Assembly (NCBI RefSeq): GCF_029094545.1
Contig: NZ_CP117835.1
Coordinates: forward strand, 1,716,001-1,780,000
Direction: 5' to 3'
Length of the DNA: 64,000 bases
DNA from: Alkalihalophilus pseudofirmus
GTDB lineage: Bacteria > Bacillota > Bacilli > Bacillales > Bacillaceae_D
The position numbers and the translations under genes were made by a program. A model generated the notes under the pieces. It did no database searches, was not told where the DNA came from, and worked only from the letters and a program-made list of their open reading frames with translations. Positions 1 through 64,000 of the stretch are shown here, piece after piece; the stretch's first letter is position 1, and every line of letters starts with the position of its first letter.

Positions 1-1
1 G

Positions 2-685
2 AATATTCAAGGATTTTCAGAAGCAACGATTAATAAGTTTATTGAGCAAGGTTTTATCAAGACAATTGATGATATCTACTCACTATCCAAACATGAAAAA
101 GATATTGTGAAATTGGATGGCTTTGGTAAGCGCTCATATAATAAGTTAATTCAAGCAATTGAAAGCTCAAAGAAAGTTAAATTCGGAAGTTTTATTTATG
201 CGTTAGGCATCCCACATGTAGGAAAGTCTACAGGAAAAACATTAGCTAAAGAATATACTCTTGAAACATTACCGAGTGCAGAGAAACGCTCTCTAATGCA
301 ATTAGATGACATTGGACAGGTAGTTGCAGAGAGTATTGTCAGATGGTTCTCTGTAGATACCAATGTGAATCTATATAAGAAGCTTATGGAAGTTGGCTTA
401 GAGTTTGTTGAGTCTGCATTAGTAAGTGAGGATAGCTCCATAGCAGGTAAGACCTTTGTTGTTACTGGTAGTGTTGGAGTATTTAAAAACAGAAAAGAGC
501 TTCAAGCAAGAATTGAAGAGCTTGGCGGTAAGGTGTCAGGATCTGTGAGTGCAAAGACCGATTATCTTATTTGCGACATGGATAACAGAACAAGCACTAA
601 ATTTAAAAAAGCAGAGAAGTTAAATATTCCAATTATAACAGAAGACATATTCCTAAGTATCATTGAGGGTGAGGTTAGTGAGTAG
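2..685 (+). CDS. NAD-dependent DNA ligase, C-terminal part (5' end outside window)
   Basis: The frame is open from the window edge, so this is the 3' part of a longer gene. Visible are four helix-hairpin-helix segments (QGFSEATINKF, LDGFGKRSYNKL, LGIPHVGKSTGKTLA, LDDIGQVVAESI) and then a BRCT domain starting at AGKTFVVTGS, the usual end of LigA-type ligases, which seal nicks with NAD. Adenylation and OB domains would lie upstream. The last ~35 codons (after TDYLIC, about 575-685) complete the BRCT fold but seem to have arrived with the adjacent endonuclease gene: a second, diverged copy of the same BRCT end lies at the 3' end of that gene. The stop overlaps the next start by 8 bases. SPbeta itself has an ATP-dependent ligase as far as I recall, so this is a different ligase type. 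Confidence 0.88.
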   Translation, partial: NIQGFSEATINKFIEQGFIKTIDDIYSLSKHEKDIVKLDGFGKRSYNKLIQAIESSKKVKFGSFIYALGIPHVGKSTGKTLAKEYTLETLPSAEKRSLMQLDDIGQVVAESIVRWFSVDTNVNLYKKLMEVGLEFVESALVSEDSSIAGKTFVVTGSVGVFKNRKELQARIEELGGKVSGSVSAKTDYLICDMDNRTSTKFKKAEKLNIPIITEDIFLSIIEGEVSE

Positions 686-2066
686 ACTTGCTACAAGTAT
701 AATTGGAGAAAAGTTTAATAGGCTTATCGTGGTGGATCAATATCAGATAAACGGAAAAGGTAAAACTATCTGTGAATGTAAATGCGATTGTGGCAGCAAA
801 AGATTACTGAAAGTAAACTACAGTGAGATTAAAAGGGGGAAAGTTAAGTCTTGCGGTTGTCTTGTAATAGAGAATACCAAAAAGGCAAACACTAAACATA
901 AAAATAGTAACTCTCATCTACATAATGTTTGGTGCAAAATGAAATCCAAATGCTACAATCACACTAGTAAGTACTTTAAAAACTATGGTGGCAAAGGGAT
1001 TGAAGTTTACAAATACTGGCTGGGTGTAAGTGGCTATGATAATTTTTATGACTGGAGCATGTCTAATGGATACTCTAAAGGATTATACCTTAGTAGAAAA
1101 GATAAGATGAAAGACTATTCACCAGATAATTGCCTGTGGGGAAAGTCTAAAGAAACATACAATAATGAATCCTTTAGTATGAAGAGTAAATTATCAATTA
1201 ACGGAAGTGAATACACTCTAGAGCAAATCTGTTCTTTGGTTGGAATATCCTTCAGGGCGGTAGTAGAGAGGATTAAAAATAACTATCTAGATGAGAGAAT
1301 GCTTATGACCACAATGGAACTCAAACAGATTAATCTCAAACAAAAGCACGATGCACTTAAGATGGAAGAATATGACTACACTCCCTTTACAGAAATAGGA
1401 AGTAACATGATTGCGGAAAAATCTAAATCAGGAATATATGAAATCAAAAACAATCTTAACAATAAAGTTTACGTTGGGAGTGCGGTCGATATTTTCACAA
1501 GGTGGAAAAATCATATAAATAATTTAAATAGAAACACTCACCATTCGAAACATTTACAAAATGCATGGAACAAGTATGGAGGAGGGAATTTCAAATTTAA
1601 AGTCTTAGAATATGTAGATAAAGATCACTTAATAAATAGAGAGCAATATTGGATGGATGAATTGAACGCCTACTCTAGTGACCTTGGATATAATATTCAG
1701 TCTATTGCAGGAAGTCCACTTGGAAGAAAAATGAGTGACGAGACAAAGCAAAACTGGAGTAAAAGTCGAAGAAAACCTGTAGTACAACTAAAAGAAGATG
1801 ATGGTATAGTATATCTTGTTGCTAGATGGGATGGGATTAAAGACGCAGCAAAACACCTGAATCTTCATGAGCAGAACATTTCACATTGCTGTAAAAATTT
1901 TCGTATACCTCATAGGTGTGGAGGATTTATATGGATGTATGCTAATGAGTTTGATAATTTATTAATTAATAATGATAAAGAGTCTAGCAGCTCGAAGAAC
2001 AAGAAAGCAAAAGATTTAGGTGTGCCTATTATTAATGAAGAAGAGTTTGTGAGTTTAATAAAATAA
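678..2066 (+). CDS. HNH/AP2-type plus GIY-YIG homing endonuclease with a ligase BRCT tail fused to its C-terminus
   Basis: Start taken as GTG 678, preceded by GAGGGTGAGG; the frame is open from TTG 663. The N-terminal half has a CxCDCG...SCGC zinc module and the YGGKGI...W...F..W..NGY...L.R.DK...Y.P.NC.W pattern of phage HNH/AP2-like endonucleases. The second half has a GIY-YIG core (IYEIKNNLNNKVYVGSAVD), a NUMOD3-like stretch (GSPLGRKMSDETKQNWSKSR) and a NUMOD1-like DNA-binding segment. The last ~32 residues do not belong to an endonuclease: SSSSKNKKAKDLGVPII followed by NEEEFVSLIK is a LigA BRCT ending, aligned without gaps to the end of the upstream ligase. This looks like the original ligase 3' end displaced by the insertion. 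It is a mobile element that probably cuts ligase genes. Confidence 0.8.
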   Translation: MSRLATSIIGEKFNRLIVVDQYQINGKGKTICECKCDCGSKRLLKVNYSEIKRGKVKSCGCLVIENTKKANTKHKNSNSHLHNVWCKMKSKCYNHTSKYFKNYGGKGIEVYKYWLGVSGYDNFYDWSMSNGYSKGLYLSRKDKMKDYSPDNCLWGKSKETYNNESFSMKSKLSINGSEYTLEQICSLVGISFRAVVERIKNNYLDERMLMTTMELKQINLKQKHDALKMEEYDYTPFTEIGSNMIAEKSKSGIYEIKNNLNNKVYVGSAVDIFTRWKNHINNLNRNTHHSKHLQNAWNKYGGGNFKFKVLEYVDKDHLINREQYWMDELNAYSSDLGYNIQSIAGSPLGRKMSDETKQNWSKSRRKPVVQLKEDDGIVYLVARWDGIKDAAKHLNLHEQNISHCCKNFRIPHRCGGFIWMYANEFDNLLINNDKESSSSKNKKAKDLGVPIINEEEFVSLIK

Positions 2067-2184
2067 TTTAAAATAATAGTGGACATGTATAATTGATCAT
2101 GTTACTATAAGTATGTAGCAAAGCAATTGAACAAGTCTTACCAGCCACTTTTAAAAAAACATTAAAATAATTAAAAATTAATAG

Positions 2185-2213
2185 TTTACAAGAATGATAG
2201 AGCGTGGTAAGAT
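2185..2213 (+). promoter_or_regulatory. Promoter upstream of tRNA-Arg
   Basis: TTTACA, 17 bases, TAAGAT. It is directly preceded by the AT element TTAAAAATTAAT that recurs before other phage promoters here. It would drive the tRNA and perhaps the SSB-like gene. Bases 2067-2184 hold no gene I can see. Confidence 0.55.
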
Positions 2214-2322
2214 AAGAGAGTAGTAAAGAACAGGGGGAGTTGAACAAGACATATGAGCTTGGAAAAGTTCGTAGGGCTTCAACGTTAGATTAGCTAGGAG
2301 GGGGAGCTGATCATTAAATCAA

Positions 2323-2394
2323 CCCGATATAGTAAAACGGATATTACGCCTCTCTCCTAAAGAGGAAGTCTAGGTTCGATTCCTAGTATTGGGA
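2323..2394 (+). tRNA. tRNA-Arg (anticodon CCT)
   Basis: A full cloverleaf can be drawn: acceptor stem 2323-2329 with 2387-2393 (one G-T pair), 3-bp D stem 2332-2334 with 2345-2347 and a GG in the D loop, anticodon stem CCTCT/AGAGG with the 7-base loop CTCCTAA, a 4-base variable loop, T stem CTAGG/CCTAG with loop TTCGATT, and discriminator A. The anticodon at 2356-2358 is CCT, which reads AGG. CCA is not encoded. AGG and AGA codons are frequent in the phage genes around it, so the tRNA plausibly supports phage codon use. Confidence 0.9.
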
Positions 2395-2441
2395 CTTGCA
2401 ACAAAAAATAAAAAGTTTACTAAGATAAGGTGGTGATAGCT

Positions 2442-2528
2442 ATGGTAAAGAACATCACAAAAACTGCAGCAGAAGAGTCACAATGCAAATTGTGTGAAAG
2501 GAGTCCACCAGTACAACTTACATATTAA
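2442..2528 (+). CDS. Small CxxC protein, 28 aa (tentative)
   Basis: A short frame with ATG after GGTGGTGATAGCT. It contains a CKLCER motif that could be half of a zinc site. It lies between the tRNA and the SSB-like gene. No family recognised; it may be chance. Confidence 0.35.
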   Translation: MVKNITKTAAEESQCKLCERSPPVQLTY

Positions 2529-2600
2529 AAGCAATCTTTTATTAAGAATTACAATATAATAAATAAAAATTAACGGAAATTAAAAGGAGCGAATTTAACT

Positions 2601-3533
2601 ATGGCAGAAAACACTAACACTTTACGACAAGCGGAAAATCAAGTACATATTGAGGGTATTTTATTAGAGAATCGTTTAGAAGAAAAAGAAATTAACGGGA
2701 AACCAGCAATTACAGGTGAAGTTGATATTGAAATTAAAGAAAACGAAGTACATACGGTAAACTTCTTCTCTTATAAATTTAAAAAGGACTCTAATGAAGA
2801 GAGTGGGCTTTATAAAGGTCTTGCTACAGTAATGAATGAGTATCAATCAGTGAATAAAGTGGGTGCGGAAGCAGCAGATAAGGTTCGTATCACTACTGGA
2901 AACATTGGTCTTAATGAATATTACACTCCAGACGGTCAATTACGCACATTCCCACAAATCAGCTCAAGCTTTATTAATCGAGTGGGTGCGGGTGAAGAGT
3001 TCACACCTAAGGCAGAATTCCGTGCTGAAGTAATTGTAGCAGCAGTAAAAGAAGAATATAAGAACGAGCAAGAAACAGGACGAGCCATCTTAGATGCATA
3101 CCTGCCACTATACGGTGGAAAGATTGTTCCATTCACATTTGTAGTTGGTGAAGATGGCGCAGAATACGTCCAAGACAACTATGAAAAAGGGCAAACGGTA
3201 AAAGTTTGGGGAAATATTGTAAACTTTAAAGAGATTGTTGAGAAAAAGACAGAGGGTGCTTTTGGTAACGCAGATAAGCAAATTAAAACAAATACTGTTC
3301 GTGAATATGTAGTAACGGGTGGGTCTGAGCCTTATGATGAAGATAATGTAAATACATATAAAGTAGATGTAATTAAAAAGGCTCTAACAGAGCGTGAAGT
3401 ACACTTAGAGCAACTTAAGAATAAGAAAAAGGACAATAAAGGAAGCAAGCCTTCAGGTGGAGCAAAGACAGGGTTTGAGACAAAACCAAATAAAAAACCA
3501 GTTGAAATTGATGATAACGACCTTCCATTTTAA
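2601..3533 (+). CDS. Phage single-stranded DNA-binding-like protein (YorF position)
   Basis: 310 aa, ATG after AAAAGGAGCGAATTTAACT. The protein is rich in beta-type sequence up to about residue 245, followed by a Lys/Gly/Pro-rich linker and the acidic end DDNDLPF. That ending is the hallmark of bacterial SSB proteins, whose acidic tip recruits partner replication proteins. It is first in the replication series before the ATPase, helicase, primase and polymerase. I infer ssDNA binding from tail and context; the core domain is not a recognisable OB-fold by eye. Confidence 0.65.
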   Translation: MAENTNTLRQAENQVHIEGILLENRLEEKEINGKPAITGEVDIEIKENEVHTVNFFSYKFKKDSNEESGLYKGLATVMNEYQSVNKVGAEAADKVRITTGNIGLNEYYTPDGQLRTFPQISSSFINRVGAGEEFTPKAEFRAEVIVAAVKEEYKNEQETGRAILDAYLPLYGGKIVPFTFVVGEDGAEYVQDNYEKGQTVKVWGNIVNFKEIVEKKTEGAFGNADKQIKTNTVREYVVTGGSEPYDEDNVNTYKVDVIKKALTEREVHLEQLKNKKKDNKGSKPSGGAKTGFETKPNKKPVEIDDNDLPF

Positions 3534-3643
3534 TATACTAAAGCAATAAAGTAAGTGGTGAATCAGATAAGATTAAAATAAAAAGTGAGGGGTGAAACTC
3601 CCCTCCAATAAATAAAATTAAACAATAAAGGGGTAATTTATAA

Positions 3644-6060
3644 ATGGCTATTGATCTATTGGGAATTGAACCGACTGTAGTGAGCAGGGACTTACGTGGG
3701 AAAATTGTAACTTTTTACGGTAAGTGATTGCCGTCTAATGTGGCAACACATTATGAGTAAACTTCTGAAAAAATCGGGAAGCCTAAGTCATTTTGATATG
3801 GTAATCCGACCTGAAGGCTAGTGTAAAAAACTGGTCAGGGGCAACGCATAGGAGTGAAAACTGTGGCGCACAACATCTTTTGGGAGAGGTGTTGCTGTGA
3901 GAAATAGAAATTATGAAAATAGAGAAGTAATGCATCAAAAGATTGTGATTGAAGGCAAAACATATGGTCAAACAGCTAAGGAGTTAGATTGTAGTGCAAC
4001 TGCAGTTAGGAACTGGGCAATCAAATTTGATTTTCCTAAAGAGCCTCTATACATAAAGCTTAATAGAGAACATGGGGAAAAAATAGAAAATGATTATACT
4101 CAAAACAATAAATTTTTTAGTGAAATAGCCGAAGACTATGGAGTCAACTGGCAAACAGTATCTGATGTTCTACGACACAGAAATATTAAAATAAGAACGA
4201 GATCAGATATTAAAAAGAAGCTAGACTCGGAAAACAAATGTAGAGTATATGACATCAATCGCAACTATTTTGAAACTTGGTCTAATAATATGGCATACAT
4301 ACTTGGTTTCATTTGTGCTGATGGATGTGTTCACACTCACTATGATGAAAAGTTAAATAAGTCAAAGAATGTTGTTATTATCTCTCTTGAAAAAAGCGAC
4401 ATTGAAATTTTACATAAAATAAAGGATGAGATCGGTTACGAAGGAGAAGTGCACACTTATAAAAGCAAAGGATTCAATAAAGAGAGCCACTATTGTACAC
4501 TGAGGATGAATTCAGTTCAATTAGTTAAAAGTTTGAAGTCTTTAGGTGTGACAGAGCGAAAGTCCTTAACTATAAAAATGCCTCCAGTACCAGAAGAATA
4601 TCAGCTAGATTTTATTAGAGGGTATTTTGATGGGGATGGGAGCGTGGGTGGTCAGTATCCTTCGAACTCATTTGGCATAAAAACTACCAAGCAGCAAATT
4701 AGGTTCAGACTGTTTAGTGGTAGTAGAGATATAATTGAATCAATGGAATTGATATTGAGAAATAAAGGACTAAAAAAGAAAAATATAAATAAGCAGCGAT
4801 CCGTCTATGAAATATTATACAGTACAAAGGAATCGATAAAAATATACAATATGATGTACTATGATGGATGTTTGCACTTATATAGAAAAAAGAAAAAATT
4901 TGATGAGTTAATTCAAACAAGAGAAAGCCAACTAGCAGCTAATTAATATTAATAAAAATAATTATGATACTGTGTGCCGCAGAATAAAACTCCCAAGAGG
5001 CAGAAGCATCCCAAGCGGATGAAAAGATATGCTGAGCTGGATCGGAATTGACCGATTGTAGATGGAGTGCCTGAGCTTCATTGATGAGGGAAACCTCCAG
5101 AAGTAAAGGATAAAAAGCCTTTACGATAACAATCTGGAACCAAAATCAGGAAAGACTACTAATGCAACCAAGTTTCCAAACAGTTTACTATTGGCGTTTG
5201 AGCGCGGATACAATGCATTAAACAATGTTCATGCACAACCAATTAACAAGTGGACTGAATTTAAGCAAGTTTTAAAGCAGTTAAACAATCCTAAAGTACG
5301 TGAGAAGTATGAAACGATTATTATTGATACTGCTGATATTGCTTGGGATTTAGCAGAACAGTACGTACTAAATCGTGAAGGCGTAGACAAGATTTCTGAT
5401 ATTCCTTTCGGTGGTGGATATAAATTACTTGAGAAAGAGGTTGATCAAGCCTTTCGCTCCATTCCTTTAATGGATTACGGTTTAGTAATGATTTCTCATA
5501 GTGAAGATAAGCAATTTACAGATGAGAGTGGTCAAGAATTTAATAAAATTGTTCCAACACTGGCTAAAAAAGCTCGAAAAATCGTGTTGCGTATGTCTGA
5601 TATCATCGGCTTTAGTAAGGCTGTAGAAACTGAAGAAGGTGTTGAGGTGCGACTTTATATGCGTGGGTCAACACGATTTGAGGCAGGATCAAGGTGGAAG
5701 CACACACCTAACTACGTGCCGTTTGATTATAATACTTTAGTTGGTGTCATCGCTGACGCAATCGAAAAGCAAGCCGAGGAAGATAAGGTGCAAGCGATTG
5801 ATGGTCATGTAAATGTTTATCAGTCTGTGACAGAAGATCGTCCTTTTGAAGAAGTGCGAAATGAAGCTACAAAGCTTTGTCAAGCAATTGCAGCTGAAGT
5901 TGAAGAAGGTGATGAGCGTAATGCTCGTGTAGCTAAGATCGGAAAAATCATTGAGAATCACTTAGGTAAAGGAAGAAACTTAAAATCAACAGAAGAGGAG
6001 CAAAAGGATTTAATTGAGTTAATTATTCAAGATTTAAACGAATATAAAGAATCATTGTAA
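3644..6060 (+). CDS. RecA/Sak4-like phage ATPase, split by a group I intron (exons 3644-3721 and 5137-6060)
   Basis: Exon 1 encodes 26 residues ending KIVTFYG. Exon 2 opens with EPKSGKTTNATKFPNS and LLLAFERGYNAL. Joined, the junction reads FYG|EPKSGKTT, a perfect Walker A loop (GxxxxGKT), giving a 333-aa protein. A Walker B-like IIIDTADIA follows about 55 residues later, then a motif resembling Sak4/RecA-like NTPases (VMISHSE). Sak4-type proteins are single-strand annealing or recombination ATPases encoded in phage replication clusters; SPbeta YorG has this position and size as I recall. The unspliced message gives only a 27-residue peptide, so splicing is required. SD AAAGGGG precedes ATG 3644. 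Confidence 0.78.
3722..5136 (+). mobile_element. Group I intron in the P-loop of the RecA-like ATPase gene
   Basis: The borders come from restoring the Walker A codons. The exon ends in ACGGT (3717-3721) and pairs with GCCGT at 3730-3734, giving a P1 helix with the conserved U-G pair at the 5' splice site; the intron's last base is G 5136. Both are group I hallmarks. The AT-poor, purine-rich flanks 3735-3890 and 4950-5136 look like folded catalytic core, interrupted by an endonuclease ORF. Length 1,415 bases. I did not resolve P3-P9. Confidence 0.85.
3897..4946 (+). CDS. LAGLIDADG homing endonuclease inside the group I intron
   Basis: 349 aa from GTG 3897, with GGGAGAGG upstream. Two LAGLIDADG-type helices are visible: MAYILGFICADGCV near residue 127 and LDFIRGYFDGDGSV near residue 239, as in single-chain double-motif endonucleases. 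The first ~110 residues hold two helix-turn-helix-like repeats (GQTAKELDCSATAVRNWA and FSEIAEDYGVNWQTVSDVLR), probably extra DNA-contact modules. It would cut intronless alleles at the conserved P-loop codons and spread the intron. Confidence 0.88.
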   Translation: MRNRNYENREVMHQKIVIEGKTYGQTAKELDCSATAVRNWAIKFDFPKEPLYIKLNREHGEKIENDYTQNNKFFSEIAEDYGVNWQTVSDVLRHRNIKIRTRSDIKKKLDSENKCRVYDINRNYFETWSNNMAYILGFICADGCVHTHYDEKLNKSKNVVIISLEKSDIEILHKIKDEIGYEGEVHTYKSKGFNKESHYCTLRMNSVQLVKSLKSLGVTERKSLTIKMPPVPEEYQLDFIRGYFDGDGSVGGQYPSNSFGIKTTKQQIRFRLFSGSRDIIESMELILRNKGLKKKNINKQRSVYEILYSTKESIKIYNMMYYDGCLHLYRKKKKFDELIQTRESQLAAN

Positions 6061-6129
6061 TTACATAAGCAACAAATCATAAGGGAGTTTACTAGCTAGA
6101 CTCCCTTATTTTTAAAGTAGGTGATATTT

Positions 6130-6636
6130 ATCGCAGAGAAAGATAAGAAGATGATCTGTCCTGATTGTAAGGAACATGTTTTAAAGAGTGAAGCCACTCA
6201 AATAGGTAGAAGGTACTTTCATCCAGAATGTGCCGAGAAGAGAAGTAAGCAAGAAAAGAATAGTGACACAGAGAAGCAAGAACTTAAAGAATTGAAAGAT
6301 TACATATACTTTGACCTATACGAGAAAAAGGTGAATATGCCTTTTATTATGAAGCAAGTTTCCGAGTTTAAGAATGAGTATGGGTATCGTTACAAGGGAA
6401 TGGAGTTAACCTTGAGATACTTCTACGGCACTCTAGGCAATTCCATGCAAGAAGGTCATGGAATAGGGATCATACCTTTTATGTATGAAGAGACTAAGAA
6501 GCATATTAGAACTGTAATGAATGTTAAATCCAGTCTTAAAGACTTTGAAGTCAAAGAAGAAAGAGTTATAGAGATTAACACTCCTAAAAAGAGTGACAAC
6601 AAGAGAATTAGAAGAATAGATATGGACTCGTTATAG
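6130..6636 (+). CDS. Small zinc-ribbon phage protein (YorH position)
   Basis: About 168 aa. CPDCKEHVLKSEATQIGRRYFHPEC gives Cys-x2-Cys...His-x3-Cys ligands. The start is uncertain: AGGTGAT at 6119-6125 sits correctly for an ATC codon at 6130 (reading MAEKDKK), while GTG 6121 overlaps that site and ATG 6151 has only a weak site. The remainder is charged and helical with no recognised family. It lies between the RecA-like ATPase and the helicase, 12 bases before the next start, so a role in replication is likely but not shown. Confidence 0.7.
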   Translation: MAEKDKKMICPDCKEHVLKSEATQIGRRYFHPECAEKRSKQEKNSDTEKQELKELKDYIYFDLYEKKVNMPFIMKQVSEFKNEYGYRYKGMELTLRYFYGTLGNSMQEGHGIGIIPFMYEETKKHIRTVMNVKSSLKDFEVKEERVIEINTPKKSDNKRIRRIDMDSL

Positions 6637-6648
6637 GGTGGTGTGTAA

Positions 6649-8169
6649 ATGGCGTTAAATGACAAGAGAGCTGTTTTTCAGGTTTTAGGGTGTTTGATGC
6701 AGAAATCCTATTTGCTTGAAGATGAAGAAAAATGGCTAGTTAAAGATGATTTTGATGAAATGTTTCATAAAATTTGTTTTGCAGCAATCAACAACCTTAA
6801 AGATGATGGAGTGGAAGATATTGACGTGATTATGATAGATTCATTTTTATCTAATTACGATGTTCACTACAAAATTTTTCAGGATAATGATGGAATAGAA
6901 TATCTTATGCAGGCGATGGAAAAGGCAAGCTTAAAAAACTATAGCTATAATTACAACCGACTAAAAAAGTTTAGTTTACTTAGGGCTTACAAAAAAATTG
7001 GTTTTTCTGTAGATGATGTTTATGATGAAAACATTTTAAATCCACGAGAACAAGAAGAAATGATGGAGAAATTCGATAAAATGACTATTTCAGACATTGT
7101 AGACATTTTTGAGAATAAGCAGCTACAAATTAGAAACGTGTTTGTGAATAGTATGAATCGAACAACTGAACATGCATCTAAAGGCAATGAAGAGTTATTC
7201 GCTAGTTATAAGCTAAGCCCTGACTATGGTATCTCACTTATCGGGAACATACAAAACACCATTTTCAGAGGAGCGAAAAAGAAAACTGTAACAATGCGTT
7301 CAGCACCTCAAAATACTGGTAAGACACGTATTGCTTTAGCTGAAGCTACAGACATGGCTATTGACGAATTTTATGATTTAGAAAAAGAGGAATGGGTTCA
7401 ACGCAATGTAGGTGAAAACGTACTCTACATTTCTACTGAAGCAGAAGCCGATGATCTAAGACCGACTATTTGGGCTTACATAAGCGGTGTCAAAGAAAGC
7501 AATATAAAAGATGCTCTGTGCACACCAGAAGAGGAGGAGCGAGTAAAGAAAGCAATTAAAATTCTTGAGCGTTCAAACTTTATTATTGAATACATACCTG
7601 ATTTCAACACAGAGCTTATTGAGACAGTTATTAAAACACATATTCTAGAAAATAAAACAGAGTATATATACTTTGACTACATTCATATTTCAGTTCAAAT
7701 CCTTGAGGAGATGGCTAAACGTTCAAAAGGAATGTCATTGCGTGAAGATATGGTACTGTATATTTTTATGTATCGGCTAGTTGAGATTGCAGCTAGATAT
7801 GATGTTTATATTATAACGGCTTCTCAGTTAAATGGTGAATGGAAAGATGCGAGAGACGCTGATCAAAACTTGCTACGTGGCGCAAAAAGTCTGGCTGATA
7901 AGCTACATAAAGCAATGATTGCGCTTGTGCCCACACAGAAAGACTTGGAAGCATTAGAGCCAATTTACAAAGAAAAATTTGGGTGTGAGCAGCCAAACAT
8001 TGTTTATCATATCTACAAAAACCGAATGACAAAATATAAGAGTATGAAGCTATGGCTCTATATTGATTATGACAATATGCGGGTCAAAGAATTGTTTCTC
8101 ACCACTAATGACTATCAATTGGTGAATATTGAACCAACTGAGATCAAGCAAAAAGATAATGTAGTATAG
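6649..8169 (+). CDS. DnaB-like replicative helicase (YorI-like)
   Basis: 506 aa, ATG after GGGTGGTGTGTAA. The C-terminal RecA-like domain shows the P-loop APQNTGKTR at about residue 218, a NVLYISTEAEADDLRP strand-helix, a Walker B-like YIYFDYIHI at about 340 and IITASQLNG, the sensor-type motif (H4) of DnaB/SF4 helicases. The first ~180 residues correspond to the DnaB N-terminal helical domain. It would unwind DNA ahead of the phage polymerase. Primase, nuclease and polymerase genes follow directly. Confidence 0.85.
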   Translation: MALNDKRAVFQVLGCLMQKSYLLEDEEKWLVKDDFDEMFHKICFAAINNLKDDGVEDIDVIMIDSFLSNYDVHYKIFQDNDGIEYLMQAMEKASLKNYSYNYNRLKKFSLLRAYKKIGFSVDDVYDENILNPREQEEMMEKFDKMTISDIVDIFENKQLQIRNVFVNSMNRTTEHASKGNEELFASYKLSPDYGISLIGNIQNTIFRGAKKKTVTMRSAPQNTGKTRIALAEATDMAIDEFYDLEKEEWVQRNVGENVLYISTEAEADDLRPTIWAYISGVKESNIKDALCTPEEEERVKKAIKILERSNFIIEYIPDFNTELIETVIKTHILENKTEYIYFDYIHISVQILEEMAKRSKGMSLREDMVLYIFMYRLVEIAARYDVYIITASQLNGEWKDARDADQNLLRGAKSLADKLHKAMIALVPTQKDLEALEPIYKEKFGCEQPNIVYHIYKNRMTKYKSMKLWLYIDYDNMRVKELFLTTNDYQLVNIEPTEIKQKDNVV

Positions 8170-8183
8170 GGAGGTGAACTCCC

Positions 8184-9284
8184 ATCGCACTAGATAAGGA
8201 CTTAATCAAAGAGTCACTAACAGAAGAAGAAATAAAAATTATACTTAGGGATTTAGGTAGTGCAGAGCCGAAACGAAGTCAACAGGGAGATTTACAATTC
8301 ACTACTGTGTGCCACTCTGGAAGCAAGCATAAGCTCTATTACTACGAAGAAGGAAAGTCATTTAGATGTTATACAGAGTGCCAAGAATCATATGACATAT
8401 ATTCTTTAGTAATCAAAGCTAAAGAGCAGCAAGGCTACACCCTATCATTCTATGAAGCAATTAAATACGTAGCTGACGTCACTGGGAAACACTATCAAGC
8501 TAACAGTACATACAAATCAAGTGATAAAACAGATGACTGGGATTGGATCAATAAATTCAAAAGAAACAAAGTCAATACTGAGCTTAAAGTTTATGACGAT
8601 AGAGTGTTAGATGTGTTTCTCCCATATCCTCACGAAAGTTGGATAGAGGAGGGAATTTCATCTGAGTCAATTAAAAAGTATGGTATTGGCTTCTATGTTT
8701 CTCAAAATCAAATAACAATTCCTAACTATAATATAAAAAATGAGCTTATCGGTATTAGAGTAAGAAACTTAGATGAGGAGCAACTTGCAATGGGAAGGAA
8801 ATATGTCCCTGCTAACATTGGGTTGATTCAATATGCCTTCCCGACAGGCTTCAACCTCTTCGGTTTAAATAAGACACTTCCCACAATTAAGAAGCATAGA
8901 AAGATTGGATTATTTGAATCAGAGAAATCCGTCTTAAAGTCTGACACTTTCTATGGAGATGAAAATTGGACTGTTGCTTTAGGTGGTAGTAATATCACAA
9001 GATTTCATTTAGATATACTGCTTTCCATAAAAGAGCTTGAAGAGGTATTTATACTACCAGATAAAGAATTCGCTGAAGTAGGAAGTAAGCAAGAGCAAAT
9101 ATATGCAAAGAAGATATTGAAAGATGCACAGATGCTTGCTCCTTATTTTCGAGTCCATGTAGTGTGGGATAGATGGGGTAAGTTGGGTTTAAAATCAGCG
9201 CCTATTGATCATGGAAAAGAGACGTTTGAGTTTCTATTGAAGAATAAAATTGAGATAACTACTAAGGATGAGGTGATTGGTTGA
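8184..9284 (+). CDS. DnaG-like primase (YorJ-like), apparent ATC start
   Basis: 366 aa if it starts at ATC 8184. A zinc finger of CHC2 type (CHSG...H...FRCYTEC) lies near residues 43-66, followed by a TOPRIM domain with glutamate (IGLFESEKSVLKS) and the acidic pair in FILPDKEF. It would make RNA primers for the phage replisome. Between the in-frame stop at 8175 and the zinc-finger cysteine there is no ATG, GTG or TTG; the first canonical codon (GTG 8307) is inside the finger and lacks an SD. GGGAGGTGA at 8169-8177 is ideally spaced for ATC 8184. The 3' end overlaps the next gene by 4 bases. Confidence 0.8.
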   Translation: MALDKDLIKESLTEEEIKIILRDLGSAEPKRSQQGDLQFTTVCHSGSKHKLYYYEEGKSFRCYTECQESYDIYSLVIKAKEQQGYTLSFYEAIKYVADVTGKHYQANSTYKSSDKTDDWDWINKFKRNKVNTELKVYDDRVLDVFLPYPHESWIEEGISSESIKKYGIGFYVSQNQITIPNYNIKNELIGIRVRNLDEEQLAMGRKYVPANIGLIQYAFPTGFNLFGLNKTLPTIKKHRKIGLFESEKSVLKSDTFYGDENWTVALGGSNITRFHLDILLSIKELEEVFILPDKEFAEVGSKQEQIYAKKILKDAQMLAPYFRVHVVWDRWGKLGLKSAPIDHGKETFEFLLKNKIEITTKDEVIG

Positions 9285-10991
9285 ATTATAAATTAATAAG
9301 TCCGTTTGAATATGGCGATAATCCAATTGAACATGTTTTGAAGAATCGTGGAATTGAGAATCTAAAAGAGTTTTATAGTCCAACTAAAAGTAATGTAGGA
9401 CATCATAGTCAACTGAAGAATATTGGGAGAGCTGTAAATTGCTTAATTAAACATGTTAAAAAAGGGGGTGAGGCATTCGTTCAGGTTGATGCCGATCCCT
9501 GACGGCTATACTAGTTCTGCAGCCTTAATTAGCTATCTAAGAAGAGTGTACCCTGATTTTAAAATTAACTATCGACTACATGAAGGCAAGCAACACGGAG
9601 TTATTTTAAGTGAGATACCCGACTCCGCAACTCTTGTTATCATCCCCGATGCTGGCTCATCACAATATGAGGAGCATGCACACCTTTCTAAAAAGGGCGT
9701 AGACGTTATCATTTTAGATCATCACCCAGTTGACGAAGAATCACAGCATGCAATCGTAGTTAATAATCAACTCTCACCTGACTACACTTCAAAAGCTATC
9801 ACAGGTGTTGGTATTGTCTATAAGTTTCTAGAGGCTTTAGATAATGAACTAGGTGTAAACTACGCTAAAGACTACCTAGATTTAGTTGCTATTGGCAATA
9901 TTGCCGATTCTGCTTATATGGGAGATTTAGAAGCAAGATTCTATGCTCTGAATGGATTAAAAGGCATTAAAAATAAATTCATTAAGTCAATGTTTAAGAA
10001 ACATGAATTCTCCACAAAAGGAGATAAAACTTTAACTTCTACTAGCTTCTATATTAACCCAAGTATAAATGCGATTATCCGAGTTGGAAAACAGGAAGAA
10101 AAGGATCAGCTATTCAGAGCGCTAATGGGTATTGAGGAAGAAGTATACTACAAACGGAAAGATACTTTTGTTCCATTGGAAGAAGATACAGCAAGGATTG
10201 CAGGTAATGTAAAGAGCAGGCAAGATAAGTTGCGTGATAAAGGTGTAGTAGCCATCAAAGAACGTATTGAAGAAAAGGGATTATTGAAGAATAAAGTTCT
10301 AATTGTAAATGTGACTGATTTACTTGATAAAAACTTAGGTGGTTTGGTTGCAAACCAACTTGTAAAACTCTATAAAAGACCAGTTTTATTGATACGCAAG
10401 GATGAAGAAAAGCCAGTGTTTACGGGATCTGCTAGAGGTTACGAAAAAGGACATATTAAGGATCTCAAGCAATTTTTACGTGACTCAGGATATTTTAATT
10501 TTGTAGAAGGTCATCCTAATGCTTTCGGTTATAGTATTGATGCTGATAAGCTTGTAGCAATGAATGATTACATAAATGAGCAGCTAAAGGGTGTAGAGAA
10601 TGAAGATGTGCATGAAGTTGATTTTATAATCACAGACAAGACATCTAAGCCTGATCAACTTATTGCAGAAATTCATGAGCATAGACATCTATGGGGTGGA
10701 GGAGTCGATGCACCACTCTTAGCATTTAAGCTCAAGTTTGATAAAGATGATATACAAATCTTAGGTAAGGTTAATAAGACCACACTAAAGTTTAAGTATA
10801 AGAATATCGAGTTTATTATGTACAAACAAACTGAAGATATGTTTAATAAGGTGTTTGGTAAAGATGGGGAATATGCAATCGAAATCGTGGGTAAGTGTAA
10901 TGTAAACGAGTGGAATGGCTATATTACTCCACAGGTTATGATGGAAGACTTTGAAGTTGTTAGTGTAGGAGAAAAAGAATTGGTATTTTAG
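9281..10991 (+). CDS. RecJ-like DHH-family ssDNA exonuclease, needs +1 frameshift at 9497-9502
   Basis: Two overlapping frames make one protein. Frame 1 runs from TTG 9281 to TGA 9502 and ends VQVDADP. Frame 2 continues with DGYTSSAALI. Together they read VDADPDGYTSS, the first metal-binding motif of RecJ/DHH phosphoesterases, followed by VIIPDAGS and ILDHHPVD (DHH). Total about 569 aa, close to the size I remember for SPbeta YorK. The shift site is GAT CCC TGA CGG: proline tRNA on CCC can move to CCT, with a slow stop (TGA followed by C) in the A site, the same logic as in prfB. Alternatives are an indel mutation or error, or re-initiation at ATG 9489 (weakly supported). Probable role: 5'-3' ssDNA exonuclease in replication or recombination. 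Confidence 0.8.
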
Positions 10992-10993
10992 TA

Positions 10994-11022
10994 TTGACTT
11001 ACCTATTAAAATAAATTAAAAT
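10994..11022 (+). promoter_or_regulatory. Promoter before the DNA polymerase gene
   Basis: TTGACT, 17 bases, TAAAAT, in the only gap of the replication block, 30 bases before the ribosome site GGAGGTG. Very AT-rich surroundings make a chance match possible. Confidence 0.5.
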
Positions 11023-11053
11023 TAATTTATAATTAAAATAGGAGGTGTTGCTG

Positions 11054-14000
11054 GTGTGTATGGTTGGCTTACACTGTCATAGTCATTACTCTAATATTAG
11101 ATTGCTCGACAGCACAAATAAAGTAGATGAATTGATTAAGACTGCAGCAGAGTTAAATTACAACGGTATAGCTATTACTGATCATGAGCTACTTAGTGCG
11201 CATGTTGAAGCTATTCAAACTGTTGAGAAGTTCAAAAAAGAAGGAAAAATACATAAAGACTTTAAACTGATACTCGGCAATGAGATTTATCTTGTGGACT
11301 CTGTAGAAAAAGTTAGAGATGAATATGTTGGGGGAGTTACAAAGTTCCCCCATTTTCTCTTATTGGCAAAGAATGCTAAGGGACATCATCAATTGAGAGT
11401 GTTAAGCTCTAAGGCTTGGAGCGACAATTATTTTAGAACTGGTATTATGGAGCGTGTACCTACTGAGAAATCCTTCCTTGAAGAAATAGTGAAAAAGGAT
11501 CAAGGAAACATTATTGCTTCAAGTGCATGTCTAGGTTCGGAGTTAAATATTTATCTGCTAGAGCTAAAAGAGGCAGAAGAAACAAATCAATTAGATGCTA
11601 TAAAAGGAATAAAAATTAAGATTGATGAATTTATTAAATGGTGCATTGATGTATTCGGTCAAGATAACTTCTATATCGAGTTGCAGCCAGCCTATAGTGA
11701 AGAGCAAATCTACTGCAATAATAAGCTAGTCCCTATTGCAAAGCATTATGGTTTAAAGTGGATTATTACAACGGATGCTCACTACCTACGACCCGAAGAC
11801 AGAGAAGTACATAAAGCCTACTTGAACGCTAAAGAAGGTGAGCGAGAAGTAGATGATTTTTATGAGGCTTGTTTTCTTCAATCCTTAGAGGAAATCAAAG
11901 AAAGATTAAATTACTTTGATGATGAGATCATTGCTGAAGGACTGAAAAATACTCTACTTATTGGTGATATGGTAGAAGACTATGACATTAGAAACGAAAC
12001 TATTATTCCTAAAATCGATCTTCCAGAGTTTGAATTGAAGCATATCTTTAAGCCTGTTTATGATAAATACACTTACATAAATGATATTGCTCATTCAGAC
12101 AGTGATCAAGATAGATACTTACTATACTTAATTGAAGAAGGGTTTAATAAGTATTTACGGGATGATAGCTTAACTAAAGAAAAGTTTCATATTATCCTCA
12201 GCAGAATTAACGATGAACTAGGTGAGCTATGGGAGATCAGTAAGAAACTCGGTCAATCCATGCCAAGTTACTATGTAACCGTAAAAGAGATTATTGATGT
12301 AATTTGGGATGATTGTAAAGGTAACAGCCTTGTGGGAAGTGGTCGAGGAAGTAGTAGTGGTTTTATTATTTGCTTCTTACTTGGTATTACACAGATTAAC
12401 CCATTGGATTATGAAGTTGAGATTCCTCATTGGAGACATTTAAGCAAAGAACGCCCTGATTTTCCAGATATTGATATAGATTTTGAAGGGGCTAAACGTC
12501 CACAAATCACACAAGCACTAAAAGATCACTTTGGTCATAATAAGGTTTTGAATGTATGTACGTTCGGTACTGAAGGCTCAAAGTCAGCTCTACAAACTTC
12601 TTGTCGTGGACTTGGCATTGATAGTGATACAGCTCTATATTTAAGTGGTATGATTCCGTTTGAGCGAGGTGCTAACTGGTCACTATCTGATTGTTTTTAC
12701 GGAAATGATGAAAAGGACAGAAAGCCAGTAAAAGAATTGATTCGAGAGATTGAAAAATATCCTAAGTTAAAAGAAACTGCACTTAAAGTTGAGAACCTTA
12801 TTAATAAGCGCAGTATTCACGCTGGTGGTATTATTGTTTATAATTCAGATTTTACTGATACAAGCGCAATGATGAGAGCGCCAAACGGTAATCCTACTAC
12901 TCAGTTTAACCTTAGTCAAGAAGAGTCGCTTGGTAGTATAAAATACGATCTTTTGACCGTGGAGGCAGAAGATAAAATAAGGGAAGCTCTCAACATGCTA
13001 CTAGAGTATGGAGAAATTGAATGGCAAGGTAGCTTACGTGAAACATTTATTAAATATCTCCATCCTAAAAACATTGAGTACAATGATCCTAAGATATGGA
13101 AGATGCTTGGCGAGGGCAACGTGCCCGATCTATTCCAGTTCTCAACTGAAATAGGAATTCAATCTGTTACTAAAGTTAAACCTTCCAATCTAACTGAAAT
13201 GGCAGCAACTAATTCACTTATGAGACTAATGCCCGATGATGGTGAGCAGCCTGTAGATACATTTGTGAAGTATAAAGGTGATATTGAACTATGGTATCAA
13301 GAAATGGACAGGTATGGACTTACTGCAGAAGAGCAAGAGATTATGAAAGAGCATTTATTAAAGTTAAACGGGGTTGCAGATTCCCAAGAATCAGTAATGG
13401 TTCTTACAATGGATGAGAGAATAGCGAATTTTGGAGTACTTGAATCCAATGAATTACGTAAGATCATCGCAAAGAAAAAAGAGTCTGAAATTAAGAGAAT
13501 GAGAAACACATTTTTTGAAAAAGGATTAAAAAATGGAGCTAGTGAAAACTTGTTAACATACATCTGGGATGTTCAGATTAAACGACAGCTTGGATATTCG
13601 TTCTCGAATAATCATGTAATTCCATATTCAATTATAGCCTTACAAGAGCTAAATCTTAATTATCACTTCAATCCTATCTACTGGAATACAGCTTGCTTGA
13701 CCGTAAATAGTGGTGGTCTAGATAAAGGAGATGAAGATGAAAAGAATGCAAACCGAACAACAGAATATGGGAAAATTGCAGCAGCTATTGGGAACATGAG
13801 ACAAAATGGAGTAAAAGTAGCGTTGCCTGATGTCAATCGTGCCAAGTTTGGATTTTCTCCAGACCTAGATACTGATGAAATTATCTTTGGTCTTAAAGGT
13901 ATTAATGGAATTGGGGATGAAGCAGTACATACTATATTGGAACATAGACCTTTTCAGAGCTTCAATCACTTCTTAGAAAAGCTATTCCACTCAGGACTCA

Positions 14001-14983
14001 TTAAGAAAGGTCATGTTATTCAACTTATTAAGGGAGGAGCATTTGATAAGTTTGGGCAGCGTGAGGAAATTATGATTCAGTTTATTGAGCTGGTATCAGA
14101 AACTAAGCAGAAGCTAACTGCAGCCAATTTACCAATGATCATAGGGCATGACTTACTTCCAGAGAAATTTAATCTGCATAAGAGATTTTTCAGATTTAGA
14201 AAGCACGTTTTGAAATCAGTTTACAAAACCATCTCCAAGCCTAAAGATAAGCTATTGATCTTAGGGGAGTCAGAAACCGAATTTTTTAATGAACACTTCT
14301 CTGACGATAGTATTGTAGACATGGTTGATAATAAAATTGTCATTTCAGATGTGCGATTTAAAAAGGAATATGACAAGAAAATGGAAGCTGTCAAAGAATG
14401 GCTTCAAGATGAGCAAGTGCTTGCAAATTTAAATAAGGCTATCATTAATGAAGAGTTTACTAAGTATGCAAGTGGAACACTTAGTAAATGGGAAATGGAC
14501 TCAATCAGCTTCTATTATCATGAGCATGAATTAGCACACGTAAATGAAGTTAAGTATGGAATCTCTAATTACTTTAAAATGAATGAAGATCCTACTGTAG
14601 TTAGAATGAAGAAGCGAGGAGATAGAGAATTTCCAGAGTTTGATATTCATCGAATTATTGGAACTGTGCTTGATAAAGATAAAAATAAAAACTCTATTAC
14701 TTTACTTACTCCATATGGTGTTGTTAGTGTGAAGTTTTACGCTGGTGCATTCGGTCATTACAATAAGCAGATTTCACGCTCCAATGGTGATGGTACTAAA
14801 ACAGTATTAGAGAAGCCTTGGTTCACCAGAGGTAACAAATTACTTATTTCTGGCTATAGAAGAGGCAATAAATTTGTCCCACGTACATACAAAGATTCAA
14901 TTTATCAACATACTGTCTGCTTAATCGAAGATATTGACAGCAAAGGTAATTTGACTCTTAAGACTGAACGAGAGCACGTTTAA
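11054..14983 (+). CDS. DNA polymerase III alpha subunit, DnaE type (YorL-like)
   Basis: About 1,309 aa. GTG 11054 is 8 bases after GGAGG; ATG 11060 is the alternative. A PHP domain opens the protein (GLHCHSHYSNIRLLDS, AITDHELLSA, ILGNEIY, TTDAHYLR). The C-family polymerase palm follows with GSGRGSSSGFIICFLLGI and the catalytic acidic cluster PDFPDIDIDFE at about residue 470, then the fingers and a helix-hairpin-helix segment (IFGLKGINGIGDEAV). The C-terminus (about 1200-1300) is beta-rich and OB-like. There is no PolC-type exonuclease insert. It copies the phage genome; SPbeta has a polymerase of the same type and length. Confidence 0.92.
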   Translation: MCMVGLHCHSHYSNIRLLDSTNKVDELIKTAAELNYNGIAITDHELLSAHVEAIQTVEKFKKEGKIHKDFKLILGNEIYLVDSVEKVRDEYVGGVTKFPHFLLLAKNAKGHHQLRVLSSKAWSDNYFRTGIMERVPTEKSFLEEIVKKDQGNIIASSACLGSELNIYLLELKEAEETNQLDAIKGIKIKIDEFIKWCIDVFGQDNFYIELQPAYSEEQIYCNNKLVPIAKHYGLKWIITTDAHYLRPEDREVHKAYLNAKEGEREVDDFYEACFLQSLEEIKERLNYFDDEIIAEGLKNTLLIGDMVEDYDIRNETIIPKIDLPEFELKHIFKPVYDKYTYINDIAHSDSDQDRYLLYLIEEGFNKYLRDDSLTKEKFHIILSRINDELGELWEISKKLGQSMPSYYVTVKEIIDVIWDDCKGNSLVGSGRGSSSGFIICFLLGITQINPLDYEVEIPHWRHLSKERPDFPDIDIDFEGAKRPQITQALKDHFGHNKVLNVCTFGTEGSKSALQTSCRGLGIDSDTALYLSGMIPFERGANWSLSDCFYGNDEKDRKPVKELIREIEKYPKLKETALKVENLINKRSIHAGGIIVYNSDFTDTSAMMRAPNGNPTTQFNLSQEESLGSIKYDLLTVEAEDKIREALNMLLEYGEIEWQGSLRETFIKYLHPKNIEYNDPKIWKMLGEGNVPDLFQFSTEIGIQSVTKVKPSNLTEMAATNSLMRLMPDDGEQPVDTFVKYKGDIELWYQEMDRYGLTAEEQEIMKEHLLKLNGVADSQESVMVLTMDERIANFGVLESNELRKIIAKKKESEIKRMRNTFFEKGLKNGASENLLTYIWDVQIKRQLGYSFSNNHVIPYSIIALQELNLNYHFNPIYWNTACLTVNSGGLDKGDEDEKNANRTTEYGKIAAAIGNMRQNGVKVALPDVNRAKFGFSPDLDTDEIIFGLKGINGIGDEAVHTILEHRPFQSFNHFLEKLFHSGLIKKGHVIQLIKGGAFDKFGQREEIMIQFIELVSETKQKLTAANLPMIIGHDLLPEKFNLHKRFFRFRKHVLKSVYKTISKPKDKLLILGESETEFFNEHFSDDSIVDMVDNKIVISDVRFKKEYDKKMEAVKEWLQDEQVLANLNKAIINEEFTKYASGTLSKWEMDSISFYYHEHELAHVNEVKYGISNYFKMNEDPTVVRMKKRGDREFPEFDIHRIIGTVLDKDKNKNSITLLTPYGVVSVKFYAGAFGHYNKQISRSNGDGTKTVLEKPWFTRGNKLLISGYRRGNKFVPRTYKDSIYQHTVCLIEDIDSKGNLTLKTEREHV

Positions 14984-15030
14984 ACTTATTTGATAAAATA
15001 AAATAAAATTATTTACAAAGGTGTGTGAGG

Positions 15031-15852
15031 ATGTTACATTTAAAAAGTATACTATATTACATAACATCGAATAAAAGGAAAATTTTATCGGAAGTAGTAC
15101 ATGCATTATTCCTAGTGTTTATGGCGTTTTTAGCACTTGCAGTTTTATACTTTTCAATCGCATATTTTGAAAATCAGCGAATGATTGAAGAGAAGGATGC
15201 AATGATCAGTGAGTTGGAAAGTAGAACAGGCTATCAGGAAGAAAAACTGATTGAGATTGAGGAAGAAAATAAACTGCAGCTAGACACAATTAAGGAATTG
15301 AAACATGAGAATGACGAATTAAGACAAGGTAATGAGAATCTTAGTTTGCAGCTAGAACAGTGGGAGCAGAAACATAAGAATCAAGTAAACATTAATAAAG
15401 AAAAAGATTCTGAGATTAGCAGGTTGAAGAATCGGATTGAGGAGTTAGATAAGAAAGTAAATTTTAAGCAAGCTAGTAAAGGAGGTGGTGCTTCAAAGGA
15501 GAGCACTCAAAACAATAGTTCTGACACAAGCAGTAATGGTGGAGGGTGGCAAAGTTTTCAAATGACCCACTACACCGCTCGGTGCAAAGGTTGCATTGGG
15601 ATTACAGCCACAGGTCACAATGTTAAAAACACTATCTATCAAAATGGTATGCGAGTTATCGCAGTTGATCCTAATCGCATACCATTAGGCTCTACCGTTG
15701 AAGTGAAAAGAAGTGATGGAACAATCTTTAAAGCATACGCAAGCGATACGGGAGGTAGGATAAAAGGTAATATTGTAGACTTGCTTGTCGCAGATAAATC
15801 TTCAGCTCGCAGCAAAGGTAGACAACAGGTTCAAATTCGAATAATTAACTAG
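15031..15852 (+). CDS. Membrane-anchored 3D-domain protein (YorM-like)
   Basis: 273 aa. One membrane helix (about residues 25-48), a long charged coiled coil (about 55-140), a Gly/Ser/Asn linker, then a 3D domain with three conserved aspartates: IAVDPNRIPLGS, ASDTGG and NIVDLL. The domain is related to the double-psi barrel of MltA-type murein hydrolases and to YocH/Rpf-like proteins. Orientation predicts the domain outside the cell, where it could act on peptidoglycan. It follows the polymerase as yorM follows yorL. ATG 15031 is 6 bases after AAAGGTG. Confidence 0.82.
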   Translation: MLHLKSILYYITSNKRKILSEVVHALFLVFMAFLALAVLYFSIAYFENQRMIEEKDAMISELESRTGYQEEKLIEIEEENKLQLDTIKELKHENDELRQGNENLSLQLEQWEQKHKNQVNINKEKDSEISRLKNRIEELDKKVNFKQASKGGGASKESTQNNSSDTSSNGGGWQSFQMTHYTARCKGCIGITATGHNVKNTIYQNGMRVIAVDPNRIPLGSTVEVKRSDGTIFKAYASDTGGRIKGNIVDLLVADKSSARSKGRQQVQIRIIN

Positions 15853-15862
15853 GAGTGATTCG

Positions 15863-16540
15863 ATGAAACTATTTAAATACAGTCTTTATACAAAGGTAAA
15901 AGCAAATAAAAATGCATCATATACATATCCAGATTATAGTGAAATGCATGGTCATGTTATCGAACAGTTAGATGGTAGCATGTATGATTACGATGTTAAA
16001 TTGTCAGATGGTGGCACAGCGAAGTTTAAAGAAGAGGAGTTAGATCTTATTGAAGATGCTGTCTATGAAGGGTTTACGTATACATATAACGATGAAAAAG
16101 GCACAGCAATCAATGTTGATTATATGAATCGTAAAGTTGAGTTAATGTTTGGCGATGGCAGCTATAAGACAGTTGACTTTGAAGATGTTGAACCGTTTCA
16201 TCTTGGAGTAGGAGAAACTAATATTAACATTAAAAATACAGGGAAATTTGAGGAGATTGGTCAGTCAATTGGAGCGTTAGTTGATTCCAAGCAAGAGGCA
16301 TATGGCGATTCGTTTAGTAAGGCATTTGATCTAATCAAAGTGTTCTTGCGTGACTATAAGAATGAAGATGACACATATACAATTCCAGAGGCATTATTGC
16401 AGCACATTCTAATTCAAGTCCGTATTATTGATAAGCAGAATAGAATCTTTAGTAACCCAAATGGTGACTTGTTATCTGAAAGCACATATAACGATATTGC
16501 AGGATATAGTTTGCTGGCAGATGGTATGACGAAACGATGA
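15863..16540 (+). CDS. Hypothetical phage protein, 225 aa
   Basis: ATG after TAGGAGTGATTCG. The first ~120 residues are strand-rich and contain two similar segments (YDYDVKLSDGGTAKFKEEELDLIE and VELMFGDGSYKTVDFEDVEPF, given here in part), suggesting tandem SH3/KOW-like barrels. The second half is helical. No family recognised. It overlaps the next gene by ATGA, so the two are translated together. Confidence 0.7.
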   Translation: MKLFKYSLYTKVKANKNASYTYPDYSEMHGHVIEQLDGSMYDYDVKLSDGGTAKFKEEELDLIEDAVYEGFTYTYNDEKGTAINVDYMNRKVELMFGDGSYKTVDFEDVEPFHLGVGETNINIKNTGKFEEIGQSIGALVDSKQEAYGDSFSKAFDLIKVFLRDYKNEDDTYTIPEALLQHILIQVRIIDKQNRIFSNPNGDLLSESTYNDIAGYSLLADGMTKR

Positions 16541-16914
16541 TTACCTTTCTCAAAGACCGAAATCTAACAGAAGGACAAATAGTTAGAGTATACCGCAACT
16601 TACATAAGAGCGCTTTCAGTATTAAAGATAAGAAAAGTGGGCTAGTCGTTGCTCATGCGGATAAGGTTTTATTACATAATGCAAAATATATTGTTAGCGA
16701 AAAAGGCAGGCAGCGAGTGATTTCAGAAAGAACAAAAAACGTTCATGCGGTTGTCGAAGGGGCGTTTGTAGGATTAGAAAAGCCTAGTTGTGATTTATTA
16801 CTAGGCTACTACGATCCTTATCAATACGATTCATTTATTGATAAGGAAACTGGATCTAAGTTGTCCGAGTCTGAGTTAGCATGGTTTGAGAATGAAAAAG
16901 TATATTATGCCTAA
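16537..16914 (+). CDS. Hypothetical phage protein, 125 aa
   Basis: Starts in the ATGA overlap with the preceding gene. The first 50 residues look like a small beta domain (FSIKDKKSGLVVAHADKVLL) of the kind seen in many Firmicute phage proteins; the rest contains an acidic, tyrosine-rich segment ending in ELAWFENEKVYYA. No function assigned. Confidence 0.65.
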   Translation: MITFLKDRNLTEGQIVRVYRNLHKSAFSIKDKKSGLVVAHADKVLLHNAKYIVSEKGRQRVISERTKNVHAVVEGAFVGLEKPSCDLLLGYYDPYQYDSFIDKETGSKLSESELAWFENEKVYYA

Positions 16915-16981
16915 AACAAACTCTCTCATTCTCCCGTATGCTCTATAATACTCTTGTTTTCAAACGTGAATTTCTAATAAA

Positions 16982-17206
16982 ATGAAGTTTTTAATGAAAG
17001 TTGGAATTACACTGAAATTATTTATGGTTCGCTACTTAGATGATTGTGATGATGGCAGCTATTTAACTACTGGTAAAAGTGAAAAAGAAGTAGCAATGAG
17101 AGAAACAGCTAAACTTGAAGAAGAATGTGCTTGTTTTATGTATTGTACTATCTTTGAGATTTCCGAAGTGGATGGATATGAGGTTCAACTACTCGAAAAC
17201 AATTAA
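16982..17206 (+). CDS. Hypothetical small protein, 74 aa
   Basis: No clear ribosome site before ATG 16982 or ATG 16994. A TATAAT at 16944-16949 suggests its own promoter with a short leader. Contains an EEECACF segment; no known domain. Confidence 0.45.
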   Translation: MKFLMKVGITLKLFMVRYLDDCDDGSYLTTGKSEKEVAMRETAKLEEECACFMYCTIFEISEVDGYEVQLLENN

Positions 17207-17245
17207 ATAAATTTTTAGATTTTAATTAAATCAGGAGGTTTTGAT

Positions 17246-17683
17246 ATGAATCTGGATTCGGTAGATTTAAAGCAATTAGATAATGTTTCAATCATGTTAT
17301 GGAATGAAATGAATAAGGAAATCCGAAGAAACGGATATAGTGACTTAACACTAAATCTAGAAGATGCAAGCAGAACAATCAATACTATTATTAAAGGGGA
17401 GATTAATATGAATTACTATGAATTTAATACACCATACTATGCTCTAATTAAGGCACTAACAATCGGAGAAGCAGTAGATAAATACATTGAGAGTGTTGCT
17501 GGAAGTGAAGAAGAGTATGATGAGTTATTAGAAGAATGTAAACTTGTTAAAGACTATATAGCGATTACTAAGTTTGCTAGATCAAAAGGAGAGAACGGAG
17601 AGCTGATGGAGCAGAGTGAAATTTTTGAAGTTTTAGGAAGTGAAGATGTTGAGTTGCTTCTTGTGGATGGTTCTTTACTATAA
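17246..17683 (+). CDS. Hypothetical phage protein, 145 aa
   Basis: Good SD (CAGGAGG, 7 bases before ATG). Mostly helical and acidic, with few cysteines and no membrane segment. An internal GGGGAG-ATTAAT-ATG at 17397 could allow a shorter second product (MNYYEFNTPYYAL...). No recognised family. Confidence 0.65.
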   Translation: MNLDSVDLKQLDNVSIMLWNEMNKEIRRNGYSDLTLNLEDASRTINTIIKGEINMNYYEFNTPYYALIKALTIGEAVDKYIESVAGSEEEYDELLEECKLVKDYIAITKFARSKGENGELMEQSEIFEVLGSEDVELLLVDGSLL

Positions 17684-17708
17684 TTATTAATTAAAATGGG
17701 AGGGCAAT

Positions 17709-18050
17709 ATGAATAAATTAATAACAATTATATTTGTATTAATTATTGCAACAACTATAGGGTTTAGCATAGCAGGATACTTTAATACCACTACATACAC
17801 CATTACAGTTACTGAAAAAGAGGTTAAGAAATCTGGTAATAGTCACAAGTATTTAGTTTTTGCAGAGATAGATAGTGGTGAGACTAAAGTTTTCGAGAAT
17901 GTAGACTCCTTATTTAGATTCAAGTTTGACTCATCAGACATTCAAGGATCACTTAGAGAAGGAGATAGTTTCACAATCCATACACAAGGATTTAGAATTC
18001 CTATCTTATCAATGTATGAAAACATCTATAAAGTTGAGGCAGCCAAATGA
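17709..18050 (+). CDS. Membrane-anchored hypothetical protein, 113 aa
   Basis: ATG after GGGAGGGCAAT. An N-terminal hydrophobic segment (about residues 4-24) acts as anchor or signal; the remainder is a small beta-rich domain with TITVTEKEV and a strand pattern resembling OB-like DUF1523 modules (SGNSHKYLVFAEIDSGE). Overlaps the next small gene by ATGA. Confidence 0.65.
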   Translation: MNKLITIIFVLIIATTIGFSIAGYFNTTTYTITVTEKEVKKSGNSHKYLVFAEIDSGETKVFENVDSLFRFKFDSSDIQGSLREGDSFTIHTQGFRIPILSMYENIYKVEAAK

Positions 18051-18199
18051 TCAGCTTAATAAAGAGATTTATTTGCAAACGCAGAGGACACACATGGGAG
18101 ATGTACACTGTGAGCACTGGTTATTGGGGTAATGATATTGAACAAGCAGGATATTGTACTAGATGTAAACTAGACACACATGGAGAATATATAAAATAA
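18047..18199 (+). CDS. Small zinc-finger phage protein, 50 aa (DUF1660-like)
   Basis: Starts in the ATGA overlap at 18047. ICKRRGHTW ... AGYCTRCKL gives the C-x4-H-x-W ... C-x2-C arrangement typical of short DUF1660-type prophage proteins, which bind one zinc. Function of that family is unknown. Confidence 0.65.
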   Translation: MISLIKRFICKRRGHTWEMYTVSTGYWGNDIEQAGYCTRCKLDTHGEYIK

Positions 18200-18224
18200 A
18201 ATAAATTGAAAAAGAGGTTTTTGG

Positions 18225-18791
18225 ATGACTAGAAAAATATTTGGTTTTTTAATCGCAATTGGAATTTTGATTAGTGTAGTTGTTGTAGCAATCTCGTTAG
18301 TAGTATCAGTTCAGAATAAAGCTATCAATCTTGAAGAACAGATTTTTGAAAGCAGCTCAGCAATTGAGATTCAAGAAAAGCGCAGGGTTGATTTAGTCCA
18401 TAACTTAGTGGATACAGTTCAGTCTTATGACAATCACGAACGTGGCACTATGACAGAATTAACTGAAGCTAGAGCACAAGCTAATAGTGGAAACATTGAA
18501 GAGGCACGACTATCAATTCAAGCTATTACTGAGGCATATCCAGACCTGAAATCAGTAGAGAATTATCAAACTCTTATGACTGAGCTATCAGCAACAGAGA
18601 ACTTAATTGCAGAACATCGTAAAACTTACAATATTCAGGTTAGAGCATACAACAAGCATGTAAGACAATTTCCTAACCGAGCTATCCTAGACTTTATGGG
18701 CTATGAGCAAATTGACAGTGACTATCTAGAATATGATGCACCTTCAGATGCTCCTACAGACCTGTTTAATCAAGGGGAAGATGATGAATAA
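18225..18791 (+). CDS. LemA-like membrane protein
   Basis: 188 aa, ATG after AAAGAGGTTTTTGG. One N-terminal membrane helix (about residues 5-27), then the helical LemA fold: VQNKAINLEEQIFESSSAIE, VDLVHNLVDTVQSY, and the family signature YQTLMTELSATENLIAEHRK followed by a YN..V..YN..V..FPN..L..MGY pattern. LemA proteins have a short outside N-terminus and a cytoplasmic helical bundle; their function is unclear. It overlaps the next membrane-protein gene by 8 bases, suggesting a two-component membrane unit. Confidence 0.8.
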   Translation: MTRKIFGFLIAIGILISVVVVAISLVVSVQNKAINLEEQIFESSSAIEIQEKRRVDLVHNLVDTVQSYDNHERGTMTELTEARAQANSGNIEEARLSIQAITEAYPDLKSVENYQTLMTELSATENLIAEHRKTYNIQVRAYNKHVRQFPNRAILDFMGYEQIDSDYLEYDAPSDAPTDLFNQGEDDE

Positions 18792-19527
18792 CATTGAAGT
18801 CACAAAACGTGAAGCACTGGTGAGCATAATCATTGTTTTGGTTATGGTGTCTCTAGGATTCTTCATCGGTAACTCTTTACATAATAGCGTTTCGGAAAAT
18901 AATCAAAAGTATTTCAATGCCCTAAAAGTAGACAATGATCCTGATTTATTTAATCATGCACTTGATACTAACATTGGAGATATGGTTTCTTATGGCAGCT
19001 TTCATGCCATTGAGCCTGTTTCTGATGACATGATTGAGGGTGAATACTTTGCGATACGTAAAATAGAAGAGCATTACGTTATGAAAACAAGAATAGTAAC
19101 CTATACGGATTCAAATGGAAACACAAAATCAAAGACAGAGACCTATTGGGAATGGGACGAAGTAAACAGGGAGCATTTTAACACAGAGTCCTTCGGTTAT
19201 CTTAATAGGGAATTTCCTTATGAGACTATGACATTCAGACATTACGATTATAAAGAAACTGTTAAAGATAACTTCTTCTCTAGTGTGAGATTCAAGTTCT
19301 ACGTTATAGAAGATGTGTTTGAGGCAACTCTTTACTCTCTAGCAGCAGACAAAACAATTAAACAAAACAGTCTATATCCGAGCAATACAATTGAAACTTT
19401 TATTGATCAGAAAGAAAGAAGTGCAGATGCAATTGAAATAGTCTTTTGGGTATTCTGGTCATTGTTAATCATAGGCGCTGTTATTGGATTCGTAGCACTT
19501 GATAATAGGTTTCTTAATAATAAATAG
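18784..19527 (+). CDS. Two-pass membrane protein coupled to LemA-like protein
   Basis: 247 aa from ATG 18784, whose SD (AAGGGGAAG) lies in the lemA-like gene. Membrane helices at about residues 11-31 and 219-240 bracket a ~185-residue loop rich in Tyr, Glu and aromatic strands (TYWEWDEVNREHF, FPYETMTFRHYDYKETV), probably outside the cell. The layout recalls TMEM43/DUF1625-like or E3-ligase-like partners found beside lemA genes, but I cannot assign a family. Confidence 0.7.
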   Translation: MNNIEVTKREALVSIIIVLVMVSLGFFIGNSLHNSVSENNQKYFNALKVDNDPDLFNHALDTNIGDMVSYGSFHAIEPVSDDMIEGEYFAIRKIEEHYVMKTRIVTYTDSNGNTKSKTETYWEWDEVNREHFNTESFGYLNREFPYETMTFRHYDYKETVKDNFFSSVRFKFYVIEDVFEATLYSLAADKTIKQNSLYPSNTIETFIDQKERSADAIEIVFWVFWSLLIIGAVIGFVALDNRFLNNK

Positions 19528-19538
19528 GAGATGGATAC

Positions 19539-19961
19539 ATGCAAATTTTAGGTAGTAATTTAACAGAAGCTCTTTATGAGTTAGGAGCTACAGGAACATT
19601 GCAAGCATTAACTAAAGTCTCTGATGGGCAATATTTCGAAGTGTGGGAGATCTCAGAACCGGAATTAGTTAAATTAGAAAAAATTCCTGCCTCTGAATGG
19701 AAGTCGTCATATGGCTGGTGGCGATATGGACATTGCATTTATGAAGGAAGTGCAGATTTTGAATACACAGTTAACGGTAAAGTAATGAAAGGTTATGAAC
19801 CTCAAAACAACTTCATACAATCAGAATTTGATAGCTATCTAGACTGGTTGGAAAATGTAATGAACCTGTCCACTGAAACGAATATTGCTATAGTAGCAAT
19901 AAGTTTAGCACAAGACAATGGGATGACCTTAGCTGAGTTTATGAATACATATCAAGGATAA
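19539..19961 (+). CDS. Hypothetical phage protein, 140 aa
   Basis: ATG after TAGGAGATGGATAC. Contains an aromatic run (SEWKSSYGWWRYGHC) and a helical C-terminus. No recognised domain. Ends the lemA group; a hairpin follows. Confidence 0.6.
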   Translation: MQILGSNLTEALYELGATGTLQALTKVSDGQYFEVWEISEPELVKLEKIPASEWKSSYGWWRYGHCIYEGSADFEYTVNGKVMKGYEPQNNFIQSEFDSYLDWLENVMNLSTETNIAIVAISLAQDNGMTLAEFMNTYQG

Positions 19962-19969
19962 TAAAAAAG

Positions 19970-20017
19970 CATACCGTATATAGATGTTATCTAATTATCG
20001 AATCAATATATGGTATG
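19970..20017 (+). terminator. Long-loop hairpin after 19,961
   Basis: CATACCGTATAT (19970-19981) pairs with ATATATGGTATG (20006-20017) over 12 bp including one G-T pair, with a 24-base loop. There is no T tract, so it may be an RNA processing or regulatory hairpin and not a classical terminator. Confidence 0.4.
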
Positions 20018-20072
20018 TAAAACTAAATAAAATTCAGGTTTCAATGAATGCTAAATGAAAAGAGGTTAAATT

Positions 20073-20540
20073 ATGGGTATTGATTACTATTCTTGTGAAG
20101 TTTGCGGTGATTCCTTCCCTGACGTAATTGACTATGGATACTGTAGTAATTGTGAAGAGGTATTATGTGGAGACTGTCGTGATGCAATGGGACAGAAGTA
20201 CGGTGTGCTAGGTGAGGATCATGAAAAAGCAGATGATTTCGGAGAAGAAGCACCTGAACATTGTGACTCATGTTACAAGCCAGAAAGGATTAAGTATCAT
20301 ACAGTTGTGGTTAGTGGAACTTATCGACACTATAAAAACAAAAAGAAATACAAAGTTATTGAGACAGCTACGCACACAGAATCAGAAGAGTATCTTGTGA
20401 TCTATTATTGCTTAGATGATTTGTATGGAGAGCATAAAATGTTTGCTAGACCGAAAGAGATGTTTGAAGAGGGATTAACTATTGAGAATCAAACAGTGCC
20501 AAGATTTGAGCTATTATCACCCAAACTTAAGAGTGACTAA
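20073..20540 (+). CDS. Multi-CxxC zinc protein, 155 aa
   Basis: SD AAAGAGG before ATG. Residues 8-70 hold CEVCGDSFPD, CSNCEEVLCGDC and HCDSC, eight cysteines spaced like a double treble-clef or RING/FYVE-like zinc module. The C-terminal half is a small strand-rich domain. Could bind nucleic acid or protein; no family recognised. Confidence 0.65.
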   Translation: MGIDYYSCEVCGDSFPDVIDYGYCSNCEEVLCGDCRDAMGQKYGVLGEDHEKADDFGEEAPEHCDSCYKPERIKYHTVVVSGTYRHYKNKKKYKVIETATHTESEEYLVIYYCLDDLYGEHKMFARPKEMFEEGLTIENQTVPRFELLSPKLKSD

Positions 20541-20593
20541 GCTCAATAAAGCAGCAATTTTAAAGTAAATAAAAATTAAGGTGGTTAATTAAC

Positions 20594-21058
20594 TTGATGA
20601 TATTTTTGACTGTAATTTTGCTAACGGTTGCTATTTATAACGTAGTCACTGGCAAACTATTTAAGTCATTCATTGTCCAAGCAGGTGAGTACCAAATTAA
20701 AGAGTTTAGAAAAGAAGAAATTAAAGATGAAGAAACTATTAAACTGGTTATTAAATTAGTCTTTGTTTTGCTAGCAACTTTGTCGCTTTTAACACTCACA
20801 ATCGTCTACTTATGTTTTGCATTAAGTTATGACCCTTTTGTATATCCATCGCTTGCGATGCTCTCACTATACATTCTAAATATTATTGTGTCGCTAATTA
20901 GAAGTAAGAAATTAAAAGGTGCTCCTAAAAGTGAGGATGATGTTCGGAAACTTCAAAGCAAAATCTACAGAAAGAGAACTTTTAAATCAACAGTAATTGG
21001 TGTTGTAGGCTTAGCTTATTACTTATACATGTTTGCAGCATTAGTATTCCTAGTATAA
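20594..21058 (+). CDS. Multi-pass membrane protein, about 154 aa
   Basis: TTG 20594 is 9 bases from GGTGG; ATG 20597 is the alternative. Four hydrophobic segments: about 1-14, 52-75, 85-100 and 133-154, with basic loops (IRSKKLKGAPK). Function unknown. Confidence 0.6.
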   Translation: MMIFLTVILLTVAIYNVVTGKLFKSFIVQAGEYQIKEFRKEEIKDEETIKLVIKLVFVLLATLSLLTLTIVYLCFALSYDPFVYPSLAMLSLYILNIIVSLIRSKKLKGAPKSEDDVRKLQSKIYRKRTFKSTVIGVVGLAYYLYMFAALVFLV

Positions 21059-21086
21059 AGACAAATAAAAATTGGAGGTTGATATA

Positions 21087-21635
21087 TTGGCTATCCCGTA
21101 TGACTTAAAACTAATTAAACCAAAAGTAAAAGGCGAGTCAGATAAGTATAGTTGGAATTTATATAAATACCTACATAAAATCACATCGACCAGACATGAA
21201 GGAAAGTATATTAAGAATCAACTAGAGGTTCATTGGCTCCGACATTCTAGGTTTGATGGAGAACATATAGAGTTCGATCAGCATGACTTAAGACATTTTA
21301 TGGTGGGTCAAGTAATCATTTTTCCATTCGGTCTGGGGAAAAGTCACTTAAATTTTATGAATTCAGTGCTAAGCAAAGGCAGATGTGAGAACTTTGCAAA
21401 TGTATGGAACAAAGAAAGCTTTACAGACATAACAGACTGGTTCTTTGAAACTTATTTAAAAGATGGTAGATGTATCTTTGATAGAGAGCATAACATGTGG
21501 ATGACAAATACTGATGACCGATACTATCAGATTAATAGCAACAATCGTAAGTGTAAATGGTGTGGAGAACATCAGCATAGAGAGATCGAGAAGAGAGTAG
21601 AAATCAATCGCATAGAAAACTGGGTTTCAGCTTAA
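21087..21635 (+). CDS. Hypothetical phage protein with C-terminal zinc-like motif, 182 aa
   Basis: TTG 21087 (reads MAIPYDLKL) is 9 bases after GGAGG. Rich in His, Trp and Tyr. Near the end, CKWCGEHQHREIEKR is a possible metal site. No family recognised. Confidence 0.6.
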   Translation: MAIPYDLKLIKPKVKGESDKYSWNLYKYLHKITSTRHEGKYIKNQLEVHWLRHSRFDGEHIEFDQHDLRHFMVGQVIIFPFGLGKSHLNFMNSVLSKGRCENFANVWNKESFTDITDWFFETYLKDGRCIFDREHNMWMTNTDDRYYQINSNNRKCKWCGEHQHREIEKRVEINRIENWVSA

Positions 21636-21666
21636 AACACAGATTTTAAAAGAAAGAAGGTATCGA

Positions 21667-21945
21667 ATGACACCTGAAGATAAGTTAAAATTAATCAGTT
21701 CAATGAGTAAAGCTACTGTTGAGAAAAGCAGCTATTCAAATCAATATTATGTCTCAACTGTTGCACAGATTAAAAAAGATAAAACCCTTTGGAATGTAAC
21801 TAAACATAAAGATACACCAGAAGAAGCGATTAACTGTATGTTTGATGAAATGAAGAAAGCAGATCGAATTGTAGTAGGAGCAGTGGCTTTACATAGAAAA
21901 GAGTTTTATTACTGTGGTAGTAGAAAGAGATTTATTGAGTATTAA
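21667..21945 (+). CDS. Hypothetical phage protein, 92 aa
   Basis: AGAAAGAAGG lies before ATG. Small mixed alpha/beta protein (YYVSTVAQIKKDKTLWNV). Converges on a minus-strand gene across the hairpin 21952-21972. Confidence 0.6.
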   Translation: MTPEDKLKLISSMSKATVEKSSYSNQYYVSTVAQIKKDKTLWNVTKHKDTPEEAINCMFDEMKKADRIVVGAVALHRKEFYYCGSRKRFIEY

Positions 21946-21951
21946 AAAAGA

Positions 21952-21972
21952 GAGTGCTAAAATCTAGCACTC
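21952..21972. terminator. Bidirectional terminator
   Basis: GAGTGCTA-AAATC-TAGCACTC with an A run on the left and T run on the right, so it can end transcription from both sides. The stop codon of the minus-strand gene lies inside it. Confidence 0.75.
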
Positions 21973-22137
21973 CTCAGATTTTTGAGAGTCAATGTGGCAA
22001 TCAGTATTGACCGTAGACTCAATAATCTCCCCTGTAAACAATTCCATTTTAAACGAAACATTTTTAATGTTGTCTGTATATAGTTTCTCAAGTCCAATTG
22101 CAGTCAAGTCAGCCAAAGTTAATTCAATCACGTTCAT
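21964..22137 (-). CDS. Small minus-strand phage protein, 57 aa
   Basis: ATG at 22137 behind GAGGTGTTGTTAA on the minus strand, ending at TAG inside the terminator. Sequence begins MNVIELTLADLTAIGLEKLY. It is one of only two minus-strand genes in the phage part, both beside the XRE regulator, so it may belong to a lysogeny control unit. No family recognised. Confidence 0.65.
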   Translation of the reverse strand: MNVIELTLADLTAIGLEKLYTDNIKNVSFKMELFTGEIIESTVNTDCHIDSQKSEEC

Positions 22138-22190
22138 TTAACAACACCTCTTAGATTTAGTAGTGGAAACTTATTCTTTTCTTGTATATA

Positions 22191-22220
22191 ATAATACATG
22201 CAGAAAGGTTGTTTTGTAAA
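22191..22220 (-). promoter_or_regulatory. Promoter for the 57-aa minus-strand gene
   Basis: On the minus strand: TTTACA (22220-22215), 18 bases, TATTAT (22196-22191). It overlaps the region that must also hold the + strand promoter of the XRE gene (possible TTGTTT-17-TTATTA), so the two units may be co-regulated. Confidence 0.5.
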
Positions 22221-22269
22221 CTACTAAAAGGTTATTAAAAATACCCCTTAGAGGGGAAGAGGTGTTTAT

Positions 22270-22944
22270 ATGAACAAAATGGCTAAGAGGTTGAAGTGGC
22301 TTAGAGGTAAGCATAAGCTTGCTCAAAAGGAAGTGGCAGCGGAACTAGACATTTCAATGGGAGGATATCAGAAAATAGAATATGGGGAAAGACTCCCAAG
22401 TGTTGAAGTGCTGGCGAGCTTAGCTGAACTGTTTGATGTGAGTATTGATTTTCTAGTAGGGAATATAAATCAAACGAATCAAATGCTAAACCTAAAAGAA
22501 GAAATCATTCGAATGTCTGGAGCAAAAGATGTTGATTTAGTACTTTCTATGATACACGATTTGCCAGAAGAGGAAGAGAACGAAGCGTGGAAGCACTTAA
22601 ATGAAATGCAAAATGAATTTTATGGTTTCATAGAGTCGGTTGAATACAAGTTAAAAGAAGATATGGAGAGTTATTTTGATCTATTGCTCGATATGCCCGA
22701 TGCCAATATTAAGGAAGATAGTATAGTAATTCTAGCTCATCCATTCGATTTCTATATTCAGAATTCATTAGTTGGCGATAAATATATTATTATGCTAAAC
22801 AACAGACTAGTTCATGGAGTTGAAGTATTTAGAACTGATGATTTAGGCGGTGCTGAAGAAGTCCGACATGAATTAGAAGGTATGTTCAGAATTGTACCTA
22901 GAAGCTACAGCGAACTTATTAACAGTAAACTTAGAGGGAGATAA
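22270..22944 (+). CDS. XRE-family transcriptional regulator with long C-terminal domain
   Basis: 224 aa. The first 65 residues are a Cro/cI-type helix-turn-helix (RLKWLRGKHKLAQKEVAAEL, DISMGGYQKIEYGERLPSVE, LAELFDVSIDFLVG). Residues ~75-224 are an acidic helical and strand region without the Ser-Lys dyad of LexA-like peptidases. It sits next to divergent promoters and two small minus-strand genes, an arrangement fitting a phage decision or maintenance regulator. The CCCC-TTAGA-GGGG hairpin just before the start may affect its expression. Confidence 0.8.
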   Translation: MNKMAKRLKWLRGKHKLAQKEVAAELDISMGGYQKIEYGERLPSVEVLASLAELFDVSIDFLVGNINQTNQMLNLKEEIIRMSGAKDVDLVLSMIHDLPEEEENEAWKHLNEMQNEFYGFIESVEYKLKEDMESYFDLLLDMPDANIKEDSIVILAHPFDFYIQNSLVGDKYIIMLNNRLVHGVEVFRTDDLGGAEEVRHELEGMFRIVPRSYSELINSKLRGR

Positions 22945-23001
22945 TCCCTCTACATAAAGAAGTTAATTAAAATAAAGGGTTGATTTTATAGGAGGTTAAA
23001 A

Positions 23002-23217
23002 ATGAAGATTGAGGATGACTTAGAAGCGTTCGGCATTGCAGCCATGTCTCTTGATGGAGAATATAGAAGTGCAGAAGCTATTCTAAAAGATTTAGAAGCG
23101 TTAAGTTTGAGCAGCACATTTTTTGATTTTGACCTGCTAATTATGTATCACCATTTAGTGGATTTCTTTAGGGAGGCAGTTAAACAGGAAAAAACAGGGA
23201 GCGTATCTCCCTGTTAA
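23002..23217 (+). CDS. Hypothetical small protein, 71 aa
   Basis: Excellent SD (TAGGAGG, 7 bases before ATG). Acidic, helical protein with a hydrophobic F-rich stretch (SSTFFDFDLLIMYHHLVDFF). The stop lies inside a hairpin shared with the convergent minus-strand gene. Confidence 0.6.
   Translation: MKIEDDLEAFGIAAMSLDGEYRSAEAILKDLEALSLSSTFFDFDLLIMYHHLVDFFREAVKQEKTGSVSPC
23193..23215. terminator. Hairpin between convergent genes
   Basis: AACAGGGAG-CGTAT-CTCCCTGTT, 9-bp stem, with A-rich sequence on the left side that gives a T run on the minus strand. Overlaps both stop codons. Confidence 0.65.
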
Positions 23218-23381
23218 GTTACTGCATAATCTAAAGAATACAAAATGCTTTCTGCATGTTCTTTTAATACAGTGAAGAATGTTTCATTGTTTTCAGTAAC
23301 GATTACTTGCTCTAAGCTTAAGAACTCAGCAGCTTCTTCTTTAGAATTAAATCTAATACCTAGAATATTACTTATATTCAC
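23214..23381 (-). CDS. Small minus-strand phage protein, 55 aa
   Basis: GTG start at 23381 behind a near-perfect AAAGGAGGTG on the minus strand. Acidic helical protein (MNISNILGIRFNSKEEAAEF). Overlaps the end of the opposing gene. A strong promoter lies upstream, so it is likely well expressed, possibly in the lysogen. Confidence 0.68.
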   Translation of the reverse strand: MNISNILGIRFNSKEEAAEFLSLEQVIVTENNETFFTVLKEHAESILYSLDYAVT

Positions 23382-23408
23382 AATTTTCACCTCCTTTTTG
23401 ACGTCCGA

Positions 23409-23437
23409 ATTATAACAGATTTAGTAAAGAATGTGAA
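23409..23437 (-). promoter_or_regulatory. Minus-strand promoter for the 55-aa gene
   Basis: TTCACA (23437-23432), 17 bases, TATAAT (23414-23409) on the minus strand; the -10 is consensus. The + strand gene at 23475 must be transcribed from the same small gap. Confidence 0.6.
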
Positions 23438-23474
23438 TAACATTTATGTAAAATATTAGTATAGGAGGTATAGT

Positions 23475-23765
23475 ATGAAATCAGATCCAATTACCAAGCA
23501 CCGTACAGATTTAATCACATACCATATCCAAACCAATGAATCTATGCATCTATCAGAGAAGTCTTTACATGACATACATAGTAACGTTAATGAAGCAGTT
23601 CAATTCTGGAGAAAGAGGGCAGACAAATACTTTGAAGATAATCATGCTTTGCGGTGGAATGAGTTGAAATTGTGGATTAAAAGAAATAAAAATGATGGTA
23701 ATTATACATATGAAGAGTTAGCTGATGTTATTGCAAGATTGGATAGAAAGGAGAGTGTGAGATGA
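23475..23765 (+). CDS. Hypothetical phage protein, 96 aa
   Basis: TAGGAGGTATAGT before ATG. Charged and helical with many His and Trp (FWRKRADKYFEDNHALRWNE). Overlaps the next gene by ATGA. Confidence 0.6.
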   Translation: MKSDPITKHRTDLITYHIQTNESMHLSEKSLHDIHSNVNEAVQFWRKRADKYFEDNHALRWNELKLWIKRNKNDGNYTYEELADVIARLDRKESVR

Positions 23766-24166
23766 TTGTTGCCTGCAAATACAGTGAAGGTGTTGATAAG
23801 TTTTTAATTAGCAATGTAAGCTCTTTAGATGAGCTTGATACATACATAAAAGAAAACACTCCAGTAAAGTGCATGCAATTAGGACGTGTGACCGCAAAAG
23901 CGCTTTATTATGAAGAAGAAATGAAAGAAAAACTAGTTTACTTTAATAATTATTTAAGTATTTCTGAATGCAAGGGTTATATTTTAAGCTATCGAAATGC
24001 TGATAATCTATATGATTTGCAATGTGGAAAGTGTAGATACAGGGATTATTTTACAACGGGGTGCAAATACAATCCTGACAAGAATATGCTTTGCAAGACA
24101 TATGAACAAAAGCCTGAGCCTTTTTCAATTAAAGAGTGGATTAAGAATAAAATTAAAATAAAATAG
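23762..24166 (+). CDS. Cysteine-rich hypothetical protein, 134 aa
   Basis: Starts in the ATGA overlap. The C-terminal part has CGKCRYRDYFTTGCKYNPDK followed by a further Cys, a four-cysteine cluster that could bind zinc. It directly precedes the methyltransferase gene. Confidence 0.6.
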   Translation: MIVACKYSEGVDKFLISNVSSLDELDTYIKENTPVKCMQLGRVTAKALYYEEEMKEKLVYFNNYLSISECKGYILSYRNADNLYDLQCGKCRYRDYFTTGCKYNPDKNMLCKTYEQKPEPFSIKEWIKNKIKIK

Positions 24167-24190
24167 AACATTTATTAGAGGAGGGGTTTA

Positions 24191-24928
24191 GTGTTATTAA
24201 ATAAAATATACAATATGGATTGCTTAGAGGGTATGGCTATGCTTCCTAATAAGTCAGTTGATATGATATTATGTGATTTGCCATATGGTGTTACAAACCA
24301 AAATAAATGGGATCAAATCATTCCTTTTGATAAGCTTTGGGAGCAGTACAATAGACTAATTAAAGACAATGGAGCGATAGTTTTAACAGCAGTAAAACCA
24401 TTTTCATCTATGTTAATTATGAGCAATCCTAAGATGTATCGCTATGATATAGTATGGAGCAAAAACAAAAGCACAGGCTTCTTAAATGCCAAGAAAATGC
24501 CACTTAGAGCACATGAGGAAATATTAGTTTTCTATAAAAAACTACCTACATATAATCCACAAAAAACAACAGGTCATAAACCTGCAAACTCTTATACCAA
24601 ACATACGAGCGATGGAACAAACTACGGAAAAACTAAGCATGGTATATCAGGTGGAGGACAAACGGACAGATACCCTACATCTGTGTGGGACATTAAAGTA
24701 ATGAATAATGATGATCCTCACAAATTCCATCCCACCCAAAAACCAATTGAGCTATTTGAGAAGCTTATAAAAACATACAGCAATGAGGGTGAATTAATAT
24801 TGGATAATTGTATGGGAGCTGGAACTACAGCTGCAGCATGTATCAAAACCAATAGAAAATATATTGGATTTGAAATCGAAAAAGAGTATTATAGCAAGTC
24901 ACTAGAATATATAAAAACAGTTTATTAA
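24191..24928 (+). CDS. Phage DNA methyltransferase (N6-adenine/N4-cytosine type, beta order)
   Basis: 245 aa from GTG 24191 behind GAGGAGGGG. The catalytic motif DLPYG (ILCDLPYGVT, residue ~32) comes first and the AdoMet-binding motif (LILDNCMGAGTTAAA, residue ~205) last, the order of beta-class methyltransferases; FHPTQKPIELFEKLI is the typical segment before it. No restriction enzyme gene is adjacent, so this is an orphan methylase that could protect phage DNA from host restriction or affect regulation. Target sequence cannot be told. Confidence 0.88.
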   Translation: MLLNKIYNMDCLEGMAMLPNKSVDMILCDLPYGVTNQNKWDQIIPFDKLWEQYNRLIKDNGAIVLTAVKPFSSMLIMSNPKMYRYDIVWSKNKSTGFLNAKKMPLRAHEEILVFYKKLPTYNPQKTTGHKPANSYTKHTSDGTNYGKTKHGISGGGQTDRYPTSVWDIKVMNNDDPHKFHPTQKPIELFEKLIKTYSNEGELILDNCMGAGTTAAACIKTNRKYIGFEIEKEYYSKSLEYIKTVY

Positions 24929-24968
24929 TAAAACCCAACTTTTATGAAGAAAAAGGAGGAATTATATA

Positions 24969-25235
24969 ATGGAATATTTTAGCGATGAAGCCTATAAATT
25001 ATGCGTTTGGAGCTACGAGAAATTAAGTTCAGATCGACCAAGAGCAATTAGAATAAAAAGGGCAGCATATGCAGTTGAAGAAAGATATAGAGAAGGCAAT
25101 AAAGATATAATTCAAAAAATTTGCCAAAGACAAAGATTGGGTGGGAGTCACACATATCCTAAGAAAGAATCATGGGCTAAACAAGAGGCTATGAGAGAAG
25201 AGAATGCAAATGAATCCACAGCTTGTACGATTTAA
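24969..25235 (+). CDS. Hypothetical protein, 88 aa
   Basis: AAAGGAGGAATTATATA before ATG. Basic helical protein (SDRPRAIRIKRAAYAVEERY). No family recognised. Confidence 0.6.
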   Translation: MEYFSDEAYKLCVWSYEKLSSDRPRAIRIKRAAYAVEERYREGNKDIIQKICQRQRLGGSHTYPKKESWAKQEAMREENANESTACTI

Positions 25236-25431
25236 GCAAGTATGGACAGAGAAGCGGTTCACCCTGTGTGAATGCCTCAATATGTCTTACTCTCTCATCT
25301 GTTGCTTCTATTATCAATTGAGGGCACATAAAACTAACCATCAACTGTTTGTGCAAGGATATGACCGCATGTATCTGTCTCATTGGATGTATCATAAGCG
25401 AATATACTATAGAGGTGATCAACATAGCTAA
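25210..25431 (+). CDS. Possible small protein, 73 aa
   Basis: ATG 25210 (or 25204) behind AGAGAAGAGAATGC, overlapping the previous gene. It fills an otherwise empty gap and ends 8 bases into the next gene. Unusually rich in Cys, Tyr and His (LCECLNMSYSLICCFYYQLR). A minus-strand frame covers the same bases but has no ribosome site. Confidence 0.4.
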   Translation: MNPQLVRFKQVWTEKRFTLCECLNMSYSLICCFYYQLRAHKTNHQLFVQGYDRMYLSHWMYHKRIYYRGDQHS

Positions 25432-25633
25432 GAAGAAAGTAATAGAGGAGAAGCCTGTGCGACCTGAGATTGAGGAAGGCAGTATGGCATGGATTATCTT
25501 GAATTACACTCCTAATCTATCTGACCTAGACTGGTATGAATATCAAGAAACCAAGACTAAAGATGAATTACGTGACTTGTATAATACTGCAGTGAAGCTA
25601 TATAGAGCAGAACAAAAAGAAATATTAAAATAA
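25424..25633 (+). CDS. Hypothetical small acidic protein, apparent ATA start
   Basis: About 69 aa. AGAGGTGAT is 6 bases before ATA 25424, which would read MAKKKVIEEKPV, a normal-looking phage N-terminus. GTG 25415 overlaps that site; GTG 25457 with its own GAGGAG is the best canonical alternative. No domain recognised. Confidence 0.55.
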   Translation: MAKKKVIEEKPVRPEIEEGSMAWIILNYTPNLSDLDWYEYQETKTKDELRDLYNTAVKLYRAEQKEILK

Positions 25634-25647
25634 ATTAAAATAAATTA

Positions 25648-25676
25648 TTGACTCCACTTTAAACCTAGTGTACTAT
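25648..25676 (+). promoter_or_regulatory. Phage promoter
   Basis: TTGACT, 17 bases, TACTAT, with the AT element TTAAAATAAATTA immediately upstream. A short leader with an inverted repeat (AGAGGGAGGCAATCGCTTCTCTCTT, partly paired) follows before ATG 25741. Confidence 0.6.
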
Positions 25677-25740
25677 TAAGATACAACCAAGAGGGAGGCA
25701 ATCGCTTCTCTCTTGCAAACTAACATTAGGAGCTGATGAA

Positions 25741-26196
25741 ATGAAGATTAATAGCATAGTTAGAGACGCTTATAAGAAAATGTGTAAAGCATCTTGTGCC
25801 AAAGTTAAGGACAACCAGACGAAAATTGATTATAAGATTCAACGTTGTGTAGATTTAGGTAAAACAATACATACATACGACAATGGACATAAGATCGTAA
25901 GATATCATAAAATGAATTTTCTTGTTGGTGACTATGAGATTATGATGGCTTGGTTTGACTTTACAGCACCAGAATATAAAGTGTCAGAACAAGATAAAAA
26001 AGAGTATGACATTGTACGAGGTGTTCAATCTACTGAGCTAACAACTCAAGAAAAAATTGATTTAACTGTTCAACAAATAAAGAAATTGTCTAGTAAGCGT
26101 GATCGAATGGACACAGAAATAGAAAAAAGATATAACTTGTTGGATAAGCTAAAAGAAGAAAGTAATACAGCATTAGGTTTTGCAGCAACCGTTTAA
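25741..26196 (+). CDS. Hypothetical phage protein with C-terminal coiled coil, 151 aa
   Basis: First gene of a promoter-led group; TTAGGAGCTGATGA before ATG. Residues 1-90 are mixed; 100-145 form a coiled coil (LTVQQIKKLSSKRDRMDTEI). No family recognised. Confidence 0.6.
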   Translation: MKINSIVRDAYKKMCKASCAKVKDNQTKIDYKIQRCVDLGKTIHTYDNGHKIVRYHKMNFLVGDYEIMMAWFDFTAPEYKVSEQDKKEYDIVRGVQSTELTTQEKIDLTVQQIKKLSSKRDRMDTEIEKRYNLLDKLKEESNTALGFAATV

Positions 26197-26238
26197 ACAA
26201 TAAATAAAAATTAATTAAAGTTAGGTAAGGTGTAATGT

Positions 26239-26496
26239 ATGTTCAACAAAGAATTAACAAAACTTCAAAGAAAAGAAATGGAGCTATACGCATACTCAAA
26301 CTATGTGAAAGATAAGGTTAGAGAGTGGGCATTTGAAATATTACCACATGATCATCGTCTGATGGGTATTGATATCCATAACTCTAGAATCTTAATCAGT
26401 GTAAGAAAGAAATGGTATGGCTTACCTTATACGAAAATGTACTACATAGAAGAATTTAAAAAAGAATTTGGTGAAAGAGGAAATGAAAATGAGTAA
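26239..26496 (+). CDS. Hypothetical protein, 85 aa
   Basis: AGGTAAGGTGTAATGT before ATG. Basic and aromatic (ILISVRKKWYGLPYTKMYYI). Overlaps the next gene by 8 bases. Confidence 0.58.
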   Translation: MFNKELTKLQRKEMELYAYSNYVKDKVREWAFEILPHDHRLMGIDIHNSRILISVRKKWYGLPYTKMYYIEEFKKEFGERGNENE

Positions 26497-26779
26497 AACA
26501 AGAAGAAAGTTAAATGAAGTGAAAGAGCTGGTTATGAGTGTGCTTGCTGAAGATGAGAAAGCCAGATCAAATGATACATACTTATACTTAAAGTGCTTAG
26601 AGAAGAAAAATGTAGAGACATTAGAAGGCGCATACAACGCAGATTTATCAATCGTTTCAGTACATAAAATCCGACAAAAGATTCAAAACAAAGAAGGCTT
26701 ATTCTTACCAAGTGATAAAGTAATTGAGGCTCGTGAGGAATTAAATAAAGAAGTTAAAAATTATATGGTAGGTGCATAG
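26489..26779 (+). CDS. Hypothetical helical protein, 96 aa
   Basis: ATG 26489 (MSKTRRKLNEVKELVM) is 8 bases from GAGG; earlier in-frame starts lack spacing. Residues ~50-75 (NADLSIVSVHKIRQKIQNKE) look like a winged-helix or HTH segment, so DNA binding is possible. Confidence 0.58.
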   Translation: MSKTRRKLNEVKELVMSVLAEDEKARSNDTYLYLKCLEKKNVETLEGAYNADLSIVSVHKIRQKIQNKEGLFLPSDKVIEAREELNKEVKNYMVGA

Positions 26780-26791
26780 GAGGAAGTTTGC

Positions 26792-26911
26792 ATGAAAATG
26801 TACGTAAGTGAGAAGACACAAAAGAATATTGAAGGTGAAGAACTACAGGTTGTCAGAGTTGATTATAGCAAGATGAGAGATTGTGACTACGTTGTTTTTG
26901 TGAAGAAGTAA
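26792..26911 (+). CDS. Small phage protein, 39 aa
   Basis: Strong SD (TAGGAGGAAGTTTGC) before ATG 26792, ending with a TAA at 26911. Starts MKMYVSEKTQKNIEGEELQV. No family recognised. Confidence 0.5.
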   Translation: MKMYVSEKTQKNIEGEELQVVRVDYSKMRDCDYVVFVKK

Positions 26912-26956
26912 AGATTCCTAGAAGAGGGATAATGTTCATTAAGAAAGGGTGAAAAA

Positions 26957-27340
26957 ATGAATAGAGAGAAAGCAAGGGAACAATTTCAAAGATGTGACTT
27001 AGATTATTCAATGATCACTTTAGAGGATATTGATAAATTAGTTGAGATAGTAAGTGAAGAATTGCAGACATACCTTGAATATAGTGGAGAACATGCAAAA
27101 AATATGAATATGAAAGTAAGTAAATTGAGAAAGAAAGATGTAAAGGTATTAAAAGATGGTCTACATTATGCACGAATCCAAGTAGACGGTAGTTATTTCA
27201 AAAGGCGAGAAGCTATCACTTTTAGTTCAACTGGTTTTATCGGTTTTGGTGGAGAGTTAGACGATAAAAATGTTGCACCTATATTAAAAGCTTTTTGTAA
27301 ATGGTGTGAGTACGTTTCAGAAAAATCTAATGTTGCATAA
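26957..27340 (+). CDS. Hypothetical phage protein, 127 aa
   Basis: GAAAGGGTGAAAAA before ATG. The central part is strand-rich (GLHYARIQVDGSYFKRREAI) and the ends helical. No family recognised. Confidence 0.58.
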   Translation: MNREKAREQFQRCDLDYSMITLEDIDKLVEIVSEELQTYLEYSGEHAKNMNMKVSKLRKKDVKVLKDGLHYARIQVDGSYFKRREAITFSSTGFIGFGGELDDKNVAPILKAFCKWCEYVSEKSNVA

Positions 27341-27439
27341 CACGAACATTACAGTTCAGTATTAGACTTTCTAATGTTGTAAAAGTTACATTTTAAACAA
27401 AGTCTAGATTTATTATGCCTAGCTAAAGGAGACACTTGA

Positions 27440-27649
27440 ATGAATGAACTAAGAATTGCAAAGTCAGCATTAACTGACAACGTGTATGCTGGAAGGTTAC
27501 GCAAAGATGGTTTTACATGGAAAGAAGGCAAGGTTGATGTTACTAACGACTTTATAGCAGCAGTCATTGCAAGATGGAATGGTTATGAGGAAACTCTGGT
27601 TGCTGGTGATAAGAAGTATAAAGTAAGTGTGGTTGAGCTGAACGATTGA
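27440..27649 (+). CDS. Hypothetical protein, 69 aa
   Basis: AAAGGAGACACTTGA before ATG. Small basic mixed protein. Its last codons contain the -35 box of the LexA-type promoter of the next gene. Confidence 0.55.
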   Translation: MNELRIAKSALTDNVYAGRLRKDGFTWKEGKVDVTNDFIAAVIARWNGYEETLVAGDKKYKVSVVELND

Positions 27650-27689
27650 CTTCCATTTCACCTTATATTATTCTTAGAACAAACGTTCT
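27646..27689 (+). promoter_or_regulatory. Promoter with LexA/DinR box
   Basis: TTGACT (27646-27651), 17 bases, TATTCT (27669-27674), followed directly by AGAAC-AAAC-GTTCT (27676-27689). The core GAAC-N4-GTTC with AAAC as spacer fits the Bacillus LexA consensus GAACRNRYGTTC. Lying over the transcription start, it would let LexA block the promoter until DNA damage. Confidence 0.65.
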
Positions 27690-27703
27690 GTGAGGTGGGT
27701 GTA

Positions 27704-28099
27704 ATGACTAAGCCAGCAATCAATCAAGAGCAATACGAAATTGCACTTAAATTTATGATCTTACCCAATGTTCGCTTAGCATTAGAGAGAGATCTTTCTA
27801 AGATGGAAGCAGCAGATAAGTCAAATACATTTGTATTTCCAGAAGTGTATACGAATGTCATTATCAACGCCTTAGATGAGTTGGGGCGAGAGTTATGTGA
27901 AGTAAGGGTTCAAATGCGTAAATTAAATCTAACTGTGCATCAAGATAACTCAATAAAAGATAAATTTCATTTTAATTGCTTTACACCTAAAGGTAAGTTT
28001 GAAATGGTTATAATGAAAATGATGATGCGTAACCATGTAGAACGTGAAATGAAGCGGCTATTAGGTGTTAAGTTTAATGATCTAAGAGAGGGTTATTAA
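27704..28099 (+). CDS. Hypothetical protein, probably SOS-controlled, 131 aa
   Basis: ATG 27704 is 6 bases from GAGGTG. Helical protein with a methionine-rich segment (MVIMKMMMRNHVEREMKRLL). No family recognised. Because it is the first gene behind a promoter with a LexA box, it may act after DNA damage, for example at prophage induction. Confidence 0.62.
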   Translation: MTKPAINQEQYEIALKFMILPNVRLALERDLSKMEAADKSNTFVFPEVYTNVIINALDELGRELCEVRVQMRKLNLTVHQDNSIKDKFHFNCFTPKGKFEMVIMKMMMRNHVEREMKRLLGVKFNDLREGY

Positions 28100-28140
28100 T
28101 CGACTCTCAACTAATTAATAAAATTAATTAAAATTAATGC

Positions 28141-28169
28141 TTTACATGACAGAATAGATAGTGTATGAT
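28141..28169 (+). promoter_or_regulatory. Strong phage promoter
   Basis: TTTACA, 17 bases, TATGAT, preceded by ATTAAAATTAAT. The predicted start near 28176 puts a perfect SD within the first bases of the RNA. Confidence 0.65.
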
Positions 28170-28178
28170 TAATCTATC

Positions 28179-28200
28179 AAAGGAGGTGAGTACAATGTAG
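28179..28200 (+). promoter_or_regulatory. 5' leader with SD followed by ATG-TAG (start-stop element)
   Basis: AAAGGAGGTGA then ATG at 28195 followed at once by TAG. No other start codon in range fits this SD. It lies just after the predicted transcription start and 60 bases before the first real gene. It resembles 5' stabiliser SDs (STAB-SD) of Bacillus mRNAs, here with a minimal ORF. Confidence 0.6.
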
Positions 28201-28263
28201 TTTACTAGATTGCTTTAAAAACCTCAATAAAATAAATAAAAATGATTAAGGGGATGGGTTATT

Positions 28264-28470
28264 ATGAAACAAACGGTGTTCACTAAATTTGTAGAAGTTA
28301 ATCAGCCAAGAGAGAAGAAATGGTACGGTATTATTTCAGTAGAAAAAAGTGCTGATAAACTAGTTACATTTACTTCTGAACTACGTGGACAAGCTGAACG
28401 ACACTTTAAGGAACAGGCTAAGCTGCTAGGTGGGAAGTTAGATAAAAATACTGTGCGAGTTATGGGTTAA
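28264..28470 (+). CDS. Hypothetical protein, 68 aa
   Basis: AAGGGGATGGGTTATT before ATG. Small basic mixed protein (KKWYGIISVEKSADKLVTF). First gene behind the strong promoter and start-stop leader. Confidence 0.58.
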   Translation: MKQTVFTKFVEVNQPREKKWYGIISVEKSADKLVTFTSELRGQAERHFKEQAKLLGGKLDKNTVRVMG

Positions 28471-28476
28471 TAGCTA

Positions 28477-28803
28477 ATGAAGAGATATTATGTTGATCCT
28501 AAACACCTGATCAAACATTTTACTGAAATTGAAGGTGAGGACATTTTACTCGAAACATATGAGGCTGTGCAGTATGGTACAGGTACTGATGATGTGGTAG
28601 CAACCTATAAGAATAACAATCAACACATTATATCAAAGAAGGATAAAGAAAAGTGTGTTGAAGTGGTTATGCCAAGCACAGTTGATATTGAAGCAATGAA
28701 GATGGGATATCAGCAAATGGGAAAGATTAATTTGGAATTAGCTAAAGAAGGATTACATATTGAGAACGAAGCTGAAAGAGTGACAGAGGACTTACTGAAG
28801 TAA
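28477..28803 (+). CDS. Hypothetical protein, possible antitoxin-like C-terminus, 108 aa
   Basis: Starts 6 bases after the previous stop. The C-terminal YQQMGKINLELAKEGLHIE followed by NEAERVTEDLL resembles short Firmicute antitoxin/CopG-type proteins (MGELNLELAEE pattern). No toxin gene lies next to it, so I do not call it an antitoxin. Confidence 0.5.
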   Translation: MKRYYVDPKHLIKHFTEIEGEDILLETYEAVQYGTGTDDVVATYKNNNQHIISKKDKEKCVEVVMPSTVDIEAMKMGYQQMGKINLELAKEGLHIENEAERVTEDLLK

Positions 28804-28863
28804 GTATATAAATGTGCAGTTATTCGATACACAAACATAAAATTAAAAATGGAGAGTGCTATT

Positions 28864-29088
28864 ATGATTACACTTTATACAAAGTATGGTTGCCCTCAGT
28901 GCGATATGACAAAGCGTGTTTTGGATGGAGAAGGAATTGAGTACACATCAATCAATGTAGAGGATGATGCCGAAGCGTTAGATTACGTAAAAAACAATCT
29001 AGGATTTTCTTCTATGCCCGTTGTTGTAAAAGACGGGGAAGAGCCGTTTTCCGGGTTTAGACCAGACATGCTGCTAAATTTTTCATAA
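28864..29088 (+). CDS. nrdH: Glutaredoxin-like NrdH redoxin
   Basis: 74 aa from ATG 28864 (SD GGAGAGTG). Thioredoxin-fold with active site YGCPQCDMTKR and the cis-proline region SSMPVVVKDGEEPFSGFRPD, matching NrdH. It would reduce the C-terminal cysteines of ribonucleotide reductase, whose two subunit genes follow directly. Confidence 0.85.
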   Translation: MITLYTKYGCPQCDMTKRVLDGEGIEYTSINVEDDAEALDYVKNNLGFSSMPVVVKDGEEPFSGFRPDMLLNFS

Positions 29089-29142
29089 TAAATATTGAAA
29101 AACATAAAAGGAATTTAAGCAATCGGAAGGAGTTTTGCAGCA

Positions 29143-30408
29143 ATGGAATTTGAAAAAATCATTAAGAGAGATGGTAACAGTGAAAACTTTGTGGAGAGTA
29201 AAATCACCAATGCTATTATGAAAGCAGGTAAAGAGACAGGAGAATTTGGTAAGGATGAGTCAGAAAGATTAACTAGTGATGTACTTGAGATTATGGAGAC
29301 TAGTCATAAACAAGGGGATCTAACTGTAGAGAAAGTGCAGGATTATGTAGAAGAGGCGTTACTTAATTCCTCTTTTAATAAAACAGCAAAAGCATATATT
29401 ATTTATCGTGAAAAGAAAAAACAAATGCGAAAACGCAACATATTTAAACACAGATTAAATTTGAAGCCTTACGAATACCCAGAATTGGAAGAGTATAAAT
29501 CTGCCATACAACACTCTTACTGGTTGCATACGGAATTTAATTACGTATCAGACATTCATGATTACAAAGTAAATGTTACCGAATCAGAGCGAAGTGTTCT
29601 TAAAAATGCAATGTTGGCAATTGCCCAAGTAGAAGTAGCGGTTAAGTCTTTTTGGGGCAATATACATAATCGTTTACCAAAGCCAGAAATAGGTGCGGTC
29701 GGTGCAACTTTTTCTGAAAGTGAGGTTAGACACCATGATGCCTATTCCCACCTTCTAGAAATACTGGGGTTAAATGATGAATTTAAAAGGATTAAAGAAA
29801 TACCAGCATTATCACAAAGGGTAAATTATCTATCTCAGGCTGTCAAACATGCTAAAACTGAAGATGATAGAGATTTTACGTTATCTGTCTTATTATTTTC
29901 ATTGTTCATCGAACATGTCTCTTTATTTTCTCAATTCCTAATTATTATGTCGTTCAATAAACATAAGAATCTATTCAAGGGAATGTCAAATGTTATCGAA
30001 GCTACATCAAAAGAAGAGCAGATACACGGTTTGTTTGGAATTGATATTGTTAATACAATTCGTGATGAACGACCTGAATGGTTCGATGAGGATATGACCA
30101 TTAAAGTATACGAGGCTTGTCGAGAATCGTACGAATCAGAAGAAAAGGTTATTGACTGGATCTATGAGAACGGAGACTTAGATTTTTTACCTAAAGAGCT
30201 AGTGAAAGAGTTTATTAAGAGTAGATTAAACAATTCCTTAAAGAGCATAGGTTATGATCCAATCTTTGATGTAAATGAGAAATTACTTCAAGAAACAGAT
30301 TGGTTTGATGAGGAATTGCTTACTACGAAACATGTAGATTTCTTTGTGAAAAGAAGTGTTAATTATTCAAAAAGAACGAAAAGCATAACTTCTGACGATC
30401 TATTTTGA
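29143..30408 (+). CDS. nrdF: Ribonucleotide reductase class I small subunit with N-terminal ATP-cone
   Basis: 421 aa. Residues 1-~95 are an ATP-cone (IIKRDGNSENFVESKITNAI, TSHKQGDLTVEKVQDYVEEA, KAYIIYREKKKQ), normally found on the large subunit. The rest is the di-metal radical subunit with ligands in AIAQVEVAVKSFW, SESEVRHHDAYSHLLE (Glu-x2-His and the radical-position Tyr), SLFIEHVSLFSQF and SKEEQIHGLFG. Cone-bearing small subunits are known from a minority of bacteria, where the cone controls oligomer state directly. It pairs with the cone-less large subunit downstream. Confidence 0.9.
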   Translation: MEFEKIIKRDGNSENFVESKITNAIMKAGKETGEFGKDESERLTSDVLEIMETSHKQGDLTVEKVQDYVEEALLNSSFNKTAKAYIIYREKKKQMRKRNIFKHRLNLKPYEYPELEEYKSAIQHSYWLHTEFNYVSDIHDYKVNVTESERSVLKNAMLAIAQVEVAVKSFWGNIHNRLPKPEIGAVGATFSESEVRHHDAYSHLLEILGLNDEFKRIKEIPALSQRVNYLSQAVKHAKTEDDRDFTLSVLLFSLFIEHVSLFSQFLIIMSFNKHKNLFKGMSNVIEATSKEEQIHGLFGIDIVNTIRDERPEWFDEDMTIKVYEACRESYESEEKVIDWIYENGDLDFLPKELVKEFIKSRLNNSLKSIGYDPIFDVNEKLLQETDWFDEELLTTKHVDFFVKRSVNYSKRTKSITSDDLF

Positions 30409-30454
30409 TTTAGAAGTTATAGGTGGTGATTTTAAACAAAAAGGAGAATTGTAT

Positions 30455-32131
30455 ATGTCATTTGAATGGTTGAATGAAGACAGCAAGAAGTTTTTAGAAC
30501 GAGGATATCTAATCAAAGGTGTAACTCCTCAAGAGCGAGTAAAACAAATTGCAGATCGTGCCGAAGAAATCTTAGGGATAGAAGGATTTAGTAATAAGTT
30601 TTACGACTACATGGGTAAGGGTTATTACTCCCTATCTTCACCTGTATGGTCGAATTTTGGCACAAATAAAGGGCTGCCTATCAGTTGCTATGGCTCTAAT
30701 GTGTCTGACTATATGGGAGATATACTACGTGCTCAATCAGAGGTTGGCATGATGAGTAAGCTAGGTGGGGGAACTGCTGGTTATTTCGGTAATTTACGAC
30801 CTAGAGGTAGTGAAATTACTAATAACGGAACATCATCTGGAGCAGTTCATTTTATGAAGCTATTTGAGAGTGTCATTGACACCGTATCTCAAGGAAGCAG
30901 CCGCAGAGGACGATTCTCACCGTATCTTCCTATTGACCATGACGATATTGATGAATTTTTAGATATTGGAACAGAGGGCAATCCTATTCAGGAGTTAACA
31001 CATGCAGTCACTGTAACCGATGAGTGGATGCAGGAAATGATTGATGGGGACAAAGAAAAACGTAGGATTTGGGCTAAGTTAATTCAGAAAAGAGTTGAAA
31101 TGGGGTATCCTTATATTCTATTTACAGATACAGTGAATCGAGATACGGTAGATGTGTATAAGGATAAGGGATTGAAAATTAATCACAGTCAGCTTTGTTC
31201 GGAAATCACATTGCCTACTAACGATGAATGGTCTTTTGTATGTTGCTTGGCATCAATGAATATCTTGCATTACGATGAGTGGAAGAATACGGATGCAGTG
31301 GAGACAATGATTTATTTCTTAGATGCAGTAATGAGCGAGTTTATTTCAAAATTAGAAGTATTTAGAGACTCTGACTTAAGAGAAGATCAACTAACATTTG
31401 CATACATGGAAAAAGCTTATAAGTTTGCAGTAGAAAATAGAGCTTTAGGATTAGGAGTGTTAGGGTGGCATTCGTATCTTCAGTCTAATATGATTCCATT
31501 CGAAAGTCTCGAAGCTAAGACGTTAAATGCCTACGTGTTCAAGACTATGCGTGACAGTGCTTACAAAGCTTCGGAAGAATTGGCTAAGCTATATGGGGAG
31601 CCAAAAGTATTAGAAGGATATGGTAGACGTAATACATGTCTCTTGGCAGTAGCTCCAACAACTAGCTCGGCATTTATTTTAGGTCAAGTCAGCCAAAGTA
31701 TCGAGCCAATCTGGTCAAACAATTACGTTAAAGATATGGCTAAGGACAAGGTAACAATCCAAAATCCTTATCTGAAAAAGTTACTAAAAGAGAAGGATAA
31801 AGATACAAGAGAAGTTTGGATGGATATTCGCAAACATGATGGCTCTGTTCAACATCTTGATTTTCTTACGGAAAATGAGAAACAGGTATTCAAGACATTC
31901 AGTGAGATTAACCAGTTTACTATTTTAGATCAGGCTTCAGTTAGACAGCAATTTATTGACCAGTCACAATCATTAAATATCATGGTTAATCCAAAAACGT
32001 CTGCAAAAGAAATTAATGAGTTACTCATATTTGCTTGGGAGAATAAGATTAAGACATTATACTATCAGCACTCTACGAATGCAGCACAACAATTTAACAA
32101 AGATAAAATTTGCATTTCGTGTGAAGCATAG
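30455..32131 (+). CDS. nrdE: Ribonucleotide reductase class I large subunit, cone-less
   Basis: 558 aa from ATG 30455 (SD AAAGGAG), much shorter than the usual ~700. It starts directly in the NrdE N-terminal barrel region without an ATP-cone. Active-site elements are present: PISCYGS, HSQLCSEI, CCLASMN, the paired tyrosines in TLYYQHST and a C-terminal CISC redox pair. It reduces ribonucleotides for phage DNA synthesis with the cone-bearing NrdF and NrdH. Unlike SPbeta, as I recall it, there is no intron or intein in either subunit gene. Confidence 0.92.
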   Translation: MSFEWLNEDSKKFLERGYLIKGVTPQERVKQIADRAEEILGIEGFSNKFYDYMGKGYYSLSSPVWSNFGTNKGLPISCYGSNVSDYMGDILRAQSEVGMMSKLGGGTAGYFGNLRPRGSEITNNGTSSGAVHFMKLFESVIDTVSQGSSRRGRFSPYLPIDHDDIDEFLDIGTEGNPIQELTHAVTVTDEWMQEMIDGDKEKRRIWAKLIQKRVEMGYPYILFTDTVNRDTVDVYKDKGLKINHSQLCSEITLPTNDEWSFVCCLASMNILHYDEWKNTDAVETMIYFLDAVMSEFISKLEVFRDSDLREDQLTFAYMEKAYKFAVENRALGLGVLGWHSYLQSNMIPFESLEAKTLNAYVFKTMRDSAYKASEELAKLYGEPKVLEGYGRRNTCLLAVAPTTSSAFILGQVSQSIEPIWSNNYVKDMAKDKVTIQNPYLKKLLKEKDKDTREVWMDIRKHDGSVQHLDFLTENEKQVFKTFSEINQFTILDQASVRQQFIDQSQSLNIMVNPKTSAKEINELLIFAWENKIKTLYYQHSTNAAQQFNKDKICISCEA

Positions 32132-32220
32132 AGTCTAAAATAAAATAAAATATATAATGAGAGGGGTTAGCCCCCTCTCTACACAAACTATCAGCAGAAC
32201 AAAAGGAGAATGATTTACAT

Positions 32221-32817
32221 ATGAAAGAACTTAAAATTAACTCACTAGTATTTGATAAGCAAAATAAAAGAAAAGGTAAGCTACTTTCCTTTGGACGTGA
32301 CATGGGCAAGACTGCAGCAGTTGAATTTATCACTTCATATAATGAAGAAACTAAAGAACGGACAACTAAAGTTGAGCAAGTAGAAACTAAGTATTTGACT
32401 CCATATCGCAAACCCAAGCCTAAAAAATACAATCCTAATGAGATGTATTGGATGGTTAAAGAGTTTCACGAGGCGTTTAACCATCCCGTATCAGAAAAAC
32501 CCATCAAATTAGACGTTGCCAGAGTTGTAGATAGATATAAATGGATTCTTGAGGAAATTGATGAGTTTAAAGAAGCACAAACACTTGTAGACCAAGTAGA
32601 TGCACTAATTGACACGCTCTATCTCACAATTGGCACATTAGTAGAGATGGGGGTTAAGCCATACACACCTTTCAAAATTGTGCAAAATGCTAATATGTCA
32701 AAATTATTCCCTGATGGAAAGCCTAGATATAAGGATGATGGTAAAATTATGAAGCCGGATACATTTATCTCTCCAGAGCCACTTTTGGAGAAAGAAATTT
32801 CAAGGCAAGGAAAATAG
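32221..32817 (+). CDS. MazG-like nucleotide pyrophosphohydrolase with N-terminal barrel
   Basis: 198 aa, AAAAGGAG before ATG. Residues 1-65 form a small strand-rich module (INSLVFDKQNKRKGKLLSFG). Residues 75-190 are an all-alpha NTP pyrophosphohydrolase of MazG/HisE kind: ILEEIDEFKEA (EExxE) and QVDALIDTLYLTIGTLVEMG (ExxD-type). Such enzymes remove aberrant or excess nucleotides; the neighbours are nucleotide-synthesis genes. Confidence 0.78.
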   Translation: MKELKINSLVFDKQNKRKGKLLSFGRDMGKTAAVEFITSYNEETKERTTKVEQVETKYLTPYRKPKPKKYNPNEMYWMVKEFHEAFNHPVSEKPIKLDVARVVDRYKWILEEIDEFKEAQTLVDQVDALIDTLYLTIGTLVEMGVKPYTPFKIVQNANMSKLFPDGKPRYKDDGKIMKPDTFISPEPLLEKEISRQGK

Positions 32818-32825
32818 CATTGATC

Positions 32826-34112
32826 ATGGTCGAGAGTGTTGGTGGTTGTATTTTTGAAGCCTATGGTTTCATTTATGTCACCACCAACATAAATAATGGG
32901 AAAAGATATGTGGGATCAAAAGTATTTAGCTATCCCAGTGGCAAGAAAACTAATTGGGAATCTTACTTAGGGAGTGGAAAGGCACTAAAGAGCGCTATAA
33001 ATAAACATGGGAGAGAATCTTTCTATAAGGAAATAATTTATATCGCCAACTCAGTCGAAGAATTAGAGCAGATGGAGACATATTACATACTCTTGTTTAA
33101 TGCCGCAGTCTCAAAAGATTGGTATAACATAAAAGAAGGCAGCAATCTAAGTGGTAGTTCAATTAAAGGAAAAACTGATGTTGAGATTAAGCTATTAAAA
33201 AATAAATTAAGCACCGCCAATAAAATTAAGTGGAAGTCTAAGAGTGAAGAAGAGAAGGTTCGTTGGAAGGAGAATATTAGTAGGGGACACTCTACAAGAA
33301 GTACAGAAGATAAAGAAATAACTAAAATAAAGTTAAGAGTAACTCTTAACAATAAAACCCCTCAAGAAAAACTGAACACTATAAATAAAAGAATATTAAC
33401 TTATGAGCAAAAAACAGAAGAAGAAAAAGAAATTTTCTCCACTAAGGTTTCAAAAGAGGTAAAAAAGATATGGGAGAAAAGAACACCTGAACAGGTAAAA
33501 TTAATAGCTGATAAAATATCACATTCAAACAAATTGGCATATGAAAATTTATCAGAAGAAGACAAGGATAATAGGAGAAGGGTGGTATCCGCCCGAACCA
33601 AGGGTTCGAAAAACGGATTTTACGGAAAGACTCACTCAGAAGAAACTAGAAAAAGAATGAGAGAGAAAAAGATGGGAGATAAATCCCCAAAGGCTAAAAA
33701 AGTTTACCTCTATGACCCTAATGGGAAACTCTTAAAAGAATTTAGCACACTAAAAGAAGCAAGCACCTATCTAGTTGAAAAAGAGTATGTAAATAAAGTG
33801 AATGGAGGGAAATCTGCAATCAAAAGAAGTATAGAGCGAGGATGTCCAGTGTTTGGAATTCAGTTTTCTTTTGGTGGGTTTGATTATGTTGGAGAAAATT
33901 ATCTGATAGCAAACCCTAAAAAGAAAACTGATAAAAAGCAAAACGTTACTATTCATGACAAGAGAGAAGATGTGAAGTACGAATTTACAACCATAGACGA
34001 AGCTGTTGAATCACTCAAAGATTATGAGGCGACATATCCAAAAATATACAAACGAGCAAATACAGGAAAGTTGTTTGCAGGTCGATTTGAAATACTATTT
34101 TCCAAAACATAA
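32826..34112 (+). CDS. Freestanding GIY-YIG homing endonuclease
   Basis: 428 aa; ATG 32826 or TTG 32820, no good SD. GIY-YIG domain: FIYVTTNINNGKRYVGSKVF, ESYLGSGKALKSAINKHG, then EQMETYYI with the catalytic Glu. NUMOD3-like segment GSKNGFYGKTHSEETRKRMR and NUMOD1-like DNA-contact segments (KVYLYDPNGKLLKEFSTLKE) follow. The middle (about 110-260) is a very charged repeat-like helical linker. It sits right after the nucleotide genes, 8 bases from the MazG-like gene, as an SegA-type freestanding mobile gene. Confidence 0.88.
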   Translation: MVESVGGCIFEAYGFIYVTTNINNGKRYVGSKVFSYPSGKKTNWESYLGSGKALKSAINKHGRESFYKEIIYIANSVEELEQMETYYILLFNAAVSKDWYNIKEGSNLSGSSIKGKTDVEIKLLKNKLSTANKIKWKSKSEEEKVRWKENISRGHSTRSTEDKEITKIKLRVTLNNKTPQEKLNTINKRILTYEQKTEEEKEIFSTKVSKEVKKIWEKRTPEQVKLIADKISHSNKLAYENLSEEDKDNRRRVVSARTKGSKNGFYGKTHSEETRKRMREKKMGDKSPKAKKVYLYDPNGKLLKEFSTLKEASTYLVEKEYVNKVNGGKSAIKRSIERGCPVFGIQFSFGGFDYVGENYLIANPKKKTDKKQNVTIHDKREDVKYEFTTIDEAVESLKDYEATYPKIYKRANTGKLFAGRFEILFSKT

Positions 34113-34184
34113 ATTTTATTCAGTCTAGGTGGGATTCATCTCTCACCTAGATAAAATTAAAAACTACTTAAAAGGAGCTTCTAC

Positions 34185-34721
34185 ATGAGAAATCATAAAG
34201 CAATATTTAAACAGTCTCACAAAAAGTATGATTATATAGTCAAACATAGAAAACTAGATTCTTTCGATGCCTCAGGGTTACCTAGGTTAATAGAATGCAC
34301 CCCATTTATTGAAGCACTAATAGTAGATGACCTTGACAAACCTTATTCTCTAATCACAGAGTGTGATCTAGATAAGCCTGAGTTAGAAATTGGTGATGAG
34401 ATTTTTGTCAATGAACTAAACAAGCTTGGTGAAGTTGAGGAAAAACATAGAACAACTGGCAATGAAATAATCTATTATTTACATATTTACGGTGCAGATC
34501 CCGATCAAAATCTTGAAGGGAAAGAAAAGGCTAAACAAGAATTAATCGAAACAACGAAGGAGTATGAGCAGAGATTAGCTCAAGAAAAATTAGAAGAAGG
34601 AGGGAAAGATAAGGTAGAGAGCAACACAGATACAGACTTTAACAATACAACTGAAACCATCAAGCCTAATAAATCTCTCTTCACTAGAATAAAAGAACTT
34701 TTCCAATGGAAGGAAGACTAA
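34185..34721 (+). CDS. Hypothetical acidic protein, 178 aa
   Basis: AAAAGGAGCTTCTAC before ATG. N-terminal strand-rich half, then a charged coiled coil (EKAKQELIETTKEYEQRLAQ) and a low-complexity tail. No family recognised. Confidence 0.58.
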   Translation: MRNHKAIFKQSHKKYDYIVKHRKLDSFDASGLPRLIECTPFIEALIVDDLDKPYSLITECDLDKPELEIGDEIFVNELNKLGEVEEKHRTTGNEIIYYLHIYGADPDQNLEGKEKAKQELIETTKEYEQRLAQEKLEEGGKDKVESNTDTDFNNTTETIKPNKSLFTRIKELFQWKED

Positions 34722-34722
34722 C

Positions 34723-34917
34723 ATGACATTCACAATCAAATCACTTGAAACTACAGCTAAGCGATTAATCAAACAAATCAATGAACATAAGATTAAATTA
34801 AATAATAATGATTACATAGATGACTTACAAAAAGTCCAGATTACAAACTTAATTAAACGTATGCAGCATGACTATGAAGGTACATTGCAAGCTATTGATA
34901 TGTTACAAGGAAACTAA
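34723..34917 (+). CDS. Hypothetical small helical protein, 64 aa
   Basis: Starts 1 base after the previous stop, with GGAAGGA upstream. Two or three amphipathic helices (DLQKVQITNLIKRMQHDY). No family recognised. Confidence 0.58.
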   Translation: MTFTIKSLETTAKRLIKQINEHKIKLNNNDYIDDLQKVQITNLIKRMQHDYEGTLQAIDMLQGN

Positions 34918-34954
34918 AATTATATAAAACAGATATATTATAGGAGGCTATCCA

Positions 34955-35647
34955 ATGGATATCAATGAAATTAAGGAACTAAAAAGTAAATTTAATAACT
35001 TAGCTGATAAGCACATCAACCTAATTAAAGAATACAACTTAGTGAAAAGAGAATTAGAACAACTTAAATCTATGGATTCTTCTTCAATAGTTCCGCCAAA
35101 CAAAGGAAAGAAAGCTGTTTTATTGGTAGGTGCAGATGTAAGTGGCAGCATGGGTAGATGGGAAAGAGAAATGGGGCTAAAAATGACAGTAAGTATTGAA
35201 ACAGCACTAAGTCTCTCATATGATTCAGTAGAAGTTAGACTCTTCCACCATCACACTCAATCTGTGGAAGTAGATAAGAAAGAGTTTTTAACTAAGAATG
35301 TCTCAGGTGGTACGATTGCCTCCTCAGTATATTCTCATATGAATAAAGAGATTGAAGATTATAATTACGAAAATGAAAATGTTGATGTGTATGTTATTCA
35401 CATTTCTGATGGAGACAATTTAACAAGTGATAATACTCGTGTTCTTAATATTATCAATAGAATTTTACCTAAAGTAAAAATGATTAACTACATAGAAGTA
35501 AATCAGTATAAAAGAGAAAGTACACTGCTGCCTTCTTTAAGAAATATCAGCAACTCAAAATTTTCTCATTGCACACTTCAGAACTCACTTGAGTTGGACT
35601 CTTTGATGCACAGAGTTTGTAACCGACTGTTTAGTGAAAGTTTGTGA
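34955..35647 (+). CDS. vWA-domain protein related to DUF444 (YhbH/YeaH) family
   Basis: 230 aa, TAGGAGGCTATCC before ATG. Residues 1-45 are a coiled coil. From about residue 50 a von Willebrand A domain follows with the metal site DVSGSMGRWE, the DUF444-like VEVRLFHHHTQSVEVDKKEF, SGGTIASSVYSHMNKEI and VYVIHISDGDNLTSDNTRVL. Host YhbH-type proteins (about 390 aa) work with PrkA-type kinases and SpoVR in sporulation and stress; this is a short phage version of only the vWA part. I infer relationship, not function. Confidence 0.72.
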   Translation: MDINEIKELKSKFNNLADKHINLIKEYNLVKRELEQLKSMDSSSIVPPNKGKKAVLLVGADVSGSMGRWEREMGLKMTVSIETALSLSYDSVEVRLFHHHTQSVEVDKKEFLTKNVSGGTIASSVYSHMNKEIEDYNYENENVDVYVIHISDGDNLTSDNTRVLNIINRILPKVKMINYIEVNQYKRESTLLPSLRNISNSKFSHCTLQNSLELDSLMHRVCNRLFSESL

Positions 35648-35788
35648 AAAATAACCACTAAGAATCATAGTAAATATAAGGGTTTCTAATTTCAATTCAC
35701 AAACTATTTTCCAATAAAATAACGCTTTTAAAGAGATTCTTAGAAGAGTAAAACTGTGAAGTGAGTAAAAATTGAAAGGTTGATGAAA

Positions 35789-36178
35789 ATGAAAAAGAAG
35801 CTAACGGCAATTGTTTTAGGTTTTATGGCAGTTATTTTGGTGGGGTGTACGGAAGCAGACACAGTAAATCAGAATATTTCCAAGGAAGCAGACTCATTTG
35901 GAGTAGAGAGAAGAATAGTTTTCTTCAACGGGATAACAGACACGTATCTTCTAACTATCCAAGGGCTATGCTCATTGGACGTGAGGAATGATAGCACGTT
36001 GAGAGTAACTTGTAAAACAGGTGAAGAAGAATACAAACGACACTATTTAGGGTTGAGCGATAATGTGAGTTATTTTGTAGAGCAAGTAGAGTCGGCAAGT
36101 GTAGATCCATTTCGTTATCGTGTCATATTCAGACCAGAAAGCATTATTCCCGATATAGATATTCAGACAAGTAATTAA
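35789..36178 (+). CDS. Phage lipoprotein, beta-sandwich family
   Basis: About 129 aa. Lipoprotein signal MKKKLTAIVLGFMAVILVGC with lipobox Cys at about residue 20, followed by TEADTVNQNISKEADSFGVE and RRIVFFNGITDTYLLTIQG, the conserved pattern of a small beta-sandwich lipoprotein common in Gram-positive phages and plasmids. Located on the outer face of the membrane. Role unknown; superinfection exclusion is one idea for such lipoproteins. ATG 35789 fits the SD AAAGG; ATG 35783 is too close. Confidence 0.8.
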   Translation: MKKKLTAIVLGFMAVILVGCTEADTVNQNISKEADSFGVERRIVFFNGITDTYLLTIQGLCSLDVRNDSTLRVTCKTGEEEYKRHYLGLSDNVSYFVEQVESASVDPFRYRVIFRPESIIPDIDIQTSN

Positions 36179-36252
36179 ATTGTTATGTCGTAGTTCGACC
36201 ATAAAACTCATTAAAAGATACGATTTAAATTAAACTATAAAGGAATGATAGT

Positions 36253-36501
36253 ATGAAAAGACTAACTAAAATTCTTAAGAGTGCTCACACTCACACGCTC
36301 TTAGCATTTACTCTCTCATTAGCAGGAATCTTAATGCTGCTAACTCCGTATCCAGCATACGGATTGCTATTAGTTCTACTTTCGTTCATTTTTGATAACC
36401 TATCAAACCATATTGTAAACGAAGAGAATACAAAAGAATTAAGGGAAGTTGTGCAAGATATTCAAGAATTAAAGTCATATATTAAAAGAGGTTATAAATG
36501 A
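36253..36501 (+). CDS. Small membrane protein, 82 aa
   Basis: AAAGGAATGATAGT before ATG. Two adjacent hydrophobic helices (about residues 14-32 and 34-50) form a hairpin, then an acidic amphipathic tail. Overlaps the next gene by ATGA. Confidence 0.6.
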   Translation: MKRLTKILKSAHTHTLLAFTLSLAGILMLLTPYPAYGLLLVLLSFIFDNLSNHIVNEENTKELREVVQDIQELKSYIKRGYK

Positions 36502-36758
36502 TCATTCAAAAGAGCAATCACAACTCAAATACAATCAATCTATCTAATCAGGAATCGTATTACTTATATAGTATGTTAGAGTTTCTACATAGAGAATATC
36601 AAGGCAGCGATACAGTCTCTCCAACAGAGGTAGACTTGGCAAAATTTCTATATGAATCATTAGACAATCTAATTGAGTGGAATCAGCTTGAAGAAAGTTT
36701 GAGTGTTGAGCAGCTTACAGATGAAATTGACTATATTAACGATTCATACAATAAATAA
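36498..36758 (+). CDS. Hypothetical acidic protein, 86 aa
   Basis: Starts in the ATGA overlap; AAAAGAGG lies upstream. Helical, acidic, Ser/Asn-rich. No family recognised. Confidence 0.55.
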   Translation: MIIQKSNHNSNTINLSNQESYYLYSMLEFLHREYQGSDTVSPTEVDLAKFLYESLDNLIEWNQLEESLSVEQLTDEIDYINDSYNK

Positions 36759-36820
36759 TAATTTAAAATAAATATAATTAGAGAAGGGTGAATCCTTCTT
36801 TTCTTTTTGGAGGAATGTAG

Positions 36821-37660
36821 ATGAGTAAAGCAGACGCTATTATCCGTAATAATCTTTTCAAGCTTCTAACTGAGGGAAAGAGTGATAAAGGAAAGCAAGT
36901 TAGACCGAAATGGGAAGACGGCACTGATGCCAACACACTCAAAACTTTCGGTGTTCTGAATGAATATGACCTTGAAGAAGAATTTCCTATTGGGACATTA
37001 AGACCTACGGCATGGAAATCAGGATTAAAAGAAGACTTATGGATATATCAAGATAAGTCAAACGATGTTAATTTACTTGAAGAGAAGTATGGGGTTAAGT
37101 ATTGGGAAAGTTGGAAAAATGAGAATGGGAATCTAGGGCTTGCTTATGGAAGGCAGATGGCATATGAACATAAGTATAAAGAGGGTTATTTTACTCAAAT
37201 TGATAAACTAATTTTCGATTTGAAGAATGATCCATATAGCAGGCGTATGATTACCAATCTCTACAATCATCAAGATTTACATGGTATGACTCTTTATCCA
37301 TGTGCATTCCTTACAATGTGGGACTATGATGGTGAGCGATTAAATATGACTCTTGTGCAAAGATCGTCAGATTACTTAGTTGCAGGAAACATCAACGTAA
37401 CTCAATATGCCCTATTACTCCATATGATTGCTCAAGCTACAGGATATAAAGTAGGACGATTCAATCACTATATTAACAACCTTCATATCTATACTCGACA
37501 TGTTGAGAAAGCGAAAGAAGTCATCTATCGAGAAACCACTCCAGCACCTAAGTTAATTATTGATGACTCAATTAAGAACTTCTATGATTTTAAGCCAGAA
37601 CACTTTGCATTAGAAGGTTATGAACCAAATAAACAGATTAAATTGGAGGTGGCAATTTAA
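36821..37660 (+). CDS. thyA: Thymidylate synthase (ThyA type)
   Basis: 279 aa, TGGAGGAATGTAG before ATG. Folate/dUMP-dependent enzyme making dTMP. Visible: LGLAYGRQMA (W-G.A.G.Q type), NDPYSRRMITNLYNHQDLHG (the Arg pair), the active-site cysteine in TLYPCAFLTMW, QRSSDYLVAGNINVTQYALL and GRFNHYINNLHIYTRHVE. The LYPCAF and GNINVTQ segments differ from the usual LPPCH and PFN, so it is a divergent phage form. The dihydrofolate reductase gene follows at once, as the reaction consumes folate reducing power. Confidence 0.9.
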   Translation: MSKADAIIRNNLFKLLTEGKSDKGKQVRPKWEDGTDANTLKTFGVLNEYDLEEEFPIGTLRPTAWKSGLKEDLWIYQDKSNDVNLLEEKYGVKYWESWKNENGNLGLAYGRQMAYEHKYKEGYFTQIDKLIFDLKNDPYSRRMITNLYNHQDLHGMTLYPCAFLTMWDYDGERLNMTLVQRSSDYLVAGNINVTQYALLLHMIAQATGYKVGRFNHYINNLHIYTRHVEKAKEVIYRETTPAPKLIIDDSIKNFYDFKPEHFALEGYEPNKQIKLEVAI

Positions 37661-37661
37661 A

Positions 37662-38183
37662 ATGGCATTAAAGATCATTGCAGCAATTGGACTAAATAGC
37701 GAATTAGGTAGAAACAACAAACTCTTAGTTAAGCAAAAAGAGGATTTATCACGTTTTGAAAAGTTAACAACGGGTCACTTACTCATTATGGGAAGAGAGA
37801 CACATGAGAGCATCTTACGATACAGAGGTGGTGCTCCTTTAGATAATCGCAAGCATATCGTCCTCACAGGCAATCCTGACTATCAATCTACTCATGAAGA
37901 TGTTTATATCTATAGCTCAGTGAAAGATGTTTTACATGACTATAAAGAATACGGGGAAGATGAAGATGTATGGGTATGTGGGGGCGCTCAAATCTATAAT
38001 CAATTCCTGCCATATGTGGACGAAATATACCTAACCACATTCCACAAGGTTTTTCCTGATGCTGACACGTTCTTTCCTCAGTTTGAAATCTCTGAGTGGG
38101 ATATTATCTCTAATGAATCATTCGGCAAGGATGAAAATAACCAGTATGATTACAACTTTGTTACTTATAAAAGAAAACAATAA
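37662..38183 (+). CDS. Dihydrofolate reductase
   Basis: 173 aa from ATG 37662, with GGAGGTGG in the end of thyA. Family motifs: IIAAIGLNSELGRNNKLL, KEDLSRFEKLTTGHLLIMGR, ETHESI, IVLTGNP, and VWVCGGAQIYNQFLPYVDEI followed by YLTTF and ADTFFP. It regenerates tetrahydrofolate for the adjacent thymidylate synthase. Confidence 0.92.
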   Translation: MALKIIAAIGLNSELGRNNKLLVKQKEDLSRFEKLTTGHLLIMGRETHESILRYRGGAPLDNRKHIVLTGNPDYQSTHEDVYIYSSVKDVLHDYKEYGEDEDVWVCGGAQIYNQFLPYVDEIYLTTFHKVFPDADTFFPQFEISEWDIISNESFGKDENNQYDYNFVTYKRKQ

Positions 38184-38201
38184 AATAATTTAAAATTAAT
38201 A

Positions 38202-38231
38202 TTGACAGTTTAATAGATCCTATTATATGAT
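38202..38231 (+). promoter_or_regulatory. Phage promoter
   Basis: TTGACA, 18 bases, TATGAT, with TTTAAAATTAAT immediately before. A leader with AAGGCTAAC...GTTAGTCTT inverted repeat (38232-38257) follows the start. Confidence 0.65.
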
Positions 38232-38283
38232 AAGGCTAACAAATAAAGTTAGTCTTATTTCTTTATATAAGGAGCTGATAAGA

Positions 38284-38850
38284 ATGATTAGAGAAAATGG
38301 CTTAAATGTAAAATCTATTGGATTAAGTAGACATGCGATTGAAAGAGCAAGACAAAGAGTTGATAGTTGGAAGAATGCTAATGATAGTATAATTATCGGA
38401 AATATCCGTGCTTTATTAAAAAGAGCAGAATTTATTGGGGAGTCTGTATGTGAAGAAAAAGGAAATATTTCTTTGCTCTATGCAGTTGATCGAATTGGAA
38501 TCTACTTATCCACAGATAAGAAAGAAGTCATTACTGTTATTAAAAAAGAGACAGTTACATATAAGCCTTTAAGAGACAAAATGCTAGAATTACATAAAAA
38601 AGAGTTTCGTAAATTACACAGAAAAGAATGTGCTCGTAGGAAGAGGTTAGAAGGGTTGTTGCTGGATTGCGAAGTTGAAATTGCAGAACTAAAACGCAGA
38701 AAATTTAAAACGAGAAGTCAAGCGGTTCGTAACGCCTGTGATTGTCGGATAAGCGCCATCCAACTTTCAATTCAAGAATATGAAGATGAGATTAAAGCAA
38801 TTCAAGATGAAAAAAGAAGAGTAGGGAAGTCACTAATCTCAGTTATTTAA
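38284..38850 (+). CDS. Hypothetical basic protein with coiled coil, 188 aa
   Basis: ATG 38284 lies behind AAGGAGCTGATAAGA; an earlier in-frame ATG overlaps the -10 box. First half: LSRHAIERARQRVDSW resembles the DUF-type SRHA.ER..QR motif of small RNase-toxin-like phage proteins. Second half: long basic coiled coil (HRKECARRKRLEGLLLDCEV). Function unknown. Confidence 0.62.
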   Translation: MIRENGLNVKSIGLSRHAIERARQRVDSWKNANDSIIIGNIRALLKRAEFIGESVCEEKGNISLLYAVDRIGIYLSTDKKEVITVIKKETVTYKPLRDKMLELHKKEFRKLHRKECARRKRLEGLLLDCEVEIAELKRRKFKTRSQAVRNACDCRISAIQLSIQEYEDEIKAIQDEKRRVGKSLISVI

Positions 38851-38883
38851 TAAAATAAAATAATACATATAGAGGTGATAATT

Positions 38884-39324
38884 ATGTATGTTCATCCTCA
38901 GAAGCCAAAGATCACAGATAAGCAAATCATTAAATTTATGGAATTCATGCGACCACAAGGATACACTCTTACCATCATTCAATCTGCAGGTTTCAAGGTT
39001 TTAAAATTTACCAGAGTTAATGAAGTCAACAAAATCACTCTTGCCAAACATCATCCTATGAATGATTATTATTACTATTACAGCTCAGAGTTAGCCACTC
39101 CTTATATACAGAACAAAGTAAATCAATTCTTCGGATTGAATATCAACGTAAACAAATTAGATGATGAGAGAAGTAAAGTCAAAGCAAGCATCAATAAAAA
39201 CGCAATCAGGCTTCAAATTGACTATTACCTCATGGAACTGTTTGATTACATGAAAGTAGGTGATAAAGATAAGATAGCTGATACAAAAGCAACTCTACAA
39301 AAGCTGAGCGATCAATTGTCGTAA
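38884..39324 (+). CDS. Hypothetical protein, 146 aa
   Basis: ATG 38884 fits AGAGGTGAT; GTG 38875 overlaps it. Basic N-terminal half with an aromatic run (NDYYYYYSSELATPYIQ) and a helical C-terminus with IDEEx2-like spacing. No family recognised. Confidence 0.58.
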   Translation: MYVHPQKPKITDKQIIKFMEFMRPQGYTLTIIQSAGFKVLKFTRVNEVNKITLAKHHPMNDYYYYYSSELATPYIQNKVNQFFGLNINVNKLDDERSKVKASINKNAIRLQIDYYLMELFDYMKVGDKDKIADTKATLQKLSDQLS

Positions 39325-39365
39325 TCTTTAAAATTAATTAAAATAATATAAAGAAGGTGAGTGGA

Positions 39366-39668
39366 ATGAGTGAGCTAACAACAATGTACTGGGCAACTAA
39401 GAGAAGTAACGGAAAAGAAGAACTAGGAATTTGTGAAGTGTTTGATAATAAACGAATGCAATTTAGATCAGTTGAAATGATTAATAAAGGTGAAAAGGCA
39501 CAGACGGTTTATTCACACTACATAACGAACATTGAAGACAGATACAACATTCACAGTGTTAGTGACATGATTAACTTTGCTCTAAGTGTAAGAGATAAGG
39601 AATGGTTTTATGAGTTATGTGAATTGCAGCGAAAAATGATGAGTGATGAAGTAAAACACGTAAAATGA
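39366..39668 (+). CDS. Hypothetical protein, 100 aa
   Basis: ATG 39366 is 6 bases from AAGAAGGTG. Mixed alpha/beta, no known motif. The ~115 bases after it are AT-rich and hold nothing I recognise. Confidence 0.55.
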   Translation: MSELTTMYWATKRSNGKEELGICEVFDNKRMQFRSVEMINKGEKAQTVYSHYITNIEDRYNIHSVSDMINFALSVRDKEWFYELCELQRKMMSDEVKHVK

Positions 39669-39782
39669 TAAATCTTACATATGAAAAAGCCTGTGTTTAT
39701 GGGACTTTTTAGAGTTGATATTTTGAATAAAACGGATGTTTTATAGAGTTATAAATAAAATTAAAAAAGGGGAAATAAATAG

Positions 39783-40172
39783 ATGGATTTGTCATTAGTA
39801 ATTCAAAATATTAGCGAGGATGAATTGGATGAGTTGAAGAGTATAACTCCTTCAGAGTTTTATGAAATGAGTTCAGTAGAGCGTCTTACGTATCGCATGA
39901 AAGCTGCTTTTGCTAATTTTCACGGTTTGTTAGACATAGGGGATTGGCTAAATGCAGTGGAGCACACAGAAACGAAAATAAAATGGGTTGGGCATAAGGG
40001 TGAAAAAATAGAATACTTCCCCTCTCATAAAGAAGTAGAAGATATGTTTGGTAGAAATATAAGTTCGATTGGAAGATTGAATCTTGAAAACAATCTAGAT
40101 GGATGGAAATTACATAGAGTAAATAAGAAAATATTTAAAGATCATAAAGGAAACATATTAGATGTTAAGTGA
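39783..40172 (+). CDS. Hypothetical protein with NUMOD1-like segment, 129 aa
   Basis: AAAGGGGAAATAAATAG before ATG. The N-terminal half is acidic and helical. The last 50 residues (YFPSHKEVEDMFGRNISSIG followed by RLNLENNLDGWKLHRV) resemble the helix-turn-helix DNA-contact modules attached to homing endonucleases, without a nuclease domain. Could be a small DNA-binding protein. Confidence 0.55.
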   Translation: MDLSLVIQNISEDELDELKSITPSEFYEMSSVERLTYRMKAAFANFHGLLDIGDWLNAVEHTETKIKWVGHKGEKIEYFPSHKEVEDMFGRNISSIGRLNLENNLDGWKLHRVNKKIFKDHKGNILDVK

Positions 40173-40241
40173 TTAGTCTATAAAACTAACGTTTTAATGC
40201 AATTAAGAGGATACTGTTCACCAAAAGGAGAGGATGATTTT

Positions 40242-40433
40242 ATGTATAAGGTAAAACTCAAATGGAATTCGACTAAAGATTATGATGTAGTTATCTCGAA
40301 AAAAGAAAAGGAAGAAGCGCTTATCGAATATTGGAAGGTAATGGCTGGAGACTACTACTGGGGTGAACTTGTAGAAATTGTGAACGGAAAAGAAAAGAAC
40401 CTTGCAAGCTTCTGTAAAAGTCATTTCGCTTAA
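40242..40433 (+). CDS. Hypothetical protein, 63 aa
   Basis: ATG 40242 behind AAAGGAGAGGATGATTTT. Small basic protein, no motif. Confidence 0.5.
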   Translation: MYKVKLKWNSTKDYDVVISKKEKEEALIEYWKVMAGDYYWGELVEIVNGKEKNLASFCKSHFA

Positions 40434-40488
40434 TGTCATAGTACGACCATACGATTCACCAACTAACAAAACAGAGGAGGAATTTAAA

Positions 40489-40674
40489 ATGGCTGCATAT
40501 CAACTAAAGGATTCAAATGATTATAGCTACTATACATATTCTCAATTATCTCAAGCTAGGGAGGGCGCTGAAGAACTGGCTACCAAGTTAAAAACAGACA
40601 TCTTCATTTATAAGGTTACTGAGGAATTACTAGAATTATCTGCGCCTGATGTCAGTTCGTTTACTTGGGATTGA
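40489..40674 (+). CDS. Hypothetical protein, 61 aa
   Basis: ATG 40489 behind AGAGGAGGAATTTAAA. Tyr/Ser-rich start (DYSYYTYSQLSQAREGAEEL) followed by an acidic end. No motif. Confidence 0.55.
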   Translation: MAAYQLKDSNDYSYYTYSQLSQAREGAEELATKLKTDIFIYKVTEELLELSAPDVSSFTWD

Positions 40675-40722
40675 GACCAGTAACTAGATACAGCTATTAA
40701 AAATTTTTATTGGAGTGATCAT

Positions 40723-41472
40723 ATGATTAGAGTTACACCACTTGGAGTAAATGGAGCATTTACAAAGTATTATCATAATAATTATGTGTTTGAATTGGGC
40801 GATAGGAAGTTACTCGTGGATACAGGTACTACACTTAGATATAGTCTTCAAGAAGCAGGATTTAAAGAATCGGACATTACTGATATTGTCATTACACATT
40901 TACATAGTGATCATGTTGGAGGCTTAGAAGAATTTGCACAGCGCTGCAAGTGGATTCATAACCATAAGCCTACCCTATGGATTAGAAACGAATTAGCTGG
41001 TGGATTAACTCAAATTATCTCTAATGGCTTATGTACGGACGGATTAAGCTTAGAAGATTATTTCAACATTGAATTCATTAAAGGTAATTTCATGCTAGGG
41101 CTATATGAAATTGAAACACTAGAAACAACAGATCTGCATGCACAGAATATGTTTTCTATGGGCTTAAAGATTAACGATATTCAAGAAGGTATTAACATTG
41201 TTTTCACTAGTGATATTGCTAAACATGAGGCAGCACAGTTTGATGGTTACTTTGACAGTAGTACGGTTGCACTATTCCATGACGTTTCAACAATCAAGAA
41301 CCCTGTACACTCATACATAGAAGATGTAGTTATTTACTATAAGGATAAGATTCATGCGAGTAAAATCTATGGCATGCATTATCAAGACGATCTTAATATT
41401 ACTGAGTTTAGTGATATATATGGTATAGAATTTGTTGAAGCAGGTCAGACACTTACTTTTATAAATAAATAA
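40723..41472 (+). CDS. Metallo-beta-lactamase-fold hydrolase
   Basis: 249 aa. The metal-binding signature ITHLHSDHVGG is at residue ~62; LLVDTGTTLRYSL precedes it and NIVFTSDIAKHEA and IYGMHYQDD provide the later metal ligands (Asp, His). Similar to ribonuclease Z/cyclic-nucleotide-type or quorum-lactonase-type enzymes; substrate cannot be told. Phage versions sometimes degrade signalling nucleotides, which is worth testing but not shown. Confidence 0.8.
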   Translation: MIRVTPLGVNGAFTKYYHNNYVFELGDRKLLVDTGTTLRYSLQEAGFKESDITDIVITHLHSDHVGGLEEFAQRCKWIHNHKPTLWIRNELAGGLTQIISNGLCTDGLSLEDYFNIEFIKGNFMLGLYEIETLETTDLHAQNMFSMGLKINDIQEGINIVFTSDIAKHEAAQFDGYFDSSTVALFHDVSTIKNPVHSYIEDVVIYYKDKIHASKIYGMHYQDDLNITEFSDIYGIEFVEAGQTLTFINK

Positions 41473-41495
41473 AATTGTAAAAGGGAGAATGAAAA

Positions 41496-41852
41496 ATGGC
41501 ACAAGTTAGATTTGATAAAGATGAGTTTCATGGTGAATTGCAATTCTATGTAGAGACATCTTTCGATGGTGGCTATCAAACAGAGTTATCTTTTAGTGAG
41601 TTTGACGATCTAAGCTACTACCTAAGAGCTTATTACTTTAACAATTACAAAGAATTGTTTCAAGATAGTGATATTGTCAGTTTAGTGTTAACTGGTATTT
41701 CATTTAAAGGTCGTAAGTATGGAGAATCAGAAAGCTTCTCTTTACATTTAGATGAAGGATGGAAGCGAGCCATAGTAAACTTTGATGAAAAGAAATATGG
41801 GGATTTAAATGTAGATAAGTTGAAAAGGATTAGAGACATTATTATTGAGTAA
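41496..41852 (+). CDS. Hypothetical protein, 118 aa
   Basis: AAGGGAGAATGAAAA before ATG. Acidic, strand-rich with aromatic residues (LQFYVETSFDGGYQTELSF). No motif recognised. Confidence 0.58.
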   Translation: MAQVRFDKDEFHGELQFYVETSFDGGYQTELSFSEFDDLSYYLRAYYFNNYKELFQDSDIVSLVLTGISFKGRKYGESESFSLHLDEGWKRAIVNFDEKKYGDLNVDKLKRIRDIIIE

Positions 41853-41900
41853 GATATATTATAGATTGATCCTGCATATAATCATAATTGAGGTGATTAT

Positions 41901-42602
41901 ATGAATAAAATATGTGTTCGATGCAATCAAGTAAAGAATTTTAGACACTTTTTGGGGGAGAAGCAGGTATGTAAACTCTGTATAGCAACGAAAACACAAG
42001 AGAAATTAGACAGTATTAGGAGCGTAGATTTAGGTATTAATGCGATTGATGAGTCTTTTGATGAAATTACTTTGCTCTCACCCACCTTAAGAGGCACAAA
42101 AAAGATTATGCTATCAGAGGCAATAGATTATGTTGAAAAAGGTAGTGCGCAAGTTCACAGCAGCAATACTATTTATCTACTTAAAAAAGATGATTATCAG
42201 CCAGACCCACTATTAAGAGAAATTGTGCTATCTAAAGATGATTATACCTGTCACTACTGTGGAAACGAGGGTGATACTGTTGATCATATAGTCCCGTATT
42301 CATCTGGTGGAGAAACAAAAGAAGATAATTTAGTTTGCTCATGTTTCGATTGTAATATCTTGAAATCCGACCTTAGTTACGACTACTTTAAGAAAAATTA
42401 TAAGAGGATGAAATGGGAATATCAAAGAAAAAGGACTGCCAAAGAACAAAGAAGGAATAAGGCTTTAAAAAAGCATGTAAGGTACTACGAAAAACCGACA
42501 ATTGATGAAATAAAGGATATTAAAACTTTAGCCAATACTTCATCAGAGAGTAAAGGAGGGCTTACTTTGGAGGAAATGATGAGAAAGGCGGGATTGAAAT
42601 AG
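41901..42602 (+). CDS. HNH endonuclease with N-terminal zinc finger
   Basis: 233 aa, GAGGTGATTAT before ATG. N-terminal CVRCNQVKNFRHFLGEKQVC followed by KLC is a zinc finger. HNH core at about residues 118-155: CHYCGNEGDTVDHIVPYSSG, ETKEDNLVCSCFDCN, with four zinc cysteines and the DH...N..N pattern. A NUMOD-like or helical tail follows. Probably a freestanding homing or terminase-independent nicking enzyme. Confidence 0.85.
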   Translation: MNKICVRCNQVKNFRHFLGEKQVCKLCIATKTQEKLDSIRSVDLGINAIDESFDEITLLSPTLRGTKKIMLSEAIDYVEKGSAQVHSSNTIYLLKKDDYQPDPLLREIVLSKDDYTCHYCGNEGDTVDHIVPYSSGGETKEDNLVCSCFDCNILKSDLSYDYFKKNYKRMKWEYQRKRTAKEQRRNKALKKHVRYYEKPTIDEIKDIKTLANTSSESKGGLTLEEMMRKAGLK

Positions 42603-42625
42603 GAGACAATGAGTGACCATTCAAC

Positions 42626-42693
42626 ATTAGATGTGTAACTAGAATTAGAATGCTTGTGCAAGGAAGTTGATAATATATAGTTACACATCTAAT
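42626..42693. repeat. Perfect 16-bp inverted repeat
   Basis: ATTAGATGTGTAACTA (42626-42641) and its exact complement TAGTTACACATCTAAT (42678-42693), 36 bases apart. The loop holds a smaller palindrome (CTTGTGCAAG). No T tract. It may be a structured RNA, an operator pair or the end of the mobile HNH gene just upstream. Confidence 0.75.
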
Positions 42694-42760
42694 CATAGTT
42701 AAATAATTTATAAAATAAACTAAAATAAAATTAACAATTTATTAAAATGGAGGCAATTAA

Positions 42761-43096
42761 ATGTCAGAATTAAATCCAAATATCACTAATGATTATAAAC
42801 ACTGCAATCATCATCATGAATTAACTGAAAATCATCGCTTGGTTGATTTTGGTGATGGTGAGTTTGTTGCTAATGTCGATGCCATCCCGTTACTCAAAGC
42901 TCTATCTGATCTAGGCTTGCGGACTAGAACTCATCATGTTGATAAAGATGGTGGATTCTTTAGTATACTAGTCGAGCCAAATGTTAGCTTTTTCTTACGA
43001 CAAGTTAATGAGGTTGACAGTGATCGAACAAAATACAATGGGAAAACCGAGGTTTTGATTTCTTGGCATAATGAAATGCATGATCAAACAAACTAA
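42761..43096 (+). CDS. Hypothetical His-rich protein, 111 aa
   Basis: AATGGAGGCAATTAA before ATG. Begins with a His cluster (HCNHHHELTENH) followed by a small alpha/beta domain (IPLLKALSDLGLRTRTHHVD). No family recognised. Confidence 0.6.
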   Translation: MSELNPNITNDYKHCNHHHELTENHRLVDFGDGEFVANVDAIPLLKALSDLGLRTRTHHVDKDGGFFSILVEPNVSFFLRQVNEVDSDRTKYNGKTEVLISWHNEMHDQTN

Positions 43097-43126
43097 CTAT
43101 TTTAAGCGAGTGGGAAAGAGGTAATC

Positions 43127-43293
43127 ATGAAAGGTATATTAAAAGAAGATACGCATCTTTAATAAACGATAACGAATATAAAAAGAATCAGCTAGTTGAT
43201 GTTACAGAATTAGAAGGGTTTCCTAATTACTATGCCATCTATCATTATGGCGGATTAGATTGGATGCCTAAGAGGTTAGTGGTATTAAAATAA
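43127..43293 (+). pseudogene. Small gene broken or frameshifted in an A run, about 55 aa
   Basis: AAAGAGG precedes ATG 43127, but this frame stops after 11 codons (43162). The -1 frame reads on without stop to 43293 (RRYASLINDNEYKKNQLVDV ... MPKRLVVLK). One extra A in AAAAG at 43141-43145, or a -1 slip there, would join them into a 55-aa protein. Confidence 0.5.
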
Positions 43294-43315
43294 AATCACA
43301 AAGGTGGATATTATT

Positions 43316-43528
43316 ATGAAAATCAAAAATGAATTTAAAACTGCTAGACAAAACACACAAAAATTAATTAATGCGTGCAATCAGGAATTACATGAGGCTA
43401 ATGCTGAAGATAGATTAGTATTAGAAGCTATGTCAGATTTTTGTTGGACGATGGATAAGGCATTTTCAGATACTAGAAAAGCTTTTGAGCATGCAGAGAG
43501 CAGATTGAACAAAATTAAATTCCAATAA
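43316..43528 (+). CDS. Hypothetical helical protein, 70 aa
   Basis: ATG 43316 behind AAAGGTGG; GTG 43304 overlaps the SD. Entirely helical, with heptad-like spacing (FKTARQNTQKLINACNQEL). No family recognised. Confidence 0.58.
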   Translation: MKIKNEFKTARQNTQKLINACNQELHEANAEDRLVLEAMSDFCWTMDKAFSDTRKAFEHAESRLNKIKFQ

Positions 43529-43561
43529 AACACATCTTTCATAAAAAAGGAGATTGATAAA

Positions 43562-43900
43562 ATGGTTAATATGAAAATCTTTAAAACTTTACTTGAGTGT
43601 GCTTATGATTTAAATGTGACTCATTTCTTTAGCAGGGTTGAAAAATTTCATAGCGATTCAACTGGACATAGTTTCAGACATGTCTGTGATATCAATACTG
43701 AAGAAGGAGGTCTTCATATTTCATTGCACGAAGCACATTATGATTCAGATAAATATATTAATGCTGATATTAAAACCAGTATCAAATCTGTTACTGCCGA
43801 ATCTGTTGTTGAACTAGTTAAAATGCAACTTGAGACAGAGGCTTTCTTGGGTCATGACGATTATAAGAGCTATCGTCATGAATGCAACCTTTTAAACTAG
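43562..43900 (+). CDS. Hypothetical protein, 112 aa
   Basis: AAGGAGATTGATAAA before ATG. His-rich mixed protein (GGLHISLHEAHYDSDKYINA). No family recognised. Confidence 0.58.
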   Translation: MVNMKIFKTLLECAYDLNVTHFFSRVEKFHSDSTGHSFRHVCDINTEEGGLHISLHEAHYDSDKYINADIKTSIKSVTAESVVELVKMQLETEAFLGHDDYKSYRHECNLLN

Positions 43901-43949
43901 CTTTATAAATTCCAATAAAACAATCCTTTTATTGAAAGGAGGTATTTTG

Positions 43950-44081
43950 ATGAATCAAGAAAATGAAACACTCGATAAAGACAGTGTTTGTGGGCTTTTA
44001 TTGATGAGCTGCATAGCTACATCCTTAATAACCTTCGTAATTACTAAGCAATTTTATACAGGAGGTGTCTTCTTTGGTTGA
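43950..44081 (+). CDS. Small membrane protein, 43 aa
   Basis: Strong SD (AAAGGAGGTATTTTG) before ATG 43950. One hydrophobic helix (CGLLLMSCIATSLITFVI). Overlaps the next gene by 8 bases, whose SD lies inside it. Confidence 0.6.
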   Translation: MNQENETLDKDSVCGLLLMSCIATSLITFVITKQFYTGGVFFG

Positions 44082-44316
44082 TTTCGATAAGTACATACGT
44101 CAAGAACCCAGTGTTTATAACGATAATTCGGTTGTTTGCTCTCACTCTAACAAGCCAACACAACCCGATGAAATCTTGCTTTTATTGAGAAATGGTGAAG
44201 TAATTAAGCCTGAGTACGATATTGATTACTTCTATGAGAATCATGTTGATGCAGAAGTTACTTTTGATGCAGATGGAAATATACGTACATATAAAGCAAC
44301 GGATAAGCCACTATGA
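44074..44316 (+). CDS. Hypothetical acidic protein, 80 aa
   Basis: TTG 44074 (reads MVDFDKYIRQEP) is 8 bases from GGAGG. No motif recognised. Overlaps the next gene by 4 bases. Confidence 0.55.
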   Translation: MVDFDKYIRQEPSVYNDNSVVCSHSNKPTQPDEILLLLRNGEVIKPEYDIDYFYENHVDAEVTFDADGNIRTYKATDKPL

Positions 44317-44555
44317 ATAATACTAAATCATACGTAGCAATGAGATCACTTAAATTTGGTAATGGTCAATATTACATAATCAGAGGGAAGAAATATAAAG
44401 AATCAGTATTTGAGTTTGCTAGAGCAATAGCTAAGAGTGATAGTAGCTTGGAGTTTAAGGATGACAGTGGAGTTAAACTGAAGATTAGTGATGATAAGAA
44501 CAGCGAGAATGACTATAGGAAGCTGTTTAAAGTGATGAAGGATATTGGGTATTAG
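44313..44555 (+). CDS. Hypothetical basic protein, 80 aa
   Basis: Starts in the ATGA overlap. Small mixed protein (LKFGNGQYYIIRGKKYKESV). No family recognised. Confidence 0.55.
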   Translation: MNNTKSYVAMRSLKFGNGQYYIIRGKKYKESVFEFARAIAKSDSSLEFKDDSGVKLKISDDKNSENDYRKLFKVMKDIGY

Positions 44556-44619
44556 CTGGCTTGATGGTTGTTAATTAAGCTGTCAATATAATAAATTAAA
44601 ATTAATTAGGAGTGATAGT

Positions 44620-45201
44620 TTGAGTAAAGAATTAAAACTAATTTTAGATTTACCTACGAGTATCAATAAGCTCTATGTTAATCAGCATTCGTGGAATCCA
44701 AAAACAAGGACTAGAGTTCCTACTGGGAAGCGAGTAATGAGTTCGGAAGGTAGGAAAGTGAAAGAAAAAATTGCTAAACAGGCAAAAGAGCAGATTAAAG
44801 GTCAGGATTGGGACTTTGATTACACAAGAGACCACTACATATATCAAGACTCTGTGATGTACATGTCTCGCTCAAATCGTGATGATAACAACGTATACAA
44901 GCTCTTAAATGACACTCTAGAAGGTATTTGCTATGAGAATGATTCAAGAGTGCTCACAAGAACTCAGCGCATATACATAGACCCAAAAGACCCACATATC
45001 GAGGTCACATTAACTCCTGTTCCATACATAGGTATTTTCGATAATGAACAGCAACTACATAATTTTGAAGAAAACTGTAAGACGTGTACACGATACAAAA
45101 GGAATTGTTCTATTTTGAATAAGGCAAAAGAAGGACGTATCCAAGAAGACTTAGATGAGAAGAGTCTGGTGTGCAGTAAGTATAAGGAAGTAAAGAAATG
45201 A
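44620..45201 (+). CDS. RusA-family Holliday-junction resolvase with Cys-rich tail
   Basis: 193 aa, TTG 44620 behind TTAGGAGTGATAGT. RusA features: LDLPTSINKLYVNQ at the start, SNRDDNNVYKLLNDTLEG with the catalytic acidic residues, and YENDSRVLTRTQRIYIDPKD followed by HIEVTL. Residues ~155-185 add CKTCTRYKRNC and a later Cys, probably zinc-binding. RusA enzymes cut four-way junctions in recombination or before packaging. Confidence 0.82.
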   Translation: MSKELKLILDLPTSINKLYVNQHSWNPKTRTRVPTGKRVMSSEGRKVKEKIAKQAKEQIKGQDWDFDYTRDHYIYQDSVMYMSRSNRDDNNVYKLLNDTLEGICYENDSRVLTRTQRIYIDPKDPHIEVTLTPVPYIGIFDNEQQLHNFEENCKTCTRYKRNCSILNKAKEGRIQEDLDEKSLVCSKYKEVKK

Positions 45202-45265
45202 GAGTCATAGGACAATCAACAACTTACATATCAGTTAATATTAAAATAACAAAGAAGGTGGATAA

Positions 45266-45415
45266 GTGACCATCCAAGAATTAATCAACATGAGTGACGA
45301 TAATAACGTAATCGTAATAGAAAGCAACAGTCCAACTATTGAAAATATTGTTAGGGCAACTTATAATCTTGGTAATGAGATCAAGAGTCTTAAGTCAACT
45401 ATGAGAGCTGATTAA
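45266..45415 (+). CDS. Small protein at the prophage edge, 49 aa
   Basis: GTG 45266 behind AAGAAGGTGG. Acidic and helical (MTIQELINMSDDNNVIVIES). It is the last phage gene, immediately before terminator and attachment junction. SPbeta carries its excision factor gene sprB (about 58 aa) at this end, so position and size make it an excision-factor candidate; similarity is not shown. Confidence 0.55.
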   Translation: MTIQELINMSDDNNVIVIESNSPTIENIVRATYNLGNEIKSLKSTMRAD

Positions 45416-45428
45416 TCAGCTCTTTTTT
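45404..45428 (+). terminator. Terminator at the right end of the prophage
   Basis: AGAGCTGATT-AATCAGCTCT followed by TTTTTT. The gene's stop codon lies inside the stem. Confidence 0.85.
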
Positions 45429-45455
45429 AGTGTATTTAATACGTTTAGATGAAAC
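45424..45455. other. Right attachment junction (attR) region
   Basis: Phage-type sequence ends and the host carboxypeptidase frame (RLDETVHPF) begins at about 45442. GTATTTAATAC (45432-45442) is a small palindrome at the border. The exact core cannot be set without the left junction. Base composition and codon use change sharply here. Confidence 0.65.
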
Positions 45456-46266
45456 GGTTCACCCGTTTGCTATAGGTATCAATCCGAATGATGTACGTGT
45501 GACAACAAAATATAATGAATCTGATTTCCGCGTCGCATTATTTGGCACGATTCACGAGGGCGGTCATGCGCTGTATGAACAAAATATTTCGCAAGACTTG
45601 ATCGGTACACCTCTTTGTGACGGAACGTCGATGGGAATTCATGAATCACAGTCATTGTTCTGGGAAAAGTTTGTCGGAAAGAACTTCGGCTTCTGGGAGC
45701 GCAATTATGACTTGCTGAAAAAGCATTCATCAGGCCAGTTTGATGATGTGCCGCTTGAAGATTTCTACTTTGCCGTTAATCAATCTAAGCGATCATTAAT
45801 CCGCATAGAAAGTGACGAGCTGACTTATTGCCTGCACATTATTCTTCGTTATGAGCTTGAGAAAGCATTAATGCAGGGGGATATTGAAGTGCGTGATCTG
45901 CCTGGTCTGTGGAATGAGAAGATGGAAGAGTATTTAGGGATCAGACCGAGTCATGATGGTGAAGGAGTGCTTCAGGATGTGCATTGGTCGTTTGGTGCAT
46001 TCGGATACTTCCCGTCATATGCATTAGGATATATTTATTCAGCTCAATTAAAAGAAGCGTTAGTGAGCGATCTTCCTCAATTTGATGAGCTGATCCGTAC
46101 AGGAGAGTATGCACCGATTCAGAGCTGGATGACGGATAATGTCCATCAGTTTGGAAAAATGAAGAAGCCAGCTGATATTATTAAAGATACAACAGGCGGC
46201 GGCATTGACTCCAAACCGCTTGTTCGCTACTTAGAAGAAAAATATCGTCGCTTGTATAAATTTTAA
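45442..46266 (+). pseudogene. M32 carboxypeptidase, 3' part, split by the prophage
   Basis: Encodes about 275 aa of a thermostable carboxypeptidase 1 (YpwA/TaqCP family; whole length about 500). Visible are DETVHPFAIGINPNDVR, the zinc site in FGTIHEGGHALYEQN (HEXXH), HESQSLFWEK with the third ligand, and ALGYIYSAQLKEAL. The N-terminal half is missing: bases before 45442 belong to the phage. No RBS or start fits a shorter protein. Excision of the prophage would restore the gene. Confidence 0.9.
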
Positions 46267-46269
46267 GCA

Positions 46270-46299
46270 AGAGAGCTGCAGGAATGCAGCTCTCTTTAT
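46270..46299 (+). terminator. Terminator of the carboxypeptidase gene
   Basis: AGAGAGCTGCA-GGAA-TGCAGCTCTCT followed by TTATT. Confidence 0.85.
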
Positions 46300-46434
46300 T
46301 AACTTAAATATATATAATTTCACTTACCATATTAAAAAATGATGATATATAGGACAGGTAACTAAACAAAGAACAACCAAATTGAATAGAATATAGCAAG
46401 TTATCCTATACTTGTGCTAGAGGTGATCATGTAG

Positions 46435-46728
46435 ATGGATATTGTGATTTTCGAACCGAGAAAAGAGCCATTTAAAACAAAAATAAACAATAAACAAGAG
46501 ATTGAACAAATACTTGGCGGTCCATACAGTGAGTTTATATACAAATCAAATGGAGAAGAGTATGCAGCTTTTTGTCATAAAGAAGGCTGGAGAAAGCATC
46601 GAGATGAAGTGGCAGCCGTATATGGAACCGTTATTCTTGCAGCAGGAAGCAGCCGACTAGAAGATGAGGATAAACATTTTTTATTTAACAATGGGATGGA
46701 AATTGAGAAGTGGGAAATCGCTCATTAA
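46435..46728 (+). CDS. Small host protein, 97 aa (DUF3846-like)
   Basis: Host gene; AGAGGTGATC lies upstream. Short alpha/beta protein (IEQILGGPYSEFIYKSNGEE, VYGTVILAAGSSRLEDED) resembling DUF3846-type proteins. The gap 46300-46434 holds TTATCC/TATACT-like promoter elements but nothing certain. Confidence 0.6.
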   Translation: MDIVIFEPRKEPFKTKINNKQEIEQILGGPYSEFIYKSNGEEYAAFCHKEGWRKHRDEVAAVYGTVILAAGSSRLEDEDKHFLFNNGMEIEKWEIAH

Positions 46729-46803
46729 AAATTAGAGAGGTTACTATATTTATATAGGTTGTTTTATTCAAAAAGGGTGAGGGCAATCTGAGGTAGATAC
46801 AGA

Positions 46804-46835
46804 ACAAGGAGCTGACTAATCAGCTCCTTGTTTTT
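46804..46835. terminator. Bidirectional terminator
   Basis: ACAAGGAGCTGA-CTAA-TCAGCTCCTTGT followed by TTTT; the stop codon of the minus-strand gene is inside it. Confidence 0.85.
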
Positions 46836-47496
46836 GGTGAGAAGATTTTTTAACTAAGAGAAAAGGTACATATAACAGTCCATACATAAAGAGAGCAATG
46901 AACTCAAGCTGAAAAATATACCATGGGTAAGGACCGAGGAAATCAAGAATGCTTGGTCCTTCTGGTTTGTGAGCTAAAAACATATAATTTGCACCAGTTA
47001 GAACGTTAATAAAAAAGACGAGAAGTGCAATTACATTTAAGGCAGCAAATGATTTTAAAGCTGATTTCCAAGTGATTCGGTATTTTTCAACCCAGACCAT
47101 GTAGAGAATGGCTAGAATAATCGCGGTATGAGCGATGAAAAAATGAAAAAAACGATAATGAGGAAACGTATAAAATAAATCTGGTGTAATAATGGCCTGA
47201 AGCGCACCAGCTAGCCCAAAGAAATAGACGATTTCAAATATAAATGACTGACGCGTAATCAGCATATAAATACAAATAAATAAACTGATCGTACAAAGTT
47301 GTGCAGGTAGATGAAATCTCACATCCCAAATTCCGGATAGGACTGTCCAGGCGAGAAAACTCACTTCTGATAAAATCAGCAAACTTATCAGTGCATACCT
47401 GCCGAATGATTGCATGTACGGTTTATGGCGGTGTAGATAGAGCAGAACCAATAGAATAAGTAAGATACCAATAGAAAGCAGATGGGCTGTTGACAA
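46816..47496 (-). CDS. YwaF-like integral membrane protein (TIGR02206 family)
   Basis: 226 aa with about seven membrane helices. Family marks: FHLPAQLCTISLFICIY, FGLAGALQAIITPDLFYTFP, FHFFIAHTAIILAILYMVW, LTGANYMFLAHKPEGPSILD and FLGPYPWYIFQLEF. Function unknown in the family. Minus strand, between a convergent terminator and the recombinase gene. Confidence 0.85.
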   Translation of the reverse strand: MSTAHLLSIGILLILLVLLYLHRHKPYMQSFGRYALISLLILSEVSFLAWTVLSGIWDVRFHLPAQLCTISLFICIYMLITRQSFIFEIVYFFGLAGALQAIITPDLFYTFPHYRFFHFFIAHTAIILAILYMVWVEKYRITWKSALKSFAALNVIALLVFFINVLTGANYMFLAHKPEGPSILDFLGPYPWYIFQLEFIALFMYGLLYVPFLLVKKSSHQKQGAD

Positions 47497-47605
47497 AAAA
47501 AGAGGGGCCTCTGCATACTGCCCTGGAGCAAAAATCGTATCTATAAAACATCACCTCAAGTATTAGGTTGTTCGCTTTAGTTTACCATAAGTAAATAATG
47601 TTTAT

Positions 47606-48694
47606 TTATGAAATTGAGAGTCTTGTGATCGCTTCTTTTCTAGCATCGTCTTGAACATGGGCATAAACTTGTGTAGTGGCAACCGATTCGTGGCCGAGAA
47701 GACTTTGAACGGTTAAGACATCCACTCCTTTTGCCACAAGTGCTGTAGCAAAGCTGTGGCGTAGTTTATGCGCAGTGATCGTTTTATGTTGGAGAGACGG
47801 TGCATATTGTTTTGCTCGGTGTAATTGACGCTGAATCATCTTTTGCAATGCGCTGACTGTTACCTGCTTCGTATATTCTTGGCTTTGAAAATCGTACCCA
47901 ATAAACAGATGGTCTTCACTTTGCTCAGGTCTCGATTTTATTGGCAGGGAGTCAAGATAGTAAGTTAATACGTCAATTGTTTCAATGGAGAGCGGAATGC
48001 TGCGCTCTTTATTTCCTTTCCCTTGTATTTTAAGAATGTTCTCATCTTTATCAAAATCCTTCATCTTTACATTGGCTAACTCCGAAATTCGTAAGCCTGA
48101 ACTAATTAATAAATAAATAACGGCATAATCACGCGCTAATAGTTTTTCTGCATACTTTTTTTGTCTGAATGATAGACTGCTAGTGTCTTTAACTGCTTTT
48201 AACAATAACTGAGCTTCGTTGATTGTCAAGAAAACAGGATCTCGCTTCCCGACCTTTGGACGCTCGACACCAAGAACTGGATTCGTCGTCGCTTCACCTT
48301 TTTTAACAAGGTAATCAAATAACGATTGCAAGGCAGAGATTTTTCGGTTAATCGTTCTCGGTTCATTTTCTACCTCAAGAGAGAGATAGGTAATGTAGTG
48401 TTCAATCGCTGCTTTTTCAATTTGTAAGAAATCTTTTAATGTGACAGCTGCTGGCTGGAAAGAGGGATCTTCTGAGACTCTTTTTACATAATGGAAAAAA
48501 TAATGATAATCATAAATATATCTTTGGATCGTCTGCTTAGAATAACCGAGTGATACACGGCTTATGAGATATTGCTGGATAAATAGAGGAAGCTGATCTA
48601 TTTTTCTATATTGCTGTTTAATTGCCTCTGGCAGGAAATCTGTTTTTAAATCAGTCTTTTTATGTAAATCATTTAATTTTGCAAAGAATGACAC
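47606..48694 (-). CDS. XerS/XerD-like tyrosine recombinase
   Basis: About 362 aa. GTG 48694 is 5 bases from GAGGTGA; GTG 48703 is the upstream option. N-terminal SAM-like core-binding domain (YLISRVSLGYSKQTIQRYIY), then catalytic domain with all residues: Arg in SSGLRISELANV, Lys in IQGKGNKERSIPL, HKLRHSFAT, LLGHESVATTQVYAHV. Size and sequence resemble XerS-type single recombinases of Firmicutes. It lies 2.2 kb outside the prophage, has host base composition and is unlikely to be the prophage integrase. Confidence 0.88.
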   Translation of the reverse strand: MSFFAKLNDLHKKTDLKTDFLPEAIKQQYRKIDQLPLFIQQYLISRVSLGYSKQTIQRYIYDYHYFFHYVKRVSEDPSFQPAAVTLKDFLQIEKAAIEHYITYLSLEVENEPRTINRKISALQSLFDYLVKKGEATTNPVLGVERPKVGKRDPVFLTINEAQLLLKAVKDTSSLSFRQKKYAEKLLARDYAVIYLLISSGLRISELANVKMKDFDKDENILKIQGKGNKERSIPLSIETIDVLTYYLDSLPIKSRPEQSEDHLFIGYDFQSQEYTKQVTVSALQKMIQRQLHRAKQYAPSLQHKTITAHKLRHSFATALVAKGVDVLTVQSLLGHESVATTQVYAHVQDDARKEAITRLSIS

Positions 48695-48795
48695 AATATT
48701 CACCTCATTAGTAGTTTAACGTAAAATATACGTTCTGTGAAATGTTGATTTCATCGAACGTAGATAATTAGTTTGGAAGATACTACTAAGAGTAA

Positions 48796-48824
48796 TTGAC
48801 AATCACCTGAATAAATTGTTAACT
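48796..48824 (+). promoter_or_regulatory. Promoter of the bio genes
   Basis: TTGACA (48796-48801), 17 bases, TTAACT (48819-48824). The -10 lies inside the left arm of the BirA operator, so BirA binding would exclude RNA polymerase. Confidence 0.55.
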
Positions 48825-48846
48825 TAATATATAAATAGGTTAACAA
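48816..48846. promoter_or_regulatory. BirA operator
   Basis: TTGTTAAC, 15 bases, GTTAACAA: perfect 8-bp inverted arms with the spacing used by biotin repressor-ligase BirA in Bacillus. It represses the operon when biotin is plentiful. Confidence 0.9.
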
Positions 48847-48876
48847 AAAATCGAGACCTGGATTGAAGGTGATAAA

Positions 48877-49698
48877 ATGCAACATGAGCATATATATTTC
48901 AGCGTCAGAATGAGAGCTGCACAAGGTGGATCTCATGAACAAGGAGGCAAGCATATCTCAGGCGGGGAAAGGATTGTTCCGTATCATGACCTCTCATCAT
49001 GTATGACAGAATTAGCCGAAAAAGGCCTGAATCATTCGCGTGGCAAGCCTGACTTTATGAACATTCAATTTGAACAAATCGAAGAAGCGGTTAAATATGT
49101 GTCACCATTGCCTGTTGGTACCCATGTTGTATCTTCAGTAGCTGACGGGCAAGTGACCGCTCGCTCATTACTAACTGAAGCTGGGATTAAGCCTCAGGTA
49201 ATTGAAGAAGCCTATTATGTGATATCAGAGCTAACTGAATTACAAGGGGCTCTTTTCATAGATGCTGCTACTGGTCAAAGGTTGGACGACCCTATAAAGA
49301 ATGGAGTCAGAGTATCAAGGATGGATTGGCCTTTGGATGACTTTAGCTGCTGGTCAAACGAACACCAACTGTCGCCTAACATACGAATGAAAGAAGCTTT
49401 GACCTTAGCAACAAAAGTCACTCAACACCCTGCAACCATTGCTGAATTATGCTGGTCAGATGATCCTGATTATATTACTGGATATGTGGCGAGTCAGAAG
49501 TTTGGGTATCAGCGAATATCTCAGCTAAAAGAATTGGGCGAAGAGAAAGGCTGCCGTATTTTTTTTGTGGATCAAACGAAAATGAAAAACTTTGATGCTT
49601 ATATAAATTATTTAACGACACAACCAGTGCTGATTCGTTGGAAGCAGGAGGTGATGGCTGATGAGTCTCGATCAATGGCTGGCCGAGCGGCTGAGTAA
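48877..49698 (+). CDS. bioW: Pimeloyl-CoA synthetase
   Basis: 273 aa; GAAGGTGATAAA before ATG. Activates pimelate to pimeloyl-CoA with ATP. Family signature YFSVRMRAAQGGSHEQGGKH followed by ISGGERIV; later GTHVVSSVADG and VRVSRMDWPL. First gene behind the BirA operator and overlapping bioF by 38 bases. Confidence 0.95.
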   Translation: MQHEHIYFSVRMRAAQGGSHEQGGKHISGGERIVPYHDLSSCMTELAEKGLNHSRGKPDFMNIQFEQIEEAVKYVSPLPVGTHVVSSVADGQVTARSLLTEAGIKPQVIEEAYYVISELTELQGALFIDAATGQRLDDPIKNGVRVSRMDWPLDDFSCWSNEHQLSPNIRMKEALTLATKVTQHPATIAELCWSDDPDYITGYVASQKFGYQRISQLKELGEEKGCRIFFVDQTKMKNFDAYINYLTTQPVLIRWKQEVMADESRSMAGRAAE

Positions 49699-50881
49699 TT
49701 CAAAGGACTCAGGTTTATACCGAACCCTACGTAAAATGGAACAAGCCCCGGGTCGCACGAATATCATTGATGGACGAAAGCAGCTTGTTTTTTCATCTAA
49801 TAATTATTTAGGGCTAGCAGCAGACTTGAGAGTTGTAGAGGCTGCAAAGCTGGCGATAGAAGAGTTCGGTACAGGCAGTTCTGGTTCTAGATTAACGACT
49901 GGCAATGCATCGTGGCATGAAAAATTGGAAGGGAAACTAGCCTCTTTTAAGCAAACAGAGGCAGCATTATTATTTTCAAGCGGTTACTTAGCGAATATTG
50001 GTGTTCTCTCATCTATCCCTCAAGAAGGGGATATTATTTTAAGTGACGAGTTAAATCATGCAAGTCTGATTGATGGCTGCAGATTATCAAAAGCAGATAA
50101 AAAGATCTACCCTCATCTACATATGGAAATGCTCGAAAATCTATTAAAAGAGAGCATGCATTACAATCATCGATTTATTGTAACAGACGGCGTGTTTAGT
50201 ATGGATGGAACGATTGCTCCTCTTGATAAGATCAGGCAACTGGCTGATACGTATGATGCTTATCTCATTGTGGATGATGCCCATGGAACAGGTGTAACCG
50301 GAGAGACTGGCATAGGGACATGTGAACGTTTTGGGGTTGCCTGTGATGTAATCATTGGCACATTAAGCAAGGCTGTCGGATGTGAAGGAGGCTTTGCAGC
50401 TGGTTCGCGAACCCTTATTGATTTTCTCAGAAATCATGCGCGAAGCTTTATCTTTCAAACATCGATCCCCCAATCGAGCTGTGCTGCGGCTTACACTGCA
50501 TTAGCAATCATTGAATCTGATAAAAGCCGTTTGCAACAATTAAAGAAGCTTTCAAATCACATTTGCAAAGAATTAGTAGAAATGGGCTTTTATATCCGCG
50601 GGGAAGAAACGCCTATCATCCCTGTCATCATAGGTGATACCCACAAAGCTACTCAATTCGCAGAAAAGCTCCAAGCAAAAGGCATATTCGCACCAGCCAT
50701 ACGACCTCCTACTGTAGCGGAAGGGGAAGCACGAATCCGTGTGACAGTGACTGCTGATCATACAGAAGAAGATATTAACTACTTGCTGCATAGTTTCTAT
50801 TTAATAGGAAGAGAAATGTGTATCATCCAAGATGCAAGGATAGGATCATCTAAAGGAGAGGGTCATGATGAATACCGTTAG
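49661..50881 (+). CDS. bioF: 8-amino-7-oxononanoate synthase
   Basis: 406 aa; GGAGGTG 7 bases before ATG 49661. PLP enzyme joining pimeloyl-CoA and L-alanine. Motifs: FSSNNYLGLAAD, GTGSSGSRLTTGN, DDAHGTGVTGETG, and the PLP lysine in IGTLSKAVGCEGGF. The context next to bioW selects BioF over glycine acetyltransferase. The C-terminus is slightly longer than usual and overlaps the P450 gene by 17 bases. Confidence 0.93.
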   Translation: MSLDQWLAERLSNSKDSGLYRTLRKMEQAPGRTNIIDGRKQLVFSSNNYLGLAADLRVVEAAKLAIEEFGTGSSGSRLTTGNASWHEKLEGKLASFKQTEAALLFSSGYLANIGVLSSIPQEGDIILSDELNHASLIDGCRLSKADKKIYPHLHMEMLENLLKESMHYNHRFIVTDGVFSMDGTIAPLDKIRQLADTYDAYLIVDDAHGTGVTGETGIGTCERFGVACDVIIGTLSKAVGCEGGFAAGSRTLIDFLRNHARSFIFQTSIPQSSCAAAYTALAIIESDKSRLQQLKKLSNHICKELVEMGFYIRGEETPIIPVIIGDTHKATQFAEKLQAKGIFAPAIRPPTVAEGEARIRVTVTADHTEEDINYLLHSFYLIGREMCIIQDARIGSSKGEGHDEYR

Positions 50882-52076
50882 CCAAACGAAAGCAAAACAG
50901 ATTCGTCTTAAAAGAGATGACTTATTTAAAGATCCGTATGGCTTGTATAAACGATTACGCGAGAGAGGTCCGATTTATAAAGGAAGTATACTGAAGCAGC
51001 CCGGATGGTTTGTAACAGGATACAAAGAAACAGCCTACATCCTAAAAGATTCATCTTTTTTTACTCGCATTCCTTTACCTGAAGCGACAGAAAAATACAG
51101 CCACCTAAAACAAATTCAAAGCAAGATGATGCTTTATATGAACAAAGAAGATCACCGCAAGCTGCGGCTTCTTGTGAACGAAGGGTTCACACCCAAGCGA
51201 ATAGCGGGATTCAGACCTTTAATAGAAGAGGTCGTTGATTCTCTTTTAGACGAACTTGTTGAAAAAGAAGAATTTGATGTTGTATCAGAATTCGCCTTTC
51301 CACTTACAAGCTTAGTTATCGCGACCATTTTAGGCGTGCCGGAAGAAGACCGGGAACCATTTCGAGATTGGGCAGCTTTATTGCTTCAATCAATTGATTT
51401 TACCCGTTCTCATAAAATATTAGAAGCAAGTGATCAATTAGCAGAAGAGCTGAGCGTGTACTTCTCCTCATTAATCTCCAAAAAAAGGGCGCAGCCGGGC
51501 GATGATCTTATTAGTACGCTGATCAAAGAAAATGATTGTACGGAAGGTGAATTAATCTCTACATTTATATTGCTTGTCATTGCTGGTCACGAAACAACAG
51601 TCAATTTAATTAGCAACACCATTTACACCTTTCTAAAGTACCCTGAACAATGGAAGGTATTAAAGGAAAACCCTTCTTTGGCTGGTTCTGCAATTGAAGA
51701 AGTACTAAGGTTTGAAAGTCCAACACAGCTAACGGCCAGAGTGGCGATGAAGGATACAGAAGTGGCAGGCAAACACATCACATGCGGAGAGCAGCTATAT
51801 CTTATGCTCGGGGCAGCGAACCGAGATCCTGATGTATTTGATGAGCCTGATGAATTCCTCATTACAAGAAAAAAGGTTCCGCATCTCTCTTTTGGATTAG
51901 GTGCTCATTTTTGTCTAGGTTCCACACTTGCCAGGTTAGAAGCACAGATTGCCCTATCTCGGTTTAGTAAACGTGTTCACACGTATAACCAAACAAAGGC
52001 AGAAATTAAGTGGCGGCCGCTGACAGGATTTCGGGCCCTTGAAAAACTAAGAATCACAGTACAAACGTCTAACTAG
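50865..52076 (+). CDS. bioI: Cytochrome P450, BioI-like
   Basis: 403 aa; AAAGGAGAG before ATG. P450 marks: I-helix AGHETTVNLIS, IEEVLRFESPTQ (ExxR), and the heme loop FGLGAHFCLGSTLARLEAQ. In Bacillus BioI cleaves acyl-ACP to give pimeloyl-ACP, another source of the biotin precursor; its place after bioW-bioF supports that. No bioA, bioD or bioB follows here. Confidence 0.85.
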   Translation: MMNTVSQTKAKQIRLKRDDLFKDPYGLYKRLRERGPIYKGSILKQPGWFVTGYKETAYILKDSSFFTRIPLPEATEKYSHLKQIQSKMMLYMNKEDHRKLRLLVNEGFTPKRIAGFRPLIEEVVDSLLDELVEKEEFDVVSEFAFPLTSLVIATILGVPEEDREPFRDWAALLLQSIDFTRSHKILEASDQLAEELSVYFSSLISKKRAQPGDDLISTLIKENDCTEGELISTFILLVIAGHETTVNLISNTIYTFLKYPEQWKVLKENPSLAGSAIEEVLRFESPTQLTARVAMKDTEVAGKHITCGEQLYLMLGAANRDPDVFDEPDEFLITRKKVPHLSFGLGAHFCLGSTLARLEAQIALSRFSKRVHTYNQTKAEIKWRPLTGFRALEKLRITVQTSN

Positions 52077-52134
52077 TTCTCTTTGTCTCTTGATTAGCTA
52101 AATGGTAGAATCAAAGACAATGGAGGGGATTAAG

Positions 52135-53094
52135 ATGAGTTATTATGATCTGAACATTTCAACAATTTTAATAATTAGCCCTATGTATGATGAATTAAAA
52201 AGATTGATAGAAAAAGAGGATCTAGAGCAGAGCTTTCGATTTAAAACTGAAGCTGAAGTTGCTGACGAAGATTTAGATTGGGCAGATGCCATCGCTTGCT
52301 TTAACACCCAAACGGATTTTAACTACAGTAAAGTGAAATGGGTTCATTCACTTGGAGCTGGCGTGGATCGTTTCTTACATAATAAAACCTGGGACCCGCA
52401 AGTATTACTGACAAGAACGATTTGTTCGTTTGGCCAAAGAATCGCTGAATATACGCTTAGCTATGTATTACAAGACATGCAGCACCATCATTTATTTCAA
52501 AAGGATGGCAGGGTGAAACGATGGAAGCCGCGCACACCTGGTTTATTAAAAAATGCAAAAGCAGTTATCTACGGTACAGGTGAAATTGGACAAGTAACAG
52601 CGAAAGTGCTCTCACAGTTTGGCATGGATGTGTACGGGGTTTCACGAAGCGGGAGGGAAAAAGACTTTTTCAAAAAAGTATTCACTATCGATCAACAAGA
52701 ACTTACAGGTCAAAGCGAATGGAAGGATGCGGATTACATCATTAACACCCTGCCGCTTACCGTTGAGACGGAAGCTCTATTCAACGACCGATTCTTCTCA
52801 CAATTTGCAGAAGCCGGCTTTATCAATGTTGGTCGCGGGGCCTCGGTAGACGAAGAAGCGCTTATTGAAGCATTAGATGAGGAAAGGCTGCGTTTTGCCG
52901 TCCTTGATGTATTTAAAGAAGAACCGCTTCCATCTGACCATCCTTTTTGGGAGCATCCTAACATTACGGTTACTCCTCATATCTCTGCTGTGACAACGGC
53001 TGATGAGGCTGTAGTTTGTTTTATTGATACGTTACGTAACATAGAACGAAACGAGAAGCTTGTTAATCAAGTGGATATTGAAAAAGGATATTAA
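52135..53094 (+). CDS. D-2-hydroxyacid dehydrogenase
   Basis: 319 aa from ATG 52135 (SD GGAGGGG). NAD-binding GTGEIGQVTAKVLSQFGMDV, catalytic Arg in INVGRGASVDEEAL, Glu in DVFKEEPLPSDHPFW and His in TPHISAVT. Similar to GhrA/YoaD-type glyoxylate or hydroxypyruvate reductases; substrate unknown. Confidence 0.85.
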   Translation: MSYYDLNISTILIISPMYDELKRLIEKEDLEQSFRFKTEAEVADEDLDWADAIACFNTQTDFNYSKVKWVHSLGAGVDRFLHNKTWDPQVLLTRTICSFGQRIAEYTLSYVLQDMQHHHLFQKDGRVKRWKPRTPGLLKNAKAVIYGTGEIGQVTAKVLSQFGMDVYGVSRSGREKDFFKKVFTIDQQELTGQSEWKDADYIINTLPLTVETEALFNDRFFSQFAEAGFINVGRGASVDEEALIEALDEERLRFAVLDVFKEEPLPSDHPFWEHPNITVTPHISAVTTADEAVVCFIDTLRNIERNEKLVNQVDIEKGY

Positions 53095-53110
53095 TAGCAG
53101 ATTTAATATA

Positions 53111-53127
53111 TTGGCATAAAAATTGCA
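53111..53127 (+). promoter_or_regulatory. Sigma-54 (-24/-12) promoter of the thiolase gene
   Basis: TTGGCATAAAAATTGCA: GG (53113-53114) and GC (53125-53126) are separated by 10 bases as SigL requires. A SigL-type activator gene lies downstream. Confidence 0.82.
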
Positions 53128-53227
53128 TTAAAAATAAGGGCAGGATTCGTTGTCGTATTGTCGAATGAATCTATGAAAAAAGAAAGTGTTAATATAGCGT
53201 TTCACAACATGAAGGAGGACAAGAGTT

Positions 53228-54409
53228 ATGAGAGAAGTAGTAATCGTAAGTGCTGCGCGTACGCCGGTCGGAACATTTGGAGGGGCATTATCAAGTGTGC
53301 CTGCAGTCGATCTAGGTGCCGTTGCGGCAAAGGAAGCAATTAAGCGTGCAAATATCCAGCCGGAGGACATTGATGAAGTACTAATTGGTAACATTTTATC
53401 AGCTGGTCTTGGGCAGAACGTTGCTCGTCAAGTAGCAATCTATGCTGGTCTTCCGGAAACAACACCAGCCCTAGCAATTAATAAATTATGTGGATCTGGT
53501 CTTCGTACCGTTAGTATGGGAGCACAGTTTATCGCTTTAGGCGATGCTGATGTGATCTTGGCAGGCGGTGTAGAAAACATGAGCCAAGCGCCCTACGTAA
53601 TGCCAAACGCTCGTTGGGGCCAGCGTATGGGTGATGGCAAATTAGTTGATACGATGATCTATGATGCTTTAACTGATAAATTTAATAACATTCACATGGG
53701 AGTTACAGCAGAAAATATTGCTGAGAGATGGGAACTTACACGTGAGATGCAAGATGAATTCGCTCTTCGCAGTCAAAATCGTGCTGAAAAAGCACAAAAA
53801 GAAGGCGTGTTCGCTGAAGAAATCGTTCCTGTGCCTGTACCGCAGCGTAAGGGCGAGCCAGTAATGGTCGATACAGATGAGCATCCTAAGCACGGGTTAA
53901 CTCTTGAAAAGCTTGCTAAGCTGCGTCCTGCATTCAAAAAAGACGGCACCGTAACAGCTGGTAATGCATCTGGTATCAACGATGGTGCTGCAATGGTAGT
54001 AATAATGGCTAAAGAAAAAGCAGAAGAGCTAGGCATTGAGCCATTAGCAACGATTAAATCTTACGGTAATGCAGCTCTTGATCCAAAGATCATGGGTTAT
54101 GGTCCAGTACCTGCAACGAAAAAAGCATTAGCTAAAGCTGGTCTTTCAGTTGAAGATCTTGACCTTGTAGAAGCAAACGAAGCATTTGCCGCACAATCAC
54201 TCGCAGTGGTTAAAGACTTAGGTCTTGATCCTGAGAAAGTGAACGTAAACGGCGGTGCGATTGCTTTAGGTCACCCGGTAGGAGCTTCAGGTACACGCGT
54301 ACTTGTGACCCTTCTGCACGAAATGAAGCGCCGCGATGCTAAGCGCGGTCTTGCAACCTTATGTATCGGCGGCGGACAAGGAACAGCATTAATTGTAGAA
54401 CGTCCATAA
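53228..54409 (+). CDS. Acetyl-CoA C-acetyltransferase (thiolase)
   Basis: 393 aa; AAGGAGGACAAGAGTT before ATG. Catalytic Cys in [15 protein letters not shown] (residue ~88), His in [16 protein letters not shown] and second Cys in [14 protein letters not shown]. Cleaves acetoacetyl-CoA to two acetyl-CoA; the neighbouring CoA-transferase and dehydrogenase make a catabolic direction likely. AtoB/MmgA-like. Confidence 0.92.
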
Positions 54410-54422
54410 TTGATCTGCCATA

Positions 54423-54452
54423 AAGAGAGCCCATCATGGAGCTCTCTTTTTT
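54423..54452 (+). terminator. Terminator after thiolase
   Basis: AAGAGAGC-CCATCATGGA-GCTCTCTT then TTTT. Confidence 0.85.
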
Positions 54453-54518
54453 GTGCTATACTATTGGGTATGACGCTAGATCTTACATGATTGTTAGTAA
54501 GGGATGAGGGATTGCTTT

Positions 54519-56222
54519 ATGAACATGAAAGATTTTGTAGGTGCGATTGAGAGATCTTATGAGCAGATGGAGGCGATCATTCGCTCTCTTCCATTTGGTA
54601 CGATTCTCACTGATTTAGATCAAACGATTCTCTTTCATAATGAAACGGTACAAAAAATATTTAAACGTCCTGCCGATAGAATCAATGGCGAAGTGTTAAC
54701 GACGTACGTCGACCCGAATTTATTAGACGGGATAGCGGAAGGAACAAATATTCATATCGATTTTCGCGGTCACACATTTGTTTTGAGAAAAGAACATACG
54801 ACGATTAATGATCAGCTTTACTACGTCTACTTATTTTCCTCCGTTAAAGGATTAGAAGAAATTCTTTCAGCTAGCAGTGAAAAAACCGAGCTGTTAGAAA
54901 CGGTTATGGAGTTTGCGTTTGACGGCGTAGTCATGGTTGATAAAGATGGTTACATCACAATGCTGAGCAAGGAGTATGCTGAGTTTCTTAATGTGCGGGT
55001 TGAGGATGTGATCGGTAAACATGCAACAGACGTCATCGAAAATACACGGATGCACATCGTTGCAAAAACGGGAAAGCCTGAAGTAGCTGACTTGCAGCGA
55101 ATTAAAGGTGATTACATGATTGCAACCCGTGTACCGATTATAAAAAACGGTGAAATTACAGGTGCTGTGGGCCGGGTGTTGTTTCAAAATGTAGGCGGTT
55201 TTAATTCCCTATATAAACGTGTCAAGCTGATGGAGACTGAGCTGAAGAAATATAAAGGTGAATTTCGCGAACAAAATAAGGCTACTTATACGTTTCATCA
55301 TATAGTAGGCGATAGTGATTCGATTATAAAGGCGAAGCACCAAGCGGAACGAGCAGCGAATAGTGACTCGAATGTTTTGCTGCTCGGGGAGAGCGGTACA
55401 GGGAAAGAGCTTTTTGCCCATGCGATTCATAATGCCGGAAGTCGAGCGCCTGGTTCATTTGTAAAAGTAAACTGCGCAGCGATCCCCCCTGACCTTCTTG
55501 AATCTGAGCTATTCGGGTATGAAGAAGGATCCTTCACTGGTGCGAAAAAAGGCGGAAAGAAAGGGAAGTTTGAAGCAGCCGATGGGGGAACGATTTTCTT
55601 AGATGAAATAGGTGAGCTTCCGCTTCATATGCAAGTGAAGTTTTTAAGAGTGCTTCAAGAAAAAGAAGTAGAGCGTGTCGGATCAACGACTAGCAAACCG
55701 ATTGATGTACGTGTGATAGCGGCCACCAATCGAAATTTAGAGGAAATGGTGGATAAAGGTGAATTTAGATTAGATTTATTTTACCGGCTGAATGTTGTTG
55801 CGATCCACATTCCTCCTCTTAGAGATAGAGAAAAGGATCTCGGACAATTATGCCTCCACTTCATTGAAAAATTAAATCCTATTATGAAGAAGAAAGTAGA
55901 TGGCATCTCAAAAGATGCGCAGCGCCTTCTGCATCAATATAAATGGCCCGGAAATATTCGGGAGCTTGAAAATGTGATTGAGAGAGCATTAAATATGTTA
56001 GACAATGGAACGGTTATTAAATCAGAACATCTTCCGGCAAAGCTGACAGATACGCCTAGTAACCATTCAGTTGAACCGTTGACTGTTTCAATTGAGAAGG
56101 CAGAAAAGGGAGCCCTTATGAATGCTTTAAAACAAACAAAAGGCAACCGCTCAAAAGCTGCCTCCCTTCTTGGAATAAGCCGGTCTACCTTTTATGAAAA
56201 GCTAACAAAATATCAATTATAG
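54519..56222 (+). CDS. Sigma-54-dependent transcriptional activator with PAS domains
   Basis: 567 aa from ATG 54519 (GAGGG 7 bases before). Two PAS-like sensor domains (about 10-115 and 125-230), then the AAA+ domain: [15 protein letters not shown] (Walker A), the sigma-54 contact loop [30 protein letters not shown] (Walker B), and a Fis-type HTH at the end ([20 protein letters not shown]). The loop reads GSFTGA in place of GAFTGA. It most likely drives the two -24/-12 promoters here in response to a ketone-body or fatty-acid signal. Confidence 0.92.
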
Positions 56223-56226
56223 ACTC

Positions 56227-56255
56227 CACCTTGGAATTATTCCAAGGTGTTTTTT
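56227..56255 (+). terminator. Terminator after the activator gene
   Basis: CACCTTGGAA-TTA-TTCCAAGGTG then TTTTTT. Confidence 0.88.
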
Positions 56256-56293
56256 ATTATTATATTGAGAAAACGCAACCTGTATTTACCAAG

Positions 56294-56379
56294 TGTTCGG
56301 ATAACTAGACACTTTAAAGCGTTTTCAGAAAAGGTGTCCGGAAAACGATACGTTGACATTAGAGGTGTGTACGGAAAAC
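56294..56379. promoter_or_regulatory. Three TGTNCGGAWAAC repeats, probable activator binding sites
   Basis: TGTTCGGATAAC (56294), TGTCCGGAAAAC (56335) and TGTACGGAAAAC (56368), spaced 41 and 33 bases (close to four and three helical turns), 100-185 bases before the sigma-54 promoter, where enhancer sites are expected. No gene lies in 56223-56566. Confidence 0.7.
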
Positions 56380-56477
56380 AAGACAAAAAGGGCAATTATG
56401 ACTGCTTAACTGAACGCTTGCTTTACTCCTTCTTAATGTAAGCCTTATCATTCCGTCTTTTTTTATAAAAATAAAAG

Positions 56478-56495
56478 TTGGCACACCTCTTGCAT
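56478..56495 (+). promoter_or_regulatory. Sigma-54 promoter of the CoA-transferase operon
   Basis: TTGGCACACCTCTTGCAT, a consensus -24/-12 element (GG at 56480, GC at 56492). Confidence 0.9.
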
Positions 56496-56566
56496 ATACA
56501 ACTTGCGTACTTTTCTTTATGTAAGGTAGAGAAAGCGTATTCATAGATGTTGTAGGAGGGAAAGGT

Positions 56567-58144
56567 ATGATTAATAAGGTAAAAACTGCTGAAGAAGCCG
56601 TTCAAATGATTAAAGACGGTTCAACGGTTGCAACAGGAGGGTTCGTTGGGAATGGACACCCTGAAGCACTCACTTCTGCTCTTGAAGAGCGTTTCGTTAA
56701 AGAGCAAAAGCCTCAAGACTTAACGTTAATGTATGCAGCAGGACAAGGTGACGGGAAAGAAAAAGGATTGAATCACCTTGGACATGAAAAGCTTGTATCT
56801 CGTGTCGTGGGAGGACATTGGGGACTTGCACCGAAACTGCAAAAGCTGGCAATTGACAACAAAATTAAAGCGTATAATTTTCCGCAAGGAGTTATTTCAC
56901 ATTTATTCCGTGATATTGCAGCAGGCAAGCCTGGTACGTTAACACATGTCGGCCTTAAGACATTTGTTGACCCGAGAAATCAAGGCGGTAAATTAAATGA
57001 AAGTACAACAGAAGATCTTGTTTCTCTTATGGAGGTTGGCGGAGAAGAATATTTATTCTACAAAACCATTCCAGTTCATGTTGCGCTGATCCGCGGATCT
57101 TTTGCGGATGAGGCAGGAAACTTAACGCTTCATAAAGAAGCCGGAACACTTGAAATTCTATCCATGGCACAAGCGGCGAAAAACTCAGGCGGCATTGTCA
57201 TTGCACAAGTTGAAAAAGTGGTCGCAAAAGGCAGCCTGGACCCACGTCTTGTTAAAGTGCCTGGTATTTTAGTAGACGCTGTAGTTGTAGCTGATGCTGA
57301 GCATCATATGCAAACTTTTGCTGAGCAGTACAATCCGTCATACTGCGGAGAAATTAAAGCAGTGAATCGTGACCTTCCTAAGTTGAAACTAGATGAGCGT
57401 AAAGTAATCGCACGTCGTTCTGCAATGGAACTTGAGCCTTATGCTGTAACAAATCTTGGAATCGGCATGCCTGAAGGTGTTTCAATGGTAGCAAATGAAG
57501 AAGGAGTCGATCATCTGATTAATCTAACGGTTGAATCAGGTCCGATCGGCGGAATTCCAGCTGGCGGAATGAGCTTTGGGGCTTCTATTAATCCAGAATG
57601 TATCGTTGATCAGCCTTATCAATTTGATTTCTACGATGGCGGCGGACTCGATGTTGCATTCCTTGGTCTAGCACAGCTTGATGGAAACGGAAACGTTAAC
57701 GTTAGTAAGTTCGGACCGAAAATCGCTGGAGCAGGCGGATTTATTAATATCACTCAAAATGCAAAACGCGTGGTATTCTGCGGCACGTTCACAGCAGGAG
57801 GCTTAAAGGTAGATGTGAATGATGGGAAGCTTTCCATCAATAATGAAGGCAAAATCAAGAAATTCTTAGCTGATGTTGAGCACATCACATTCAGCGGAGA
57901 GTATGCAAATGAAACGGGCCAAACTGTCCTCTATATTACAGAACGTGCGGTATTTGAACTTGGAGAAAATGGTGTCGTCTTAACTGAGATTGCACCAGGT
58001 GTTGATCTAGAGCGTGACATCTTAGATCAAATGGACTTTAAACCAATCGTATCTGAAAATCTTAAAACAATGGATGAACGTATTTTCCGTGATGAGAAGA
58101 TGGGTCTTGAACTCACAAACGGAAAAGCTGTTCTTTCTAATTAA
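56567..58144 (+). CDS. Acetate/3-ketoacid CoA-transferase (fused subunits, YdiF type)
   Basis: 525 aa; GGAGGGAAAGGT before ATG. Both halves of a family I CoA-transferase are in one chain. N-terminal [16 protein letters not shown]; second half [17 protein letters not shown] and the nucleophile region [14 protein letters not shown] with the catalytic Glu. It would move CoA from acetyl- or another acyl-CoA to acetoacetate or a short acid. First gene of the sigma-54 operon. Confidence 0.9.
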
Positions 58145-58165
58145 GTCTACTAAGGGGGAGAAAGA

Positions 58166-59452
58166 ATGTTAGGTATCGTTTTAGGTCTTGTATTATTAAT
58201 GTTTCTTGCATATCGAGGCTGGTCAATCATCTGGGTTGCACCAATCACAGCTGGTGTTGTAGCAATATTCGGCGGCCTTGATCTCTTAGATGCATATAAA
58301 AATACGTACATGGAAGGCTTCGTAAACTTTGCGAAATTATGGTTCCCTGTATTTATGCTTGGTGCAATTTTTGGTAAACTGATGGAGGATACTGGTGCAG
58401 CTAGTTCAGTAGCTTCGATGATTACTAAAGTTATTGGTAAACAACGTGCGATTTTAGGCGTAATTGTTGCTTGTGCAGTATTAACATACGGCGGGGTTAG
58501 TTTATTCGTTGTCGTATTTGCGGTATATCCTTTAGCGATTGCGCTATTCCGTGAAGCAAATATTACACGCCGCTTAATTCCTGGTACAGTAGCGCTTGGT
58601 GCGTTTACGTTTACGATGACAGCTGTTCCTGGTACACCGCAAATTCAAAACCTTATTCCGACTGAGTACTACGGTACAACAGCAATGGCAGCACCATTTA
58701 TGGGAATCATTGCAGCTCTTGTTATGGGTGTCGGTGGATATGTTTATTTAACTTGGAGAGAAAAGCAGACACGCGCTGCAGGTGAAGTGTTCACTGAGCC
58801 TAAAGGCCAAGAAATTAAGGAAATTGATGAAGCTAAGCTTCCAAATCCAATCTTGTCGTTCTTACCGCTTGTAGCTGTAATTTTCACATTGAATGTATTT
58901 AACTGGGATATCGTCGTGGCCCTTATCACAGGTATTCTGATGATTATTGTGTTCAACTTCAAGATGGTTTCTAAGTTTATCGACTCTGTCAACAAAGGCG
59001 CAAGTGGTTCTGTTATTGCCATTGTTAACACAAGTGCTGCTGTAGGTTTTGGTGCGGTTGTAAGAGCCGTTCCTGGATTTGAGAAACTGACTGAGTTTGT
59101 TATGGGTATTCAAGGCAGCCCGCTAATCTCTCAAGCTGTAGCAATTAACATTCTTGCAGGTTCAACTGGTTCAGCATCAGGCGGTATGGGGATTGCTCTA
59201 GAAGCATTAGGTGACCGTTACATGGAGCTAGCGGCTCAAACAGGCATTGACCCTGAAGCCTTCCACCGTGTAGCATCGATTGCATCAGGTGGTTTAGATA
59301 CGCTTCCGCATAACGGCGCTGTTTTGACATTGCTTACGATTACAGGAATGTCACACAAAGATTCATATAAAGATATTTTCGTCGTTGGTTGTGCGATTCC
59401 AGTATTAAGTGTTATTGTCGCAATCATCGTTGGTTCAATCGGTATTATTTAA
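58166..59452 (+). CDS. GntP-family permease
   Basis: 428 aa, about 12 membrane helices (for example FVNFAKLWFPVFMLGAIFGK, LTYGGVSLFVVVFAVYPLAI). Family feature GSTGSASGGMGIALEALG and SGGLDTLPHNGAVLTLL. GntP-type carriers import gluconate-like or short hydroxyacids; here the partners point to 3-hydroxybutyrate or acetoacetate. GGGGGAG lies before ATG. Confidence 0.88.
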   Translation: MLGIVLGLVLLMFLAYRGWSIIWVAPITAGVVAIFGGLDLLDAYKNTYMEGFVNFAKLWFPVFMLGAIFGKLMEDTGAASSVASMITKVIGKQRAILGVIVACAVLTYGGVSLFVVVFAVYPLAIALFREANITRRLIPGTVALGAFTFTMTAVPGTPQIQNLIPTEYYGTTAMAAPFMGIIAALVMGVGGYVYLTWREKQTRAAGEVFTEPKGQEIKEIDEAKLPNPILSFLPLVAVIFTLNVFNWDIVVALITGILMIIVFNFKMVSKFIDSVNKGASGSVIAIVNTSAAVGFGAVVRAVPGFEKLTEFVMGIQGSPLISQAVAINILAGSTGSASGGMGIALEALGDRYMELAAQTGIDPEAFHRVASIASGGLDTLPHNGAVLTLLTITGMSHKDSYKDIFVVGCAIPVLSVIVAIIVGSIGII

Positions 59453-59490
59453 TAAAACGATCATTTTAATCATTTCTAGGAGGAACAATT

Positions 59491-60231
59491 ATGAAATTAC
59501 AAGATAAAGTAGCAGTTATTACAGGTGCAGGCCGTGGAATCGGTGAAGCAACAGCATTTAAATTTGCTAAAGAAGGCGCAAAAGTGGTTGTAGCTGATAT
59601 GAATGAAGAGGAAATTAACGCAACGGTTGCAGCAGTAAAAGAAATGGGTGCAGAAGCGACTGGCTTTGTTGTGAATGTTACAAACCGTGAAGAAGTGAAA
59701 AACTTAATGGCTCATGCGGTAGAGACATTCGGCCGTGTTGATGTTGTTGTAAATAACGCTGGGATTACAGCTGATGCACAACTTCTAAAAATGACAGACG
59801 AGCAGTGGGACCGTGTGATTGATGTAAACCTTAAAGGTGTATTCATGGTATCTCAAGAAGCAGCAGCGATCATGAAAGAGCAGCAAGGCGGCGTAATCTT
59901 AAATGCTTCTTCTGTTGTTGGTTCTTTTGGTAACTTCGGTCAAACAAACTACGCTGCAACAAAATGGGGCGTTAACGGTATGACAAAAACATGGGCAAAA
60001 GAACTTGGCCGTTTCAATGTACGAGTTAATGCAGTAGCTCCAGGGTTCATCTTAACGCCAATGACAGCAAAAATGCCTGAAAAAGTTTTAGATATGATGA
60101 AAGATAAGTCTGTTCTAAACGATTTAGGAACGCCAGAAGATATTGCAAATGGATATGCATTCCTTGCATCTGATGAAGCTCGCTTCATTACAGGAACGAT
60201 CCTTAGCATCGATGGCGGGGTAGTCATTTAA
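59491..60231 (+). CDS. SDR dehydrogenase (3-hydroxybutyrate dehydrogenase / FabG-like)
   Basis: 246 aa; CTAGGAGGAACAATT before ATG. Classical short-chain reductase: VITGAGRGIGEATAFK, NNAGIT, catalytic Ser in NASSVVGSFG and Tyr-Lys in TNYAATKWG, end ITGTILSIDGG. Sequence alone fits 3-oxoacyl-ACP or acetoacetyl-CoA reductase; the operon with permease, CoA-transferase and thiolase suggests 3-hydroxybutyrate oxidation. Confidence 0.85.
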   Translation: MKLQDKVAVITGAGRGIGEATAFKFAKEGAKVVVADMNEEEINATVAAVKEMGAEATGFVVNVTNREEVKNLMAHAVETFGRVDVVVNNAGITADAQLLKMTDEQWDRVIDVNLKGVFMVSQEAAAIMKEQQGGVILNASSVVGSFGNFGQTNYAATKWGVNGMTKTWAKELGRFNVRVNAVAPGFILTPMTAKMPEKVLDMMKDKSVLNDLGTPEDIANGYAFLASDEARFITGTILSIDGGVVI

Positions 60232-60248
60232 TTTCATAACGTATAGAT

Positions 60249-60284
60249 AAAACAGCTGTTTAGTAAGCAGCTGTTTTATTTTTT
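60249..60284 (+). terminator. Terminator of the sigma-54 operon
   Basis: AAAACAGCTG-TTTAGTAAG-CAGCTGTTTT then ATTTTTT. Confidence 0.85.
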
Positions 60285-60404
60285 CCAAAAATGAGCAAGA
60301 AAACCCTTTCATAATTCTGAATAGTTCGTCATAATAGAATGAGAGAGTGAGTGATGGAGATAAGATCGGAGTCAATTATGTAATAATTGATGGGGGTATG
60401 GTCT

Positions 60405-61175
60405 ATGGAGAAGAAAACAGTAATCGTTACAGGCGGCAGTAATGGAATGGGTAAAGCAATGGCTAAGAAATTTGCAAGCCAAGGTGCATACGTCACGATC
60501 AGCGGACGTGATGAAGAACGTTTATTACAAGCTAAAAAGGAAATTGAGACCTTTGAGGGACAAGTCCTCCCTGTCGTAATGGATGTACGTGACCCGGAAA
60601 AAGTACAACATATGGTCGATGTGACAAAAGAAACATTCGGTCAAATTGATTATTTAGTAAATAATGCAGCAGGAAACTTCCTCGTACGAGCTGAAGAGCT
60701 CTCTGAGAATGGATGGAAGGCTGTCATTGATATTGTTTTAAATGGTACATGGTATTGTACACAAGCTGTAGGTAAGGAATGGATTGCTAATAAACAGCAA
60801 GGGTCAATCACTAATATCATTGCGACATACGCCTGGACAGCAGGCCCTGGTGTAGTGCACTCAGCAAGCGCAAAAGCAGGCGTTCTTGCAATGACACGTA
60901 CGTTAGCCGTAGAATGGGGCAGCCAGTATGGCATTCGTTTAAATGCAATTGCTCCAGGTCCAATTGAGGATACGGGCGGCGCAGAGCGCTTAATTATGAA
61001 TGAAGCAGCTCATAAAAAGGTGATCAACAGTATCCCTGCGAGAAGATTTGGGAAAGTAGAAGAAGTAGCAGGCCTTGCATCGTTCTTATTTTCTGAGGAA
61101 GCGAAATACATTAACGGTGACTGTATCACAATCGATGGCGGTCAATGGTTAAACGGTGCCTCTTTTCAATCGTAA
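60405..61175 (+). CDS. fadH: 2,4-dienoyl-CoA reductase-like SDR (YkuF/FadH)
   Basis: 256 aa from ATG 60405. SDR with VIVTGGSNGMGKAMAKKF, NNAAGNFLVRAEELS and VHSASAKAGVLAMTRTLAVE, where the usual Tyr of YxxxK is replaced as in dienoyl-CoA reductases; APGPIEDTGGAERL is typical of the YkuF group. Role in oxidation of unsaturated fatty acids. Not part of the upstream operon (terminator between them). Confidence 0.85.
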   Translation: MEKKTVIVTGGSNGMGKAMAKKFASQGAYVTISGRDEERLLQAKKEIETFEGQVLPVVMDVRDPEKVQHMVDVTKETFGQIDYLVNNAAGNFLVRAEELSENGWKAVIDIVLNGTWYCTQAVGKEWIANKQQGSITNIIATYAWTAGPGVVHSASAKAGVLAMTRTLAVEWGSQYGIRLNAIAPGPIEDTGGAERLIMNEAAHKKVINSIPARRFGKVEEVAGLASFLFSEEAKYINGDCITIDGGQWLNGASFQS

Positions 61176-61188
61176 TACTTAGAAAGGG

Positions 61189-61218
61189 CCAAGAGTTCTT
61201 ATGGACTCTTGGTTTTTT
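61189..61218 (+). terminator. Terminator after the dienoyl-CoA reductase gene
   Basis: CCAAGAGT-TCTTATGG-ACTCTTGG then TTTTTT. Confidence 0.88.
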
Positions 61219-61334
61219 CGTGTGGTTTTGAATGGTTTTGGGGAGACTATTTATAAAGAAAATGTTTAAACAATCAGCGAATCGGGTATGAACATAATCT
61301 GCTTGTAGAAATATACGTGAAAGGAATTGAAGGA

Positions 61335-62312
61335 ATGATCACATTTGACAACGTCTCAAAACAATATGAAGACGGTACAAAAGCAGTCGACACCCTTAAT
61401 TTTACCGTTAATAAAGGTGAATTCTTTGTTGTTATTGGACCAAGCGGCTGCGGTAAAACAACTACAATGAAGATGGTAAACCGGCTGATTGACCCAACAG
61501 ATGGAACCATCCGTATTAATGATCAAAACATTAAAGAAGGAGATATACATACTTTGCGCTGGAACATCGGATATGTTCTCCAGCAAATTGCCCTTTTTCC
61601 CAATATGACTGTTGCTGAGAATATTTCTGTGGTTCCAGAAATGAAAAAGTGGTCAAAAGAAAAAATAAAGAACCGAGTAGATGAGCTTTTAAATCTAGTT
61701 GGACTTGAACCGGAGACATATCGTGATCGTATGACGAATGAACTCTCAGGGGGCCAGCAGCAGCGTGTCGGTGTAGCAAGAGCACTTGCTGCTGATCCAG
61801 ATATTTTATTGATGGATGAACCATTTAGTGCCCTTGATCCAATCAGCCGCGAACAGCTGCAAGAGGATATCCAGCAATTGCAGCATAAGATTCAAAAAAC
61901 GATCGTCTTTGTTACCCACGACATGGATGAAGCATTAAAGCTTGGAGACCGCATTTGTGTGATGAAAGAGGGCAAAATCATTCAAATAGGGACGCCTGCA
62001 GAGCTGATGAATACTCCAGCTGACCCATTTGTGACACAGTTTCTTGGCAATCGTCAAGTAGATGCGGATAACAAAGCGAGCGAAAAGCTGACTGTCTCAG
62101 ATGTGATGGACCGTAATGTTAATTTAGTTAATCATTCTGCTCTATCAGAAAAACATACAATCTCTCAGGATGAATCGATTGAGACTGCCTTTTTGAGGCT
62201 TAACGAAGGATCAGTTCCTTACCTCTTAGTAAAAGAGAACGAAGAAGTTGTCGGTACAGTAAGTTATGAGAACCTCGCTCGCAAATGGATGAAGGAGCGT
62301 GAGGCACAGTGA
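61335..62312 (+). CDS. Glycine betaine/carnitine/choline ABC transporter ATP-binding protein (OpuBA/OpuCA type)
   Basis: 325 aa from ATG 61335 (AAGGAATTGAAGGA before). Walker A IGPSGCGKTTTMKMV, Q-loop YVLQQIALFPNMTV, signature LSGGQQQRVGVARAL, Walker B ILLMDEPFSALDP, switch THDMDEAL. The last ~75 residues are a CBS-type domain (DESIETAFLRLNEGSVPYLL), which in OpuA/OpuC senses ionic strength. Overlaps the permease gene by 4 bases. Confidence 0.92.
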   Translation: MITFDNVSKQYEDGTKAVDTLNFTVNKGEFFVVIGPSGCGKTTTMKMVNRLIDPTDGTIRINDQNIKEGDIHTLRWNIGYVLQQIALFPNMTVAENISVVPEMKKWSKEKIKNRVDELLNLVGLEPETYRDRMTNELSGGQQQRVGVARALAADPDILLMDEPFSALDPISREQLQEDIQQLQHKIQKTIVFVTHDMDEALKLGDRICVMKEGKIIQIGTPAELMNTPADPFVTQFLGNRQVDADNKASEKLTVSDVMDRNVNLVNHSALSEKHTISQDESIETAFLRLNEGSVPYLLVKENEEVVGTVSYENLARKWMKEREAQ

Positions 62313-63850
62313 ACACCTTAACAAATTTATACGACCTCTTCCTAGCAAGGCAGGATCTTTTATGGATTGCCTTATGGGAACATATTCAGCTCTCTTTAAT
62401 CTCTCTTTTAATTGCTGTATTTATTGCGGTTCCGCTTGGCGTGCTTTTATCAAGAAAGCAGAAAATGGCTGAATTCATCATTGGGATCACAGCCGTTCTA
62501 CAAACGATCCCTAGTCTTGCGTTGCTCGGATTTATGATCTTATTTGTCGGTATTGGGACAACACCCGCTATTATTGCTCTTACAGCGTATGCCTTGCTTC
62601 CTATTTTAAGGAACACCTACACAGGAATCAGCGAGGTTGACCCTGCTATCCGGGAGGCTGCGCGTGGGATGGGAATGAATTCCTACCGCAGGCTGATGCG
62701 CGTTGAAATGCCGATTGCCATGCCTACAGTCATGGCTGGTATTAGAACGTCTATGGTCCTTATTGTCGGTACAGCGACTCTTGCAGCCTTAATCGGTGCA
62801 GGAGGTTTAGGGGATTTAATTATGACCGGGATCCAGCGTGCAAATAATGAATACATCCTGCTCGGCGCAATACCAGCTGCCCTGCTCGCCTTGTTTTTTG
62901 ATTTTGTGCTGCGAATAACTGAAAGCCGTTCAAAAGGATCATCCTTCATACCGATTGTAACAGTCGTCTCACTTGCCTTATTAATTGTCGTTATCCCGCC
63001 AATCGTTTCTAGCCAAGGAGGCGGTGATGCAGGTACAAGACTTACTGTAGGTGGTAAAGAAGGAGCAGAGCCGATTATTATCGGTAATATGTATAAATTA
63101 TTAATTGAAGATCAAACAGATATGACGGTAGATGTTCAAGGGAATTTGGGCGGTACTGATTTTGTCTACAATGCCTTGCGTGTGGGTGACATCGATATGT
63201 ACCTCGAATTCTCCGGAACGGTAGTCGGCGACCTCTTAAATATTGAGGACTTTAGCTACGATGAGCGAGAGGCATATGAGCAGGCTCGTGATGGCATCTA
63301 TGAAGCAGAACAGCTTGTTTTCTTAGAGCCGATGGACTATCACAATACGTATGCGATTGCTGTTACAAATGAATTTGCCGAAGAATCAGGGGTTAAAACG
63401 ATTTCTGACTTAGCTCCTTATCAAGATGAGCTCTCGGCAGGGTTTACGTTCGAATTTGTCGATCGTCATGACGGTTACCCTGGCCTGCAAGAGAAGTACG
63501 GCATCTCATTCTCCAGCGTTCAATCAATGGAAGCAGCTCTTCGCTCTCGTGCGCTTGTGTCAGGAGATGTGGATGTGATTGATGCGTATTCAACAGATGC
63601 TTACTTAGTTGAATATGAATTGGTTGTATTAGAGGATGACGAACAATTGTTCCCTCCATACCAAGGAGCACCATTACTTCGTGAAGAAACACTTGAAGAA
63701 CATCCAGAACTTGAAGAGATTCTAAATCAACTAGCAGGCATGATTACAGAAGAAGAAATCCAGCAAATGAATTATCGTGTAGACTATGATGATGAAAACC
63801 CAGAAGATGTTGCAAGAGAGTTCCTGCAAGAAAAAGGATTAATTCAATAA
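62309..63850 (+). CDS. Osmolyte ABC transporter, fused permease and substrate-binding protein
   Basis: 513 aa. Residues 1-~215 are the permease with about six membrane helices and the coupling segment EAARGMGMNSYRRLMRVEMP. A further helix (~215-235) leads to an external OpuAC-type binding domain (TVGGKEGAEPIIIGNMYKLL, LEFSGTVVGDLLN, DVIDAYSTDAYLVEYELVVL). In B. subtilis OpuB/OpuC these are separate proteins; fusion is known in other Firmicutes. Imports betaine, choline or carnitine for osmoprotection. Confidence 0.92.
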   Translation: MNTLTNLYDLFLARQDLLWIALWEHIQLSLISLLIAVFIAVPLGVLLSRKQKMAEFIIGITAVLQTIPSLALLGFMILFVGIGTTPAIIALTAYALLPILRNTYTGISEVDPAIREAARGMGMNSYRRLMRVEMPIAMPTVMAGIRTSMVLIVGTATLAALIGAGGLGDLIMTGIQRANNEYILLGAIPAALLALFFDFVLRITESRSKGSSFIPIVTVVSLALLIVVIPPIVSSQGGGDAGTRLTVGGKEGAEPIIIGNMYKLLIEDQTDMTVDVQGNLGGTDFVYNALRVGDIDMYLEFSGTVVGDLLNIEDFSYDEREAYEQARDGIYEAEQLVFLEPMDYHNTYAIAVTNEFAEESGVKTISDLAPYQDELSAGFTFEFVDRHDGYPGLQEKYGISFSSVQSMEAALRSRALVSGDVDVIDAYSTDAYLVEYELVVLEDDEQLFPPYQGAPLLREETLEEHPELEEILNQLAGMITEEEIQQMNYRVDYDDENPEDVAREFLQEKGLIQ

Positions 63851-63867
63851 GCTGATTGTTAAAAAGG

Positions 63868-63900
63868 AAAAGCGGCAGCTCACATGAGGCTGCCGCTTTT
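63868..63900. terminator. Bidirectional terminator
   Basis: AAAAGCGGCAGC-TCACATGAG-GCTGCCGCTTTT, with T run to the right and A run to the left, between converging genes. Confidence 0.88.
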
Positions 63901-64000
63901 ATAGTGGAATAAAATGTTCATTTTTATCTGTATGAATCGCCAGCTGCTGCCATTTGTCATTTAAATAGCGTTTATCAAGATCCAGAATCTCATCAGGGTG
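63899..64000 (-). CDS. 3' end of a minus-strand host gene (partial)
   Basis: Open from the window edge to TAA at 63899. The visible 33 residues contain DEILDLDKRYLNDKWQQLAI and end in KNEHFIPL. No family recognised from this fragment. Confidence 0.6.
   Translation of the reverse strand, partial: HPDEILDLDKRYLNDKWQQLAIHTDKNEHFIPL

Follow-up and report, generated by a model that had tools for sequence, protein, structure and literature searches.

A homing endonuclease that brought with it a diverged replacement 3' end has most probably (probability about 0.8) inserted after ...TDYLI in a prophage NAD-dependent DNA ligase gene of Alkalihalophilus pseudofirmus, displacing the native end of that gene. 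The ligase lies at the beginning of the 64,000 nucleotides that were analysed, here called the window. The mobile element would extend from about 572 to about 1962, and would consist of a replacement for the last 37 ligase codons together with a homing endonuclease of the GIY-YIG/HNH type. It would have entered the BRCT domain of the ligase after the codons ...TDYLI, such that the ligase now reads into the replacement end and keeps its full length, while the native end would have been moved about 1.4 kb downstream, where it forms the in-frame C-terminus of the endonuclease.

The 3' part of the ligase gene occupies positions 1-685 on the forward strand (ORF map; NCBIfam LigA; Pfam HHH_2 and BRCT), its frame in the window running from 2 to 685 with the stop codon at 683-685. 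The gene starts 1,280 nt upstream of the window start (L087:9722), and the whole ORF (L087:9722-11686) encodes 654 aa. Codons up to 571 (...TDYLI) belong to the original gene body. The present, replacement end, identified by comparison with 165 ligase ends, comprises 37 codons and a stop at 572-685 (forward strand), and gives the C-terminal sequence DYLI-CDMDNRTSTKFKKAEKLNIPIITEDIFLSIIEGEVSE. This inserted piece completes the ligase in frame, and the resulting 654-aa chimera exceeds the NCBIfam cut-offs for LigA in both TIGR00575 (554 bits, cut-off 444, aa 15-643) and NF005932 (566 bits, cut-off 369, aa 10-647). The final domain is BRCT by Pfam, with a divergent tail. No excess of promoter-like sites was seen in 400-2700 (8 found, 9.2 expected).

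The homing-endonuclease ORF (678-2066, forward strand) starts with a GTG at 678 which overlaps the ligase stop, with in-frame alternative starts at TTG 663 and GTG 669, and it matches phage HNH and homing-endonuclease PHROGs. Its N-terminal part (aa 7-190; 696-1247, forward strand) is related to phage HNH endonucleases (phrog_374, E 9.9e-47). This is followed by a GIY-YIG nuclease domain of the I-TevI type (aa 250-341; 1425-1700, forward strand; Pfam E 5.3e-10, PDB 1mk0 E 3.6e-20, TIGR01453 116 bits with a cut-off of 56), so that the catalytic domain expected of a GIY-YIG homing endonuclease is recognised by Pfam, PDB, PHROG and NCBIfam profiles alike. Both nuclease domains are intact by profile, and a weak NUMOD-like stretch falls below its Pfam cut-off. 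Downstream of the endonuclease and ahead of the following gene, the prophage carries a tRNA-Arg (anticodon CCT) at 2323-2395. The description of the phage as SPbeta-like, made in an earlier note on this DNA, can be kept only in so far as a downstream gene shares 63-66% DNA identity with 11 SPbeta-group records.

At its C-terminus, the endonuclease ORF carries the final ~34 residues of a phage NAD-ligase, so that pieces of ligase end flank the nuclease part on both sides (ORF map, PHROG). This displaced and probably native ligase end is fused in frame to the endonuclease C-terminus at 1959-2066 (forward strand; left border uncertain, about 1950-1968), as seen from PHROG ligase profiles, tail comparison and DNA alignment, and has the sequence LLINNDKESSSSKNKKAKDLGVPIINEEEFVSLIK. 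Residues 427-461 match positions 620-653 of the 656 in the NAD-ligase profile phrog_3869 (E 1.2e-5), and the tail from aa 427 also matches phrog_3498 (positions 220-252 of 256, E 3.7e-4) and phrog_2561 (positions 129-161 of 167, E 6.7e-4). The earlier note had reported two BRCT endings that can be aligned without gaps, one in the ligase and one in the endonuclease, and these are indeed present, with the PHROG NAD-ligase profiles matching the endonuclease tail. It had called them about half identical; in the DNA 51/99 nt agree, and at the protein level the identity is 42% (14/33 aa). Both ends are of ligase origin, and the parts of the insert lie in the order described above. The insertion site would be within the BRCT domain; the exact point after TDYLIC, given in the earlier note, did not stand, since relatives have N at that last position and the shared part therefore ends at DYLI (window 571).

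To decide which end is native, ligases were collected from genome contigs (80 kept) and viral contigs (80 kept), and the two tails were compared with the ligase ends of 165 loci. This set includes four ligA genes from chromosomes of the genus, and also L243, a locus with its own insertion. The endonuclease tail outscores the present ligase end against all 165 of these other ligase ends (mean 100 vs 64), which largely supports the proposal of an element carrying both its own replacement end and an endonuclease. The first relatives, L001-L005, have an uninterrupted ligase frame ending in (L/I)NND..S-S-KN--AK-L, which is the endonuclease-tail type, as the earlier note had predicted for uninterrupted alleles. 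The nearest relative by ligase body, L004 (65% identical), has an end that shares 23/33 aa and 71/99 nt with the displaced end, vs 14/33 aa and 53/99 nt with the present ligase end. Because of the 165/165 scores and the L004 match, the displaced end behaves as native and the present end as an import, a status which we infer from 33 residues.

The converse, that the present ligase end is native and that the endonuclease brought in a foreign ligase end, either as a remnant of a previous host gene or as a DNA-binding part, is improbable. In its favour, the displaced end matches L179, L098 and L117 better (25/33 aa) than it does the nearest body relative, L004 (23/33), and in a helicase locus described below (L081) it is the end on the gene that resembles relatives. 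Against this, the preference of ligase ends for the endonuclease tail is without exception and includes the nearest ligases by body, L004 and L001. In addition, half a BRCT domain would hardly fold alone. Among 180 homing-endonuclease (HEG) ORFs checked, a number which includes the window ORF and its copies (four), no other has this tail, the best other C-terminus scoring 36 vs 165 for the window endonuclease. Two findings had been named in advance as telling against a replacement, namely related ligases that end like the present one where nothing has inserted, and this endonuclease tail in unrelated places. Neither turned up, as none of the 165 ligases ends like the present one and the best other HEG C-terminus is the one just given.

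Replacement of a native end thus accounts best for the comparison. Counted against it are the lack of a close uninvaded allele and of a donor for the present end, the better match of the displaced end to L179 and L098 than to the nearest body relative, which makes its lineage uncertain, and the exception of the L081 helicase. A close uninvaded ligase allele was not found, the nearest ligase being 62% identical over the searched part, and because of this the borders of the insert are not base-exact. Among 41 family genomes, the ligase (E<=1e-45) and the endonuclease (E<=1e-20) were each found only in their own genome (1/41). A looser search of the four genus genomes among the 41 gave, besides the prophage ligase, only matches of 38% identity, which we take to be chromosomal ligA, and no other endonuclease. 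For the present ligase end, the top phage match reached 54.5% over 44 aa and no donor was found; a donor resembling L217/L213 was considered and rejected, as the top scores for the present end were scattered.

A spliced intron running from ~570 to ~1965, whose removal would give the ligase its native end, would explain the same arrangement, and it is true that joining DYLI to INND restores the protein exactly. When junctions were enumerated, the six best, at 566-571/1962-1967, all restored DYLINND. The GIY-YIG domain also belongs to a subfamily of group I intron endonucleases (TIGR01453). We nevertheless consider splicing very unlikely. No Rfam intron family was found in 300-2400 at E<=1 or in the whole window at gathering scores, and of 242 frame-keeping junctions with group I borders (U before, G at the end), none gives the exact join, the best scoring 174 vs 188. 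A group I intron was therefore rejected, having neither an intron RNA core in Rfam nor an exact U/G junction. The BRCT domain, moreover, is already complete in the unspliced frame (ORF map, Pfam), and folding of 560-690 (z-score 1.17) gave no support for an intron. An intein is excluded by the frame break between the two proteins, because the ligase stops at 683-685 and the endonuclease lies in another frame with its own start. That neither an intron nor an intein is needed, as the earlier note had held, is thus consistent with the missing intron family, the inexact U/G junctions and the separate frames. A missing Rfam match is weak evidence by itself, since the likely intron in a nearby P-loop gene was missed too. 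This gene seems to be interrupted between TFYG and EPKSGKTT (window 3720-5150) by ~1.4 kb containing a LAGLIDADG ORF (3897-4946, Pfam E 8.2e-10); the interruption is likely an intron, and it matches no Rfam family even at E<=1.

If the replacement reading is right, the endonuclease would be translated from the ligase message by way of the stop/start overlap, and it would cut ligase alleles which keep the native join of TDYLI to NND, near that join. The break could then be repaired by copying the replacement end and the endonuclease from an element-bearing genome, with the ligase body providing homology on the left, and the displaced end and downstream DNA providing it on the right. Carriers would be immune owing to the interrupted join and the different sequence of the new end. 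With cutting, homing, immunity and coupled translation of this kind, the ligase element would in effect be a natural home-and-rescue element.

The closest known parallels come from fungal mitochondria, as the earlier note had pointed out. Mobile ORFs with a foreign carboxy-terminal are documented there in atp6 of Allomyces macrogynus, and in atp6, atp9, cox2 and nad3 of Glomus (PMC3630166, accessible portion). In those cases, a conserved gene has received an endonuclease ORF close to its 3' end and is completed by a foreign end, and its native end lies displaced downstream, closer to relatives than the inserted end is. The ligase locus shares with the Allomyces atp6 type an ORF inside the coding region near its end, in-frame completion of the gene, and a displaced end closer to relatives (33 residues). 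It differs in that the gene is a prophage DNA ligase, the endonuclease is an HNH-type plus GIY-YIG protein, and this protein carries the displaced end as a fusion. The ligase element is thus apparently a prophage example of the fungal end-replacing type, and it does not seem to be the only phage HEG of this kind.

The free-standing seg and mob endonucleases of phage T4 likewise do without an intron or intein and use similar nuclease families, sitting between genes or in a gene split into two proteins (PMC2988022, accessible portion). Unlike these, as they appear in that portion, the ligase element replaces the gene end and the ligase gene stays whole; intergenic HEGs of the seg/mob type lack duplicated gene ends, which the ligase locus has. 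According to a 2026 preprint, free-standing HEGs are as a rule confined to sites between genes, since insertion would otherwise break the host gene (PMC13405050). HEGs and HEG islands in phage ICP1 resemble the ligase element in lying beside essential phage genes and in the exchange of neighbouring sequence (PMC10448857, accessible portion), and end replacement is not described in the available parts of the sources on ICP1 HEGs (PMC10448857) or on Skunavirus HNH (PMC12724721). No published report of this layout in phages was found among the matches listed, which covered titles and abstract openings with subscription literature mostly outside coverage, and the end-replacing layout is likely new in phages. 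An engineered parallel is the home-and-rescue drive HomeR, which, in the accessible portion of its description, is artificial, Cas9-based and built in Drosophila (PMC7968924), whereas the ligase element would be natural.

Bringing a substitute gene end would be another way for a free-standing HEG to use coding sites. Were this general, it would widen the set of targets, explain chimeric phage gene ends, make the phage and fungal cases comparable, and give engineered home-and-rescue drives a counterpart in nature. There is a warning for annotation as well, since a short ORF next to an HEG can be the displaced end of a gene.

The flanks of other homing-endonuclease loci were scanned for the same kind of scar, defined as a peptide encoded in 800 nt on one side of the HEG which resembles one from the other side. 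The input consisted of HEG-like ORFs with a minimum length of 90 aa, which are related to one of the two halves of the window endonuclease, to the LAGLIDADG ORF of the window or to the GIY-YIG domain of L013. Seven loci had been excluded in advance (L292, L293, the window copies L086-L088, and the copies L258 and L287). After removal of 16 ORFs with short flanks or at contig edges and 34 redundant ones, 174 HEG ORFs were reduced to 124 in 110 loci, of which 118 are on viral contigs, four in phage records and two in the window. At a score of at least 65, a threshold chosen after the distributions were seen, a duplicated gene end flanks 10/124 HEG ORFs (~8%), compared with 0/124 when one flank was reversed and 1/372 with codon-shuffled flanks. 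At 60 the corresponding counts are 13/124, 4/124 and 5/372, and at 55 they are 18/124, 9/124 and 12/372.

Seven of the ten positives are 3' duplications and three are mirror-image 5' cases. The 3' cases are the window itself (16/36 identical, copy fused to the HEG), L282 (41/52), L283 (24/30, whose upstream copy, too, is in a short frame, preceded by an in-frame stop), L013 (43/145, where the contig edge truncates the upstream gene and the second copy is a 171-aa frame starting where the HEG ends), L268 (21/34), L081 (16/34, a helicase by PHROG) and L044 (17/23). In the 5' cases L262:2798-3947 (31/47) and L072:4452-5468 (18/43), a copy of the gene start lies ahead of the endonuclease or inside its beginning, and the gene restarts after it; in L071:1335-2190 (17/24), of which L077 is a near copy, the first part of the endonuclease is a copy of the start of the gene that follows. 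The second copy in nine of the ten is either a short frame of 32-59 aa (seven) or fused to the HEG (L071 and the window). From their sequences, the genes affected can be read as a clamp-loader-like start (L262), a RuvC-like gene (L283), a methyltransferase (L268) and a nucleotidyltransferase (L072). Single positives could be assembly joins, since 9/10 are metagenome-derived viral contigs.

The L081 helicase runs counter to the rule of a native displaced copy. There, the on-gene end was closer than the displaced copy to relatives in 29/29 readable cases (1 of 30 was unreadable), and the displaced copy is presumably decayed or foreign; for this reason, the equation of displaced with native is shown for the ligase only. 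Two further loci fall below the threshold but have a similar look. In L057:4788-6364 (score 53), an antisense GIY-YIG HEG lies between the gene-end copies DYLADGNGGR and DYMADGNGSR. The second ligase, L243:3690-6700 (score 60 in an earlier scan), has two HNH-type pieces after the gene and then a short ligase-end remnant in another frame. As a separate observation, LQFQNADKGI is the ending of both neighbouring ORFs at L083:6302-7652.

Judged from these flanks, the ligase element is probably not isolated among phage HEGs, and the word rare, which the earlier note had used for this form of homing, may need revision because 10/124 scanned HEG ORFs have end duplications. We think it fairly probable that phages hold widespread natural home-and-rescue elements, the ligase element included, in which free-standing HEGs attack the coding sequence of important genes close to one end or the other and bring a diverged copy of that end, or of the whole gene as in ICP1 RNase H. 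Such elements would need neither intron, intein nor intergenic site, because they bring a diverged copy of the end they attack.

Another origin for the two ligase ends would be that this end was duplicated in tandem and the endonuclease inserted later between the copies, or else they could be an assembly artefact. Other routes to duplicated ends do exist, and neighbouring paralogues mimic the pattern, but the two copies differ at 48/99 nt, the 4.24 Mb source genome is a 2-contig assembly which is 99.99% complete, and the pattern recurs beside HEGs at unrelated genes. We give this origin a very small chance, and return to end replacement by an HEG.

Among named phages, ICP1 (NC_015157; L293:20434-22444) has the HEG gp53, then gp54 and a complete RNase H gene, gp55, between remnants of an RNase H start and end. 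The start remnant (20434-20547) matches gp55 residues 4-40 with a score of 68, and the end remnant, gp56 (22286-22444), matches residues 99-151 with a score of 167. An older RNase H gene looks to have received a whole-gene replacement together with an HEG. Its middle part was not found, nor was an uninvaded allele, as each of the 82 records matching the region contains 80% of it or more. In T4, mobC and nrdG (L292:42896-43538) have 19 of their first 21 nt in common, with both differences synonymous, vs 11/30 just upstream, and this may be a small 5' scar; mobC did not stand out in the flank scan (score 40). Nothing notable was seen by that scan at T4 mobA, segF, segA, mobB and I-TevII, or at ICP1 gp28, gp80 and gp59, and 6/7 T4 GIY-YIG loci found by Pfam were not above control level.

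The scan can be fooled by paralogues, as the T4 locus L331 has a flank score of 74. This locus is presumably segD between the paralogous T4 capsid genes 23 and 24, and it was rejected as an end-replacement case, being a false positive of the type produced by paralogous neighbours. Elsewhere in the window (59491-61175), two adjacent ORFs of 246 and 262 aa resemble tandem paralogues.
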